A stretch of 64,000 nt of DNA, taken from contig CM074185.1 in NCBI GenBank assembly GCA_037179385.1, positions 52,641,000 through 52,704,999 of the forward strand, given 5' to 3'. Below, one piece after another: positions 1-64,000 of the stretch. This DNA comes from Holothuria scabra. Its lineage: Eukaryota; Echinodermata; Holothuroidea; Aspidochirotida; Holothuriidae. Each line of letters starts with the position of its first letter. Position 1 is the first letter of the stretch. The position numbers and the translations under genes were made by a program. The notes beneath the pieces were generated by a model. It saw only the letters and a list, made by a program, of their open reading frames with translations. It was not told the DNA's origin and did not search any database.

Positions 1-174
1 TTGGTGTTTCTCCTTGCTGCAAGCCCAATGCATAACCTTAATTCCAGAGGACTGGAATGCATTGAGAACTTTTTCGGCAAAGTCCCCCCTTGAACTACAA
101 ATATTAGTGTCGGCTTGACTGTAGGTTATTAAGTAAACCATTCGCACCTGACGTGCTCCTAATTCGGAAGCCAT
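1..174 (-). CDS. N-terminal part of an open reading frame running off the window; likely mobile-element protein
   Basis: The minus strand is open from an ATG at 174-172 to base 1, giving 58 residues with no stop. It begins MASELGARQVRMVYLITYSQ and later has a DFAEKVLNAF segment and a HWACSKEKH segment. The composition is protein-like rather than random, and the bases before the ATG are purine-rich. From family knowledge, proteins with this kind of start (LITYSQAD, then a WACS.E.H segment) occur in many copies in invertebrate genomes, and I recall an HxH motif soon after, which would suggest a Rep/HUH-like mobile-element protein. That motif would lie beyond the window edge, so the function is inference. 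It faces away from the plus-strand gene that follows. Confidence 0.5.
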   Translation of the reverse strand, partial: MASELGARQVRMVYLITYSQADTNICSSRGDFAEKVLNAFQSSGIKVMHWACSKEKHQ

Positions 175-1315
175 CTTACTTTTCGTGATTATATCTAGTG
201 TTATGTCTGTCGTCAAATGTATTTATTCTTTTAACTCAGGTAACATCTCCTGAATGTAGCGAATGGTTTTAATTACAATATGAATAATTTAAACATGTCA
301 CTAATTAAAATAAGAATAAGAATAAATGTACGCATAGTATACTTTGCCTTATCTAATTAAATTGTCATTATTATCAAAGTCTTTGTTTCTGTTACACCTG
401 TTCATAGATTGTTCATATTCTAACGTTACTCAAGTGTGAAAACGATTGGTTCGATAAGTTTATTCTCTGACAGCCCATATATAACCCTTTCCCCTTTTCA
501 GGTTTCAGGTCAAAGGCACACAAACCAGCCCCCCCCCCCCCGCCAAAAAACGAAAAAAAAAAAAGGAAAAAAGAAAGAGAGCGAATTCTACTGTGTCATA
601 GGTACAGCAACCACGCTCCTATAACTGTGTACAGAAGTTCAGACAATCCTGGACAAAAATGATGGGACACTTTGCAACAAATGTAGCAACATCTATCAAA
701 TAGTTTCGCCGGTCTTCCAATTTCCCCTCCCCCCTACTTCAATGTTGTCCGAACCGAAATTTAGAAAGTTTTAACATTGAAAAGGGGGAGGGGGGGACTG
801 TCCCATGTATTTTTGGCCAGGATTGTAGACCTAAGCTATTTGTGCTATGTAATCCCTCTATTCTTTATAATCTGGTCACTCCTAAGATATGCTTTTGTCA
901 TGGTTAAGCTGTGAATTGAAGTGAAAGCAAATGGGGTCATGGTCCCATTCAAACATTTGCTCTTTGTGCTGCGGTGCCCTTTTTGCACATTTCACTCAGT
1001 ACAACCTACGTATCATCCCCACCTCAAATTCTGAAATAAGTGAAATATAAAGTGAATTTTAAATTATGAAGTGAATTATTCATTCCAAATTACATGCCAT
1101 GCATTATTCTTACTATCAGATTTTGACATAAGTTTGTTTGGGAATGTTGAGTGGGCATTAAGTAAAACATTTGTCTTTTTAAATAATAGCTTACTCAGTG
1201 TTTCCACTCCGTGCCTATTATTCACAACCTTGCATCTATAAACATTCATTATTTTTCAGCCATGATATATGTCACATGTGTTTATATTTTTCTTTGATAT
1301 GTTTATTTTGTTTAG
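175..1315. other. Non-coding; intergenic or intron of the following gene
   Basis: I see no supportable exon on either strand. It holds a C-tract followed by an A-rich tract (about 530-570). About 650-830 has C-rich then G-rich blocks with related flanks (a gacaatcctggacaaa-like segment near 640 and its inverse near 820), which may be the two ends of a small degraded repeat. A similar 'caatcttggacaaaa' segment occurs near 59721. Confidence 0.4.
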
Positions 1316-1378
1316 ACCAAAGATTTGGCAAGAGATGGTATATCCGAGGTCAAGAAGAAGATGAGTAATAAATCACGG
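1316..1378 (+). CDS. Exon 1 seen in window
   Basis: A T-rich tract ending in TTTAG precedes the exon and a GT donor (gtacag) follows at 1379. The 63 bases encode 21 residues beginning TKDLARDGIS and ending in a lysine-rich segment. Both ends are in phase 0, which fits the next exon. Confidence 0.65.
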
Positions 1379-4300
1379 GTACAGTATCTATTGGTGTTTT
1401 CATTCATTTGCGTATTTAGAATCATTCTCATCATGCTCAAATCCCTTTACAGGTAATTTAAGGTTAATGACTTACAATGCATGCTGGGAATTTGATCTGT
1501 CACTTGTCATTTTTACTACCTTTTTGGGTGAATTCTTCTACTCTGTTTTCTCTTTTAAATTTTCCATTAAAAAAATATCACCTTAAGTTTGAGAAGTTTT
1601 TTGGACTATCTTTCTGTCAAATCTCATATTGTGGCTGCCATAGCCAGGGGAAACCCCTGCAGCTGTGCTTTGTTTCTAAATGCATCACACAAGCCTGTGA
1701 ACCTACTATTAATATGGGGTGTGTCAAACGAAGCATGGCTACAGCTGCTACAGCCTGGTAGAGGCAGCTGCAGCCCAATTGTTTTGACCTGAAGCCTTAC
1801 GCTAGGGTTATCTATGAAGTCAAGCACTCTGGCCTGGAATTTATATCACAAACAAACACTGCAACACGTAAATTTTTTATAGTTGAATTCAGCTGTGAAG
1901 TAAGGGTGAGAAATTACTGAGATCCATCAGCTTTTGTTTGAGTTACCAGTTGGATTACCAACACCACAGGTGACTGAAGACAAATCCAAACCCAATAATA
2001 AGCAGGTTTAGTTCAAGTTTTGGATTGAGTTCAACTATTCATGGTACAGGTAGTTGAAAGACATGATGGATCCAACAAATGACCAATGAATCTACACATC
2101 ACGTGGTAACCAGATTTGTGCATACTAATGCAACATTACCATTGATTCTACAGGACAAAGAGAATCCTTCCCATCATGCATTGTAATTCTTAAATTTGGA
2201 GCTTACTGTGACATTTCTCTGTCATTTTTCCCTCATGAACATCATGTCATAACATGTCATAACAAAACCTTTCATTTCGTAGGAGAGTAGATGTGATATT
2301 CTTCCAACTGTGATACAAGGACAACACCCAGAGTAGCAATGAATGGACTGAAAGGAAGTCATAGATATGAATATTCATATTTTGTAATAACTGTGATACA
2401 AGGGCAACACCCAGAGTAGTAATGAATGGACTGAAAGGAAGTCATAGATATGAATATTCATATTTTGTAATAACTGTGATACAAGGACAACACCCAGAGT
2501 AGCAGTGAATGGACTGAAAGGAAGTCATAGATATAAATATTCATATTTTGTAATAACTATGATACAAGGACAACACCCAGAGTAGCAATGAATGAACTGA
2601 AAGGAAGTCATAGATATGAATATTCATATTTTGTAACAACTGTGATACAAGAGCAACACCCAGAGTAGCAATGAATGGACTAAAAGGAAGTCATAGATAT
2701 GAATATTCATAACCTATTACACTCCTACTTACCTCCCCTATTACTACTATTGGACAGTCCATCTACTGGGAATGATCACTGACAATGAAGTCCTTGCTGG
2801 TGGCGCTATGCCACCAGCAAGGACAGCAAGGATGAAGTCGTAGATATGAATATTCATATTTTGTAATATACATTTGAAAGAACTAGTTTCTTATGAATTA
2901 TTGTGCTGGGTGGGGTATGTGCATTATTTACTAATCACATTTACAGTATGGAAGTTTTCGTAGGGATATGGTTTGCTTATCTTTTAATTTTTGAAAAAAA
3001 TAATTGATTCATCAGAATTATGTTTATAGTGTGTAATAAATGATTCTGTGTGCTAGGGATTTATTTTCAGGGTTCAGCTGTCAGAAAAGTTTGAATAATG
3101 CACAGGAAGTGACAAAAAGCTTTGTCAGCCAAACACAAAAGCATGCTTTAGCTTTGAATAGCTCCTTGTGTTAATTAAATTAAGCTGGAATGCTTGGCTT
3201 TATGTTATTTTGTAAGTGGAATTTTTAAGTTTTCACAAAATTAAAACACATGATTGCAAAAGAAGAGGTATCATTTGATGAAAAAGCCACTGAGAACATA
3301 ATCAATACTTAACAAAAAAAACTTGTGGAATGATGAAATATTTTTATAGTTGATGGTATTGACACCTCAAGTTATTACCGCCAGTTTTAGAAGAATTGAC
3401 TAAAATAAGTTTAGGCCAAAACAAAATTGGACTAAATTGAAATATTTAACTTTTGCATTGTTCACCAGGAATTTACAGTCAAGAAGTTGGCTTAATTTGT
3501 GACAAAAAATATTGAGGAATAATTAATTTTGGAAGTCCTCATTGAGCCATTTCATAAAACATTGAATTAAAGTCTATTCATCTGAATCAACTCTCTACTC
3601 TTGTTGTAGAGATTTTGTTACTTGCAGTTGATAGAGATTTATGGGAAAGGCAACCAGCTAACATAGTGTTATATCTTCTGATAATTTGTAACAATTATTT
3701 GAACAATTGTCCAAAAGGAATTAACCAAAGTCAATCATTATGGTCAAAGGTCATTGTAAATTTAACTGAATTCTTTATCTAAGAAGTTTCTTCAAATGTA
3801 TGCTTCATTAGACATGTAGTATTTAATTCCACATGACAACATCAAAATAATTTCAAACTTCGCTAGAAATAAATGATCAGTGAGATTTATTTGGTGTGTC
3901 AGCATTAAGCCATACTCCCATCTCAAAAGTAATATTTCAAGCTGAAAACATCTTGGATTTACTACAAAACATTTTCAGTCATTCTTCATACCAAATTGTT
4001 CAAATTGCTATTCATTGCTGCTAAATTTTGAGTCTTCAATCATTGTCAGTTCCAATCTTACAAATAAGGTGGTGAGATCTTCATATACATAAATCAAAAA
4101 TGGCTAGCTGTTTCATAATGCTTCTTCATCAGGATTGAGTCATTACTCACATGTACATTTTCTGCTGGAGCTGCCAGCCCAATTTTTATCCCCACAAGGT
4201 TATGGTAAATTAATTTTCCAGGAGTTTTTTTAAATTTGTACAAAATCGTGGTTAGGATTGTGCCAGCATGGATCGAAAAGCTACCATCAATTTGGGAAGC

Positions 4301-7300
4301 TTCTTGCAGAGAAATCATGGTATTTAGAGGGAGATTTGGCCATTTGGGTGAAAAATTGGCTTCTTCTGCGTGTAGGACATTGTATAGAATTATGGGAAAT
4401 TTGACTTGCTTGCAGACAACTTAGCCAAGGGATTGTTTGTCCAGTTCTGTATGCCAAACAGAAAATACTGGGGTTATCCTTTCACAGTCCTGTGTAGGGA
4501 TTACAAAACAAGGGTTGGGGTTATGGTCAATTTCTAAGAAGCTGATTTGTCAGTGGGGAAGATTATCCCATAACCTGGTGTGGAAAAAAAATTGCTCCAG
4601 CTTTTACATTGCTTTTACATATGACATGTCAAAGGTCATCCATTGCATTTGTCTTTCATATCACACAGGAAGCAGATGACTCCTCACTGGACACTAGAAG
4701 CCTCAGCAATATCCACGCTCTAACACCTCCCTCTCATGTTGTTTCTTCGTCTGCTCCTACCTCGCCCAACTCCAGCCCACAGTTTGAACGATCAGCATTC
4801 AGTAAAATTGCTGTAAGACAGCGTCCTGTACTTGTAAGAAGCACTTTTGCACCGTCCTTGCACCTTTCTTTTCATGTTCTTTTTTTTCACAATATTTGTC
4901 ATTTTTGCATGATTCAATTTAAAATCTGCAAATTTTATATTTATATTTTTCTAATTTGTGGTTGTGCATGGATGGACTTTTGCGGCTTTTCATCATATTG
5001 AATTTGATCTAATAGTGTTGCATATTCATGAATTTGTTCTGTACGGAAGAGATTTAAACAGCCATAAGTTAAAATTCCATATTGCAGATAAAATTAAAGG
5101 TATTGGAAAAGTAAATTCTTGAACTGCACAATGAAACATCTCCGGCTGGTTAATATTTCAAGGAAACACAATGCCAATAAAGTATTTGGAGAAAATTGCA
5201 GTATAGAACATTCTGTGAATAAGTTTGTCTTTAGCCAGATGCGGTTCAATGGATCAGTTTCTTTTCAATAGGTTTAAATAGGGCCAGTCACACCTTCTTT
5301 TTTTTTTTTTTTTTGCAGTTGTGGCTAACTGACATGTTTTCCCTACTCCACTGAGCACCTAGTATGATAGCAAAAGGTTCCATTTTGTGGTTAAGAAAAA
5401 GTTTTTTTTTTGCATACACTCATAATCGAGTGTTTCTTATTTCATCACACATTGATAAATCTGGTTTTGAACAACTTCCTTCCCTGACGAAAACTTGCCT
5501 TACTAAAAAATTAATAACCCATTCCTATCTCTGTCCTCTGTGGGAAACTCTAATTTCTGTTTCCCAAATCAAATATTTGCAGGCATTTATTAGTTGTGGG
5601 GGGAAGGGGGGGGTAGGGGCAAACAGGTAGTTATGTTTGGCCATTGATGAAGTTAAATTGCCTTTAAAACCCTTGACATGTGTTCTATTAAAACTGAAAC
5701 AAATCGATATGTTTTCAAAATTGGCAAAGTTGGGTATTCATAGTTTATTAATTCATGACATACAGTGTGCATCTGTCACTCACTGTATGTGTCCTAAAAC
5801 ATTTTCATCTGTCATCCCATGTCATACACCCGTACAGTTACTGTGGTGATATCTTTTGTTGCAATTTTTCTTTGTAGTGTTCCTGAAAGAATTCACACAG
5901 AGGCAGTTGGGCACTTTCAGAAGGGAAATATTTGACGTTTACATAACAATTGAGACAGAGTGGTGTGATTGAAAAGTGTCTATCTTTTGTCTAGCCATTA
6001 CTGTTTGTGAGAGTGTGTGCATTATGGTTCCAATTGTTGTGCTACAGGTGTCCAAAAATATAGACCAAGCTATATATTTGAGAGAGCAGCCACAGGGGCT
6101 AAAGGAGAAAACAAAAGGGTACAATCTGTCCCCTTTTCATAAAAATACAGCAAGTCAGTATCTTGGTTTCTTATTTAAAAGAAGAAAACTTTTCAGTAAT
6201 GATTGAACTTACATAAATAAAGTACACAAGTTTCAGGTTAAATAAGAAGGAGATATTACTGATAGTTTGTGATACAGTAATGCACTCTGACTTACCCCTC
6301 CCAAAGCTTTGCACCATGTTTACCCCCACCAGAGTACCACGATAATATATTGTTGTACACAAACCCACTCAAAAACATGAGTTTAACCTTACTGTCCATT
6401 TCACATTGTGGGCAACATCAAAGAGATTTAATGTTGCTAGTTTTGAATTGAAACATTCATGTATTGCTGTTCTGAATGAGATCAAATGGAAAAAGTTGTT
6501 CTGTAATGAATGTTTTAACATTGCCTTTAATTTGCTGGTTTATGTGCATGTTTTAGCAAGAATTTGTTGAGAATAAATATTTGTCTTGTGTTTGGCTGTG
6601 TTTGGCAATTCTTACAGGAAATGTGAGAAAGTAAGCCTCTTTTGTTCTAAGGTTGCAGAAAACTTGTTTCTGTAGCACATTTTTTAGGAGAAAATTTGGG
6701 GAGTTGTCTTGATCAATACACATACCTCTCAAGGAAGCAGAAGAAAAAATATCCGTATCGTTATAGATAGTTGTCAGTGATGTGACAACAGCTTTTTGTT
6801 TGATAGCTTCTTTGGCATCATAAGTGACTGTAAACATGAAACTCGAAATTCCACAATGGTCTTTGAAAATTTTGCAAAATTGTGGGAAATTTAAGATCTA
6901 TCAGAAAGTCATGGAATGCAATATATTTCTTTGGAAAATGAGGAAAAGTCTGTCACATACTGAGTTTCTCTTGTTTGTTTCCAAAAATTTACCTGAACAG
7001 AATGGCAAGAGCAAGTATCAATCAGTATTGAAGGATGATAAAGAGGTCATAACTGAAGAATCGACCCACTCTCGTCCAAGATCTGGTGCTCTAGATGGGA
7101 GTGATGCAGATATAATTTCAAAGAGGACAAGTGCCTCTGAGAGGTAGGTACCAGGACAGATTCAAAGGGTCCTGGTGTCATTTGTCATATGTCACACTGC
7201 ATAATTTTTGTTTGACCCCTCCCCCCCAAATTGCATGTGTTTATGAACATTGTCTACTTAGTAATCGGGAAGTGTGTAACAAGTATTTGAACTGTGTACT

Positions 7301-9471
7301 TCAGTAAAATATTTTAACATTTGAGGATGAACAAAACTTGGTTAGATTTTCATAAAGCTTTTAGGGAGATGTCAAAACCTCAATGATTTGGACAAGAATT
7401 TATTCATATTTGCTGTAGTCCCCTGTAGGGTGGTGGTTGTAAAAATGTGCTCATGGTATTTCCCATCTGTCTTAAGAGGCAACTAAAAGGAAACTAAATT
7501 TGAACTTGAACCAAACTTGGAAATAAATTTGAAACTTTGAACTTTTTTCTTGAGTTGACTGACACTTTGTGACACATTCGAGTTGGTGTGTTGTTAAATC
7601 TTATCTAATGTCATATTTGGTGTAATGCAAAAGATACATAAATTAAATCACACCACTAGATGTGTTCTTTGCCCTATTTGGGTTGGTAATGCAACAATGT
7701 GTACTCGATGGAGGCAGCTACAGCCTGTAGGTTTGACATGGAGCCTCAGTTTAAGAGAAGTAGTTGCCTATTTCAATTATTTGATTTGTTACACAGGAGT
7801 AGACAGTACAAAGTCATAAATCTAGATGAGACGGGACAAGAAGCAGATACAATCAGTGATGACTTCCGTCCTGAGTCAACTCACATAGATTTAGTGGGTG
7901 ATGTGACAAAAGCCCTGGAAGATATGGGTATTGGAGATATCCAAGGAGTTAATTCGAGGGTAAGTTTGTTTGTCTGTCTGCCTTGTTTGTCTGTCTCTCT
8001 GTCTTGTTATATGTGTCTGTTTGTTAGTCTGTCTTTCTATCAGCCTGCCAGTCTGTAGCTGTCTGTCTGTTACCCCCTCAAAGAATCAATTCTGTGTTAA
8101 TTTATTAAGTTGAAGCACTTCTTACACAAACGGTAATTTTTGAAGATATCATCTTTAAATATTTTCAGGACTATTGAAAACAGGGGTGTCATATTTTGCC
8201 ACTCTTAAGCTAGAAAGAGTGTTTTTGTAAAATTGTGATATGCACTGCTCAAACTTAGCACTTTAGTGTTGTATTTGATGGTACTTAGCTAGAAAGAATG
8301 TATTTCCCATTGTAAGAATTGGTTGGCATTGTTTAAAGAAATTATGAATATTCCATATTCCTGGTGTAGGTTTTTTAAATGATTGTGAGGTGAAGATGTG
8401 AATAAACAATAAATTCAAACGTGTGTTCTTCACAGATGGCTGTCCAAAGCTGCAGCTTTTGTGTGTCCCTTCTTTTGGAATGGAAAATATTTTAGTTTAG
8501 CTAATTAAATGCACAGTGCTATTCTTCAAAGTGTTGTCACCCCCTGGAATTGATGTTGTGATGGTATTTCATGTGCCCAAATTGGTGGTAGTTCAAATAT
8601 TTTGGGGTTTCACCATAGAAATCCAACTTTTGAGGTGATGTTGAAGATATAGTAACCAAAGATGAACCTTACTAACTGTGTAGATATGTAAATTTTAATG
8701 TCGTTTTCTATCTTGTAAATTTTGCAGCCGACTGAAGCCCCACCAGTACCAACTCCTCCAAGGAGAAGGCATCGGGGGTCAAATTCATCAACTGGTAGCA
8801 ATGTGATGCCTGTTCTTCCCCCTCCCCCAGTGGCACCCCCAAGAAGGAAGAGAAGTCCTCGTCCCCCACTTTCCAGTAGTAGTGACATAAATAATGAAAA
8901 TAACTCTCGTTCTTTGGAAAATCTTATAGATATGGATGATGGATCACCATTTAGTGGTCAAATGACAGGTCCAACAAATGAAAGTAAAAATACTGCAGAT
9001 TTACTTGCTCTTTCATCAGGCAATATGCAATCAAACTTTACAAGTCAGCCAGGAATGTCTCCGACAACAAACCTGTTAAAAGATTATGGCTTGAATTTCA
9101 GTTCTCCTTCATCTACATCTAACAGCAGTCAGTCACAGGCAGCAAATTTCCAGGGAAACAGTATGGGACAGTTTACCATGTCATCCAGCCTGCAACCATT
9201 AGGACAATCTCCCAGTCATGCAGCTCGCACTCGTTACACAAATCCAAATTATGAACAGACTTTTTCCCCATTTATGCCACAAGTCACCACCACAAATATT
9301 ATCAGAGGTGCTAGTGTTGGAGATGCAAGCAGACCAAAGCCTTCTCCCAAAGCAAGAGGCAATAGATTCAAGACTGTATCCCAGCCTGCAAAGTTTGATG
9401 AGGTTAACGGGGATCCGTTCGCAGACCTCGTCTCCTTACACAAGGGCTTAGGGAAGGAAAGCAATGCGTAA
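1316..9471 (+). CDS. 3' exons of a clathrin/AP-2-binding adaptor-type protein, possibly DENND1 (connecdenn)-like
   Basis: Five exons chain with compatible phases: 1316-1378, 4669-4812 (or to 4833), 7001-7143, 7797-7959 and 8728-9471, ending in TAA at 9469-9471. Upstream exons are outside the window or unrecognised. Seen in the sequence: a basic helix-like first exon (EVKKKMSNKSR), serine-rich linkers, a proline/arginine-rich stretch at the start of the last exon that could bind SH3 domains, LIDMD (fits the type I clathrin box), and DPF near the C-terminus (fits the AP-2 alpha-ear motif). The tail is otherwise low-complexity Ser/Asn/Gln. Known: connecdenn proteins (Rab35 exchange factors) have long disordered tails that bind clathrin and AP-2. 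Assigning it to that family is inference; another endocytic adaptor is possible. That it is a real spliced gene is well supported. Confidence 0.75.
1379..4668 (+). other. Intron with minisatellite
   Basis: About 3.3 kb between two phase-0 exons. It contains the 83-bp tandem array at 2306-2711 and a related solo piece at 2835-2868. No exon was recognised in it. Confidence 0.5.
2306..2711. repeat. 83-bp tandem minisatellite, about 5 copies
   Basis: Units begin with AACTGTGATACAAG at 2306, 2389, 2472, 2555 and 2638, a constant 83-bp spacing, and differ at only a few positions. Each unit contains the 16-bp palindrome ATATGAATATTCATAT or a close variant. The last unit is truncated. A detached piece with the same palindrome lies at 2835-2868. 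Confidence 0.95.
4669..4833 (+). CDS. Exon with two possible in-frame donors
   Basis: The acceptor is TCACACAG at 4661-4668. The exon starts EADDSSLDTRSLSN and is rich in Ser, Thr and Pro, like a disordered linker. Two good donors follow: GTAAGA after 4812 (144 bases) and GTAAGA after 4833 (165 bases). Both keep the frame, so the longer form would add seven residues (VRQRPVL). I cannot tell which is used. Confidence 0.7.
4834..7000 (+). other. Intron, with a SINE remnant
   Basis: No exon recognised. A minus-strand fragment of the tRNA-derived SINE lies at about 5315-5388, beside a long T tract. A G-rich patch lies near 5597-5620. Confidence 0.45.
7001..7143 (+). CDS. Exon (NGKSKYQSVL...)
   Basis: The acceptor is ACCTGAACAG at 6991-7000 and the donor GTAGGT at 7144. 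The exon enters in phase 0 and leaves with two bases of an Arg codon, which the first base of the next exon completes. It encodes an acidic, Ser-rich linker (HSRPRSGALDGSDADI). Confidence 0.7.
7144..7796 (+). other. Intron
   Basis: No coding signal. About 7690-7740 has a short GAGGCAGCTACAGCC-type motif that also occurs near 1737-1790 and 12620-12765, a small dispersed repeat. Confidence 0.4.
7797..7959 (+). CDS. Exon (SRQYKVINLDE...)
   Basis: The acceptor is TTACACAG ending at 7796 and the donor GTAAGT starts at 7960. The first base completes the split Arg codon from the previous exon and the exon ends in phase 0. It encodes an acidic stretch ending THIDLVGDVTKALEDMGIG. The matching phases across three junctions are good evidence for the model. 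Confidence 0.75.
7960..8727 (+). other. Intron with CTGT-rich simple repeat
   Basis: A degenerate (CTGT/TTGT)n microsatellite covers about 7966-8070. Nothing else recognised. Confidence 0.5.
8728..9471 (+). CDS. Terminal coding exon with proline-rich, clathrin-box and DPF motifs
   Basis: The acceptor TTTTGCAG ends at 8727. The frame runs 247 codons to TAA at 9469-9471. It starts PTEAPPVPTPPRRRHRG and includes a second polyproline/basic block (PPPPVAPPRRKRSPRPP), then LENLIDMDDGSPF (clathrin box LIDMD), a Ser/Asn/Gln-rich region, and GDPFADLVSLHKGLG at the end. There are no membrane segments or globular domain; the tail should be disordered and act as a docking platform. Confidence 0.8.
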   Translation, partial: PTEAPPVPTPPRRRHRGSNSSTGSNVMPVLPPPPVAPPRRKRSPRPPLSSSSDINNENNSRSLENLIDMDDGSPFSGQMTGPTNESKNTADLLALSSGNMQSNFTSQPGMSPTTNLLKDYGLNFSSPSSTSNSSQSQAANFQGNSMGQFTMSSSLQPLGQSPSHAARTRYTNPNYEQTFSPFMPQVTTTNIIRGASVGDASRPKPSPKARGNRFKTVSQPAKFDEVNGDPFADLVSLHKGLGKESNA

Positions 9472-10520
9472 AAGACTGTTTTGGAGAAATTAAGAAAGAT
9501 TGAACCTGTTTCAAAGAGGAAGCATCTCATTCCATTTGCATTATGCAAAGACTAGTTCTTGATTCCTTTTAATATTTGTCTGGTATTGTTTATTGCCCTC
9601 ATAATGTTTCTAACTTGATATTTAAAACTGAGTTCCAAAAAGTGTTGCTTCACCTTGGCTTCCAATATGTTGTCTTGTACTCCAATTCTTAAACCTCTTC
9701 CACAAGAACTTCAGCATTATTGTCACTGAATGTTTTTCTCAAAAAGAAAAAAAATTATAAATCCATAGTGCCACCACTTTGGAGGGTCCATTTGTTATGT
9801 AGGGCATATTCTGACCCATGGGATGATGTATAGAATAGTGTGTGTAGCCATTAAAATTTTGCAAGATACTGTGCACTGAAGGCAAGACCCTAACTAATAG
9901 GCAACACGTACAACTTACAAACAATATCGCTGGTTGCTGTAAAGGTTTTCGGCCAAGGCTTGTTTCTGTCCTCAAAGTGTGCAAAAGAGTGTCAAACTTT
10001 CAAGTGACAAATTTTGAATTTTAGACTAGATCTATTCACCACATCTTTGTTGGAAGATAATTTATTGTACAAACAAAGATTGACAATGCTTCCCCACATT
10101 TAGTAGGATCCCCCTATACAAAGATGTAGGCAATAAGTTTGGCATGTAAGTGTGTAGTCCTGACAGGGTTAATTGATTGGTTATAATTCTTTTACTTTTG
10201 CAGACATCATGATATTGTTGTATCCTCTACCAGAATTGTGACCTCAGACTTGTGAGATGAACATATGTTTCAAGTTTGAGTAATGCTTTGTGTAATGGAT
10301 AGTTGAGGAGAGGAAAATGGGTGTTGAAAATATTGTATTTGGTTTAATTGTAAAAGAGTCACTTTTGCATCATTCTTGTATTCCTTTCTTATCTTACCCT
10401 TCCTTACTAGGTGAGATCAGTTCAACAGCTAGAAACAAATTTATTATGGGAACGTGATTTTATTGATGAATAACTTGCTTTGACATATGCTTGAAAAATA
10501 AAGGCTCTTTTAAACGGAAC
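9472..10520 (+). other. Probable 3' UTR
   Basis: Runs from the stop codon to the first good AATAAA. It is AT-rich with no other gene on either strand. Confidence 0.5.
10497..10502 (+). promoter_or_regulatory. Polyadenylation signal AATAAA
   Basis: AATAAA about 1 kb after the stop codon at 9471, followed by a T-rich then C-rich stretch. It is the best candidate for the end of this gene's transcript. Confidence 0.5.
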
Positions 10521-13500
10521 ACACCCTTGGCTTCCGTGTTCTGCCCCCAACCCACCTCCATGTAAGCCCTTCCAAAAGAGGATGTATGTCTTTTTTGTCA
10601 AAGGGAGTGTTCGTTGAATCTGGGTTTAGTTAGTAAGTTGGTTAGTTTAGTTAGATGATATTTAAGGACACACCAACACGGATGTGTTATATAGTGTCAG
10701 TCAACTTTATAATCAGTCAAAGTTAAATTTATTTCCCAGTATGGTTCAAATTCAAATTTGGTTTCAAAGTTGCTTCTTACTACAGGCAGGAAATACCGAA
10801 AGCATTACAACAACTTTTTTTTTAGAATGGAGTACAGTTGAATCTAAGATTGGAATACAATTAGAAATAAAGTGTGGTAAGGGGAGAGTCATTTATCTAA
10901 CCAGCCAATATGGGCAGTTGGGCTTAGGAAATGTCTCTGCTGTAATATATAGTAATTATACAATTAATTAATACAATACAGTGCATTTTTGCAACCCTTC
11001 CCCCTGCTTACCTCAGAAAAAAAAAAATCCCCTTAGGTAATCTATTGTCATGGTGCCCTCTTCCTTGATGTGAATGAATTACTTATCTCATGCTGATGTT
11101 ATTGTTTGAACAGGTACTTTTCAATAATTGTGTTGCCTGCATATTTTAGCAAGACCAATTTCAATGGTGGTCTCCTAGTAAAGAGTCCATCCAGATTACA
11201 TTTGGTTGTTGCAACATGAAATAGATGCAAAGTGGAGTCAGTATGTGTAAGTTATTGGCCCTCTATGAATGAATGTGAACAGTCAGGTGATGGTCTGATT
11301 AAGTGAGCCCTAAATGGGGTCCATCAGCTTTAGATGCTTTTGAATTAAAAAAGAAAATCAGTTGCTTTTGAATAAAAAAGTTTTTCTAGTCCATATTTTG
11401 TGTGATGCTTCTCTGAAGAATGGTTCAAGCAAAAATTAAATTTCCATATGTAAAAGGGTGATTAAATTTAAGCCTGTTGGAAAAACTTTGATTTAGTCCC
11501 AAGATATGAGTAAAGAGTAAAATGAAATTAAAATGTATGTCACTCAAAGGGAGCAAAGAAGAGAGAAACAGTGGGTAAAATCACCCCCAGCATTGATTAG
11601 CTATGCTTTGTTTCTTTTGGTATTTTCAGCCCTCTCATGCTGAGTGTGAACTTACTATGAACTCACCATGGAGTATTTGAAGATTGTTAACTTACCTCTC
11701 ATATATTTACATATTCCATTATTATGGGATTACATAGGAGAAAAGACAAGAAAAGATAGCTTCCAAATGTAGAAGAATATTAAACTTGCTTCAAGTTCAC
11801 TGTGGATTGAAAATATGACTAATCTACTAGCTCATATCTTGAGAACCACACATTGCATGGGTTTTCTATGCAAATTTCACCAGAATGCTTAGAATAAGTA
11901 CCCCTTTAACATATCAAAATTTGGATCAACCCTAGACCGTTTATTTCAGAATATTGGTATTAATGAGAAAAATTTGGTACAGTGTTACTGGATAAGTATG
12001 TGGAAGTGAAAATTTTCCTCCTTTTTGCTCCAATAATTTTGATTCCTTGCATATGCTATAGAGAATATCCACAGTGGTTAGCAGGGCAAATTGGCATTCT
12101 GGTCATGTTTTCTGACCCCAGTGGAAAGTGAATGGTGCATGATGTCAAACAAAGGAATATTAAGCTATGTCTTTGTTCCAAAGCAGTTGGAAAATTTTAG
12201 GATACTGTTTGAATTTCTTACTGCAACTTATCAGTTGCAGTTAGTGTTGTAACAAATACCTTGCAATATATTATAGTAAGAAATTTGTTTTAAGGGGGAC
12301 TGTGATGTAGAGAGATGAGAACATTACAAGTCGTATATTAATGTATATTCTTTTATGTCTAAACGACATCTCAATATCAGGGGCTTAAAGTATTAAGCAT
12401 AGGTTTCTCTTTAATTGTTACTTTCCTTCTGGAAAGGACATAATTTTGGTATTCACCTCTTGTTCTGTAGTGAATGCTGATTCAAAGCTACCTTATCGAT
12501 TTGGAATGTGAGTTTTTCTAGTTCTTACCAGGACTGGGCTGGGTGGGGGATTCAGTCTGTCACAAAGTTAAATCCCTTTTTCAGCAATTATGTAAGATTA
12601 TCACCATGTCAAAGCCAACCTCATAAGGCAGCGGCTGCAGCACTTCAGTCATGCTGTGTTGATTGGCATATAGTTATAATGGTAATTGTATCCTCATGTT
12701 GAAGTGTTAACAGTTAGAAAACATGATTAATCCTACCGCAGTCTGGCTGAGGCAGCTGCAGCTTGGCTGTTTTGATTTTGTCATCAATCCATTCATGTAT
12801 CAATTTTCTCATCATCCTTGCCCCTTTAAAGGTAGATGACTGTCGCAATTTTATTGAAAGTTTCTTTATTATATACATATATATATATATATTTTATTTT
12901 TTGTTGCCACGGAAAATGCCAAACAGGATGTACCATTTTAGTGGCAATTTTTAAATACTATTCATTTTGAGTTACAAGTGGTCAGAGACATTTTAGGGAT
13001 GAATGAATTCACCCAAATTTGTCATAAAAATATATACAACATACAATGTATCAGTATGTAAATTACATAGATATAAAGGGTGCTGGCACTCTATAGGGTA
13101 ATGTGACAAAGAGTCACTTGTACTATACACAGATATTAATCTTTGATTGGTCATTAACTCAATCATGTGACAAAAAGAAATCTACAATGTTATTTATACT
13201 AAGGTCATTCTTCACACAGTTATTTACTTGCAGCAGTAATTTTAATCTGCCATCATGGGTAGGGAAGGGCACCTCCCCCCCTTTAAGTGAAGAGTACCAC
13301 CACTTTCAGAGCTAAAGAGGGTCAATTTATCATGAAATTCTGGTGTTTATCATTTGTCTTTTTCAAGGCAATTGACCTGCTGCTACTTTTGAGGTATGTT
13401 TTTAATTATGTGTCCAGATGGGCACACCTGATCTACACAGATCTACAAACCAATGCTCCAGAAGTGAAAATGAGGTTTTCTTTTCTGCATGGATTCTGCT

Positions 13501-16342
13501 CAGGGGGAGTGAAATAGCGAGGATAGAGTTCAAAGGGGGATTTAATAGGTTAAAATGTGTAAATTTTTAGAATTCATTGGTTACATATGTTCCTGTTTAT
13601 TTTATTTCACATTTTTAAAGCCTTGTTGTGGCCCTGGAAGGAAGGGTGGGGTGGGGGGGGGGGGGGGAGAAATGGGAAATGCCCACCTTTGCAAGATCCC
13701 TACGATGGTGAAGGATCGTAACGGTCATATTTCAGCCGTAAAGACCATGCCCAGACCATACCTGCTTCAACCTTGTATTTTACTTCTCCATGTGTTCAAT
13801 AATAGGCAGACATTAACTTTAAATGAAGACATTGTGTAACAATGGTATTACAAGCTAAACTCATTGCTGTTGTGAAAACAATATTTATTTGTCTGAGAGA
13901 TTTCGCAACCTTTCAGTAAACATGTGTATTACTTTTTGAACAAGAAGGAAACCATATGCCTGGACCTAAACATCTCCGTCCACACTTAAAACTGTTTTAT
14001 AACCTGCAGCGTTGGCGTTTTAAGATTTAACAGGAAAACATTTGCTAATTTTTCCATGCTGTGTATCCTGCTAAGTTTTTTTTTAGTGCAGTCTTTTACA
14101 AGTGTAATGAATGGAAATTTATTCAGAAATGGAAACAAAACAATCTTCAAAGAATGTTGATGTTATGGAAATGAGAATCTTTTGAAACCGTTAAAGGTGT
14201 AAGATACAGATTTTGCAGACATGGTCATAGATCTTCCCACTTTGTAGATGTTTTGTTGGAATAACCAGATAGGTTCTGTTTCTGAATGCTTCCATTTGGA
14301 TAAATAGCAACTATTGGCCAAAGATTGTATTGATTATTGTAAATGTGTTGACATATGTGCATACCAGTTTATTAACTAGGAGGCAACTTTGAATCAGACC
14401 CTAGTCTTTTGTATTTGAAGAAAAAAGGGAGTTACTCTCCATATGAGAATTGTTTCAAATTGTGCCAAATTGGTGGACATTGTTACTACCTGCCCAAAGG
14501 TGTGGTTCCACTTGATTTTGATGTTTTATATCATTTCAAGTTGCATTACTCAGTGGAAATGCCATTTTTGGTACAAACCACTAATAGGGTTGCTAAAAAA
14601 ATGCTTCGGTTTTTAGATTCCTAGGGTGGGATGAGGGGGAAGGGGATTGGAATATTTTCCGGGGGAGGGTGGGGGGCAGGGGAACTGTTACTTTTTTTTA
14701 AGTCCTGTCGACCCTCTGGCAAAGGGCTGTTCAGGGAAACCAAACTTTAACTGCTTCCCGAAGAAGCTATTATGTCCACTGTAGGACAAACACTTGACCA
14801 ACTTCATAGGCTTCAGACCATTTACATCATTGATCTGTCATGTATGGCTCCATTCTAGACTCGAGGAAAAGAACAGGTACTACACATGATCGGGGAACTG
14901 CTACTTTCAGAAATCATAAATATCCTGCTTAGCTGAGCTTTTAGACTCATATATTTGGAGTGGTATAGTTAAAGAGATGTAGCAGGGTTACCTTCCATTC
15001 TAATCTAACTTATTGGACCATTCAGGAAGACAGACACAGGGGGAATTGAAAATATTGTAAACCAGTTTTATGAAGTAAAATCCATTTTAGTATAACCTTA
15101 TATACCACGTGTACCCTGTTGTTGTATTGTCATAATGTTATTTTCATGTATAAAAATATAAGAATATTTTTAGTTTTGTAAATAGCTCATTGGTCAGATT
15201 AAAATGGGGCAAACCATTCTTGGAGATGTATGTTGAGTTATGGTTTTACTCATAGTTTCTTTAAGCAAATCAGTTAAAAAATAAAGAAATAATGATGGAT
15301 CATACATCATGTTAGGATAATGCGTAAAATTAGGGTTAACGCAAGTAATGCATGAGGGTGCACCCAGTAAGAACGCAATTTTGTTCCAATGCACAAGTCC
15401 AGATTTATTAACCTTGTTCATTCATACACAAGTAGAATTTGATTTAAAAGGCTAAAGAGGACGGAAACACCCAATGCAAAAACAAACAAACAAACAAACA
15501 TCCACATTGAAATAACATACCCCGAGTAAAATGGAGCCGCCTAAAATGAGTGCGTTTGTCCATAACGGTGATTTTATCGTGGGATATTGCACGGTCAATC
15601 GACCGTCATGAATCAAAGTTGAAGAGTTATTACCTAGCCTGAATGAATCTTTATTGATCAATTAATCAGTGATCAATCATCCAATGAGACTATCAGTCCA
15701 TTAATCAAGTTTACCTTATGTGGCTCTATTTTAACTCGTCTTTTTGCCCTTCTGTTACTATATCCAAATTTTAAAGTTTTGAAATTCACTAGTACGTGAG
15801 TGGCTACAGTCGTAAGTTTTCTAGATGTCTGTTGACAGAAATTGCAGGCTGCTTGTATTTGCAATTGCTTGAATTCATAACCCTAATTGAGTCAAAATGC
15901 CGCTGGAATAGAAGTGGAATGGCACTTGATAATACTCAGTGGTCAATCTAGTCACTCTATGTAATAGAATTTCACTGATTTACATTTAAAAAGTAGAAAG
16001 GGGAAAGTAAATCAGGCGCTCTCTTTCTTAAAGTAACTTACGGGGGAAGATGGAGTGAGGCACCCAGGGTTTTGATTTGTGGGGAGTTTAAAAATTGTGG
16101 GAATACTGGTGAATGAGGTGCCAATATCGTGTGCGTGGAGCGTAGCAGAATATTTTTTGGAGTCCTCAGACCACCCTCCTCAGGTCCGCAGGTAAGCTCC
16201 TGGTTAGTCTTCTCAACATTTCTATGATAAGAAACCTTCTCCTCATCATATTTGATCGTGGATACTTCTCGTAAGTTTTTTTTTTCGGCTATGAAAAGTC
16301 TACCAACCGTAGATGTTCTCCATTTGCAAAATTTTTATTGGC
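10521..16342. other. Non-coding; scattered simple repeats
   Basis: No supportable gene. Contents seen: a (TA)n tract near 12878-12892, a G-tract at about 13650-13669, G-rich blocks near 14625-14690, a dispersed repeat at 14705-14830, and a (CAAA)n tract at about 15480-15500 beside an A-rich patch. Confidence 0.4.
14705..14830 (+). repeat. Dispersed repeat, copy 1
   Basis: This stretch aligns with 48091-48200 in the same orientation. Shared blocks include GTCGAC..TCTGGCAAAG, GAAACCAAACT, GAAGCTA, GTCCACTG and ACTTGACCAAC. Identity is roughly three quarters by eye. The family is not recognised. Confidence 0.7.
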
Positions 16343-16550
16343 CTCTCACGCGGAAGGCCCGGGTTCGCTTCCCAGGTCGAGTCATACCAAAGACTCTAGA
16401 AAAGAACCTACTGCCGTTGTGCGTGATGCTCCGCATAAGCAATGGAGTAGGGAAAACAAGCCAGTGAGCCACAACTGGCTAAAAGGACGTGGCCTGCTCG
16501 ACTAGAACCACTAGGTTGGAAACTGGGCCGTAAAACTCTTAACTAACTAA
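16343..16550 (+). repeat. tRNA-derived SINE, 5'-truncated
   Basis: Contains the B-box-like GGGTTCGCTTCCC, then the body with GTCATACCAAAGACTCTA, GTAGGGAAAACAAGCCAG and CTGGGCCGTAAAACTC, ending in a TTAACTAACTAA tail. The tRNA A-box region is missing. It matches the minus-strand copy at 52716-52970. Confidence 0.85.
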
Positions 16551-19500
16551 ATTAATCCACGTGACTCCTGCGGAAACTAAAAATATTTCATCCAATTACT
16601 TCATTTCAATTTCAAATAACACCTCCAAGAACAAACATCGTGACATCACATACAAATATGTTGACACTTGAGTTAAAAGGCCATTAATATGAATACATTA
16701 TAATTCAATGCTGGACCACTGGCTGGATTTCCCCATTAATCATTATGAATCCCCTACCTGCTAAAGAGTTCCTTGCGCAGAACGTTCGATACCTACAAAT
16801 GATGTCGAAATCATAGCAGGGAGTTGATCATAGTCAAAGCCTACTCCAAAAGTTTCCCCATATCTGTGGAAACGGTATGCCTACGACACTGACCTGAGTT
16901 CTGATACAGAAGCTGTACAACATCACGGGGAGGTCAATCCTATCATCAACTCCGAGTTAGTAAAGCCGTTTTTTTTTTCAAAATATTACCTTCGATATAA
17001 CACCTTTTTGATTAACTTGCATATGGTCTTCGTTTTGCATTTGGATGAATTACACAATTGTTGGTAATGCTTGAATTCTTCTCTGACCCAGCATGTTTTG
17101 CTCATTTGCTTGTTTCTTCTTTTTTAGGTTAATTTACGTATATCTACACTGGTTACTACAGAAGCATTCCTGAAAAAATGCCGTGGCCGTGACTGGCTCG
17201 ACTTAAACCAATTGCTTAGAAACTGGGCCGTAAAACTCTAACTAACTGGAGTTATTTAACTCACCCCCTTTTTTCTACTAGCCAGCAAAATTTATGTTTT
17301 GTAAAATGTCGTTCTTGGTTTCCCAAAAGGGAAACCCTATGGATGGACTCTTGCAGACACTGCACTTTTGCAAAACATGTGTAGGATCGTGCATTTTAAT
17401 GTTGGCGTATACTATGGTTCATCGACTTTCTTAACATTGGTGCACAAGTACTACGCGACTACATATTGTTCACTGTCTGAAGTCGATACCGTGCTTTATC
17501 GAAAATTGGTTTTGATGACTCAGCCAGACGAGACCATTTGTAACGTGGGCAATTTTGTGCTCTGTTTCTACATAAAATAGTATTGTTTGGAATTAAAGAA
17601 AAAAAAAACGATCACTTTTTATTTCTGTTTGATTCGTTTTACACATTTTATGATAACAAATTTTTACTTCATAGTTTAAACTTTGAGGAACAGCACCTTT
17701 TGACGAGAGAAATATTCTTACCTCCTTTGAAATGTTTCTAACTTTTATTGGGCATTGGGTTACGAAATAGGTATCAATCGAGTTTCAAATGAGATTTAGA
17801 ACTTAATGGAAGCCAAGAGAAAGCTTTCAGAAGAGAGGGAAGACATTCCCTCAGTTATTTAAAGACCCTCTGGTGGAAATGAAAAAAACCAAAAACCAAA
17901 AGAAAATTTGAGAAGAAGTTTTCGCCTCCTGAAACATATCTTGAAGCTAATGAACTTTGTGTCCAGAGTATACCTTCAATTATTCTTTCGGGAAACGTTT
18001 CACACTTCAGATTTGATTAAGTCGTTTTAACGAACTACAGTCCAAACTTGTTCACCGGGTCATTATTTTCTACAATGTAATGTTGTAGTGTGCAAGTCAA
18101 CAGAGCTAAAACATGTCACTACAGAAAAAAATACTGCACAGATTCGTCGCCACGCGAAAGTAGGATTTTGCAAAAAAAAAAAAAAAAAAGGGGGGGGGCG
18201 GGACCAAAAATGGGGGCGCACGCTCAGTTTGTTGAGGCGAAGTTCTCGGTTAGTTGCATGAAATTAAACCACCGAACTGTCTTTGAAGTGTCGAAGTGTC
18301 ATGTTCAACCTTGAAGCTCACACAGTGTAATTATGTTTTCAGAATCTCGTCTTTTCTTTTCTCAGCTTAGCCTCGGCAACTTTAAAAGTTACCGATAAGT
18401 TACTGTTTTTAATCAGAAATATTATCTGAGCGTCATGAAATCTGTGCAGCTGCTCTGCGGCTTCCGACCCCTTAGGCAGCCTTAGACCGCCGCCCCTTAT
18501 AGCTTTATTCGTAGCAATCATTGTTCGAAAAAATAAACGCCAGATCCACGGGGAAAGTATCACGCTGCTGCCCGCAGTTTTATTTTTTCACAACAAAGGA
18601 GGGGAAACATGAAATCACACGAAAGTAAGTAAACTTTCAGATCAAATTTCGACTGTCAAAAATAAAAGAAAACTGTACGCCCACTGGAGATTTGATAAAT
18701 CTCACGTGTACACCAGCATGGGTGGATAATAATAAATTGACAAAGCAGATTAAACACGTGACTCCCCACACGAACACTGCTGTCACCAATTGGATTATAA
18801 CAAAATAAAATGTTTTGACCGGAGGTTTTATCTTCTTTATTAGATGGCGACGGATCTATGGAGAACTGGATTCAAGTAAATATTCATTACTGTAGACCCT
18901 TTGGTAAAAATAGGACGGATTCTGTTTTCAGGGCTTATTTGAACAAAAAGAGAAAAATTATCGAAATCTGTATACTCAAAAGTTTACTAGTTTGTGCAGA
19001 CCACCCACTTGTTATTATTCCGTTAATTTAAGTTCCATAAAATTTGTAGTCTTTTGCAAATTAGAACCAAATGCGTTGATGAAGCCTTTGATTCCGGTGG
19101 CACTCACTTAACTTTGTCATCCCTTCTGAATAAAATTCCACCTTTTCGTGTGTCATTTCTTACGTCACCAGAGAGTTGTTTTTCGTCAACATTAGGTTTA
19201 AAAGATTAAATCAGCGCATACTAGTTAAATATATTCGTAAACATATACCCACCATTGACTATGATTTATAGAAAACATTTTAAAAAGAAATTTCTGCTTT
19301 AGGTGGAGCTTGAGAGTTGAATAAAGGTTACGTTGAAACACCACACCCAAGTTGCTCTCTGACTCATAATCATTATAGTACAATCTAAATCTCAAAAAGT
19401 GAAATAAAGGACGGATCTAAAATTAATCTGATTTTGAAGTTTCTTCCCAGTGAACTTTTACCATAAAAAAGCAACACTCTGTAAAACCTTCACATTGAAA

Positions 19501-20120
19501 ATCACTCTCTTAGGGTGGACATACTGTAGGAATCAATCTATACTAGCAGTGAACAATTTGAACCGGAAAAAGAACTTGATTTTAACTCTTTAGAGTAAAT
19601 ATTCAGTCTTAAACAGATTTCTTCTGTACCGGCTCCTCCCCAGCCTATGCATGCTCCGCCCCTACCTATTTTATCGGGGCGTATAGGCATGGAACTGCTA
19701 CTGCAGTTAAAATGCCAATTTGATACTTGCACATTTTACTCTCCTCCTACAGTACAGAGAGGAAAAAAATCGTTGAAAACAGGTGTGGTGCTCGGCCGCT
19801 TATTTTCCGAACATGGAAGAACAGGGATTTGTGCACATGGTTCGTAGTCGCGCAAATTCTGTGTCGTTCGTCCTTCCAGGGTGCTTCTAAAAATGACTTT
19901 GCTTCATTTCTCATTTTTTTGTTTTTGTGTGTTCAAAAGTTTGACAAAAAGAGAAGGAATGCATCTGAAACTAGTGGTTGAGATGCCTCTAATCCTCCTA
20001 AAATGTCAGACAGCAACAGTAGGGCATGAATGCTGTGTATGTGTGTCACAGATGACAGAGTTAACATTCCCATTATCTCACGTTTGAACTCTTTAATCAG
20101 GCTCGCATCATGGAATCATT
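16551..20120. other. Non-coding; SINE tail and homopolymers
   Basis: Apart from the SINE tail at 17181-17248 and an A-tract followed by a G-tract at about 18171-18198, I see nothing recognisable. Short reading frames here lack coding character. Confidence 0.4.
17181..17248 (+). repeat. SINE 3' tail fragment
   Basis: Matches only the last part of the SINE (GGCTCGACTT, GAAACTGGGCCGTAAAACTC, then TAACTAACT). The body and head are missing. Confidence 0.75.
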
Positions 20121-20126
20121 GAAAGG
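20121..20126. repeat. Target-site duplication GAAAGG, left
   Basis: GAAAGG sits directly outside the left terminal inverted repeat and is repeated exactly outside the right one (43978-43983). Confidence 0.85.
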
Positions 20127-20449
20127 TATGAGGCGCCGTATGTGACAAAATTATGTGCCAAATATATTGATTATACTTCTAAATATATATAGGTTATACC
20201 CAGATATATATAATTTACTTTCAAACTTCATATAAATAGGTTTTGCATAATCTATATATAATAGTTATACACCATATATATCCTAACAAGCTATATATAT
20301 TTGTCACTGTAAACATTGTATTAATAGACAATGTCCTGTATAGTTTTCCGTAATTTTGTCAGTCTTTTTGTCACTCTTTTTGTCACATCGGGGAGAGTAG
20401 ATATATATAGATTACTAACACGCGAACAGCACGCGAGTAGGAGGTGCTT
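20127..20449 (+). repeat. Left terminal inverted repeat of the outer element (323 bp)
   Basis: Inverted match of 43655-43977. It is AT-rich, with several TATATATA blocks. GTGACAAAAT lies next to the outer tip and three inverted TTTTGTCA(C/G) copies lie near 20353-20387. These are candidate transposase binding sites. Confidence 0.9.
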
Positions 20450-22364
20450 AGTTACATACTGTGTATGAGGGAGGACCACCCAAAAGTGTTCCTTTCTACA
20501 TGGACACATTGAGACCTTGATAAGATTTATCACCACTAATTTTATCAGTTCCGTTGTCAGGTACATAAAAATACGGAGGTTGTATTATCTTTTACTACGA
20601 AACCAGTTCCCTTGATGTTAAGCTAGGAAGGAAAAGCGTTTGATATCTGAAACGGATAGTCTCTTTTGAAGAGGCAAATATCACCTTTTAGCTTTTTGGT
20701 ACAGTTGAGGGACAGCAGATACTTTCAGTACTTAATTAGGTTGTTGAACCTTTTACTAGACATGTTTCTGCTCTTGTTTTTAATTTTGAGCCTGGTAGGT
20801 AGTTGGACTTTTTAAGTTGTCCTGGTCTTAATCAAGCATAACCGATGTATTAGAGAGCCTCGATTAGAGCATAGAGGTATTTATCATTGTAAACTTCATT
20901 AAATGTTACCAAGTCACCATTGCTTGAATGAAAATAGGCGGTGGCATTATCTGCATAGGCGGCGGAAGCCGCCGGGGGCAGTGGAGGCTGGCCCCCAAAT
21001 ATTTTTTATGAGATTTGGGGGGGAATGCCCCCCCCCAAACTGAATGTCGCAAAAATAAAGTTTTCAAAAACGCTATAGATCTATCTGGGAATGAACACGT
21101 TTAAAGTTAAGAATCATTTTGTGTTAGCAAGATTTCGACCACATTCTCTGATGATTAAGTGAGTCTAATATGGTCCAATTTTGCACTTGCCGCATATACA
21201 GACCATCCAAAGGAAAGTACGTATATTTTGGGTCGTGTTTCATAAAAACACATGTACATCCGTCTCGTGTAGGTACCTGTACACCTACAGCTGACAAACT
21301 CTAACGTTAAGTTTCCAGATGTCGAAACGTAGCAATAGCTCAATTTTGGATTATATCGTTAAAAAGAAAGGTATAGATTTACATTTTTGCAAAGTTGTAG
21401 TAGGTGTGCAATAAAGTTTCCTTTTCTTAAGTTAAAAAATCTTAACGTTAGTCTGGACCTTACGTTAATAGGTCGAACTCCAGAGACGTACTGACCGGGG
21501 GCTGTGGGGTGTCACCCCTACCGCAATAATTTTGCTCTTCGGGAAATCAAGGTGGTCTGTCGGCAAATTGGCAAACCCGGGACACACGGGAAATGAATAT
21601 GCCGACTCAAAGAAAGAGATGCATACAGTACAACAAAGTAATTAAACAAATTTATGTTGCTTTTATTACATTTCGGCTATTCTTTGGCTCAATTATTACT
21701 TTTCAGAATGCAAAAGTTGCAAAGCTTCCGAGAGCTTGCCCCCCTCCCCCCCACTTGACCCCCACATTCACGATAACATGTAGGAGGGTTTACTTTCGAC
21801 CTTCAAACTGTTAAAACAAAACTTTTTGCAAGCTATCTATTACAAATTATCTTTCTTCTTCTCAAATCAGGGCCTTTTAAACATACTGAACGAGGGGCAT
21901 GTCACCAGTCCCCTTATTGGCCCCAATGACAAACATTTGCCCCAGTAATAATGTCCCTTTTAGGATTATTAGTTGCTTCCATTAAGTTCCCTAAAAAGCC
22001 TTATATGCCAGAGCTTCCGGGCCCTGTTGCGGGCCCCTGGACCCCACGCATATTGCCTCGGGATTTTAAAAAGAACTCCCTGTTGATAAAATGCCCCGAA
22101 ACACTTTGGATCTCTTAAAATGCCCTGTCTCAAATTATCAATCACATGTTCACATTTGAATAACTTCAAAATTTTGGCCTTGCCCCCTTAAATTATTGTT
22201 AAGTATGTTTCTCCTTAATCAAATTCCATAGTACTTCCCGATTCCATTCTCGTCCCTTAACTCACCCCACTCCTGAATAAAATTCATAGTTTAGAATTCT
22301 TAATTTTAATATGGTTTTCGACCATTTTGGAGCCTTTCGCTGAGCTTCCGGGTGCTTCGCCCCC
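20450..22364. other. Non-coding interior of outer element
   Basis: No gene seen. Contains GC-rich patches around 20935-21035 and 21720-21775 resembling decayed repeat ends. Nothing firm. Confidence 0.35.
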
Positions 22365-22670
22365 TTAAAGGGCCACACCTCTCACCCCAAACTACAGTTT
22401 TGGCACCCGGGTACCGAAATTCCCAATTGGCTCAGCTCTTTGAATGACAGCTAATTCAAACAATGCAGAGTGCCAAAGCTTATATTACACAGCACGTATG
22501 GTGCTGAGAGTGTTTTGATTATATAAATTGAGTTTTCTCTATACTCACCCTGAAGCAATAAACTGAGATTGTGTCTGGATGAGATTGAATTTCAGAAAAT
22601 TGTGGGAGGGGCTTCAGTAAGAAGGTTAGGAGAATTGGTACTGTTTGGAGTGAGAGAACAGAGCCTTTAA
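22365..22670 (-). mobile_element. TTAA-flanked MITE, copy 1
   Basis: TTAA at both edges (22365-22368 and 22667-22670). Its ends (AAAGGGCCACACCTCTCACC and the inverse of CTCTCACTCCAAACAG near 22640) are imperfect inverted repeats. It aligns in reverse to copies at 29883-30185 and 53615-53972. TTAA targets are used by piggyBac and Kolobok transposases. It is non-coding. Confidence 0.8.
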
Positions 22671-23027
22671 CCTCTACTGGGGCTTAGGCCCTGGACTCCA
22701 CCAGGGGTCCTTAAGCGGGGCCCTGGAGTTTTGCGCTCGCCCAAAACCGGACGCCTTCCGGCGTCACCATTATGTCGGCTGCCGAAAACTTACGGCCCCC
22801 AATAGAAAACATCTTATGATCTGATACTACCTATATGCAGTCCCTTGTTTCAATTTTGAATTTTTATGCGTTCTTAACGGATATCTTGTACCGGTAATTA
22901 GACAAAGCATCTTAGTGCTGTGGAGTGGGATTAAAAACCGCAGATACTTTGAAGTACTGATCTGTTAGGTTTTTAAAACCTTTTGTTTCTGCTTTTTAAG
23001 CAGCTCCCCTAATTTTTAAAGGGACGA

Positions 23028-23240
23028 ATGCCGTACTTTCCACCTCCTCTGGACCTCTTTGTTCTTGTTGGAAGACAAGAGCTTGGTTAGCAAGCGGTTG
23101 CTATCCTTCCCGTCAGGAAATTTGGCGATGTCCTCCATGGCCAGTTTTGCGGCTTTCTCTGGTTTCTTCTGTTGTTCTGAGACGCGCCTTCTTCGCATCT
23201 CAACACCTTCATGAGCCTTGTCTCCGCTCGGGAGAACACT
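23028..23240 (-). pseudogene. Possible coding fragment, unidentified
   Basis: The minus strand reads without stops through a charged segment (EKAAKLAMEDIAKFPDGKDS, then NRLLTKLLSSNKNKEVQRRW). Its composition is more protein-like than neighbouring frames. I do not recognise a family. It could be an exon-derived or transposase-derived relic, or chance. There are no clear splice sites. Confidence 0.2.
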
Positions 23241-23261
23241 CCAGTCCAAAGGGCTTGGAAA

Positions 23262-23395
23262 CCCTTCCTCTAAGCGGAGCGCCCTCATCTGTTGACGCGG
23301 AGCGTAAGGAAAATTTTGAAAAATCAGACTCTCAGACAGCCGAAAATGGCATTTCTCATGGCTTAAGCCCAGGTCACTCTACAGCAATATCGGAT
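23262..23395 (+). repeat. Dispersed copy of the ~175-bp GCGGAGCG repeat
   Basis: Same order of blocks as the array at 31.1-32.0 kb: AAGCGGAGCGCC, GACGCGGAGCGT, AAAATTTTGAAAAATC, CTCAGACAGCCGAAAATG, GCATTTCTCATGGCTTA. Inverted, more decayed copies lie at about 25694-25800 and 25925-26010. Confidence 0.75.
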
Positions 23396-24521
23396 CGGAT
23401 TTTGCTCCGATTTTTGTGAGTTTTACTTACATCTCCTCCATATTTGGTCGCAAAAAGACAAAAAATTTGCAACCCTGGGTAATATGATCTGTATCGCAGA
23501 ACTACGAAAATTTAAGTTATAACAATTATGCCGTGACGTCACATCCGCAGACAACATTTATCTGATACGACGCGTAGTCCGAAAAAAGCTGTTTGTAAAT
23601 GTGACGTCACTTGAAATAAAATCTTTGCCAGGAGTCTGTAAGTTTATGTATATGGGGCGCCATCATCAGTTGGTGTGGAGCGTTAGCAATTTTGGGAAAA
23701 CCACGACCCCACAGTTGGCCGGTGACATAGTGTTTTTGGGGGGAGGGGGGGGGAAGCCGTCCTAGGACAGAAACCCCTGGTTATTCACTCAGCTTTTTTG
23801 GTATCAAGTTAGCTGAAGTTGTCCGTGACGCAACTGAAACGGACACTGTTCATGCATGTAAGTACAGAGACACATAGGATTTTGATGAGGTTTTATGCAA
23901 ACGGACACCAATCACGCACACAAGAGCAGAGAGTTGACACTCCGGAGACTATACGTGCACGTTAGTGCAGAGAATTTGGAACTGGAATTTGGAACTCAAG
24001 TATTGCGGTGCAACAGCAGGCCTGTCGTATAGATATACGTAAAAGTTCAAGGCTTTCTCTGCTTAGCAGTTTATTTATAATCTGACAAAACGACATCTCA
24101 GACGTTATTATGGTTTTACGTGGCAGGTGTTGTAAAATTCCAGTTGTTTGCTAGCTTGTTTTTCTGCTTTTGTTCCCCCTTTTTTACAAGCTATTTTTTT
24201 ATGATTTTAACATGAGTGATTTTTCGAATAACACGGGTGCAAGATCGGCAATACAATGGACACTGCGTTTCGCGCGGTAAACAGGCTTGGCGCGAGCATT
24301 CGGTCGTCCCACAGTCGTAACAGTAGTAACTGCGGCTTTGATGGCGAAAATGTACCCTATTGCGTATCATGCCTCAGAATAAATGACAAGCTCTTGGGCA
24401 ATTCACTTGAACAACATCCCATTTGTCCATGTTGGCAATTGAAGACGTCCGAGCACTTTTTTCAACCTTAGCCAGAATATTTTACCATTTTTGAAGAAGT
24501 TTTTTGCAAGATTACCAGTAG

Positions 24522-26910
24522 CAGGGGTGGCGCCACGCCCTACCCCTCCCGTCGGGGACACTGGCCACCCCGTCGGGAAAGGTCGGCGATTTCGTCGGGG
24601 AGGCCAAAAAATTAAAAATAAAATAATAAAAAAACCCACAATGACTGAATTTACTGGATGCGCGACCTAGAACATATTTTTTTGTTTTGTAACGCTATTT
24701 TAATACATATCGGAATCGATTTTAAATCACTTCTTAACTCGGTTAAACCTCGTTCTATGTACCTTGTCCTATCTCTCCCCCCGTCGAGGAAGGACGGCAA
24801 TTTGGGGGGGGGGGCCTAAACATGAAAAACGTAAAAGACTGACGTAACTGGATGGATGACCATGATTTTTTTCTTTTTGAACTATTTTTTCTTTTGTAAC
24901 GTTATTTTAATGCATATCTGAATCGGTTTTAATCACCTCTTACTAGCTCTTCTATCCCTCATCCCATCTTCAATCCGTGCGCGCAAGGTCATGCCTCCGT
25001 CGGGGACGGGCTAACCACCCCCTGTTGTTGAGAAAATCCAATTTCGTCGGGGAACCTTCATCTAAAGACCCACGATAAAAGATGTGGGTCTGAAGTCACT
25101 CGGACGACCATCTTGATCTTGTTTTCTAGAAGACCATATTCTTCAAGGAAACTCACAATTCCGAATTCTCCTTACAAAAACGGACGAGAGGTACTTCATG
25201 TGCGTGCACTACCCAATGGTCTGCCATCTGGCCTGCCCGGACAGGAGAATTCTCACGAAGGTAATGAATATCGGCCATGCCGTTTCAGCTACACATAATG
25301 ATAAGCAGTGGTGTGAGAAAATCTCCCCATAAGTCTGACTGAGAATTTATTTGAAGGCACCTTGTAACGTGACATATTTTCAAATAAGTTGGGAGTAAAA
25401 GCATTCATAGTCTGGAGTTGAGGCAGTCACGTTAAAAATTTCATCTATTTAGTTGACCCTGCAATTGAATTCAACGAAGATTGTTAATACAATCAGAAAC
25501 ATTATAGTATGTTCTCAATGCCGTTGCATATTCCCCCCCCCCCCCAAAAAGAGACCAGAGCATTACTGTACATCTAATTGTAGCAGTACCTTTTATCTGG
25601 TACTTTTCTGATCATTATCGAGTTGGGGGTTCTTTCTCTATTAAAGTGAAACTTTCATTTTGAAGGAAAGTTCAAAATAACGACTACTTCATTTCTAGTT
25701 ACAAGTCTGGGAAATGCCATTCCGGCTATCTTAGGGATTAGATTTTTTTAAACAATTTTCTCCGCGCCATCTGATGGTGGCGCTCCGCATAGATAGTGTT
25801 TTAGTCGAACAGATAACTGAACAGAGCAATGCGTTTTTGTAAATTATTCTTCGTTTTGGGGCAGTATTATGAAGTGAAAATAATTTTATTGCGAAAGAAA
25901 TCTGAAAAAAGGGACTTCTTTAGTTCTAGTTACGAGCCCAGGAAATGCCATTTTCTGCTGTCCGGGTGTTCTCAATTTTTAAAATAATTCTGTGCGCTCG
26001 ACTTAGATAATCTTTCGGGCAGGATGACATTTTTCCGGACAAAAAAGAATTCTGTCCCCTCCCAAACTGACACGCTCCCGTACGCCTATGACAATAAGTA
26101 AAATATAAAACTTCAAATGTATGCGAGGCCAAATTTTTTCTTCGGGCGAATGCTCCAATATGGTCCGAGGGCCTAAATCTGCATGATGATATTCAGTAGC
26201 CTCAACAAAACTACAGATCACCCCTACTTGATTTTCCTCATGAGAACGTCAGATTCCTCCATAAAACCCCCAAACTGTCATAAAATTACAATTTTTCTCC
26301 AATATTAGCCTTAGATTGTTAAAAGTGACAAAATTTTCCAATTTCGATGGATACTCCGTACAATAAATAACCAAAGCCAACTCTGTTAATCACCCGGCAT
26401 ACTACCTAATTTTGCTCCTGAAAGACATATCACTTAATAAAAGAAACCAAACTTTTCATAATAACCTTGCCAGAAAACCAAATTTTCTTTTATTAAAGTC
26501 CAAAGTTTCTCCATTATAATAAGCTCTTAATTTTCAAAGATTCGTTTAAAAAAGGGAAAACTATCCGGGCAAACTTTTAGTCTCGTCTCGAAGCCTTAGT
26601 TCGTAGGTCTTGTGCGATTCAATGCGTAACCCCAAAAGAATTTCAGCTGTGGCCCATATAACGTTTTTGATTTTTCCCTTATGAAGGACGGGTTCTTCAA
26701 AAAACACCCAAAATTTTTTATAGTACCAACAAAAGCCAAATTTCTTTCAAAAATTTTAATTTTTACTTCAAATAAACTCCAGATTTTTAAGTATTTGTTT
26801 AAAAGAAAGCCCAAAATTCTGCCAAGTCACGTTCCACCGGGATATAACATCGCCTTTGTCAGGCCTTGAAATTCTGGCCCCCTGTCGGGCAAATCCTGGC
26901 GCCACCCCTG
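24522..26910. mobile_element. hAT-type element (2.39 kb), non-coding
   Basis: Ends are CAGGGGTGGCGCCA on the left and its exact inverse TGGCGCCACCCCTG on the right. The 8 flanking bases are ACCAGTAG (24514-24521) and ACCGGTAG (26911-26918), matching at 7 of 8. Ends of this kind with an 8-bp duplication are typical of hAT transposons. No transposase was recognised, so it is non-autonomous or decayed. It holds CGTCGGGGA-like repeats and inverted copies of the GCGGAGCG repeat. Confidence 0.75.
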
Positions 26911-27469
26911 ACCGGTAGGCCTACTGTATGGAATGGAGCTCGGGAAAACTTTTCTCATAAGCTGCCCGAATGTGTCGCAAATCTTTGTTATCGTTTTCAC
27001 TTTCCTTGAAAATTTTACGTTGAATATAGCTTTTTCTGTTGATTCGGGAAAAAATTTGAAGGTATTCAAATAATTCGCTATTCGGGTATTGTGTTGCACA
27101 AGATTTAAAACAGGTTGAAGATGATGATTGCTTCTTTTAAAAGAAATGCTTCCCAAGTGTGTCGCGACAATTTATCTCTTCAATTTTTTCGTACATATGG
27201 TACCATGACTGGAATCTTTTTCTGTTTTTCGGACAAATGTTTGGAACAATTCGGATATTCGACCATTTCGGACATTGTGTTGTGGAAGACTGTGAAGTAA
27301 AGCTCACGAATAATGGCTCTTTGCGCTGCCCGAATGTGTAACAACGAACTTTCGTAATCTTGTTGATTTTCAGGAAAATTTTACCACGACTGTATGATGC
27401 TTTTTTGTTTTTCGGACACATCCTCTTAAGATTTGGGCACAATTGGGTTAGGATAGGTTGGGTTAGATG

Positions 27470-27548
27470 GAATTTTACTGCCCAGTTTCTAAGGATTTGG
27501 TTCAAGTCGCCCCGGCCACGGCTTCTTTTCCAGTTGTGGCTCACGCTT
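27470..27548 (-). repeat. SINE 3' tail fragment
   Basis: Inverse of the SINE tail: TTTTACTGCCCAGTTTCTAA, GGTTCAAGTCG, CCAGTTGTGGCTCAC. It lies inside the 0.8-kb repeat copy 1. Confidence 0.65.
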
Positions 27549-27685
27549 GGGTTTTTTTTTTATTTTTTGCCAATTTTTGTATATCAATTGGCTGTCGGAA
27601 TTTTTCCCAAATTTCTGCCCGCATTTTTTTCCAAGTTCCTGCTCGAATTTTTGTTCTTGCGAATATTTGGGGGAGGGCAGTCTGC

Positions 27686-28497
27686 CTCCATAGATCCCGC
27701 TTGTTACCCCTATGGTAGTACATTAGATTAATAATAATTGGCCTTTATCTCTCTAAAATGCCGAAAAGTTTATGCACCACAAATCACAGGCGTACGGAAG
27801 ACATTTCACAAGTGGGCAGAGTGTGCTTGCTCTGAAAATTTTGCAAATTGAACTGATTTTCCCTTTTTACCACGATAGCACCCAGGCCGTATGAATGAGT
27901 CCTCCCCCAACAGAAACTATGGAGAAAGACATTTAAACCACAAGTTAAAACGACGAAAGAACAAGGTGAAGCAGAAGCTGGTTTGGGTCCAATTGTGTGC
28001 GACGAGCATTTCTCTAACCGTATGACTTCTATTTCATATTCAACAATATGAATTGTTCAACTAATAAGGATTTTACCATGTTGGCAAGCGCTGCTTTCCG
28101 CCGCACTGCCCATTGCACTGTCCTCTTGCCCTGTTGCCCTGAAAATACAAGTGTCAGTGTCCTGAAATTAAGCATTTTCCCTGCTCTGTGAAGGCTGCAG
28201 CCCCTACACGCCATGCCTCGTATGCCAATGCACCAACATCACATGTACATATTTCACCATTAAAAAACAAAAATGATTCACAATCTGAGAAGGGCACGGC
28301 CTCTCACACCTCTCTCTCGCAACTGCGGTCTGTCATGATGCTCCCTCGCCAAAACTTTCACTTCGCCCCATTGAAAAGTTCCTGGTTAAGTGCATGGCGC
28401 GCTGGTCCATGGTTACAAAGTATCATGCCCCATCCAGTCTCCCAAATGCACACCCTTTGCCATGCCTATCATTTTGGACTTTTGGTAAGGTCAGAAC
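27686..28497. other. Non-coding
   Basis: No gene or repeat I can name; short reading frames only. Confidence 0.35.
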
Positions 28498-28669
28498 CAG
28501 CGGCGTACCTAGACTTTTTTTCCGGGGAGGGGGACAAAAGGCACCCTTTCCGATTTTCAAGTGTTAACAACACTATACAAGGGACATAGTTTGCAAACTG
28601 TTACTAACAGGTGTCACAAGTGGCAATTTTCCAAATTTTTCATTTTTCGTGGCCAGGGTTACGCCACTG
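28498..28669. mobile_element. hAT-type MITE (172 bp)
   Basis: Left end CAGCGGCGTACCTAG, right end (inverted) CAGTGGCGTAACCCTG. The flanking 8-mers are GTCAGAAC (28490-28497) and GTCAGTAC (28670-28677), matching at 7 of 8. It has no coding capacity. Confidence 0.7.
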
Positions 28670-29219
28670 GTCAGTACTCTAAACTCTGACGACTCTTTGC
28701 TCTTTTCTTGGCCAACCAGGAGTTTTGGAAACTCCCATGGCCACTCGAGACGGTAAGGGTGGCCATCCTGAACGTCTTCAGTTTCTGGTATCTGTGCATG
28801 TGCATTTGGCATTGATGCAAGAAGATGATTCTTCTTCTTTCAGTTGCAGGACAAACGGTTGGAAGGGTATCCCGTGCTGTTACCAGGGAGTTGCTGTTAC
28901 CGTAGTTTGGGCTATGGGAGTGGATCAGGGAGCTGTTATTCCCAAATAACAGCTCCCTGGCCGGATAATGCTAACTATGCCAGCAATTTTGAATACTTAG
29001 TAACTGAGCTGACTCTAAAAGGAATCTGAAGGGCACAGCGTACCTGCTCAGGTAGCGAATTCCAACCGGGTATAGGCTAGTACTTGGGTTTGGATTTTTG
29101 GTAACTTACTAGATGAAAGGTGGTGGTACAAGTATTTCCCACTAGTGCGACGAGTTTCGGGCGAGCCTCCAGAGGTTGGAGAGTCAATCACGAATTAAGT
29201 CGCACTATTTTGGAGTAAA
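28670..29219. other. Non-coding; one perfect hairpin
   Basis: Only a 15-bp-stem hairpin at 28926-28959 stands out. Confidence 0.4.
28926..28959. repeat. Short perfect hairpin starting CAGGGAG
   Basis: CAGGGAGCTGTTATT, a 4-base loop, then its exact inverse AATAACAGCTCCCTG. Similar hairpins are at 49162-49194, 60758-60784 and 62973-63006. Confidence 0.85.
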
Positions 29220-29665
29220 CTGTGGGTTTTTTTTATAAACTATTAGGAGACGGGCCCTCAGTCGTCGAGTTTCAAGACTATCCCATATAATTTTTTGATC
29301 ATGTCAGAAATGCTGGACTGACGACTCTAGTTGTTAAAGATAAATCTGGCTGCTCTCCTCTGGACCTTTTCATGAGAATCCCCCCTATCAGATTGGGTGT
29401 AAGGGTACCAGACAACATAACAGTAATCTAGAATAGGCCGGACACTGAAGAGCAAATTAGGCCGTTTCTTTGGTTGACTTGTCGCAATAACTAAGATTTC
29501 TTCTCAGTATGCCCAAAGTCCGATTTGCTTTAGCTGCTATTGTATTCATGTGGCCTTTTGAGCACATGTTTGAAGAGAGTTCTACACCTAAATGAATCTT
29601 ATATGGCCAAGAAGCGCCATCAGCGGCAAGGTTTGTACTGGGACATAATTTAAATTTTGCCACCT
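29220..29665 (-). pseudogene. Non-LTR retrotransposon reverse transcriptase C-terminal relic (CR1/Jockey-like)
   Basis: On the minus strand the order of motifs matches the end of a LINE ORF2: NTIAAKANRTLGILRRNLSY (29663 side), then VVWYPYTQSD and EKVQRRAARFI (about 29330-29420), then WDSLETRRLRARLL (about 29240-29290). The pieces lie in different frames with stops between them, so it is dead. The endonuclease and catalytic RT domains are absent. The family is named from these motifs only. Confidence 0.8.
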
Positions 29666-29882
29666 CTCCTTAAGGCCATCCAGTATGAAGTGAAAAGTTA
29701 AACACCACTTATACACCATTGGAAGATCTAACTACATAACACACTGGCTTTTTTGTAGAAGAAAAAAAAAACTTTTAAGTTCAACTTTTAAAGAACACCT
29801 TGCAGACAAACGCCCTGTGAGTTACATCCTATCAAGCCCAAGCTTTCTTATGGAGATAACAGCGTACTTTCAGTGGGTAAAT

Positions 29883-30185
29883 TTAAAGGCCCAATTCGCT
29901 CACCCCAAACAGTACCAATTCTCCTAGCCTTCTTACTTAAGCCCCTCCCGCAATTGTTTGAAATTCATCCTCATTCAGACACAATCTCAGTTTATTGCTC
30001 CAGGGTGAGTATAAAAAAGGTCAATGTGTAAAATCAAAACACTTTCAGTACAGTCCATGCTGTGTAATATCAGCTTTGGTACCTGTATTGTTTGAATTAA
30101 CTGTCAATCTAAGAGTTCAGCCAATTGCGAATTTCAGTAACCCCCTATAAAACTGTAGTTTGGGGTGAGAGGATTGGCCCTTTAA
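29883..30185 (+). mobile_element. TTAA-flanked MITE, copy 2
   Basis: TTAA at 29883-29886 and 30182-30185. End blocks AAAGGCCCAATTCGCTCACC and GGTGAGAGGATTGGCCCTTT are near-perfect inverted repeats of about 28 bp. The body matches the copies at 22365-22670 (inverted) and 53615-53972. Confidence 0.85.
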
Positions 30186-30275
30186 TACCAGCGACTTGTA
30201 CATACTTCTGCTGTTGGATTTAACTATTCCCGTGGACACTGACAAATTCACATAGATCTCAAAAAAGAAAAGGAG

Positions 30276-30920
30276 ATGGCCGAGATGGTTACCATGGTAA
30301 TTGCTCAAGTCTTCTCAGGAAAAGACTTTGAAATCAAGCTGCAAGCATGTTTTGACAGAGCATTGGAAAAAATGGACGAATTCTTGAAGCAAATTGAAAT
30401 CCAATCGGGAAAGATACATGAATTGAAAGTTGAAACTGGCAGAGTTTCAACGGAAATGAGAACCGTTCAAGAGAGATCCACCTCACGGGAGGATAAGTGC
30501 TGTTCTGCTTCAATCCAAGTAAATCACCTTGCACAGTACTCACGCAGAAATTGCCTTTTGGAGTCGACGAACTTTTAATGTAAATACCGATGCCGCCATT
30601 ACCAGTCTCGCCTCCACGTACCTGGTATTAATCTAGACCCGCAGGAGATTGATCGGCCCCATCGAGTTGGCAAGAAGGATCAGGGCAAGCCAAAAGGCAT
30701 TATTGCCAATTTTCAAAACTACAAGGCCAGAGAGCTGTACGTCAAGAACGGACGAAAGCTGAAGGGCACGAAAATCGTAATTCAAGAAGACCTTATTGAA
30801 GCAAATCATCAGCTTCTTCAGGCACAAAGGGCAACCCCCGAGTCAAATCAGCATGGTTCCACGATGGATACTTTAATCGCGTTGATCAACAAAAAAGGGA
30901 ATGAATTTACAAACATATAA
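30276..30920 (+). pseudogene. LINE ORF1-like protein relic, frameshifted
   Basis: An open frame from ATG 30276 encodes a charged, coiled-coil-like segment (FDRALEKMDEFLKQIEIQSG) followed by QYSRRNCLL at about residue 87. After a break near 30577 and another frame change near 30627, the text continues with EIDRPHRVGKKDQGKPKGII and LKGTKIVIQEDLIEANHQLL, ending at a stop near 30920. That order (coiled coil, QYSRRN, RPHR.G, KGT.I.I.EDL) is typical of ORF1 proteins of L1- or CR1-like retrotransposons, which bind RNA. At least two frame breaks make it non-functional. A G-tract follows. Confidence 0.75.
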
Positions 30921-31025
30921 TGGGGGGGGGGGGGGTTTAATTTAACGATACAAGATACAATCATGGGCAAATAGCCTGGCACTTGTCGGCAAGTCGTTTA
31001 TATAGATAAGGAATAAAAAGGAAGC

Positions 31026-31033
31026 TGCCGAGG
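31026..31033. repeat. Target-site duplication TGCCGAGG, left
   Basis: Lies directly before the CAGTGGCG end at 31034. The partner is TGCTGAGG at 43285-43292 (7 of 8 match). Confidence 0.65.
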
Positions 31034-31117
31034 CAGTGGCGTAGCTAGGATTTTTTCGAGGGGGCTATGGGGGGGGGGGGGCTGGGCACGTTTGTACAGG
31101 GCTGGAGTTAAATATCT

Positions 31118-32046
31118 AAGCTTAGCGCCACCACCAGTTGGCGCGGAGCGTACAAAGAAAATTTTGGATTTTTGGAACCTCCCAGATGGCTGGAAATGAC
31201 ATTTGCCAGGTTTAATTGTCCTTAAATCTGGTAAGAAAAATTTGTGATTTTTCTAAAATTCGAACACACTTTTGAGAAACTGATTAGCTCAGATCCTAGG
31301 ATTTCGAATCCGGAATTCTGCTGTATGTTGCAAGCAGCTGTTCCAGTGCACGCCTGAGCAAGGTATATCCATAGGCGTAGGGGAGCATTTCAGTTTGGAG
31401 GCAGAAGAATTTTGCCCGAAATATGTAATTCTGCCCACAAGACAGCCAAAGCGGAGCGCCACCAATGGTTGGCGCGGAGCTTTGAGAAAATTTGAAAATT
31501 CATACCTCTCAGACAGTCGAAAATGACATTTCCAAGGCTTATAAAGGGGATATAAGCAGTCGCTAGTTTAAGCTCCAATTGCAGATAAACGTTCACTCAC
31601 ACCTAAAATTCAGTCAGAAAGTCTAAGCGGAGCGCCACCATTAGTTGGTGCGAACAGTGCACAAAATTTTGAAATATCCGACCCCTCAGACAGTTGAAAA
31701 TGGCATTTCCCGGGATAATAGGGGAATCTAAGCAGTCGCTATTTTAAGTTTCCTCTTGCAAAAAGTGTTTACTTAAAACTTCAATTCTGCTATGAAGTGG
31801 TAAGTGGTGCATCACCATAAGTTGGGGCGAAACGTACAGAAAAGGTTGAAAAATCTGACCCTTCAGACAGTCAAAAATGTCATTTCTTATGTTTATAGAG
31901 GGTCTAAGCAGTCGCTATTTCGAGGTTCCGTTTTCAAAAAACTGTTCACTTGAAACAAAAATTCTGCAGGAAAGACTATCTACACGCAGCGCCACCACTG
32001 GTTGTCGCGGAGCGAACAGAAAATTTTGAAAAATCGGACCCCTGAG
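31118..32046 (+). repeat. Tandem array of ~175-bp GCGGAGCG units, interrupted by the Polinton
   Basis: Diverged units begin near 31118, 31452, 31628, 31810 and 31988. Each has GCGCCACCA..GTTGGCGCGGAGCGT, then AAAATTTTGAAAAATC, CCTCAGACAGTCGAAAATG, GACATTTCCCAGGCTTATA and TAAGCAGTCGCTATTT. The last unit stops at 32046, where the Polinton begins, and resumes at 41398. Confidence 0.85.
32041..32046. repeat. Target-site duplication CCTGAG, left
   Basis: Exact partner of CCTGAG at 41398-41403 on the other side of the Polinton. Confidence 0.9.
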
Positions 32047-33775
32047 AGTAGTATAGTATGCGGAAATCGCACCCTTTTGTGGAGGGTAAATAGTGGAGGG
32101 TAGAGGGTAAGAGAAAGAGCGCCACCAGCCGAAATGCAGGCTGGTGACGTCATGCTCCGTAGTGTAATCACAAAGGCTGTATGAGGGTTTCCTAGCTGCC
32201 TGGTGCCGTGCAAGTAAATACAAGTAATTGCCGGTCTCCTAATTGTTTCTCAACTGTGGTACAAAGCCTGCTTTACGTGAGGAGATTAAACTCTAGAGGA
32301 GGACTCAGAATAAACATGTTAATCTGAAGGCAACGTAGCCAACTTTTATATGTGTTGTTGACTTTTGGGTCATCGAGAACAGACGCCTATATCTGTAAAT
32401 TCGTTACCTAGGATTTCATTCCATCCATTCTTGTTGTAAAAAATGTACGGTAAAAGGTTCAGAGTAAATTTCGCGAAAAGGGGTAAATTTCGAAAATAAA
32501 ACAGTTTTCTTCATCACGATCTCATGAATGCTAATCTTTTTTTTTTTAATTCGAAAATATGGTCCGGGTCCGGGATTACGGTCTTAGCTAAATCAAAGCA
32601 GCCTTAATACGTGTAAAAAATGTTGACAAGAACATGATTTTACTTTTCTTTCTTTTTTATTTGTGCTCGTATATGTACATATAGAGGGCGAATCCTAATG
32701 CGTATTGTCACGTGTTTCACTGTTTTGCCCCCAAGGATCATGACGTCAGTGTGTCGTCAATGTACAAGGTCTATTGCCGCATTCCATTAAGATCGTGAAA
32801 TGGAGATCCAGATTTTAATTTAATTAACTGGTAACCTTATTCATACACTTACGCTCTTTCATCTCCTGCATTAGTGAAGAACATTAACAAAACGCCACTG
32901 TATATCCATAGACTAAGTATATCCGATGTCATAAATTGCCTTTATATATCTTTCTACCCTCACTAAAACGTGTTATATCTAAGCAAAAAAAAAAAAAAAA
33001 AAAACAAACAAACAAACAAACAAAAAAAACAAATCCATCGTATGTAACAATAAAAGTTTCACTAGTTTCAACTTGAACATATCTAAATTTGACGGTCTTG
33101 TATAATCAATACCTTATTTCTAAACATGCACTAATTGATAATGAGGTACACATTCTTTAAGTTGGTACCCGCCGTTAGTGTGAACGGGTATCTATGCCAT
33201 TATTATGCCCTCCTTACTTTGCGAACTATAATAAATCTGTTATGAAACATTGGGATTTGGGAAACATCGAAGTGTAAGTTGAACTGGGTTTCTGCCTGTA
33301 AGAGCTGTATCTTGTTTCACATTTCTCGCCTTTCGATAATTATATGACAAGAACAACCTACGAGACTGGTGTTTACCAGACCAAATCAACAGATTTTAAT
33401 TTTGCTGATAACTTTTTACCATGTTGCTTAGCTATATCATTTTACATAGTACATTTCTGTATTTAATGAGATTCAAGTTACCAAAAGGATTTAATTTGGT
33501 TTAAATATGAAACAAAGACCTAATTTACATTCAATAAAATCATTTTGCTGAAAATCAAACACCATTTTTTTTTCTCTTACTTTTATGTTTTCAGTTGAAT
33601 CAAATCACAGATGAAATAACAGAACCAAAGTATGTGTATATGATATAACAGAAAAAAAAAATAATGAGTGAGATAGTCTCTAGTATCAGTATACTTTTCT
33701 ACTGTATTGTAAATAGAACAACCTCAAGAGTATCATCCTTTGTCAGTGAATGCGTGAAAAAAGATAGAGAGATGG

Positions 33776-33848
33776 AGTTTACGACCCGTTTTCCAATCAA
33801 TTCGTCCAAGTCGAGCCGTTTATTTTCAGTTGCGGCCCACTAGCTTGC
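33776..33848 (-). repeat. SINE-like tail inside the Polinton left arm
   Basis: The inverse reads GGGCCGCAACTGAAAATAAA then CGGCTCGACTTGGACGAATT and ends GGTCGTAAACTCC-like. It parallels the host SINE tail (GAGCCACAACTGG..GGCTCGACTTGAACC..GGGCCGTAAAACTC). The mirror copy is at 39591-39666. Confidence 0.6.
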
Positions 33849-33939
33849 ATGAAAAAAAAAAGGTCATTATTATGATATTGCATCATGCTTGCTGTACACA
33901 TCCCCATAACACGTTTTTCAAGACAGTCAAAGATTTGAT

Positions 33940-35415
33940 TTAAATATCGAGGTAAGTGGTTTGCACAACATTTTCCAACACTTTCCTTTTGGGATAAAAA
34001 TAAGTAAACCCTGTCTTGACTTGTGAGTACGTAAACACGTGATTGTCCTTTACTCTGAAACCCTTGTTATTACCTGTTACCGCGGTCTTCGTATTCAGTA
34101 CCCCCAGATACACATCTTTTCCGATCTCATTGCGTTTCTTATTAATCCCCTTGCAACTAAATTTATCTTTTACCCCACCATAACAGTAATACATTTTACT
34201 ATTGAGGGCTACAATGCCCTCCCCTTCCCATTCTACTTTAAACAGCCCAGGAGTCCGTTTGTCGTATCTTTTATGTTCTTCCGTGTCTGCACGAGGAAAC
34301 CAATGATGTTTCTCCCTGTGATAAACCTCTCGCAATTCTGGCTTGACGAGGTCGTCTAGTTGGTCTGCGGCGATAGCAATGTAGGCCGAATCTGTATCCA
34401 TTTCGACGTATTCCCAGTACTGACGGTCAAAGTACTTGTCGAGAAAATCGTAATAGAACTCGAGCATTCTGAGTTTAGCATATTGATAGACAAAGAACCC
34501 AATCTGAATAGGTAAATCCATGGCAATAGACCGTTTTGCCGATTCCACTTCGTAACAACCTGTCGAAATTTCGTTTAAATCTCGAAATGTGGTTTCATTA
34601 ATCAGATTGGAAGCTTTGTCGTCTGGTACGATATGAATATTGCGATGCCCTTCTTTGTTAGTAATCGTTTTACCGTAAGACGAATTTCCGATGAGTTTCA
34701 TGGTATCGGCAATGATAGCTTTCGACGGATCTCGATCACCTTCTCGTCTCGCATCAGACACGGCATCACCAAACGTTTTAAAACACGCTTTGGGGGTAAA
34801 TTCAATCACTTGGTAGATTCGGGTAATTTTTAAGCCTTTGTTGAGGTACCACTTGACTAGGGGTGTTGCCAACAAAATTTTCTCTCCAAACATACTACCA
34901 ATTAGGCTTTTTCGGGGTGTCTTCATAATGTTTCCTTCCAACGCGAAATTCTTCATGTGTTCACCGATATCGTCAACCGAAATATCGGTATTTTTGAAGA
35001 TCGGACACATCTCCGCAAATGTAGGTTTTAGCTCGTCGGGTACGTGAATGTCACACTCGATAGCTCCAAAAATTTGGTCGTCTCGAATAGCTTGCACAAT
35101 CCTTTGCGAACTCAACGTACGAACTCTTTCGACTGGTAATCGTAAACTCTGCAGGAAGTGTTGAAGTTCTTGCGACATCTTCTGTTCTTGGTAAAATTCG
35201 CATTCTCGTATTTCCTTATAGTTGTACCCAAGCGACTTGATGTAGTCTCTGATGTTGTCGGTGTTCTCTCTTTTCGTGATGAACTTTTGCTGTTGTTCTA
35301 CGGTGTAACTCTTGTGTTGTGTGAGGTAACAATCGTGGCCGTGGACATAACATCCGTGAAACTGGTAAACCGTGTTCGTCCCTTGACAAAATCCATCCAC
35401 GGGAATTCGCCGCAA
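33940..35415 (-). pseudogene. Polinton DNA polymerase B, copy L, C-terminal (palm/thumb) part
   Basis: A 491-codon open frame on the minus strand, the downstream half of copy L. It holds motif B (KLIGNSSYG), motif C (MDTDSAYIA) and the downstream KMYYCYGG segment that fits the KxY motif, and ends ...TTYLDI. It is separated from the upstream half by a one-base frameshift in an A-rich run near 35425; copy R has one more base there. Known: protein-primed family B polymerases use motifs A and C for metal binding and B for dNTP binding. Alone, this part lacks motif A and the exonuclease domain, so it should be inactive. Confidence 0.9.
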
Positions 35416-36848
35416 TCCAACTCTTTTTCTTTGTCGTTCCCTTGATGTCGAATGAAAACATTATCTTTGTACGCCTTCCATTGCAACCACTCGAGACTGA
35501 CAGGGCGTTTCTTTTCTAATTTGAACCCGGTCGCCTCACGACGTCTCAAATAGGGACCGGTGGGCATGTTCTGCATGATCGCCCATAGATAGAGGGCATT
35601 CGCGTCAAATCCCACTATTTTCTGACACACATTATTTGTATTCCTAATCTTTGTTTTGCCTTTCTCTTGATAGCGATGAAAAATGATTGATGGGCCTCCG
35701 ACGAGGTTAGTTCTAAATGTGTAGTACAGATCCTGATTTTTATCGTCAAACAGAGCAAATGGTTCACCTTTGGCCTTCTGAAAGAGATACTTCATGGTGA
35801 GGCCAGGCACAGATATCCCATCTTTGAAGACATCAATGTATCTTTCTCGGTAAAATTGTGCCATTTTCTCTAGCGCCTCCAAAAACGGGACAACGTCACG
35901 GTTATTATACCAGGTGAGGAAGTCTTTCATCGTTTGCATGTTTTCTTGTTGCCACATCTTTTGACAATATACGTATTCGTCTGATGTGATGTTAGACTTT
36001 TTCAAGTCGCTATAAAATGCTTCGTGGGGTGGCAAGGATGTGTCATTAAGATTATCAAAGTTAATCCATTCGTACGGGAAAAAACCTTTGCTCTGAGAAC
36101 AATCGTAGGCCTTTAGAAAAGCATCGTAACTGAAACCAGGAGCGATGAAATTGACGACATCTAGGAATAATAAATGTTTCGTTTTCACGGCCATGTAGTT
36201 GTTACATCTCTTGACGATGAATCTAAGCGGATCGTTTTCGACCATCCACGGAAAAAGATGTTGCTTGACCGAATTGACGTCATATTTGCCAGAATTGAAA
36301 CCGAGCACGGGCAGTTCGTTTAAATAGGCCAACAGTTTGTCGTGTAATACTTGCAGGTAGTGTTGACGAGGCTTCGCATTTTTCTCCCGTCCTTCGCGTA
36401 ACTCCTCAAAAGCTTGTTTTTCGTCTGCAATGCGTGACTCTATTTCTCTGATGTAGGGGTCGTAGGTTTCGCGCAGGAGGGTCATACTTTTTTCTGATAT
36501 TTCTGTCAAGTAACAGAGCATGTTCTGCAGTAATTCATCAGAGTTTCCCTCCCAGATAAAGCACATTGGATTTTCATATCCAGGTACATTACTGCATACG
36601 CTTACACTCAGCGGTACGTGTAACGCTTCCAACGTCAGCTTGCTCGTGGCTTTTGATCCCTCTTTCACGTTCTCGAAACAACATTCAAAGTCATAGACCG
36701 CTCGATAAGGATAATACCGCAAGTCAGGAGATATGTAAATTCCTTCTTCTTCGAGTAATTCAAACACGGTCTTAGGATGCGAGTAAACACCACCGGGAAC
36801 GTTATGATGACACCATGTACCTGAATTTATGCAGTGACCATTTTTCAT
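35298..36848 (-). pseudogene. Polinton DNA polymerase B, copy L, exonuclease and motif A part
   Basis: A 516-codon open frame on the minus strand. Its first residues (to about 17) come from the unpaired palindrome centre read antisense, so it has no native N-terminus. Homology to copy R starts at PGGVYSHPKT. It contains ExoI (YDFECCFEN), ExoII (GFNSGKYD), ExoIII (YNNRD, Y-x3-D) and motif A (FDANALYLWA). It runs out of frame after GNDKEKE near 35425, between motifs A and B, and the tail after that is missense. Unlike copy R it keeps the 111-residue segment with ExoIII. The 3'-5' exonuclease region is complete, but the polymerase is split. Confidence 0.9.
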
Positions 36849-36974
36849 ACATTAGAGATGTCGATTTGTACACGAAATCGTATCAATGTAAAAAATGTCA
36901 AAAAATGGGAAGTGATCGCTGGAATATGCAAAGGCATGAAGCGACGTGTAACGGAGCTGGTGTCAAACATTCCT
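36800..36974. other. Unpaired centre of the palindrome (175 bp)
   Basis: Belongs only to the right-hand gene. On the plus strand it encodes LCSDHFSYIRDVDLYTKSYQ and a C..C...H...C zinc-finger-like segment. Just inside the arm ends it has TGACACCA (36808-36815) and its inverse TGGTGTCA (36957-36964), an 8-bp inverted match that could have primed fold-back. Confidence 0.85.
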
Positions 36975-39241
36975 TTCCCGGTGGTGTTTACTCGCATCCT
37001 AAGACCGTGTTTGAATTACTCGAAGAAGAAGGAATTTACATATCTCCTGACTTGCGGTATTATCCTTATCGAGCGGTCTATGACTTTGAATGTTGTTTCG
37101 AGAACGTGAAAGAGGGATCAAAAGCCACGAGCAAGCTGACGTTGGAAGCGTTACACGTACCGCTGAGTGTAAGCGTATGCAGTAATGTACCTGGATATGA
37201 AAATCCAATGTGCTTTATCTGGGAGGGAAACTCTGATGAATTACTGCAGAACATGCTCTGTTACTTGACAGAAATATCAGAAAAAAGTATGACCCTCCTG
37301 CGCGAAACCTACGACCCCTACATCAGAGAAATAGAGTCACGCATTGCAGACGAAAAACAAGCTTTTGAGGAGTTACGCGAAGGACGGGAGAAAAATGCGA
37401 AGCCTCGTCAACACTACCTGCAAGTATTACACGACAAACTGTTGGCCTATTTAAACGAACTGCCCGTGCTCGGTTTCAATTCTGGCAAATATGACGTCAA
37501 TTCGGTCAAGCAACATCTTTTTCCGTGGATGGTCGAAAACGATCCGCTTAGATTCATCGTCAAGAGATGTAACAACTACATGGCCGTGAAAACGAAACAT
37601 TTATTATTCCTAGATGTCGTCAATTTCATCGCTCCTGGCCTCACCATGAAGTATCTCTTTCAGAAGGCCAAAGGTGAACCATTTGCTCTGTTTGACGATA
37701 AAAATCAGGATCTGTACTACACATTTAGAACTAACCTCGTCGGAGGCCCATCAATCATTTTTCATCGCTATCAAGAGAAAGGCAAAACAAAGATTAGGAA
37801 TACAAATAATGTGTGTCAGAAAATAGTGGGATTTGACGCGAATGCCCTCTATCTATGGGCGATCATGCAGAACATGCCCACCGGTCCCTATTTGAGACGT
37901 CGTGAGGCGACCGGGTTCAAATTAGAAAAGAAACGCCCTGTCAGTCTCGAGTGGTTGCAATGGAAGGCGTACAAAGATAATGTTTTCATTCGACATCAAG
38001 GGAACGACAAAGAAAAACGAGTTGGATTGCGGCGAATTCCCGTGGATGGATTTTGTCAAGGGACGAACACGGTTTACCAGTTTCACGGATGTTATGTCCA
38101 CGGCCACGATTGTTACCTCACACAACACAAGAGTTACACCGTAGAACAACAGCAAAAGTTCATCACGAAAAGAGAGAACACCGACAACATCAGAGACTAC
38201 ATCAAGTCGCTTGGGTACAACTATAAGGAAATACGAGAATGCGAATTTTACCAAGAACAGAAGATGTCGCAAGAACTTCAACACTTCCTGCAGAGTTTAC
38301 GATTACCAGTCGAAAGAGTTCGTACGTTGAGTTCGCAAAGGATTGTGCAAGCTATTCGAGACGACCAAATTTTTGGAGCTATCGAGTGTGACATTCACGT
38401 ACCCGACGAGCTAAAACCTACATTTGCGGAGATGTGTCCGATCTTCAAAAATACCGATATTTCGGTTGACGATATCGGTGAACACATGAAGAATTTCGCG
38501 TTGGAAGGAAACATTATGAAGACACCCCGAAAAAGCCTAATTGGTAGTATGTTTGGAGAGAAAATTTTGTTGGCAACACCCCTAGTCAAGTGGTACCTCA
38601 ACAAAGGCTTAAAAATTACCCGAATCTACCAAGTGATTGAATTTACCCCCAAAGCGTGTTTTAAAACGTTTGGTGATGCCGTGTCTGATGCGAGACGAGA
38701 AGGTGATCGAGATCCGTCGAAAGCTATCATTGCCGATACCATGAAACTCATCGGAAATTCGTCTTACGGTAAAACGATTACTAACAAAGAAGGGCATCGC
38801 AATATTCATATCGTACCAGACGACAAAGCTTCCAATCTGATTAATGAAACCACATTTCGAGATTTAAACGAAATTTCGACAGGTTGTTACGAAGTGGAAT
38901 CGGCAAAACGGTCTATTGCCATGGATTTACCTATTCAGATTGGGTTCTTTGTCTATCAATATGCTAAACTCAGAATGCTCGAGTTCTATTACGATTTTCT
39001 CGACAAGTACTTTGACCGTCAGTACTGGGAATACGTCGAAATGGATACAGATTCGGCCTACATTGCTATCGCCGCAGACCAACTAGACGACCTCGTCAAG
39101 CCAGAATTGCGAGAGGTTTATCACAGGGAGAAACATCATTGGTTTCCTCGTGCAGACACGGAAGAACATAAAAGATACGACAAACGGACTCCTGGGCTGT
39201 TTAAAGTAGAATGGGAAGGAGGGCATTGTAGCCCTCAATAG
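36815..39241 (+). pseudogene. Polinton DNA polymerase B, copy R, internally deleted
   Basis: An 808-codon open frame. In order: zinc-finger-like YQCKKCQ..H...C (residues 24-45), ExoI DFE (90-92), ExoII N222..D227, motif A with D341, motif B KLIGNSSYG (644-652), motif C DTDS (744-747). Compared with copy L it lacks 111 residues after residue 274 (an in-frame 333-bp deletion between CCTGG microhomologies), which removes ExoIII. Near 39220 it loses two bases relative to copy L, so it ends early with GGHCSPQ, before the KxY region. The true N-terminus probably lay further upstream: the frame begins at the palindrome junction and the HFSY segment is usually internal in these proteins. The deletion and frameshift make a working enzyme unlikely. 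Confidence 0.9.
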
Positions 39242-39245
39242 TAAA

Positions 39246-39500
39246 ATGTATTACTGTTATGGTGGGGTAAAAGATAAATTTAGTTGCAAGGGGATTAATA
39301 AGAAACGCAATGAGATCGGAAAAGATGTGTATCTGGGGGTACTGAATACGAAGACCGCGGTAACAGGTAATAACAAGGGTTTCAGAGTAAAGGACAATCA
39401 CGTGTTTACGTACTCACAAGTCAAGACAGGGTTTACTTATTTTTATCCCAAAAGGAAAGTGTTGGAAAATGGTGTGCAAACCACTTACCTCGATATTTAA
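39246..39500 (+). pseudogene. Out-of-frame C-terminal end of polymerase copy R
   Basis: An 84-codon frame starting MYYCYGGVKDKFSCKGINKK and ending TTYLDI, identical except for one residue (NG versus NV) to the end of copy L. It is cut off from the body of copy R by the two-base loss near 39220. Confidence 0.85.
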
Positions 39501-39590
39501 ATCAAATCTTTGACTGTCTTGAAAAACGTGTTATGGGGATGTGTACAGCAAGCATGATGCAATATCATAATAATGACCTTTTTTTTTCAT

Positions 39591-39666
39591 GCAAGCTAGT
39601 GGGCCGCAACTGAAAATAAACGGCTCGACTTGGACGAATTGATTGGAAAACGGGTCGTTAACTCCA
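39591..39666 (+). repeat. SINE-like tail inside the Polinton right arm
   Basis: Mirror copy of 33776-33848: GGGCCGCAACTGAAAATAAA, CGGCTCGACTTGG, ending in ACGGGTCGTTAACTCC. Confidence 0.6.
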
Positions 39667-41397
39667 TCTCTCTATCTTTTTTCACGCATTCACTGACAAA
39701 GGATGATACTCTTGAGGTTGTTCTATTTACAATACAGTAGAAAAGTATACTGATACTAGAGACTATCTCACTCATTATTTTTTTTTTCTGTTATATCATA
39801 TACACATACTTTGGTTCTGTTATTTCATCTGTGATTTGATTCAACTGAAAACATAAAAGTAAGAGAAAAAAAAAATAGTGTTTGATTTTCAGCAAAATGA
39901 TTTTATTGAATGTAAATTAGGTCTTTGTTTCATATTTAAACCAAATTAAATCCTTTTGGTAACTTGAATCTCATTAAATACAGAAATGTACTATGTAAAA
40001 TGATATAGCTAAGCAACATGGTAAAAAGTTATCAGCAAAATTAAAATCTGTTGATTTGGTCTGGTAAACACCAGTCTCGTAGGTTGTTCTTGTCATATAA
40101 TTATCGAAAGGCGAGAAATGTGAAACAAGATACAGCTCTTACAGGCAGAAACCCAGTTCAACTTACACTTCGATGTTTCCCAAATCCCAATGTTTCATAA
40201 CAGATTTATTATAGTTCGCAAAGTAAGGAGGGCATAATAATGGCATAGATACCCGTTCACACTAACGGCGGGTACCAACTTAAAGAATGTGTACCTCATT
40301 ATCAATTAGTGCATGTTTAGAAATAAGGTATTGATTATACAAGACCGTCAAATTTAGATATGTTCAAGTTGAAACTAGTGAAACTTTTATTGTTACATAC
40401 GATGGATTTGTTTTTTTTGTTTGTTTGTTTGTTTGTTTGTTTTTTGTTTTTTTTTTTTTTTTTGCTTAGATATAACACGTTTTAGTGAGGGTAGAAAGAT
40501 ATATAAAGGCAATTTATGACATCGGATATACTTAGTCTATGGATATACAGTGGCGTTTTTGTTAATGTTCTTCACTAATGCAGGAGATGAAAGAGCGTAA
40601 GTGTATGAATAAGGTTACCAGTTAATTAAATTAAAATCTGGATCTCCATTTCACGATCTTAATGGAATGCGGCAATAGACCTTGTACATTGACGACACAC
40701 TGACGTCATGATCCTTGGGGGCAAAACAGTGAAACACGTGACAATACGCATTAGGATTCGCCCTCTATATGTACATATACGAGCACAAATAAAAAAGAAA
40801 GAAAAGTAAAATCATGTTCTTGTCAACATTTTTTACATGTATTAAGGCTACTTTGATTTAGCTAAGACCGTAATCCCGGACCCGGACCATATTTTCGAAT
40901 TAAAAAAGATTAGCATTCATGAGATCGTGATGAAGAAAACTGTTTTATTTTCGAAATTTACCCCTTTTCGCGAAATTTACTCTGAACCTTTTACCGTACA
41001 TTTTTTACAACAAGAAGGGATGGAATGAAATCCTAGGTAACGAATTTACAGATGTAGGCGTCTGTTCTCGATGACCCAAAAGTCAACAACACATATAAAA
41101 GTTGGCTACGTTGCCTTCAGATTAACATGTTTATTCTGAGTCCTCCTCTAGAGTTTAATCTCCTCACGTAAAGCAGGCTTTGTACCACAGTTGAGAAACA
41201 ATTAGGAGACCGGCAATTACTTGTATTTACTTGCACGGCACCAGGCAGCTAGGAAACCCTCATACAGCCTTTGTGATTACACTACGGAGCATGACGTCAC
41301 CAGCCTGCATTTCGGCTGGTGGCGCTCTTTCTCTTACCCTCTACCCTCCACTATTTACCCTCCACAAAAGGGTGCGATTTCCGCATACTATACTACT

Positions 41398-41403
41398 CCT
41401 GAG
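41398..41403. repeat. Target-site duplication CCTGAG, right
   Basis: Immediately outside the right tip of the Polinton. The text that follows (ACAGTCGAAACTGACATTTC) is the second half of the repeat unit cut at 32046. Confidence 0.9.
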
Positions 41404-41458
41404 ACAGTCGAAACTGACATTTCCCAGGCTTATAGGGGGTTCTAAGCAGTCGCTATTT
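41398..41458 (+). repeat. Second half of the interrupted GCGGAGCG unit
   Basis: Continues the unit broken at 32046: GAGACAGTCGAAACTGACAT, then CCCAGGCTTATAGGGG and TAAGCAGTCGCTATTTGG. Confidence 0.85.
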
Positions 41459-41834
41459 GGTAAAAAAAAACTACGAGATATATTAAATGTATCACTACCA
41501 ATCGATGAAATTGTCCCTCATGTTTTCGGGTGAAAACCATAAAACAGAACTGAAAACATGCTAAGGAATTTTACCCTATTGTGAATCTTGTCTAAATTCA
41601 ATATATTGATAAAATTGTGTGACTGCTCGAACTTCCCACTATATATGGTTTTACTTTTTGAAAAAATGAACATTACAAGGTGTGTTTAAATGAAGCAGAC
41701 TTTTTGGAAGCAGACTTATTGGAAGACATTCTCTCACTACATCATTAGAGTATCGAAAAACAAATAACCCGATTTTCATAACCATTGTCCATATTTGGCT
41801 CTAGAGCAGGATAGATGGCAAACTTTTGGGCACC

Positions 41835-42619
41835 TGAACACCCTCCTGTCTGTCCGTGGAATTAATTTGGCAGTTGAAAACGTCCCAGCATTTTTTTAAC
41901 TTTTGCCCGAATATTTGACCATTTCGGGCAATTTTTGCAAGACTACAGTAAAAATGTGGGGATGATGAAAACCTTTTTTCCCCTTTTACTCAAATGGTTT
42001 GCAGATCTTTGTTGTTTTCCATGAAAATTATACTTCTAATATAGCGTTTTCTGTTTTTCGGCAAAGATTTGAACAGTTGAAGCTATTAAAATAATCGGCC
42101 ATTTCGGGTATTGTGTTAAACAAGATTTTAAATCAGGCTCAAGAATGTTTCTTTTAAGCCAATGTTTCTTTTTCCCAAGTGTGTCGCGATTTTTTAATGA
42201 TTTTTCGTAAGTTTTGTTACACTTACTTTCTATGATACTTTTGCATTTTCGGGCAAATGCTTGGAAGAATTTGTATATGCGACAATATCGGGCATTGTGT
42301 TGTGATTATTTGTGAAGTTAAAGTCACGAATAATACCTTTTTGCGCTGCCGGAAGGTGTAGCCTTAGAACCTTGACTTGGTTTTTCATTAAAAATTTATT
42401 GCGACTATATGACGTTGCTTTCCTTTTTTCGGGCATATCTTTTTTAAGATTTCAGCCACATACAGGAATTTTCTGAAAAGCCACCCCATTTTTTCAAAAT
42501 TCAAGGGTTGTCCGAATTTTTTCCAGAATCCTGCCCGAATTTTTCCCAAATTCCTGCCGAATTTAGATTTTGCGGAAATTTGGGGCAGTCTTCCCCCTGT
42601 CCCGCCTCGTACGCCACTG
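41835..42619 (+). repeat. Dispersed ~0.8-kb repeat, copy 2
   Basis: Direct-orientation match to 24385-24521 plus 26911-27685, unbroken here. It ends CGTACGCCACTG at 42619, which resembles an hAT end. It is non-coding. Confidence 0.75.
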
Positions 42620-42921
42620 AGAATGTCCACTCCACCCAAGAGCTAAGTGAGGTCCTGTGAGGTAATAGTACTAGGTTGCGATCCTTGAGATTGCATTGAT
42701 TCAACATGGGCTTGGTTGTTGCACTGGCCAATGACTGGCAGCCATGGCCGTGCAAAGTGCAAATTCCTTCCAACCATATTCGACTCAAATATTCTACCCA
42801 CCACACCAAGTATGATTTTGGAACAAATTTGTGCATCCCCAGGAATTGAAAAAATCCCTACAGGAGATAGAAACAGGCCAGATGCTAGAGGCGGACTTTA
42901 AACCACACCAAGGCAATTTCA

Positions 42922-42969
42922 GCCATCCATCCGTCCATCCGTCCATCCGTCCATCCATCCATCCATCCG
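42922..42969. repeat. (CCATCCGT)n/(CCAT)n microsatellite
   Basis: About 48 bases of CCATCCGT and CCAT repeats. Confidence 0.95.
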
Positions 42970-43284
42970 ACGAGTAAAAAGTCAAGAGATTCCGAAGATA
43001 TGAAGCTTGTCACAGTCTACCTGAATTAATTCTGAGATTCAGAGTGCAGCACAATTGCAGAATACCCTGCAACTGCGTGGATCTATCGCAAGTGTATCTA
43101 TGTCATAGTAGCTGGGTAGCCCGGATTGAATATTATCATCGGCGGGCCAGCATGAACATATTTTTTGCCGAGGTCGCCAGTGTGTGTGTGTGTGTGGGGG
43201 GGGGGGCTGCTGGGGGGGGGGGCTGGGCGATTCAGTGGGAGATCCAGCTCCCCACGCCCCCCCCCCCCCGTAGCTACGCCACTG

Positions 43285-43292
43285 TGCTGAGG
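43285..43292. repeat. Target-site duplication TGCTGAGG, right
   Basis: Directly follows the hAT-type right end (..ACGCCACTG) and matches TGCCGAGG at 31026-31033 in 7 of 8 bases. Confidence 0.65.
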
Positions 43293-43654
43293 TGTCTAAG
43301 GTTGCACTTTTCAGTCTGCTCTCCGATCTCTCGTGTTTGTGCTCCCCGCAGTACGCCAGTCGTAACCTGTACAATACAAGATTTATGGCATTTCTTACCC
43401 GCCTTTGAATAATACGTTCTCTTTGCTCGTCAGGTATTTTGTGCGATGCAGCCTTCAGATCCAGTGTGCAGTAATAACACAAAGACCAGTACAATTAACA
43501 CAAACGGGGACCTAATAAAAGAGTAGCCAGAGGGTCATCTTACATTCCTTACTCTGTTGCCTATAGAAATTGTCCTTGGCAATTCTCTGACAAGCCAAGT
43601 TACTGACAGCAATGGATGTGCCCTGAGCTCTGTCCGTTGTGATATATGTTCAAC

Positions 43655-43977
43655 AAGCACCTCCTACTCGCGCGCTGTTCGCATGTAAGTAATCTATATA
43701 TATCTACTCTCCCCGATGTGACAAAAAGAGTGACAAAAAGAGTGACAAAATTACGGAAAACTATACAGGACATTGTCTATTAATACAATGTTTACCGTGA
43801 CAAATATATATAGCTTGTTAGGATATATATGGTGTATGACTATTATATATAGATTATGCAAAACCTATTTATATGACGTTTGAGAGTAAATTATATATAT
43901 CTGAGTATAACCTATATATATTTAGAAGTATAATCAATATATTTGGTACATAATTTTGTCACATACGGCGCCTCATA
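43655..43977 (-). repeat. Right terminal inverted repeat of the outer element (323 bp)
   Basis: Inverse of 20127-20449. Here the inner GTGACAAAAAGA motif is a clean tandem (three GTGACAAAA copies at 12-bp spacing near 43718-43751). Confidence 0.9.
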
Positions 43978-43983
43978 GAAAGG
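43978..43983. repeat. Target-site duplication GAAAGG, right
   Basis: Exact partner of 20121-20126. Confidence 0.85.
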
Positions 43984-46900
43984 CCGGTACGATCTTGAAA
44001 TAGTTAATCTTAATATGAGAGGCAGGTGGACAAGGCACAATGCAGTTGGAATTGTACTGCTTTGTTTGGAAACGAGTGTAGGTCGTAATAGATTCTTCGG
44101 GAAGCAGTGAAATTTTGGTTTCGCCGAACGGTCCTTTGGCACAGGGTCGGGAGGACTTTAGAAAAGGTGCAGGTCGTAGCACCTCACTTGGAATCGGCCT
44201 GTCGTTGAGTACGTACCGTATATGAGGAGAGCAGGGCCGCTCAGGTTTTATATATTTAAGACAGAAAAACCTATAAATTCAAGTTAAAACTACAAAGAGG
44301 TGTTTGTATTTCATTACGAGTCCGGTTCTTCTTTACTCGCTGTAATTTAAAATCAGTGGCCGGAACACACGTCATACGTGGATACGTACGCATAGTGTTA
44401 AGGTTAGGGTTAAGGATATACTACACATACGAATATATGTGTTCGTACATGCATACGCATACGTATGCATAGGAAGGTTATAGGGTGGGTTATATGTAGG
44501 TATACCCGAGTACATGTGCACAAGAGCGTTGCTCTTGCATCAGAAATTTCTTTATATGGTCGTGCATAGGGTTGTCGGAACATAGGGTTGTAACCATTAG
44601 AGCCGAAACTGATTTAGAATTAGTGACTGGAACCTACTTATAGGTCATACGCGGATACCTTAAACCCTCCTTTCATCCGGTACGGTAGTAAATTGAAGCC
44701 TCGAAGATAGACACATTAAATAACACATTGATACTTACGTAGTCTTTATTTCCACCATCTTGCAGTTCATGGTATATCACAGTTAGTTAATTTAAGAAAT
44801 TACATTACTCACATTGTAAGTTTCTCTCAAACATATTCAATTATTATGGGAGAGAAGAAAATGGAATCATAATAATTATAAATTATTTTTCCCTGCATCA
44901 ATATTTTACACAATGAATTGAGAAGATATAGAAATAAACACATTTACCAAGCCACAGATATACAGCTAAAGAAGAAACTCAAAGGAACGAAAGAAGGATA
45001 AAAGGAAAAACAGAAGAAGGAGGTTAAAGAATGAAAAAATCAGAAATCAGAAATAAGTAAAGGAGACGGTAGGCGAAAAACACACTTTCAAAAATTATTT
45101 ACATAACCAAGGGGACAAGCTAAACGTTAGCCTTAATTAACCATTACGCGATGATCATAATTTTTTCTCATATAATTTTTTTAAGAGAAGAGTTTTAGAT
45201 TGTTTAAGACTGTCATCTAGAGAATTTCATAGTTTAACTTCTGAAGTGGATGATACAAAAGTGTTTTTTCTATGTTCTAACTTCTTTTGTTAAAAGTTGT
45301 TTTTGTCTTATGTCACGACAAATTTCCGTTGTGAGGTCATTTACCACTGAGCCGTATCATCAGACCTAGTGAAATGCGAAGTGTGGTTGACTCGAAACTT
45401 GGGGGGGGGGGGACACTCAGCAACCGTCTTCATGGGAGAGACGAGGAAGAGCCGACGTAAATGGCACATTAATGACATCATTTGCAGGTACTGACAAACA
45501 GATGATCCGTTTGGGCATGTGCACGTCATTTTTTCTTAGTTACTGATTTCTTACAAGAAATGCTGAAGTGAAGCTTCAGTAAATCCATGTTGTTGATCAT
45601 TGCAAGGACGGTGATTTGTTCTCAACAGTGGGGGCGTTACCACATTAAAAATATTAATATAGGAAAAAACGAAGTCAACCGGGCAATGCATGGACAATTT
45701 TCAAATATTGAGGATATGTTCTTCGTCCCCCTCTCCTCATATCGCCGCCTACGGATCATCATCGCTCAATATACTTGTAGAATGATGAATACGGTACGTA
45801 GGGAAGAGAGGAAAAACAGTTACATTTCAAAGGGAGACTCGCGAATTACTTTCCTATTGTTTTAGTGACAACGGCCTTATAGCTGTATAGGCGAGTGACC
45901 TCCGAACGTTCATCCCCCTTGCTCCTTTTGGCTAGTTCCGGTCTTTTACGGGACTCTGATGAAATTGACAAGATGATTCAAGGGAAATTGAACTTAAACA
46001 ACTTGAATGAGGAATATATTCTTAAAAGTGGATATCGGAACACGAGTGCCTCAGCCTGAACCAGTTTAAAGAGGTTGCCAGTCAGGTGTCATATTAATTA
46101 AATAAATATGTGACCTAAACTGCTAAATTGGACAGTTTGGGGAAGTACACCATAAAGTAACACCTGCACCTTTCGTGCATCTTTTAACAAGTGATCAATA
46201 CGTTTTGTACGTGATTACACCAGGTAAGCCCTCACCTGATCAGCGCACACGTATCGTATTCTGGGCATAAACCAACTGATTACTAATGTTTTTGCTGTGC
46301 ATTTACCTTTTTAATGTACAAATGCTCGTTAAGTTAAAGTTGGATGCATAGCAATTTAAATGTTTTAGTCTGTGAGAACGTGCGTCAATTGGTGACTCTT
46401 AAAGTATTTATTTTTATATTTGATTTTCCTTCATGTCCAATTACATAATTTGAAGACAGATGTATTATTTAATGCAGAGGCGTTATACCCAACTCTGAGA
46501 AACCCTATAGCCACAGCATGCAGCTAGAATATACACTGGGAGTTTAATTTACATATCTGCCCCTACCACCGTGTAATTGTTTGCAACCCCAGAGGAATGG
46601 AATTTTGATGTAGTAATATCATTACATTTTTGGCTATGGGGTTAGAAATTTGGTAACCTTACTTAGACTAGTAAAGTGAGGTTTTCAAAACAAAATGTTT
46701 GGAGCCACAATTCACCTTGTCTGTTTTTAGTACTAAAATCTCACTGGCTCACTGGACTAACCAAGGTGATAACTACAGACCTATCATCGTTACTTGCCAA
46801 CATTAGTCAGTCTAAACATGTACAATGTTGTCTGAACAGTAACATTCTCATGTTACGAAAAGGTGGGACAGACGATATATATACCATAACATCACACCAC

Positions 46901-48090
46901 CGTGACTGAGGATGATGTCCTAGCCTTGCTGTACAAGCCTAGCAAACGTCCCACGTGGTTACCTTTTCGTTAATCGGAAGTGACGCATCAATCAACTCAA
47001 GATGAACTGACTTGGCATTTGAATGCGATAAATATTTACATATTCGAATAAAGATACGGTAATAACACATTACCGTAACGTATCGAGCAATGCACTTTCT
47101 CTTCGTAATGTATTTACGTCTGTCTTTGGGCACCATTCTCTTGGAAAGAATGTCTCCGGAGAATGTAAATGAATTATACACGACAAGCCTCAATAGAAAT
47201 TTCCCCCGGCTATATTGCAAATTGCCATTGGTCCAATTGATATTACAGAGCTACCGAGTCCATAGCGTTTTATATAGGCACAAATAAACTAAATTTCTCA
47301 AATCGATGTTTTTGGTAGACAGCGCATGCTAAAATTATTACTTTTGTCGTAGTGTTTCTGTTTATTTCGTTTCATCTGGGAAGTCCGAATGATTTAGTAA
47401 CTTCTGAAAGAGCCAAAGATTGTAATTACATCTAATCGGGAGAGAAGAAAGCGGGTGGCAAGATTTGCGTCTAGCCTCGCGTGGCTGTCATTTGCACAAA
47501 AACGTGTTCGCCTCCAAGCTTTAAATCAGTAATTTACGAAATGTAGAGGTTTATTGTTCAATTATTACCAAAAGGTTCTTTTCACGTGTGCTGACCCGTG
47601 GTCACCACTGTGTATCATTATCATGAGTATTTGCAACACAGTACATGGCTCAAAGGTTTTTCTTTTTTTTTGGGGGGGGGGGGGTACCACGGGTTGGTCG
47701 AGAACACCGGAATACGTACACGAAAAGGACAAAGTGTTTGAAATATGAAGGGTAAATTGAAATTTTATTTCAAATTTAATACGAATGTGAAATGTAATTG
47801 AGAATTAATTCAGTCAAAATGTTTTACGAATCAGTCCAGCAAGCTGTAAAGGGGATAAACTTGGCAACAGGGATGAGTTGATACATCGATACATTGTAAG
47901 AAGCAGTCAGTTATCGTAACATCGATATCAGCATCACGATGGTATGTATAGAGAAATTAGCTGATTAGAAAGTTCAAATTTGCGATAATGATGTATAACA
48001 GAGTATCCAATTTATTTTTTGAGCTTGTTGTAGGTCCACAAATAATAGTCTAATGAAATTTCATTTTAATTTATCAAATACTTTTACTAA
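43984..48090. other. Non-coding
   Basis: No gene recognised. A small internal duplication links about 44354-44395 and 44612-44665 (both with TGG/ACTGGAAC, GGTCATACG.GGATAC). Short TTAGGGTTAAGG-like text occurs near 44403. There are G-tracts near 45403 and 47672. Confidence 0.4.
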
Positions 48091-48200
48091 AGTCGACTCT
48101 CTGGCAAAGAGCCGTTCGGCGAAACCAAACTATAAGCCCCTTCCCCAAGAAGCTACGTCCACTGCAAGACACCACTTGACCAACCTCACGACCGTCAGTA
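48091..48200 (+). repeat. Dispersed repeat, copy 2
   Basis: Matches 14705-14830 in the same orientation (GTCGACTCTCTGGCAAAGAG, GAAACCAAACT, AGAAGCTACGTCCACTG, ACTTGACCAACCTCA). Confidence 0.7.
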
Positions 48201-48205
48201 TGGCA

Positions 48206-48430
48206 CGCCAAAAGGCTCACCAAATATGATGATGTTTTAAAATTACACGTTCATGTACCAAAAATATACGATGATGTACTAACTTTATACGATCATGATG
48301 TAAATTTACACCATCATGTACTAAAACCATAAGTTCATCATGTTAAATGTTACGATGTACATGTAAATTCACACGTTGTACATCTAAAAACACACGTTGT
48401 ACATGTAAAAACGTAAGATCATCATGTTAT
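48206..48430. repeat. ACGTTCATGTAC mini-repeat array, left part
   Basis: Starts CGCCAAAAGGCTCACC and then carries repeated, partly palindromic words such as ACACGTTCATGTACC, TACGATCATGATGTA and ACACGTTGTACATGTAAAA about every 20-25 bases. The same start and words recur at 48755-48890. Confidence 0.75.
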
Positions 48431-48703
48431 TACACTCTAAAAAATATTTAAACGATTTTGTTTAAAAATTAGGATACTCACGAAAATGAGTATTTCTACT
48501 CGAAATAAGTGAGTACTTCAACTGAATTTGTGTAAAATTTTGCACAAATTCAGCAATTTGTGTAAAATTTTGCACAAATTCAGCAATTTGTGTAAAATTT
48601 TGCACAAATTCAGTTGAAGTACTCACTTATTTCGAGTAGAAATACTCATTTTCGTGAGTATCCTAATTTTTAAACAAAATCGTTTAAATATTTTTCGAGT
48701 GTA
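48431..48703. mobile_element. Palindromic MITE A, TA-flanked
   Basis: Near-perfect palindrome: TACACTCTAAAAAATATTTA at the left and its inverse at the right. The centre is three tandem copies of an inner hairpin word (AATTTGTGTAAAATTTTGCAC). TA at each edge fits a Tc1/mariner-type target. It sits between the two halves of the ACGTTCATGTAC array. Confidence 0.9.
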
Positions 48704-48754
48704 TTGTCTCTTCCGCATGCCATACAGATTGAGCCTTTCGGGGTACCAGAAGTG

Positions 48755-48890
48755 CGCCAAAAGGCTCACCGAATGCGATGTAGTAAAAGTACACGTTCAT
48801 GTACCAACTGCTTACGATCATGTACTCTTCGTACGTTCATGTACTGTTTACTTACGTACATGTACTGATTTCATACGTACATGTACTGAT
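48755..48890. repeat. ACGTTCATGTAC mini-repeat array, right part
   Basis: CGCCAAAAGGCTCACCGAAT followed by ACACGTTCATGTACCAACTG, TACGATCATGTACT and two ACGTACATGTACTGAT words, about 20 bp apart. Confidence 0.75.
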
Positions 48891-51800
48891 GAGGGCCCAC
48901 ATTTAGTACATGATCGAATGAAACTATACACCCAATTTTCCCGAATTGATACTGTAAGGGTAGGATAGCTGACAAACTATTGGGCAATGGACCTGAATAC
49001 CTTCTCGCCTGTTCGTGTGTTTTGGCCATTAAAAGCATCCAAAAACTTAATAGAATTCGCCCATGAAAATTCCGCAGTGTATGGTAGCCGCATGATGCTA
49101 AAGTAAACAATTGAATGTCTATGCATCTTGCTGGAGAAAACGCATAGAAGACCAAACATATCAGGGAGTTGTCACGGTCAGGGACAACTCCCTGGATATA
49201 TGAAACCCCTCTTTTATATTAGTAACATCGAATTTGTAAGAAACTGCGAACTTTCTCTTTATTTTCCATGAGATTTTTCAAACTGTTCGGCTACATATAA
49301 GTACAATTTATTTTGCCTTCGGTAGAAGTGCCAGAAAAATTCTGCAAAGCATTGCATGAATTTTCACAGAAATATGTGGTTCGTGGGGAGGGGAGGGGGG
49401 CTGGGCTGCAATCCCGGTCCGCTCCCTATACCTATGCAAATTTCTCTCTTTCTACAGGGCTACGGTTGTCTGCGCTCGACATTATCTATTACCACATTGC
49501 CGTGTCGGTAGATACTTTCAAAGGCCAATGCCAACCCATCCCTAATTATATCAGACATTCTGCAGATTGTTTCAGTTCGCGTAATGTCATCATACTCAAA
49601 AGATAAACTAACTTTCCAGACTTCCACAACTTTTTCTTTACAAATCCATTTCCTCATCTACTTAAATCTGTAATGTTGTCACATATATCTAATAAGGTGG
49701 GGGTCTAATAAGGAGAAAGGGCATATATTGCAAGTTGCAAATTCTTCGCACGCTGTAGTTAGGAGGTTTTATCAAATAACCATATATACTGCAATAACCA
49801 GGATAACATCTCCTTGCATCACTCGTGGGCGTTGAGCAATATAAGCGTATCGAGCGATGGATCTCGGAACGTCAAATTTATTTTTGATTTGAGTCCACGC
49901 GACTTGCGCTTCATAAACCGCATTGTCCAAACTTGCAATATAATAGACGGTATGGATATTTTGGATTACTCTTGGAGTCATTCCGCTCCACATTATTGAG
50001 ATCTTGGAGACAGTGGGGGAGAAAGGGATTTCGTTCAAAGGGGACAAATATAAGCCCGTTCGGTACTTCGTTGCCGCAAAGAATTATGGGGCAGGGCGTG
50101 GGATACATAAATCGAACTCAGCACATAGCATAAATATGAATAGTCAACCTTAACGATAATAGGGACTCAGCCCTACTTTACAGCAGATTAGAGTGTATAT
50201 TTTTACATCAACAGGTAATTTAGACAAACACAGAACTATACTTATGTAAAGGTTGGATTTATATAGATGGATGTCACTAAATCTCAATGTAAACTCAAAT
50301 TATGGAACAAGTGTTATAGGTGCGGGATTGTTTTGTTTATCCCGACGATTTGGGGGATGTGCCCATGTGCATGGCCACCAAAACGTATTATCGAACTCGC
50401 TAAGTGCCTGCATGGACGCTTTCAATCAAATATAGACACCCTGAGTCTTCGTCTTGGTCATGGCTTTCCAAAAATTTTCATTAAGGCTTTCTAATATGGC
50501 AGAAATATACTCTCTTATTCCTGCAACCCTAAAAGTTGTATTAAACAAAGCCCAATTTTTGTATCCCATTCTTTCACAAACTAAGTATAAAGGCGTCAAT
50601 TTTGTTTGGATTCAACAATAAATGAACATTTAATGTAAAATGGGACTAAGAAGGATAATTTTGTCCAAATCCGCTGGAGTTGATGGGATTAAAGTGTAGT
50701 GTCAGTTGATGTGATTATAGTGTAGTGTCAGCTAGATAATGGTAACGTTAAAACAGGGCTTCCAATAGGGTTCAAATTTGGTTTTAAAACACGGTAAAAT
50801 AGGTTCAAGTCCTCCCTCTTTATCGTTTCTCACAATTCCGTTGGAATACTAGCCTATTCTTCAACACAGCTCCTAAAGTTTTGAACTTATATAACCTGAA
50901 CCTATATAATTTGCATTTCGTGACCGCTTTGAAAGAAGTAGCCAAGACGAAAAGGTCTCTTTTTCCTCTTGTGTACCTCCTCCAGGAGGAATGGAAGCCA
51001 GCTTCATTAGATGTGATGTTTTGTCTTTTGAGTCTACAAAAGTATAGAAAGAAATGTTTTTATGCATTGTTAGATGACCATTCTGCATTTACCGAGTGAG
51101 TTAGATATTTTCTTGAGAATGGTCACTTTAAGAACAACAAAATAGAAACTGCGCATGATCATCAGTACTCTATGCATCGTCACCAGGACAACATTTTTAC
51201 ATTTATTTTTGAACCAAAAGGCTCTTTCAATTGACTTGTATGACAAACAGTTTGCGAAAGCCATTTTGGTATCTACTTGTTTTCGAACTATGCTTGCGCT
51301 CTTCGCAGCAAACGTAAATCGAAGGTCATGCTGTGTTATTTTGTAAGCTTACAAACGCGCCTAGTTTGTAAGCTACTCCGATTGAAAGTGCTTAAAGGTC
51401 TACGGTACAGCATAAAGATAGTTTGGTTGAAACTCCCCGCTATATCGTGGATACCCCTTCTTATAAGAAAAAAGTAAAGTCAATGCAGATAAGGTTTGAT
51501 TCATTTTGTTACGTGGGCCACCAAGTTATCAAACCATGTGATTTAGAAGCAGTGTCTACAATGATGGTGCAAGACTGCAGTACATTATATCCTTAAAAAG
51601 GACGCTTAGAGTGGATTTTGGTCCGTCGGGGCGATCATCCCCTGACCGTAGGGTAGTTCTGCCAGTTCTTAGAATCAAAGTTGTAAGACATTTTGAGTTC
51701 ATCTGGTCCTACTTATGCTGACGTTGTTAATAGGCTGTTCCATGTCGGTTTTCGTCCATTTTGCTTAAAACTCTTCGAGGTAGATATGTTCATTGACACT

Positions 51801-52715
51801 TTTTTGCCACGACCTCTGTGTAAAAACGTGTGTATGCATAGCCAGCAAACACGCACTTCTTGGGAGTAAAAATCAAATATTTACATTATAAATGGAGTTC
51901 GGGTCGGGCAATTGACGTGAGCGGACATATAACCTCCCAAGGCTGGTTCACATTCTGACTCAACAAACGCCCCAAGAACATGTTCTGACCAGGGAGCTTC
52001 CTGTTCAGATATGAATATTTATGCTTTGGGTGAGAAGCAAAAACATATGCATTTCGCTTAGTCGGGAAAGCGGGTTTTTGCCCGCGGTTTGTTCGATCTC
52101 GTCAAGGCGTGTCGTGCTTTTCAATTAGAGTCTGCCTTACTTCCAGTTGACTTGCTCTAGTTTAGAGCTGTTGGTAGGCTGAGTGTTGATGATTTTCTGT
52201 TTTTCCCAGGCTCACAGGCATAAGACAAGGATAAAGGTTGAGAGAGGATTTGAGGAGTAATATTCTTCAAGGGCACATACTTAAATGCTGAAAGGCAATG
52301 TTAACTATTAATCCAGTGACGAGGACGAAAATTCATTTCATTTCATTTATTTGTTTCTCACATCATCATACAAGTATACAAACATAAAATATATATTAAT
52401 TTATTTCAATAAAGTAAAACTTAGTCCAAAATTATGTGAAGGAGATAAAGCAAATAAAAAACCTCACGGGTTTGGCAAAGTGCTCTACTCCCTCAAGAGA
52501 CGCACAAGAAACAAAACCTTAACCCTCGAAGCATTCCCTTAGCTATATGGACCTGATTTAATCTTAGTGTCCATTCTATAAGGGGATCGAATGGCTTAAG
52601 TTTGATCGTTACATTCTCTGAGGTACAAAACAGGTTCATAAAAACACAGTTTTTAAAAAGAAGTTATGCGGCCTATATTTTCCTTTATATGTGTTTTTCT
52701 TGCCGACTGGACTTT
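48891..52715. other. Non-coding; two small hairpins
   Basis: No gene recognised. Hairpin at 49162-49194 and a short near-palindrome at 51990-52003. 48960-49030 faintly resembles the start of the 0.8-kb repeat (ATTGGGCA..GACCTGAATA). Confidence 0.4.
49162..49194. repeat. Short perfect hairpin starting CAGGGAG
   Basis: CAGGGAGTTGTC, a 9-base loop, GACAACTCCCTG. Confidence 0.85.
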
Positions 52716-52970
52716 GTTAGTTAGAAGGAGTTTTACGGCCCAGTTTCCAACCTATTGGTTCAAGTCGAGCCACACACGGCTTTTTCCAGTTGTGGCTCAC
52801 TGGCTTGTTTTCCCTACTCCATTGGTTATGAGGAGCATCACGCGCAACGGAAGTAGGTTCCATTTTTAGAGTCTTTGGTATGACTCGACCTGGGAATTGA
52901 GAACCCGGGCCTTCCGCATGAGACGGCGACTACTCTACCGTTAGACCAAACACTCGGTCTCCGGTTGCCG
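52716..52970 (-). repeat. tRNA-derived SINE, near full length
   Basis: Read on the minus strand: an A-box-like TGGTCTAACGG near the 5' end, CGCCGTCTCATGCGGAAGGC, a B-box-like GGGTTCTCAATTCC, GGTCGAGTCATACCAAAGAC, the body, and a CTGGGCCGTAAAACTCC tail ending in CTAACTAAC. The A and B boxes are the internal RNA polymerase III promoter. The B box has extra bases, so this copy is probably silent. Confidence 0.85.
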
Positions 52971-53614
52971 CCTTGACAGACGTGTAGTTACTTCTGCACC
53001 TATATTGGCTAAACTTATCAACTAATAATTTGTTACCGACTATGAACCTAAATGTTGAGCCGAAACTACATCCCAAAGTATTTACATCTCCTGAAGCACA
53101 TGAAGCCCAAGAACTCCCCCCAGAACCCCCCTCTCCCCGACACCCACACCTACCTCACATATGGATGTGATAGTGCAGTTAGAAACTGTCGCCAGGTCTT
53201 CCATGGTTTTTGGTTCTCTCTCGTACCCGAACAACGTAGAGACTTTGTTTTACCTTCCTTTCCTTGTTCACACTGTTAGAGTGGTTGGTATGCGCTCGTC
53301 TGGTTAATAAGACGATGTTGAGGAACGAAACTCTCCACACCCATTTGCTTCACTTTGCAAACATGAGTAGCTGCAGTGCAAAACTCAAACCGTGATTAAT
53401 TTCTGGTTTAAGGTACGTTCAACAAGTTGCTAAACATTTAAAATTTGTTCGCTTAACATGCTAAACATTTTTTTAAAATTTATTCGCTAAAAATATTTAG
53501 ATGTTGAACGTATTTATCAAGTGGAGAAGTGGGCAAAATATTTTAGTGTTTAACTGCTAAACACACTTTTCATAGAGTGGGTTTCTTCTTTTGTCAGTTC
53601 GGACAGTGAATACA
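52971..53614. other. Non-coding
   Basis: Only AT-rich text with repeated GCTAAACATTT words near 53429-53480 and 53560. Confidence 0.35.
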
Positions 53615-53972
53615 TTAAAGGCCCAGTTCTCTCACCCCAGACAGTACCAATTTCCCTTTCCTTCTTACTTAAAGGCCCAGTTCTCTAACCCCAAACAGTA
53701 CCAATTCTCCTTACATTCTTACTTAAGCCCCTCCCACAATTGTCTGAAATTCATCATCATCCAGGTGACAATCTCAGTTCATTGTTTCAAGGTGAGTATA
53801 GAAAAACTCAGTTATATAATCAAAACACTCTTAGTACCGTCCATGCTGTGTAATTTAAGCTTTGGTACTCTTCATTGTTTGAATTAGCTGTCAATCAAAG
53901 AGCTGAGCCAATTGAGTATTTTAGTACTCCGTACCAAAACTGTAGTTTGGTGTGAGAGGTTTGGTCCTTTAG
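53615..53972 (+). mobile_element. TTAA-type MITE, copy 3, with a duplicated left end
   Basis: Same family as 29883-30185. The left end occurs twice in tandem (AAAGGCCCAGTTCTCTCACC at 53618 and AAAGGCCCAGTTCTCTAACC at about 53672). The left TTAA is at 53615-53618. The right edge has decayed to TTTAGG. Confidence 0.8.
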
Positions 53973-54189
53973 GGTGCGCACAAAATATTTCCCGGTGGAC
54001 ATTGGTCAATAACGATCTTGATTATTGGACAAGATAATGAAATTGGATTATCAAGTATGTAGGCCAAAATGGCGCTTCGTGGGTCTTTACAGGAAAATAA
54101 ATTGCTATACCACATACGGCCTAGACGTATAAACACGGTTTACCAATGTAACACTGTTGCTGATGACATAACAACGGCCGTTTTCTTTT

Positions 54190-54496
54190 AAGCCCAAGAG
54201 CAACCTTATTTTCTTCCTTTTTCTCTTCAAACTTCTTTTACCTATCGTTTCATGCACAGCCTTTTACCGAAATCATTTTCAGTATTCTTAACCAAAATTT
54301 CTTCAGTCAACAACTATTTTACTCGTCAATCTCTTCTCTTGCATACTATTGTTACCCGTACCTCACCCTCACAGTTGACCCTAAGCTACAAAGCTATAAA
54401 ACTGTGGAACTCATTACCTAATTCATTAATTAACAGGCCAAGTATAAATTCTTTTCGAAGAGGTTTCACCCAGTACTACTTAGCTTTGTACTAATT
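54190..54496 (+). pseudogene. LINE ORF2 C-terminal relic
   Basis: The frame from 54252 ends with AIKLWNSLPNSLINRPSINS then FRRGFTQYYLALY and a stop. The LWNSLP...S.N.F...... pattern is the usual last segment of CR1/Jockey-type reverse transcriptase proteins. Upstream text is too decayed to read. Confidence 0.65.
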
Positions 54497-56840
54497 CTTC
54501 AGTAGTCTTCATCACCATTTCATATGCAAGGTTTATTATAAGGATATAACTTCATGGTTGACTTATCATACCGTTCAAGTGCATGTTTTTGCCACTATGC
54601 GCATTTTGTTTGTGGGAAGCCTAGGGCTGTCATGGGTGGGAGGGGGCCGGGGGTAGGGGCTGGGTTGGTAAGAGGGGTTTTGTTAGGGTTAGTTCTGGTC
54701 TTGTAATCTTAGTTATTACCTTTCCTTTTGGTTTATCAAATTTTTCGTCCTTTTTTTTCTCTTATATTCTTTTTTTATGCTTATTTGTGTTTGCAACACA
54801 GCTACTCTAGGTAACTTTCTTTTGTTGTTTTGGGTAGTAGAACCCTCGAAAAGCCCCCCCCCCCCCCCCGGGCTTTTTAGTTTTACTTCCATCTACTTCA
54901 GTGTTATGTATGTACAGTATTCATCACTTTTGTGTATCCATACATTTTGATGATGTAGAAAAACAAATTAACGAAACGAAACGATTTAAGTAAACCAGGC
55001 AGTTAATTGCAGTAAATTTCACATTTGAAGAGAAAATTATTGCCACATGACTCTCAACAGCCAATCACGAAACAAGACAATCTACTACACAACTTCGAAT
55101 TGAGGTATTTGCTCTTGTCATTTAAGGGCTGATACCAGGTAGGGCGGAACTATATTGCGTTGGTTTTGCCCCATCTCGATCTCAAAGGGCAAATCTTTTC
55201 ATCCCAGATATTTCTCATTCTTTCATCTAAGTCACTTCAAGGAGTCTCTAACAAATCCCTGGTCACTGCAAGCCATGAACTCCCACAACTGTTTTGAGTC
55301 CTTTTTGTGCACTAGAGAACTACATTTATCATTTCCTGTTGACTGCATATGAGGCCCCCAATATGTAACCTAAACACTCTCTCTGCGTCATATGAAACGT
55401 GAGCTATCTGCATCCTTTGAATTTAATGTAAATCGAGAGCAATCACCAATTGAGAAATTTGCTTTGCCCCTAAGCAAAAATGTTAATGTAGTTCGGTATG
55501 GTGAAAGCATATTTAAAAGGCAGCATTCATCGAAATTTAAACCATTTTTTTTTGGGGGGGGGACCTTAATGAACAAAAATGGGCGTCAATCTTCAGGGAC
55601 AATAGGGTCACGTAACATTTTGGCAATACAGCTTTTTTAAGCTATTTAAAAAATGAAATTTCGACGGGAATGATTACGCTTCCTCATGCACCCCAAATTC
55701 GAATGAAGATAGAAGCTACTAATGAGTACAGTACAATATGTGAATTACGTATAACTCCACCAGGTGACCCAACGGTTCCACCGATTCTGAGTCCTGGAGA
55801 GGTTTATTTTTCAATAAAATCCCCATTTTTCCAAATTGCTTTCTTTCAAAACCGCGATTGAAATTGTTCTCAACACTACCAATTTTTACAGCTTTTTGCA
55901 GTAACTGGCCCAAACTTTCACTTTCGTCATCACATTCAAAGGAATCTCTCCGACATTCCTTTGTGTGAGTCTTCCTAAATTTTACCTTCGGGTTTTCCCC
56001 TCCGGTTGGAGAGCATGATGTCCTTCAGGCAAACAATGGCGCCGCCCTCTCCTGTTGTCGGTTGTAAACCGACATGGTTAGGTTCCCCTTACATGAAAAG
56101 CGTTGCAAGCATCAACCATTGGGGTAGTCTGTACCGTTAATGATTACGGCTTAAACGATTGTGCTTCTAATTTGTAATTAAATTACTGAGAAAATGTTGG
56201 ATCAAGCCTTCATTTTTATGCGATGAAGAAAGAGTTATTTCGCTGTAGTCACCGAGACTAACGGAATTCCCGGAAACGAAGTAATTTTTTTTCTGGTTAA
56301 AGAAGTGAAAACTGCAATTCAATAAAATGTAATATGTTTCAGTTTTTCGGAAAAAAGAAAATTCCTTTCTCGAGATGCAACAAATTGCCAGTATTCTGTG
56401 ACGTCATCATGACACCTTGACCACACTTGGCACACGTATTCTTTTAATGATAACAAAGTCATGTCGTCCCTAGCTAGTACCGTAGTGTTAACACTCTTCT
56501 CCTCTTCACATTTGGGATTGAGAAAAATCCCTTTTTAAGGACAGAAATTTAATGTCGGAAATTTTATTTAATTTCCATCAGTCCTTAACAGTTGTTTTTC
56601 AGAATACAGGGCAGTTCTATGACTTCCTATGTACATGGACAGACCCAGTCTTGGTCAAGACCCTAATACTAGTTATACTACAACATCTGCTACTTTTTTG
56701 AGTACGCCCTCTACCACTTCAGAAATTCTCAGCTCTGTATTGCGTTATTTCTGAAGGTAACTTCTCTGCAAAACAGTCAATTTAAAGCCCGCCCTCTATA
56801 AGTTCTGGTAGGAAAGGTGTAATAACGTCTTGACCAAGAC
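54497..56840. other. Non-coding
   Basis: No gene recognised. A C-tract near 54856-54870; G-rich text near 54635-54665. Confidence 0.4.
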
Positions 56841-57219
56841 TACACTCTAAAATCAAAAGGGAGAACTTATTCACTCTTTGATCGAGTGAAAAGTGTAAAC
56901 TCACTCCATTAGAGTGATGGTTCACTCCAAGAGGAGTGAAGTTCCCTCCGAAAAGAGTGAAATTCCCTTAAAACGAGCGAAGTTTCACTCTTGGTGGAGT
57001 GCCCACGGTGATCGCTCTTTAAAAAAGGGCGATCATTGCAGGCACTCGCGGAAGAGTGAATTTTCCCTCTTCATCTAGTAAATTTCACTCTTTTTGGACG
57101 GAACTTCACTCTTTTCGGAGGGAACTTCACTCCTCATGGAGTGAATCATCACTCTAATGGAGTGAATTTTTCAATCGATCAGAGAGTGAATAAGTTCCCT
57201 CTCTTGATTTTAGAGTGTG
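56841..57219. mobile_element. Palindromic MITE B, same terminal word as MITE A
   Basis: Left TACACTCTAAAATCAAAAGG, right inverse CCTCTCTTGATTTTAGAGTG. The body is a long imperfect hairpin built from repeated GAGTGAA/TTCACTC words, with a small inner hairpin (GATCGCTCTTTAAAAAAGGG). The left edge is TA; the right edge has TG. Confidence 0.9.
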
Positions 57220-57258
57220 GAACAGACCTAGCAACGCGTTCGTCCTTTCGGTATTAGG

Positions 57259-57433
57259 GAGCTTTAGATTTCACGACGCGGACCTCATCTACAACGCAGT
57301 GACGTCACTCCGGTGTTGCCCCTGAAAATTTACGACATGGTGTAGCGTTATACCGCGTTGCGCTCGAAATGGCATAAAAACTTATGGCGTCATTTCGTTG
57401 TAGATGAGGTCCGCGTCGTGAAATCTAAAGCTC
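57259..57433. mobile_element. Fold-back element with perfect 38-bp inverted ends (175 bp)
   Basis: GAGCTTTAGATTTCACGACG and the following 18 bases on the left are exactly inverted at 57396-57433. The palindromy continues imperfectly inward (GTGACGTCA versus TGGCGTCAT). No clear target duplication was found. Confidence 0.9.
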
Positions 57434-60400
57434 ACTATTGTCCCTACCGACTGGGACTAAAAAGGCGCACAAAGATGGCCGCCGTTGAAGCTATAAATTG
57501 TCTGATTCGACGTCAACTAAGTAATATTTTTAACAAAAGTTAAACTTCAATGGGGAACATTGTCATATTCCTGAAATATGTGAACCGATTTTGACATTAC
57601 CTTGCATTATTTTGACATATTTGCAAAATATCTTGTTTTGAGCTTGAATAAGTACAAACTTTCACAAAACCATAGCAGACAGCCATGTTGCTAAGCCTAT
57701 ACTCACACGTATACGATAGCGACAATCTTCTGTGCCTCTGTCCGTTGTAGAAACAGGGAACTTACATCTCCTGGTAGAAACTTCCTATAACAATGTAACA
57801 AATTACAACTTCTTTAACTTGTTACAATCATAGATGTAATTATTGTGCATAACCTTTCGTACGGGAAGGAATGAGACATATATTTGCAAATATACTCTAC
57901 TATCGACCATTTAAACTTTTTAAATGAAATAAACTTTTAAGTGCATGTGTGTTGTGCGATTCAACCCGCAGTGCAATGAATCTTTTTGTAGTATAATCCA
58001 CAATGCCAGGGTCCTATGGAGTTTAAAAAGAATAATAATTTTGCATTAACCTTCGTCTACCAAATTTCTTTTACACTTTACACATGCATCTCCATATAAT
58101 GTTCATGCCATCAAAATTTTCTTAAACCGTTAACCGATCAAATTTGAAGCAAAAATATATAAGCTACGTGATTCGTTCGATGCAAGAAACTCTTCCACTT
58201 GCTCCCTGGTTTATTTCGTTTAAAATATTTAAAAACAGGTTGATAAAACTCGGTTGGAAATAAACTAATGCAACCCGAGACTCTTACAAACAAACAATAC
58301 AGGTGAAAAGAGAAGAATCACTTTAAATACAACAAATCACCAAAGTTAAAAAGGGCAACAACAGTCTGACAGAAAATTTACATTTTTGTCCCAGTACCCA
58401 GTTTTCTTTAGTTTAAGGAAGTATGAAATTGACTTTTTACCAGAATGAATGAAGAAATATTGAAGACGTTCTTCAGGTAAGAAGGAACAATAATTTTGTT
58501 TCAATTATCGTCAATTAAACTTTCTGAATATTTGTCGGTTAAAAACACCACGCAGGTGGAAGACTAGACCGCGACCATGACAATGTAACCAATCACGACT
58601 TTAGGCCGTGATCATGGATCATTATTTTTTCAGTAGTTTTAAGTCAATAAATAAACGTTGGTGCTGATTTAAGTTACAAAATGGCAAAAAATTTCATTAG
58701 AGCTCTAAAAATAGAAACCACGTGAAAACACAATGAAGCAAGACAAACCTAAACAACAAGACAGTACATGAAAAGAAGATCATAAAAAAACATCTTAAAA
58801 TGACAACCCATAAAATAAGGGAACATTTGCTTTTGTGAGAGGTAATTATAATTATCGAGATAACTTATGCGACTTAACCCAAATCAGGAGTAGGCATGTC
58901 ATTTTTAAAGAGCTCAAAAGTTTAAAATGTAGTTTTGCGCTTTTCTACAAAACCACTCCATGTAGTTTTCTTCGTAGAATAGCGAAGTGAAAATAGATTT
59001 TTCACAAAACTATAAATTTGTCTGAAAATTACGGTTAGGGTCACGACCGTATGGGACACACACACACACACATACTCTCTCTCTTTCTCAGGGGGCGATG
59101 ACTTTCTGCCAACACCGGATCACACCCATAGGCGTAATCTCTGCCCCACTGAAGCACCGAAGTCTGCCCAATTCAGCAAGGTCTGACCAATTGGGAGGAT
59201 GGGGCTGCGACTCCGGCCCATCCGTCCCGTACGATCATAGTTAGGGTTAGAGATAAGGTTAGGTATAAGTGCAAAAGTGACATTTGACCTGATCTATAAT
59301 AATCCGGTGTCAGAATTTTAAAAAATGCGTCGAAAAGCTACTGTTTTGGAATTAGGCATTGAAATTGTGAGTGTGGCCTATTAGCTGATTAGCACGAATG
59401 AAATTCACCTCGTTTGGGCTGTTCGATGAGACGACGACGTAAGGTTCTAACCAAACAGTATAAAAGGATGGGAGTAGTAGAGCGCCACCTATTTTATTTA
59501 GTTACTAGTTTTTGACTTTGACTTTGAGTTTATTTCCACAGTTTGAATACAGTTTGTCAGTACAGCATTAGGTTCACACCAAAGAAGAAATCGGCTGTTT
59601 GCGGGCTCGATGCAATATTTCGGCTTTCGTGTGAATGCACATTAAGACATACATAAGAGTCATATCACGTACTAACCGGCAAAAGCGTATCAGTCAATTT
59701 TTTAGCTGGCAAAACTCAGACAATCTTGGACAAAACAGTTGGAACACCTCATGTCAGTGTGTGGTTTATGGTGCCGAGTACTCTTTCCACGACCTCTATC
59801 CCCTTTGAGAAGTTGTGTCCTACAGAAAATAGCGATTTACGAAACCCCCGTCCCCCAGTTCAATGTTGGGTACCAAAGAAAATGGTGCGTCCCGAATTGG
59901 CTTAATTATCTCCAACATTGCACGGGGGAGCGGGGGTGTTCCATCTAGTTTTGTCCAAGATTGTAGCTTATTGCGATAGCATATAGGAGAAGGCAGCACA
60001 GAAAATTGTTATGCACTATGCAGTCAATAATCCAATCATTTGGACGAAAAACTGCATTTTTGTTGACCGCCAACAGATGGAGAACAACAGACGCCCCTAT
60101 TGCCCCCTACTGTGTGAAAAGGTCACTCACAGGTCAAAAAAAAAAATAGAGAAGTATATGTGTAAATGTTTTAGAAATGTGTCAGATATAGCACTTCTTT
60201 ACTTCATCTCATGACTCTTCCAAAAAATTCTTCCGGTCCACTCTGCAGCTCGGACACTTTCTGGATGCGCACTGCTCTCAATATATATGAGCCTATGACG
60301 TGGTCTAGATAAACGTTTTAATGGCAGCCATTGTGCATTATCATGAAACCTGATGAGGAAACCAACTACGGTATAGTTTACCTGGCAAGTTGTTATTACG

Positions 60401-60757
60401 TGATTATCTGGAATTTTGCCTAGATATTGAGAAACTTTCTATATGATTCAAAGGCATGTAACAACTCAATCATTAAACAGTTTCAGATTTTTTTTCATTA
60501 TTTTTCAATGTGTTTTTTTAAAAGAAGAAAATCGTCATCTCAAGCAACAACTTCATCGGGAAGTTTACAGAAATCGGCACAACTCTTTGAATGAAATCAA
60601 ATCCAAAAAAAAAAGCATAAGGGGTAAATGTTACACAACATGCTCTGCAAATAATTTGATTACACTGTCACTGGGGTCTTGTATATTCACCAGGGTAGTT
60701 ACCCGAATCATATAAGATATGAGGCTTCTGAGCGTACAGGGTGAAACATCATCAGAC

Positions 60758-60784
60758 CAGGGAGTTGTAACTAACAACTTCCTA
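60758..60784. repeat. Short hairpin starting CAGGGAG
   Basis: CAGGGAGTTGT, a short loop, then ACAACTTCCT: the stem has one mismatch. Confidence 0.65.
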
Positions 60785-62972
60785 ATCAGACAGACTTCAC
60801 TTTGAAGAGGAAAGATTAAAATTCACTCCAAAAGGAGTGTGCCGACGAACCCAGCCCACTCTTTTGAAGTGTTATCCACTCTTCCATTTTTAGAGTTGTA
60901 TACTGTTTGTGATAGTGAAAACAAGGGCTGTCTTGTCAATTACTTTCGTTACACTTTAGTTACCCCCTGCACTTTCCTTAAAATCCGATCCACACGTGAT
61001 GCTGTTTTAATTTAAATAGACGCAATCAGAGGCCACGGAACGCCGAAAGTTTACAATTTCAACAGGTAATTAGTGTAAGCCGGTTTCAAGTGTCAGAATG
61101 TAACTGGCGTTAATGTTTTTTTGATGTAAAAAAGATTCAAAACCGTGAATATCACACCATTTTCATTAAAAGCCATCATAATGTCGACAAGTTTAAGGCA
61201 TACTTATCTGTTGTACACCCACATGAAATAAATAACCATTTTCAAATGAACAAATGTAGGACGGGGGAGAGGTATGACTGAGGTATTTGTCTTTCCAGTT
61301 CTTCCGTTCTTTGTTTTGAGGAATGATAGCAGTCGGTGGATATTTCTCGCCGGAGAGGTATCCTTAGAATATAACATCTTCGTGAAATTGTCTCCACTAG
61401 ACATCAAAACTACAGACTAGTCAATAATATAATTATCTTTATATTGCAACAAATTACACCTCATCAACCCTGTTACGTAAGAAAAGAGATATGTTAGGAA
61501 ATGATAAAATTTCAAACAAGTTTTCATTTTAGTGTAGTATCAACTGTAACTATTATCCCGACGGGTATTTTCACTAAGGCAGCGGCGGAGCTCGGGATTT
61601 TGGTCAGAGGGGCGAGAATGACCTGCAGAATGTTCAAAACGTAAAAAGGGAAGAGACAGGCAATTTTGATAAGTCATTGTCTCAGTCGCCCTGACCATGT
61701 AAACATTTCTTCACTATACTATGGGTTTTCATCTACTTGTCAACAGGTGGTTTTCCAGTTAATACACCCTTTAATGGTGTATAACCATGGGCCCAAATTT
61801 TACCCAGTTCCCTTTGTTTCAGGTCTCTGATTTTTACCAAAAGACAGATGAGCATATTTGTTTCTCCAAGATTTATATAATTTTTAAATCTCGGGGAGTA
61901 AAAGGCAGATATTGATACCATTTTTGTTTGTGGGTGTAATAAATTTCAATAGGTTCAGCTGCTCTTCGGAAGATATCACAGTAAAAACCAAAAGATGAAT
62001 TCATCTCATATTTCACAATGTGCGTAGAGTTCGGTTTGATCACGGACTTGATCACAAGATTATCACTTGTATAAAGGTACCCTTATGTTCACCAAATAAG
62101 TTTATTTTTCGTTTTAGCCGCACCCTTTTAGCAGTGACGCTCACAGGAATTGTGATATGGGGACCAGACGATGAATTCCCTTGACTGACATGGGTAGGGG
62201 TCTACCAGGGCAACAGGAATTTTTCGTCTTCGAAACTGGCTAAACGCAAACCGGTGTCTCCCAGTGACCAATTTAAAGGAAGATGGTGTACTTTGGTTGT
62301 TTCCATAGAGAGTTGGTAAAGTTAGGGTATTGGCTGGCTAACTGGCTAACGATAACCCTAATCCTTAATCTAATCCTTAAACCTAACAAAGAATACAATC
62401 GATACAGTACAATGACAACAGCCAATCTAGAAACACCTTGTTAAACAGTGCGCATCTCCCTAACATTTTTGCTCGCAGAGCAAAACCGAACTAGAAGCGG
62501 GCACTCCTGAGAGTGGAGTCCTGGTGGAGGGACAGATGGTGGTAAGAAAAAACGCCCAGGGGGGCAAGTCCGCCTCTTACCGCCAACACTGGGAGATGTC
62601 TTAGAAGAGGGGGCCCTACTTGGAAAATATGTTCCTTTTTTAGGGTGTCTGAAATAGAAAACGGTGCTATTTTTGAAACACTTTGAAGCAAATTTAAACA
62701 CGCATGACGACCACTGGGAATGCGCTCCTGTTGCTTGTTCAGACTTCTTCCCAGTGATTTCCCTCGGACTACCTCCGGAGGTGGGGCTAAGGCCATGCCC
62801 TCATTGCTAACGGTACTGCATTTTAGATTCCAATTAAAATATAAAACACTTGTCCATACACACCCATGGAAGACACATGGTAGTGATAGAATTTCTTTTG
62901 ACTGTGAGTGCGACTGTGAGTGCAAAAAAAGCAACTCCCTTTTAGTAATTCTGAACAGTTTCAATAATTGGA

Positions 62973-63006
62973 CAGGGAACTCTGTTTGATAAACAGTAAC
63001 TCCCTG
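62973..63006. repeat. Short hairpin starting CAGGGA
   Basis: CAGGGAACTCTGTTT, loop GATA, AAACAGTAACTCCCTG: a near-perfect stem. Confidence 0.7.
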
Positions 63007-63818
63007 CTGTGAGATTTTGACACAAACCGTGTGTGGGTGAGAGCGAGTTCGGTAATTCTTTAGGAAAGATGCGACTGTGGCGTATTTTACTTTCGTTGTA
63101 ATGTTGCAGGGAGCGCAAAAAGTTTTACAGATTGGGAAGGATTTACATACATGTGATCGTTTTCAAATGAATTGTGGTAGGAAATGATTAATCCTAGAGG
63201 AAATGTATCAATTAGAGGAAATGTATCAATCAGTCGAAAATACATCTGTTCCTATCTCCGTTGGAACCTATAGCTTAATTTAAAAAAATTGAAAAACAAA
63301 TCAGAATTTTCGTAAAAATCGATTGGAAGGGAAATGGGCCTCCTTTTCCTCCCAACACGTCCCATTGCCAATGACGGAGCTACTTAAAGGCGGGGGAGGG
63401 GTCCCCTTGGATTTGTCCTTACCCTCCACTTGCACCTCTCCAAGTTAGGTCAGTTTGGAGTTAGGGTAACAGAGAGACTTAATTTTTCATTCAGAGATAC
63501 GTTGAACCTTTAGAGACCTTTCGGGGGTTTGTCTGGCCCCTGGACCATCACCCACAGGAGCGAATATTTTGGGTCCGAAAATTTTTGCTCACCCGAAATT
63601 TTAGTTTGCCCCTCCCCCAGTTTTGACACTCTGGCGCTGCTACAACCATTTCCCAGTGGCATCTTCTATCATTCTAGAAGGCCCGTTTGTTCAAATCTCA
63701 AAACCCTAGCACAGGAAATTTCAACCTTTAACGAAAATGTGTTACAGTTCAAAGCAACTAGCCCCCATGAAGCCCCAAATCATAATGGTCACGCCCATAG
63801 ATCTTTATCTGTCGACGA

Positions 63819-63942
63819 TGGAGTAGGGAAAACAAGCCAGTGTCGAGCCACAACCGGGAAAAGGGCAGTTTGATTGGCTCGACTTGAACCGATTGGTTTA
63901 AAACTTGACCGCAAAATTCCATGTAACCAATCAACTAACCGA
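63819..63942 (+). repeat. SINE 3' half
   Basis: TGGAGTAGGGAAAACAAGCC, GAGCCACAACCGGGAAAA, TTGGCTCGACTTGAACCGAT, ending in CCGCAAAATTCC and CAACTAACC. The tRNA head is missing. Confidence 0.8.
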
Positions 63943-64000
63943 CAGTTAGCAATGGTAAGAAATTGCTGGGGTCTACCAGTACCGCCTAATCTCAGTGACA

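Follow-up and report, generated by a model that had tools for sequence, protein, structure and literature searches.

A Polinton insertion in the 64-kb stretch of Holothuria scabra DNA that we analysed (the window) consists of one near-complete inverted palindrome of 9,351 bp (positions 32047-41397). We conclude that the element is probably a non-autonomous fold-back Polinton, created by self-primed snap-back during end-to-end replication and then integrated. Polintons are thought to replicate by protein-primed synthesis from their ends.

The left arm (32047-36799, 4,753 bp, minus strand) is an inverted copy of the right arm (36975-41397, 4,423 bp, plus strand). They enclose a single-copy centre of 175 bp (36800-36974, plus strand) that consists of native polymerase coding sequence and would represent the loop of the fold-back. 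A single pair of exact and identical target-site duplications, CCTGAG, is located at the outer ends of the element (32041-32046 and 41398-41403). Both element ends start with AGTAGTATAGTATGCGGAAA, the left one at 32047-32066 (plus strand) with the (AGT)2 end motif described in PMC8097293, and the right one at 41378-41397 (minus strand), where the 20 bases read inwards equal the left terminus; the termini are AGTAGTATAG. A sequence-only reading of this DNA had claimed a palindrome at 32047-41397 with a 6-bp duplication, inverted arms of 4.75 and 4.42 kb and a 175-bp centre, and our measurements reproduced all of these values. The outermost ~1.9 kb (39500-41397, mirrored in the left arm at 32047-33942) contained no stop-free stretch of more than 67 codons, as determined for the right arm. 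No 12-base match to the terminal 60 bp was detected elsewhere in the window, searches of six open reading frames from the flanks against Pfam gave no useful match, and a search of Rfam yielded nothing useful. One flank open reading frame, used as a query for relatives, had a single 34% hit.

The arms differed by seven substitutions in 4,415 aligned columns (0.16%) and by seven small indels; alignment rows past 36799 fall in the centre and were excluded from both counts. Six of the seven indels were located in homopolymer or A-rich runs, as we read the alignment. In addition, 333 bp (about 35803-36135, minus strand) were present only in the left arm; the right arm has lost them in frame, between two CCAGG repeats. 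Near-identity over 4.4 kb in inverted orientation rules out a chance repeat.

When the host flanks were joined without the insertion, they aligned over the insertion point to seven other repeat places in the window. This alignment to neighbouring repeat units shows that the insertion is clean and its empty site intact, and makes a read-level fold-back artefact unlikely. Palindromes are hard to assemble, and most of the small indels, given their homopolymer or A-rich context, may be sequence errors. However, the palindrome ends at both termini, where it is followed by the target-site duplications and differing host flanks, and the arms are distinguished by the 333-bp deletion and the seven substitutions, so that we regard a palindromic chimera arising from the assembly or the library as very improbable. 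The single outer pair of duplications, together with the clean empty site, rules out the head-to-head insertion of two separate truncated elements. A nested insertion was likewise rejected, no internal terminus having been seen in the element sequence.

Both arms carry a Polinton-type family B DNA polymerase gene, truncated in either copy. The left gene (33943-36799, minus strand) is frame-shifted by an indel near 35.42 kb, with open frames at 35301-36851 and 33943-35460. The right gene (36797-39499, plus strand) has its 3' end facing the terminus and is open at 36776-39241; it is damaged by the in-frame 333-bp loss and by a frame-shifting indel near 39.22 kb. No frame break is common to the two copies, and the parent arm was therefore undamaged at these places when it was doubled. 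The N-terminal part is missing from both. Thus, the claim of two inverted polymerase genes holds for the presence of two inverted copies but not for their integrity, as each has lost its N-terminal part and their frames are broken differently. One of three open reading frame pieces matched DNA_pol_B_2 (E 5.2e-9), and the other two had no match above the curated cut-off. In alignments, the polymerase was 86-88% identical to three homologues of the sea cucumber Holothuria leucospilota, the source of its closest relatives among the matches listed. One weak endonuclease-like family of PHROGs was matched by two of the three polymerase pieces. A tblastn search of phage records and a search of one piece against PDB sequences gave nothing useful. 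In a prokaryote collection, one matching contig (L001) was found in the assembly of a tubeworm endosymbiont, where it is probably host contamination.

The residues that precede the turn in the homologues and are absent from the element number 504 (P0002), 359 (P0003) and 308 (P0122). In Polinton polymerases, the N-terminal part comprises priming-protein and protease-like domains (PMC11071308), and if this domain identity is adopted, these are the domains missing from both copies. The element would consequently have depended on helpers from birth.

The 6-bp target-site duplication, the terminal inverted repeats with the (AGT)2//(ACT)2 motif and the family B polymerase are hallmarks of Polintons. 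Intact vertebrate Polintons (Mavericks) share the (AGT)2//(ACT)2 ends, the 6-bp duplication and a protein-primed-type family B polymerase (PMC8097293). In contrast to the length of 12.7-24.6 kb given there for these elements, the present one measures 9,351 bp and carries two inverted, truncated polymerases facing outwards to the terminus. No genes for a retrovirus-like integrase, ATPase, protease or capsid were found among its stop-free stretches; those of at least 100 aa were polymerase, polymerase antisense or crossed the element ends. The lack of these four genes identifies the element as a derivative and not an autonomous Polinton.

Homology to known polymerases continued beyond the right arm across the centre and ended at the turn, at position 36797. 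The matches to four homologues (P0002, P0003, P0004 and P0122) start exactly there, and those to P0001, P0009 and P0018 start 3, 6 and 18 nt inside the turn, P0018 being a predicted protein that itself begins at that point. None of the seven reaches beyond the turn. Since homology along the right arm and centre reaches only to this point, we conclude that the centre is ordinary polymerase gene and that inverted arms surround a short, native single-copy loop, as in a fold-back. A query of 60 residues from the start of the left open reading frame, which spans the junction, had P0122 as its sole protein match. Opposite the junction, P0122 is native polymerase sequence, and this protein search therefore revealed no second palindromic copy. 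Scans of IMG/VR, run with two alignments of the polymerase and also with the 27 terminal bases, detected neither the parent nor a second palindromic copy.

At the turn, the sequence can fold into a hairpin of 15 pairs, in which 36797-36803 pairs with 36966-36972 and 36808-36815 with 36958-36965, leaving a 4-nt bulge. Its left half thus occupies 36797-36815, and its right half (36958-36972) runs into a repeat, TTCC (36970-36973) and TTCCC (36975-36979). For a strand that has grown from the right end, this hairpin, which is a new observation of the present analysis, positions the 3' end at most 5 nt from the copy start. The copy start is off the hairpin's own register, which requires the assumption of a 5-nt slip; such a slip into the register of the palindrome would be permitted by the TTCC/TTCCC repeat. 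The bases 36797-36799 can be assigned to either the arm or the native loop, and microhomology at the join accordingly amounts to 0-3 nt. Three of the 15 pairs rest on these bases, and a conservative test without them retained 11 pairs. A join at a simple 3-nt or 8-bp microhomology was considered and, after folding, replaced by the hairpin with the 5-nt slip.

The minimum free energy of the hairpin was -25 kcal/mol, and 2 of 200 shuffled sequences were equally stable. With flanks of 20, 25 and 30 nt, flanking-strand pairing (centre bases only) was equalled at 1, 6 and 7 of 2,495 control positions. Comparable 3'-end pairing occurred in 3 of 247 control windows and an equally stable overall fold in 12 of 247; the odds from all of these comparisons are rough, as the several tests, whose control positions overlap, were applied to a hairpin already spotted by inspection.

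We infer the following order of events. A full-length parent would be replicated by strand displacement, primed by a protein at the terminus that lies past the 3' end of its polymerase gene. After about 4.6 kb, within this gene, the growing strand would detach, and its 3' end would snap back via the native hairpin (~15 pairs), slipping 5 nt between the TTCC repeats. Copying itself to its own 5' end, the strand would yield a hairpin-closed molecule, and priming at the single terminus would copy through the turn to give a linear palindrome of ~9 kb with two identical ends. An integrase supplied in trans by another copy would then insert the palindrome with a 6-bp duplication. Subsequently, the arms would diverge by 0.16%, and one of them would lose 333 bp at some stage.

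The turn hairpin would serve equally well for a fold-back in the chromosome after integration. In that case a break inside a normal Polinton, followed by 3' snap-back and outward copying through the right arm, would be completed by recombination of the end of the new copy with the original left end, restoring the left flank. Snap-back at short inverted homology following a break is documented in human chromosomal inverted duplications, where 13 of 21 sequenced junctions show 2-8 bp of inverted microhomology (PMC3907307). As in our element, these duplications combine an inverted copy, a single-copy spacer and short inverted homology at the turn, but they are of megabase size and lack element ends and target-site duplications, and their spacers are longer (766-70,466 bp, median 3,428 bp, compared with 175 bp here). 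This route would also need two separate switches, the second placed exactly in the terminal repeat. Identical duplications and arms only 0.16% apart fit an insertion and a doubling of similar age, which is not decisive. Taken together, we consider a chromosomal origin unlikely.

Less probable still is an origin by deletion, in which long terminal inverted repeats (~4.4 kb) reaching into the polymerase gene are a natural feature of the parent family and this copy has lost only the unique middle. The terminal repeats of intact vertebrate Mavericks span 46-1,447 bp (mean 402 bp; PMC8097293). Moreover, the deletion would have had to rejoin by coincidence no more than 175 bp from the repeat boundary, beside a hairpin that accounts for the turn already.

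Snap-back before integration, as an account of an integrated fold-back genome in which one end was kept twice and the rest lost, thus remains the best explanation, although a chromosomal fold-back yields the same product. The core of this proposal, made previously from the sequence alone, gains support from the native centre, the unusually well placed native hairpin at the turn and the clean insertion site.

Related products are known from other systems. Adenovirus incomplete-particle or defective DNA with duplicated inverted ends was reportedly described by Daniell (1976) and by Daniell and Mullenbach (1978). It is said to share with our element a protein-primed linear DNA in which one end is present twice in inverted orientation; unlike the Polinton, which is integrated with a target-site duplication, it is free DNA. 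For the yeast linear killer plasmid pGKL1, Kikuchi et al. (1985) are said to have obtained derivatives in hairpin and palindromic form, likewise reportedly fold-backs of a protein-primed linear replicon with two identical ends, but of a cytoplasmic plasmid that is not integrated and belongs to another replicon family. Foldback of Drosophila and TU of sea urchin are foldback-type transposons in which long inverted repeats form most of the element. They differ from the present element in their transposase families and in the lack of a Polinton polymerase, a distinction drawn from their description and not from sequence comparison.

The replication of animal Polintons has largely been deduced from the polymerase and from the repeats at their ends. 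The element described here has a single junction, a snap-back within the polymerase gene, and both its termini are exact, which is the product expected of terminus-to-terminus replication. A search of the non-subscription literature for palindromic Polintons or Mavericks identified no report among the papers listed, as judged by title or abstract opening. Such palindromes would be fossils of replication, and other genomes can be screened for them. It is conceivable, albeit doubtful at present, that snap-back recurs in Polintons and makes small palindromic, helper-dependent derivatives with two working ends that spread in trans, and that transcription across the palindrome generates double-stranded polymerase RNA that could set off the silencing of the parent family. 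If so, palindromic Polinton derivatives would be the DNA counterpart of copy-back defective genomes.

The sequence-only reading had described two inverted arms around a short centre, with matching ends and a 6-bp duplication, and this structure was borne out by alignment of the arms and inspection of the ends and flanks. The element occupies 9,351 bp (32047-41397) and is bordered on both sides by the target-site duplication CCTGAG. Its centre (36800-36974) lies between a left arm (32047-36799) and a right arm (36975-41397) that repeat each other in inverted orientation; both termini, read inwards, carry AGTAGTATAGTATGCGGAAA. Excluding the alignment rows past 36799, which belong to the centre, the arms differed by 7 substitutions in 4,415 aligned columns and by 7 small indels, and 333 bp flanked by CCAGG repeats were missing from the right arm. 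Substitutions were found in 1 of 2,524 coding columns and 6 of 1,891 terminal columns, a weak contrast (Fisher p = 0.047).

We joined the host flanks with one copy of CCTGAG, and the resulting sequence aligned over the insertion point to seven further sites in the window at which the local repeat family occurs (72-79% identity), including 31553-31744, 31727-31920 and 31427-31568, with small gaps elsewhere in the alignments. The element is a real, clean insertion. A fold-back artefact at the read level is unlikely, because it would have mirrored the flank too, yet the symmetry ends at both element termini and the host flanks are unmirrored. The host sequence (31100-32046 and 41398-41460) is a degenerate tandem repeat with a unit of ~176 bp, and related units lie at 23269-23358 and 25700-25801.

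Other repeats were also found in the window. A 273-bp near-perfect palindrome at 48431-48703 (94% self-inverse), inside which a GTGTAAAATTTTGCACAAATTCAG-like unit recurs, is probably a small palindromic non-autonomous transposon. An AT-rich inverted pair of ~330 bp (20127-20458 and 43645-43977; 96-97% identity) contains short repeats of the GTGACAAAAAGA type. A dispersed family of ~310 bp (22358-22670, 29883-30185 and 53669-53978) shows 85-87% identity, and a tandem array at 2306-2711 has a period of ~83 bp and copies that are 95-96% identical.

The element is Polinton-derived. Its open stretch 36776-39241 had 1,893 homologues at E ≤ 0.001 among 5,141 candidates; among the best 120 of these, the top three were from Holothuria leucospilota (86-88% identity in alignment). 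These polymerase relatives suggest a sea-cucumber host, to which an ORF in the flank added no evidence. The ends and target duplication agree with those of vertebrate Mavericks (PMC8097293). No other Polinton genes were found in the element and intact Polintons are longer, indicating a derivative rather than an autonomous member. The polymerase points towards the terminus, whereas the modules of most vertebrate Mavericks point inward, so that the layout of the parent cannot be assumed; in the cane toad Maverick the modules are divergently oriented (PMC8097293). A Polinton-type polymerase (42% identical) is also encoded at 2737-3435 of a contig (L001) in the assembly of a bacterium that lives as an endosymbiont in the tubeworm Escarpia laminata; this contig is probably animal contamination.

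In the alignments, the reading frame of the right polymerase copy stays open from the right arm across the centre to codon 36797-36799, and this stretch includes the conserved ERYDDTMYLN segment and the cysteine/histidine motif. Alignments of four homologous proteins (P0002, P0003, P0004 and P0122) start exactly at 36797, and those of P0001, P0009 and P0018 start 3, 6 and 18 nt inside it, respectively. Homology past 36797 was found for none of these seven, and there the polymerase frame runs into the inverted copy. Judged by these alignments, the centre is native polymerase gene sequence. P0122, P0003 and P0002 have 308 to 504 extra residues upstream of the turn at 36797. Given that the N-terminal part of Polinton polymerases contains a priming protein and a protease-like domain (PMC11071308), both copies would lack this part.

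We folded the strand that would grow from the right terminus, taken as the complement of 36990 back to 36797, and also computed pair probabilities. A stem of eight pairs (36808-36815 with 36958-36965) is followed by a 4-nt bulge and then by a seven-pair stem between 36797-36803 and 36966-36972, which has one G-T pair and takes in the 3' end. The energy was -25 kcal/mol, a stability reached by 2 of 200 shuffles. Three pairs rest on 36797-36799, bases that could be either native or copied; the centre-only pairing without them has 11 pairs. With flanks of 20, 25 and 30 nt, its strength was matched at 1, 6 and 7 of 2,495 control gene positions, at 1, 6 and 19 of 4,393 whole-arm positions, and in 22, 49 and 99 of 19,763 randomly placed loops with lengths of 80-400 nt. 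Contiguous stems of at least 8 near the axis occurred at 13 of 4,423 arm and 9 of 2,526 coding positions, the observed place included. Overall stability was equalled in 12 of 247 folded control windows and such 3'-end pairing in 3, suggesting that what is exceptional is where the stem lies, not how stable the fold is in total. Depending on the measure, the odds range from ~1 in 80 to 1 in 4,400, and are rough because the inverted match was spotted by eye before testing and control positions overlap. The copy starts 5 nt off the hairpin register; an assumed slip between TTCC (36970-36973) and TTCCC (36975-36979) would account for this offset.

Primed at the right end, a growing strand would extend through the polymerase gene, snap back at the hairpin and copy itself as far as its own 5' end. 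A second replication round would open the hairpin into a linear palindrome, which an integrase from another copy could insert. Adenovirus and a yeast plasmid offer precedents. Replication that finishes at the terminus explains why there is only one junction and why the symmetry goes no further than the element ends. The main rival is a fold-back within the chromosome, closed via recombination between the element's own ends, which requires two switches. In PMC3907307, 13 of 21 chromosomal fold-back junctions carry inverted microhomology of 2-8 bp, similar in kind, but the spacers there measure at least 766 bp, compared with the 175-bp centre here. As for replication, a transposon-derived Polinton-type polymerase of Entamoeba displaces strands (PMC3511435), and a proposed role of the repeated end motif is to allow jumping-back during protein priming (PMC8097293). 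Most likely, the element arose by self-primed snap-back during replication, followed by integration.
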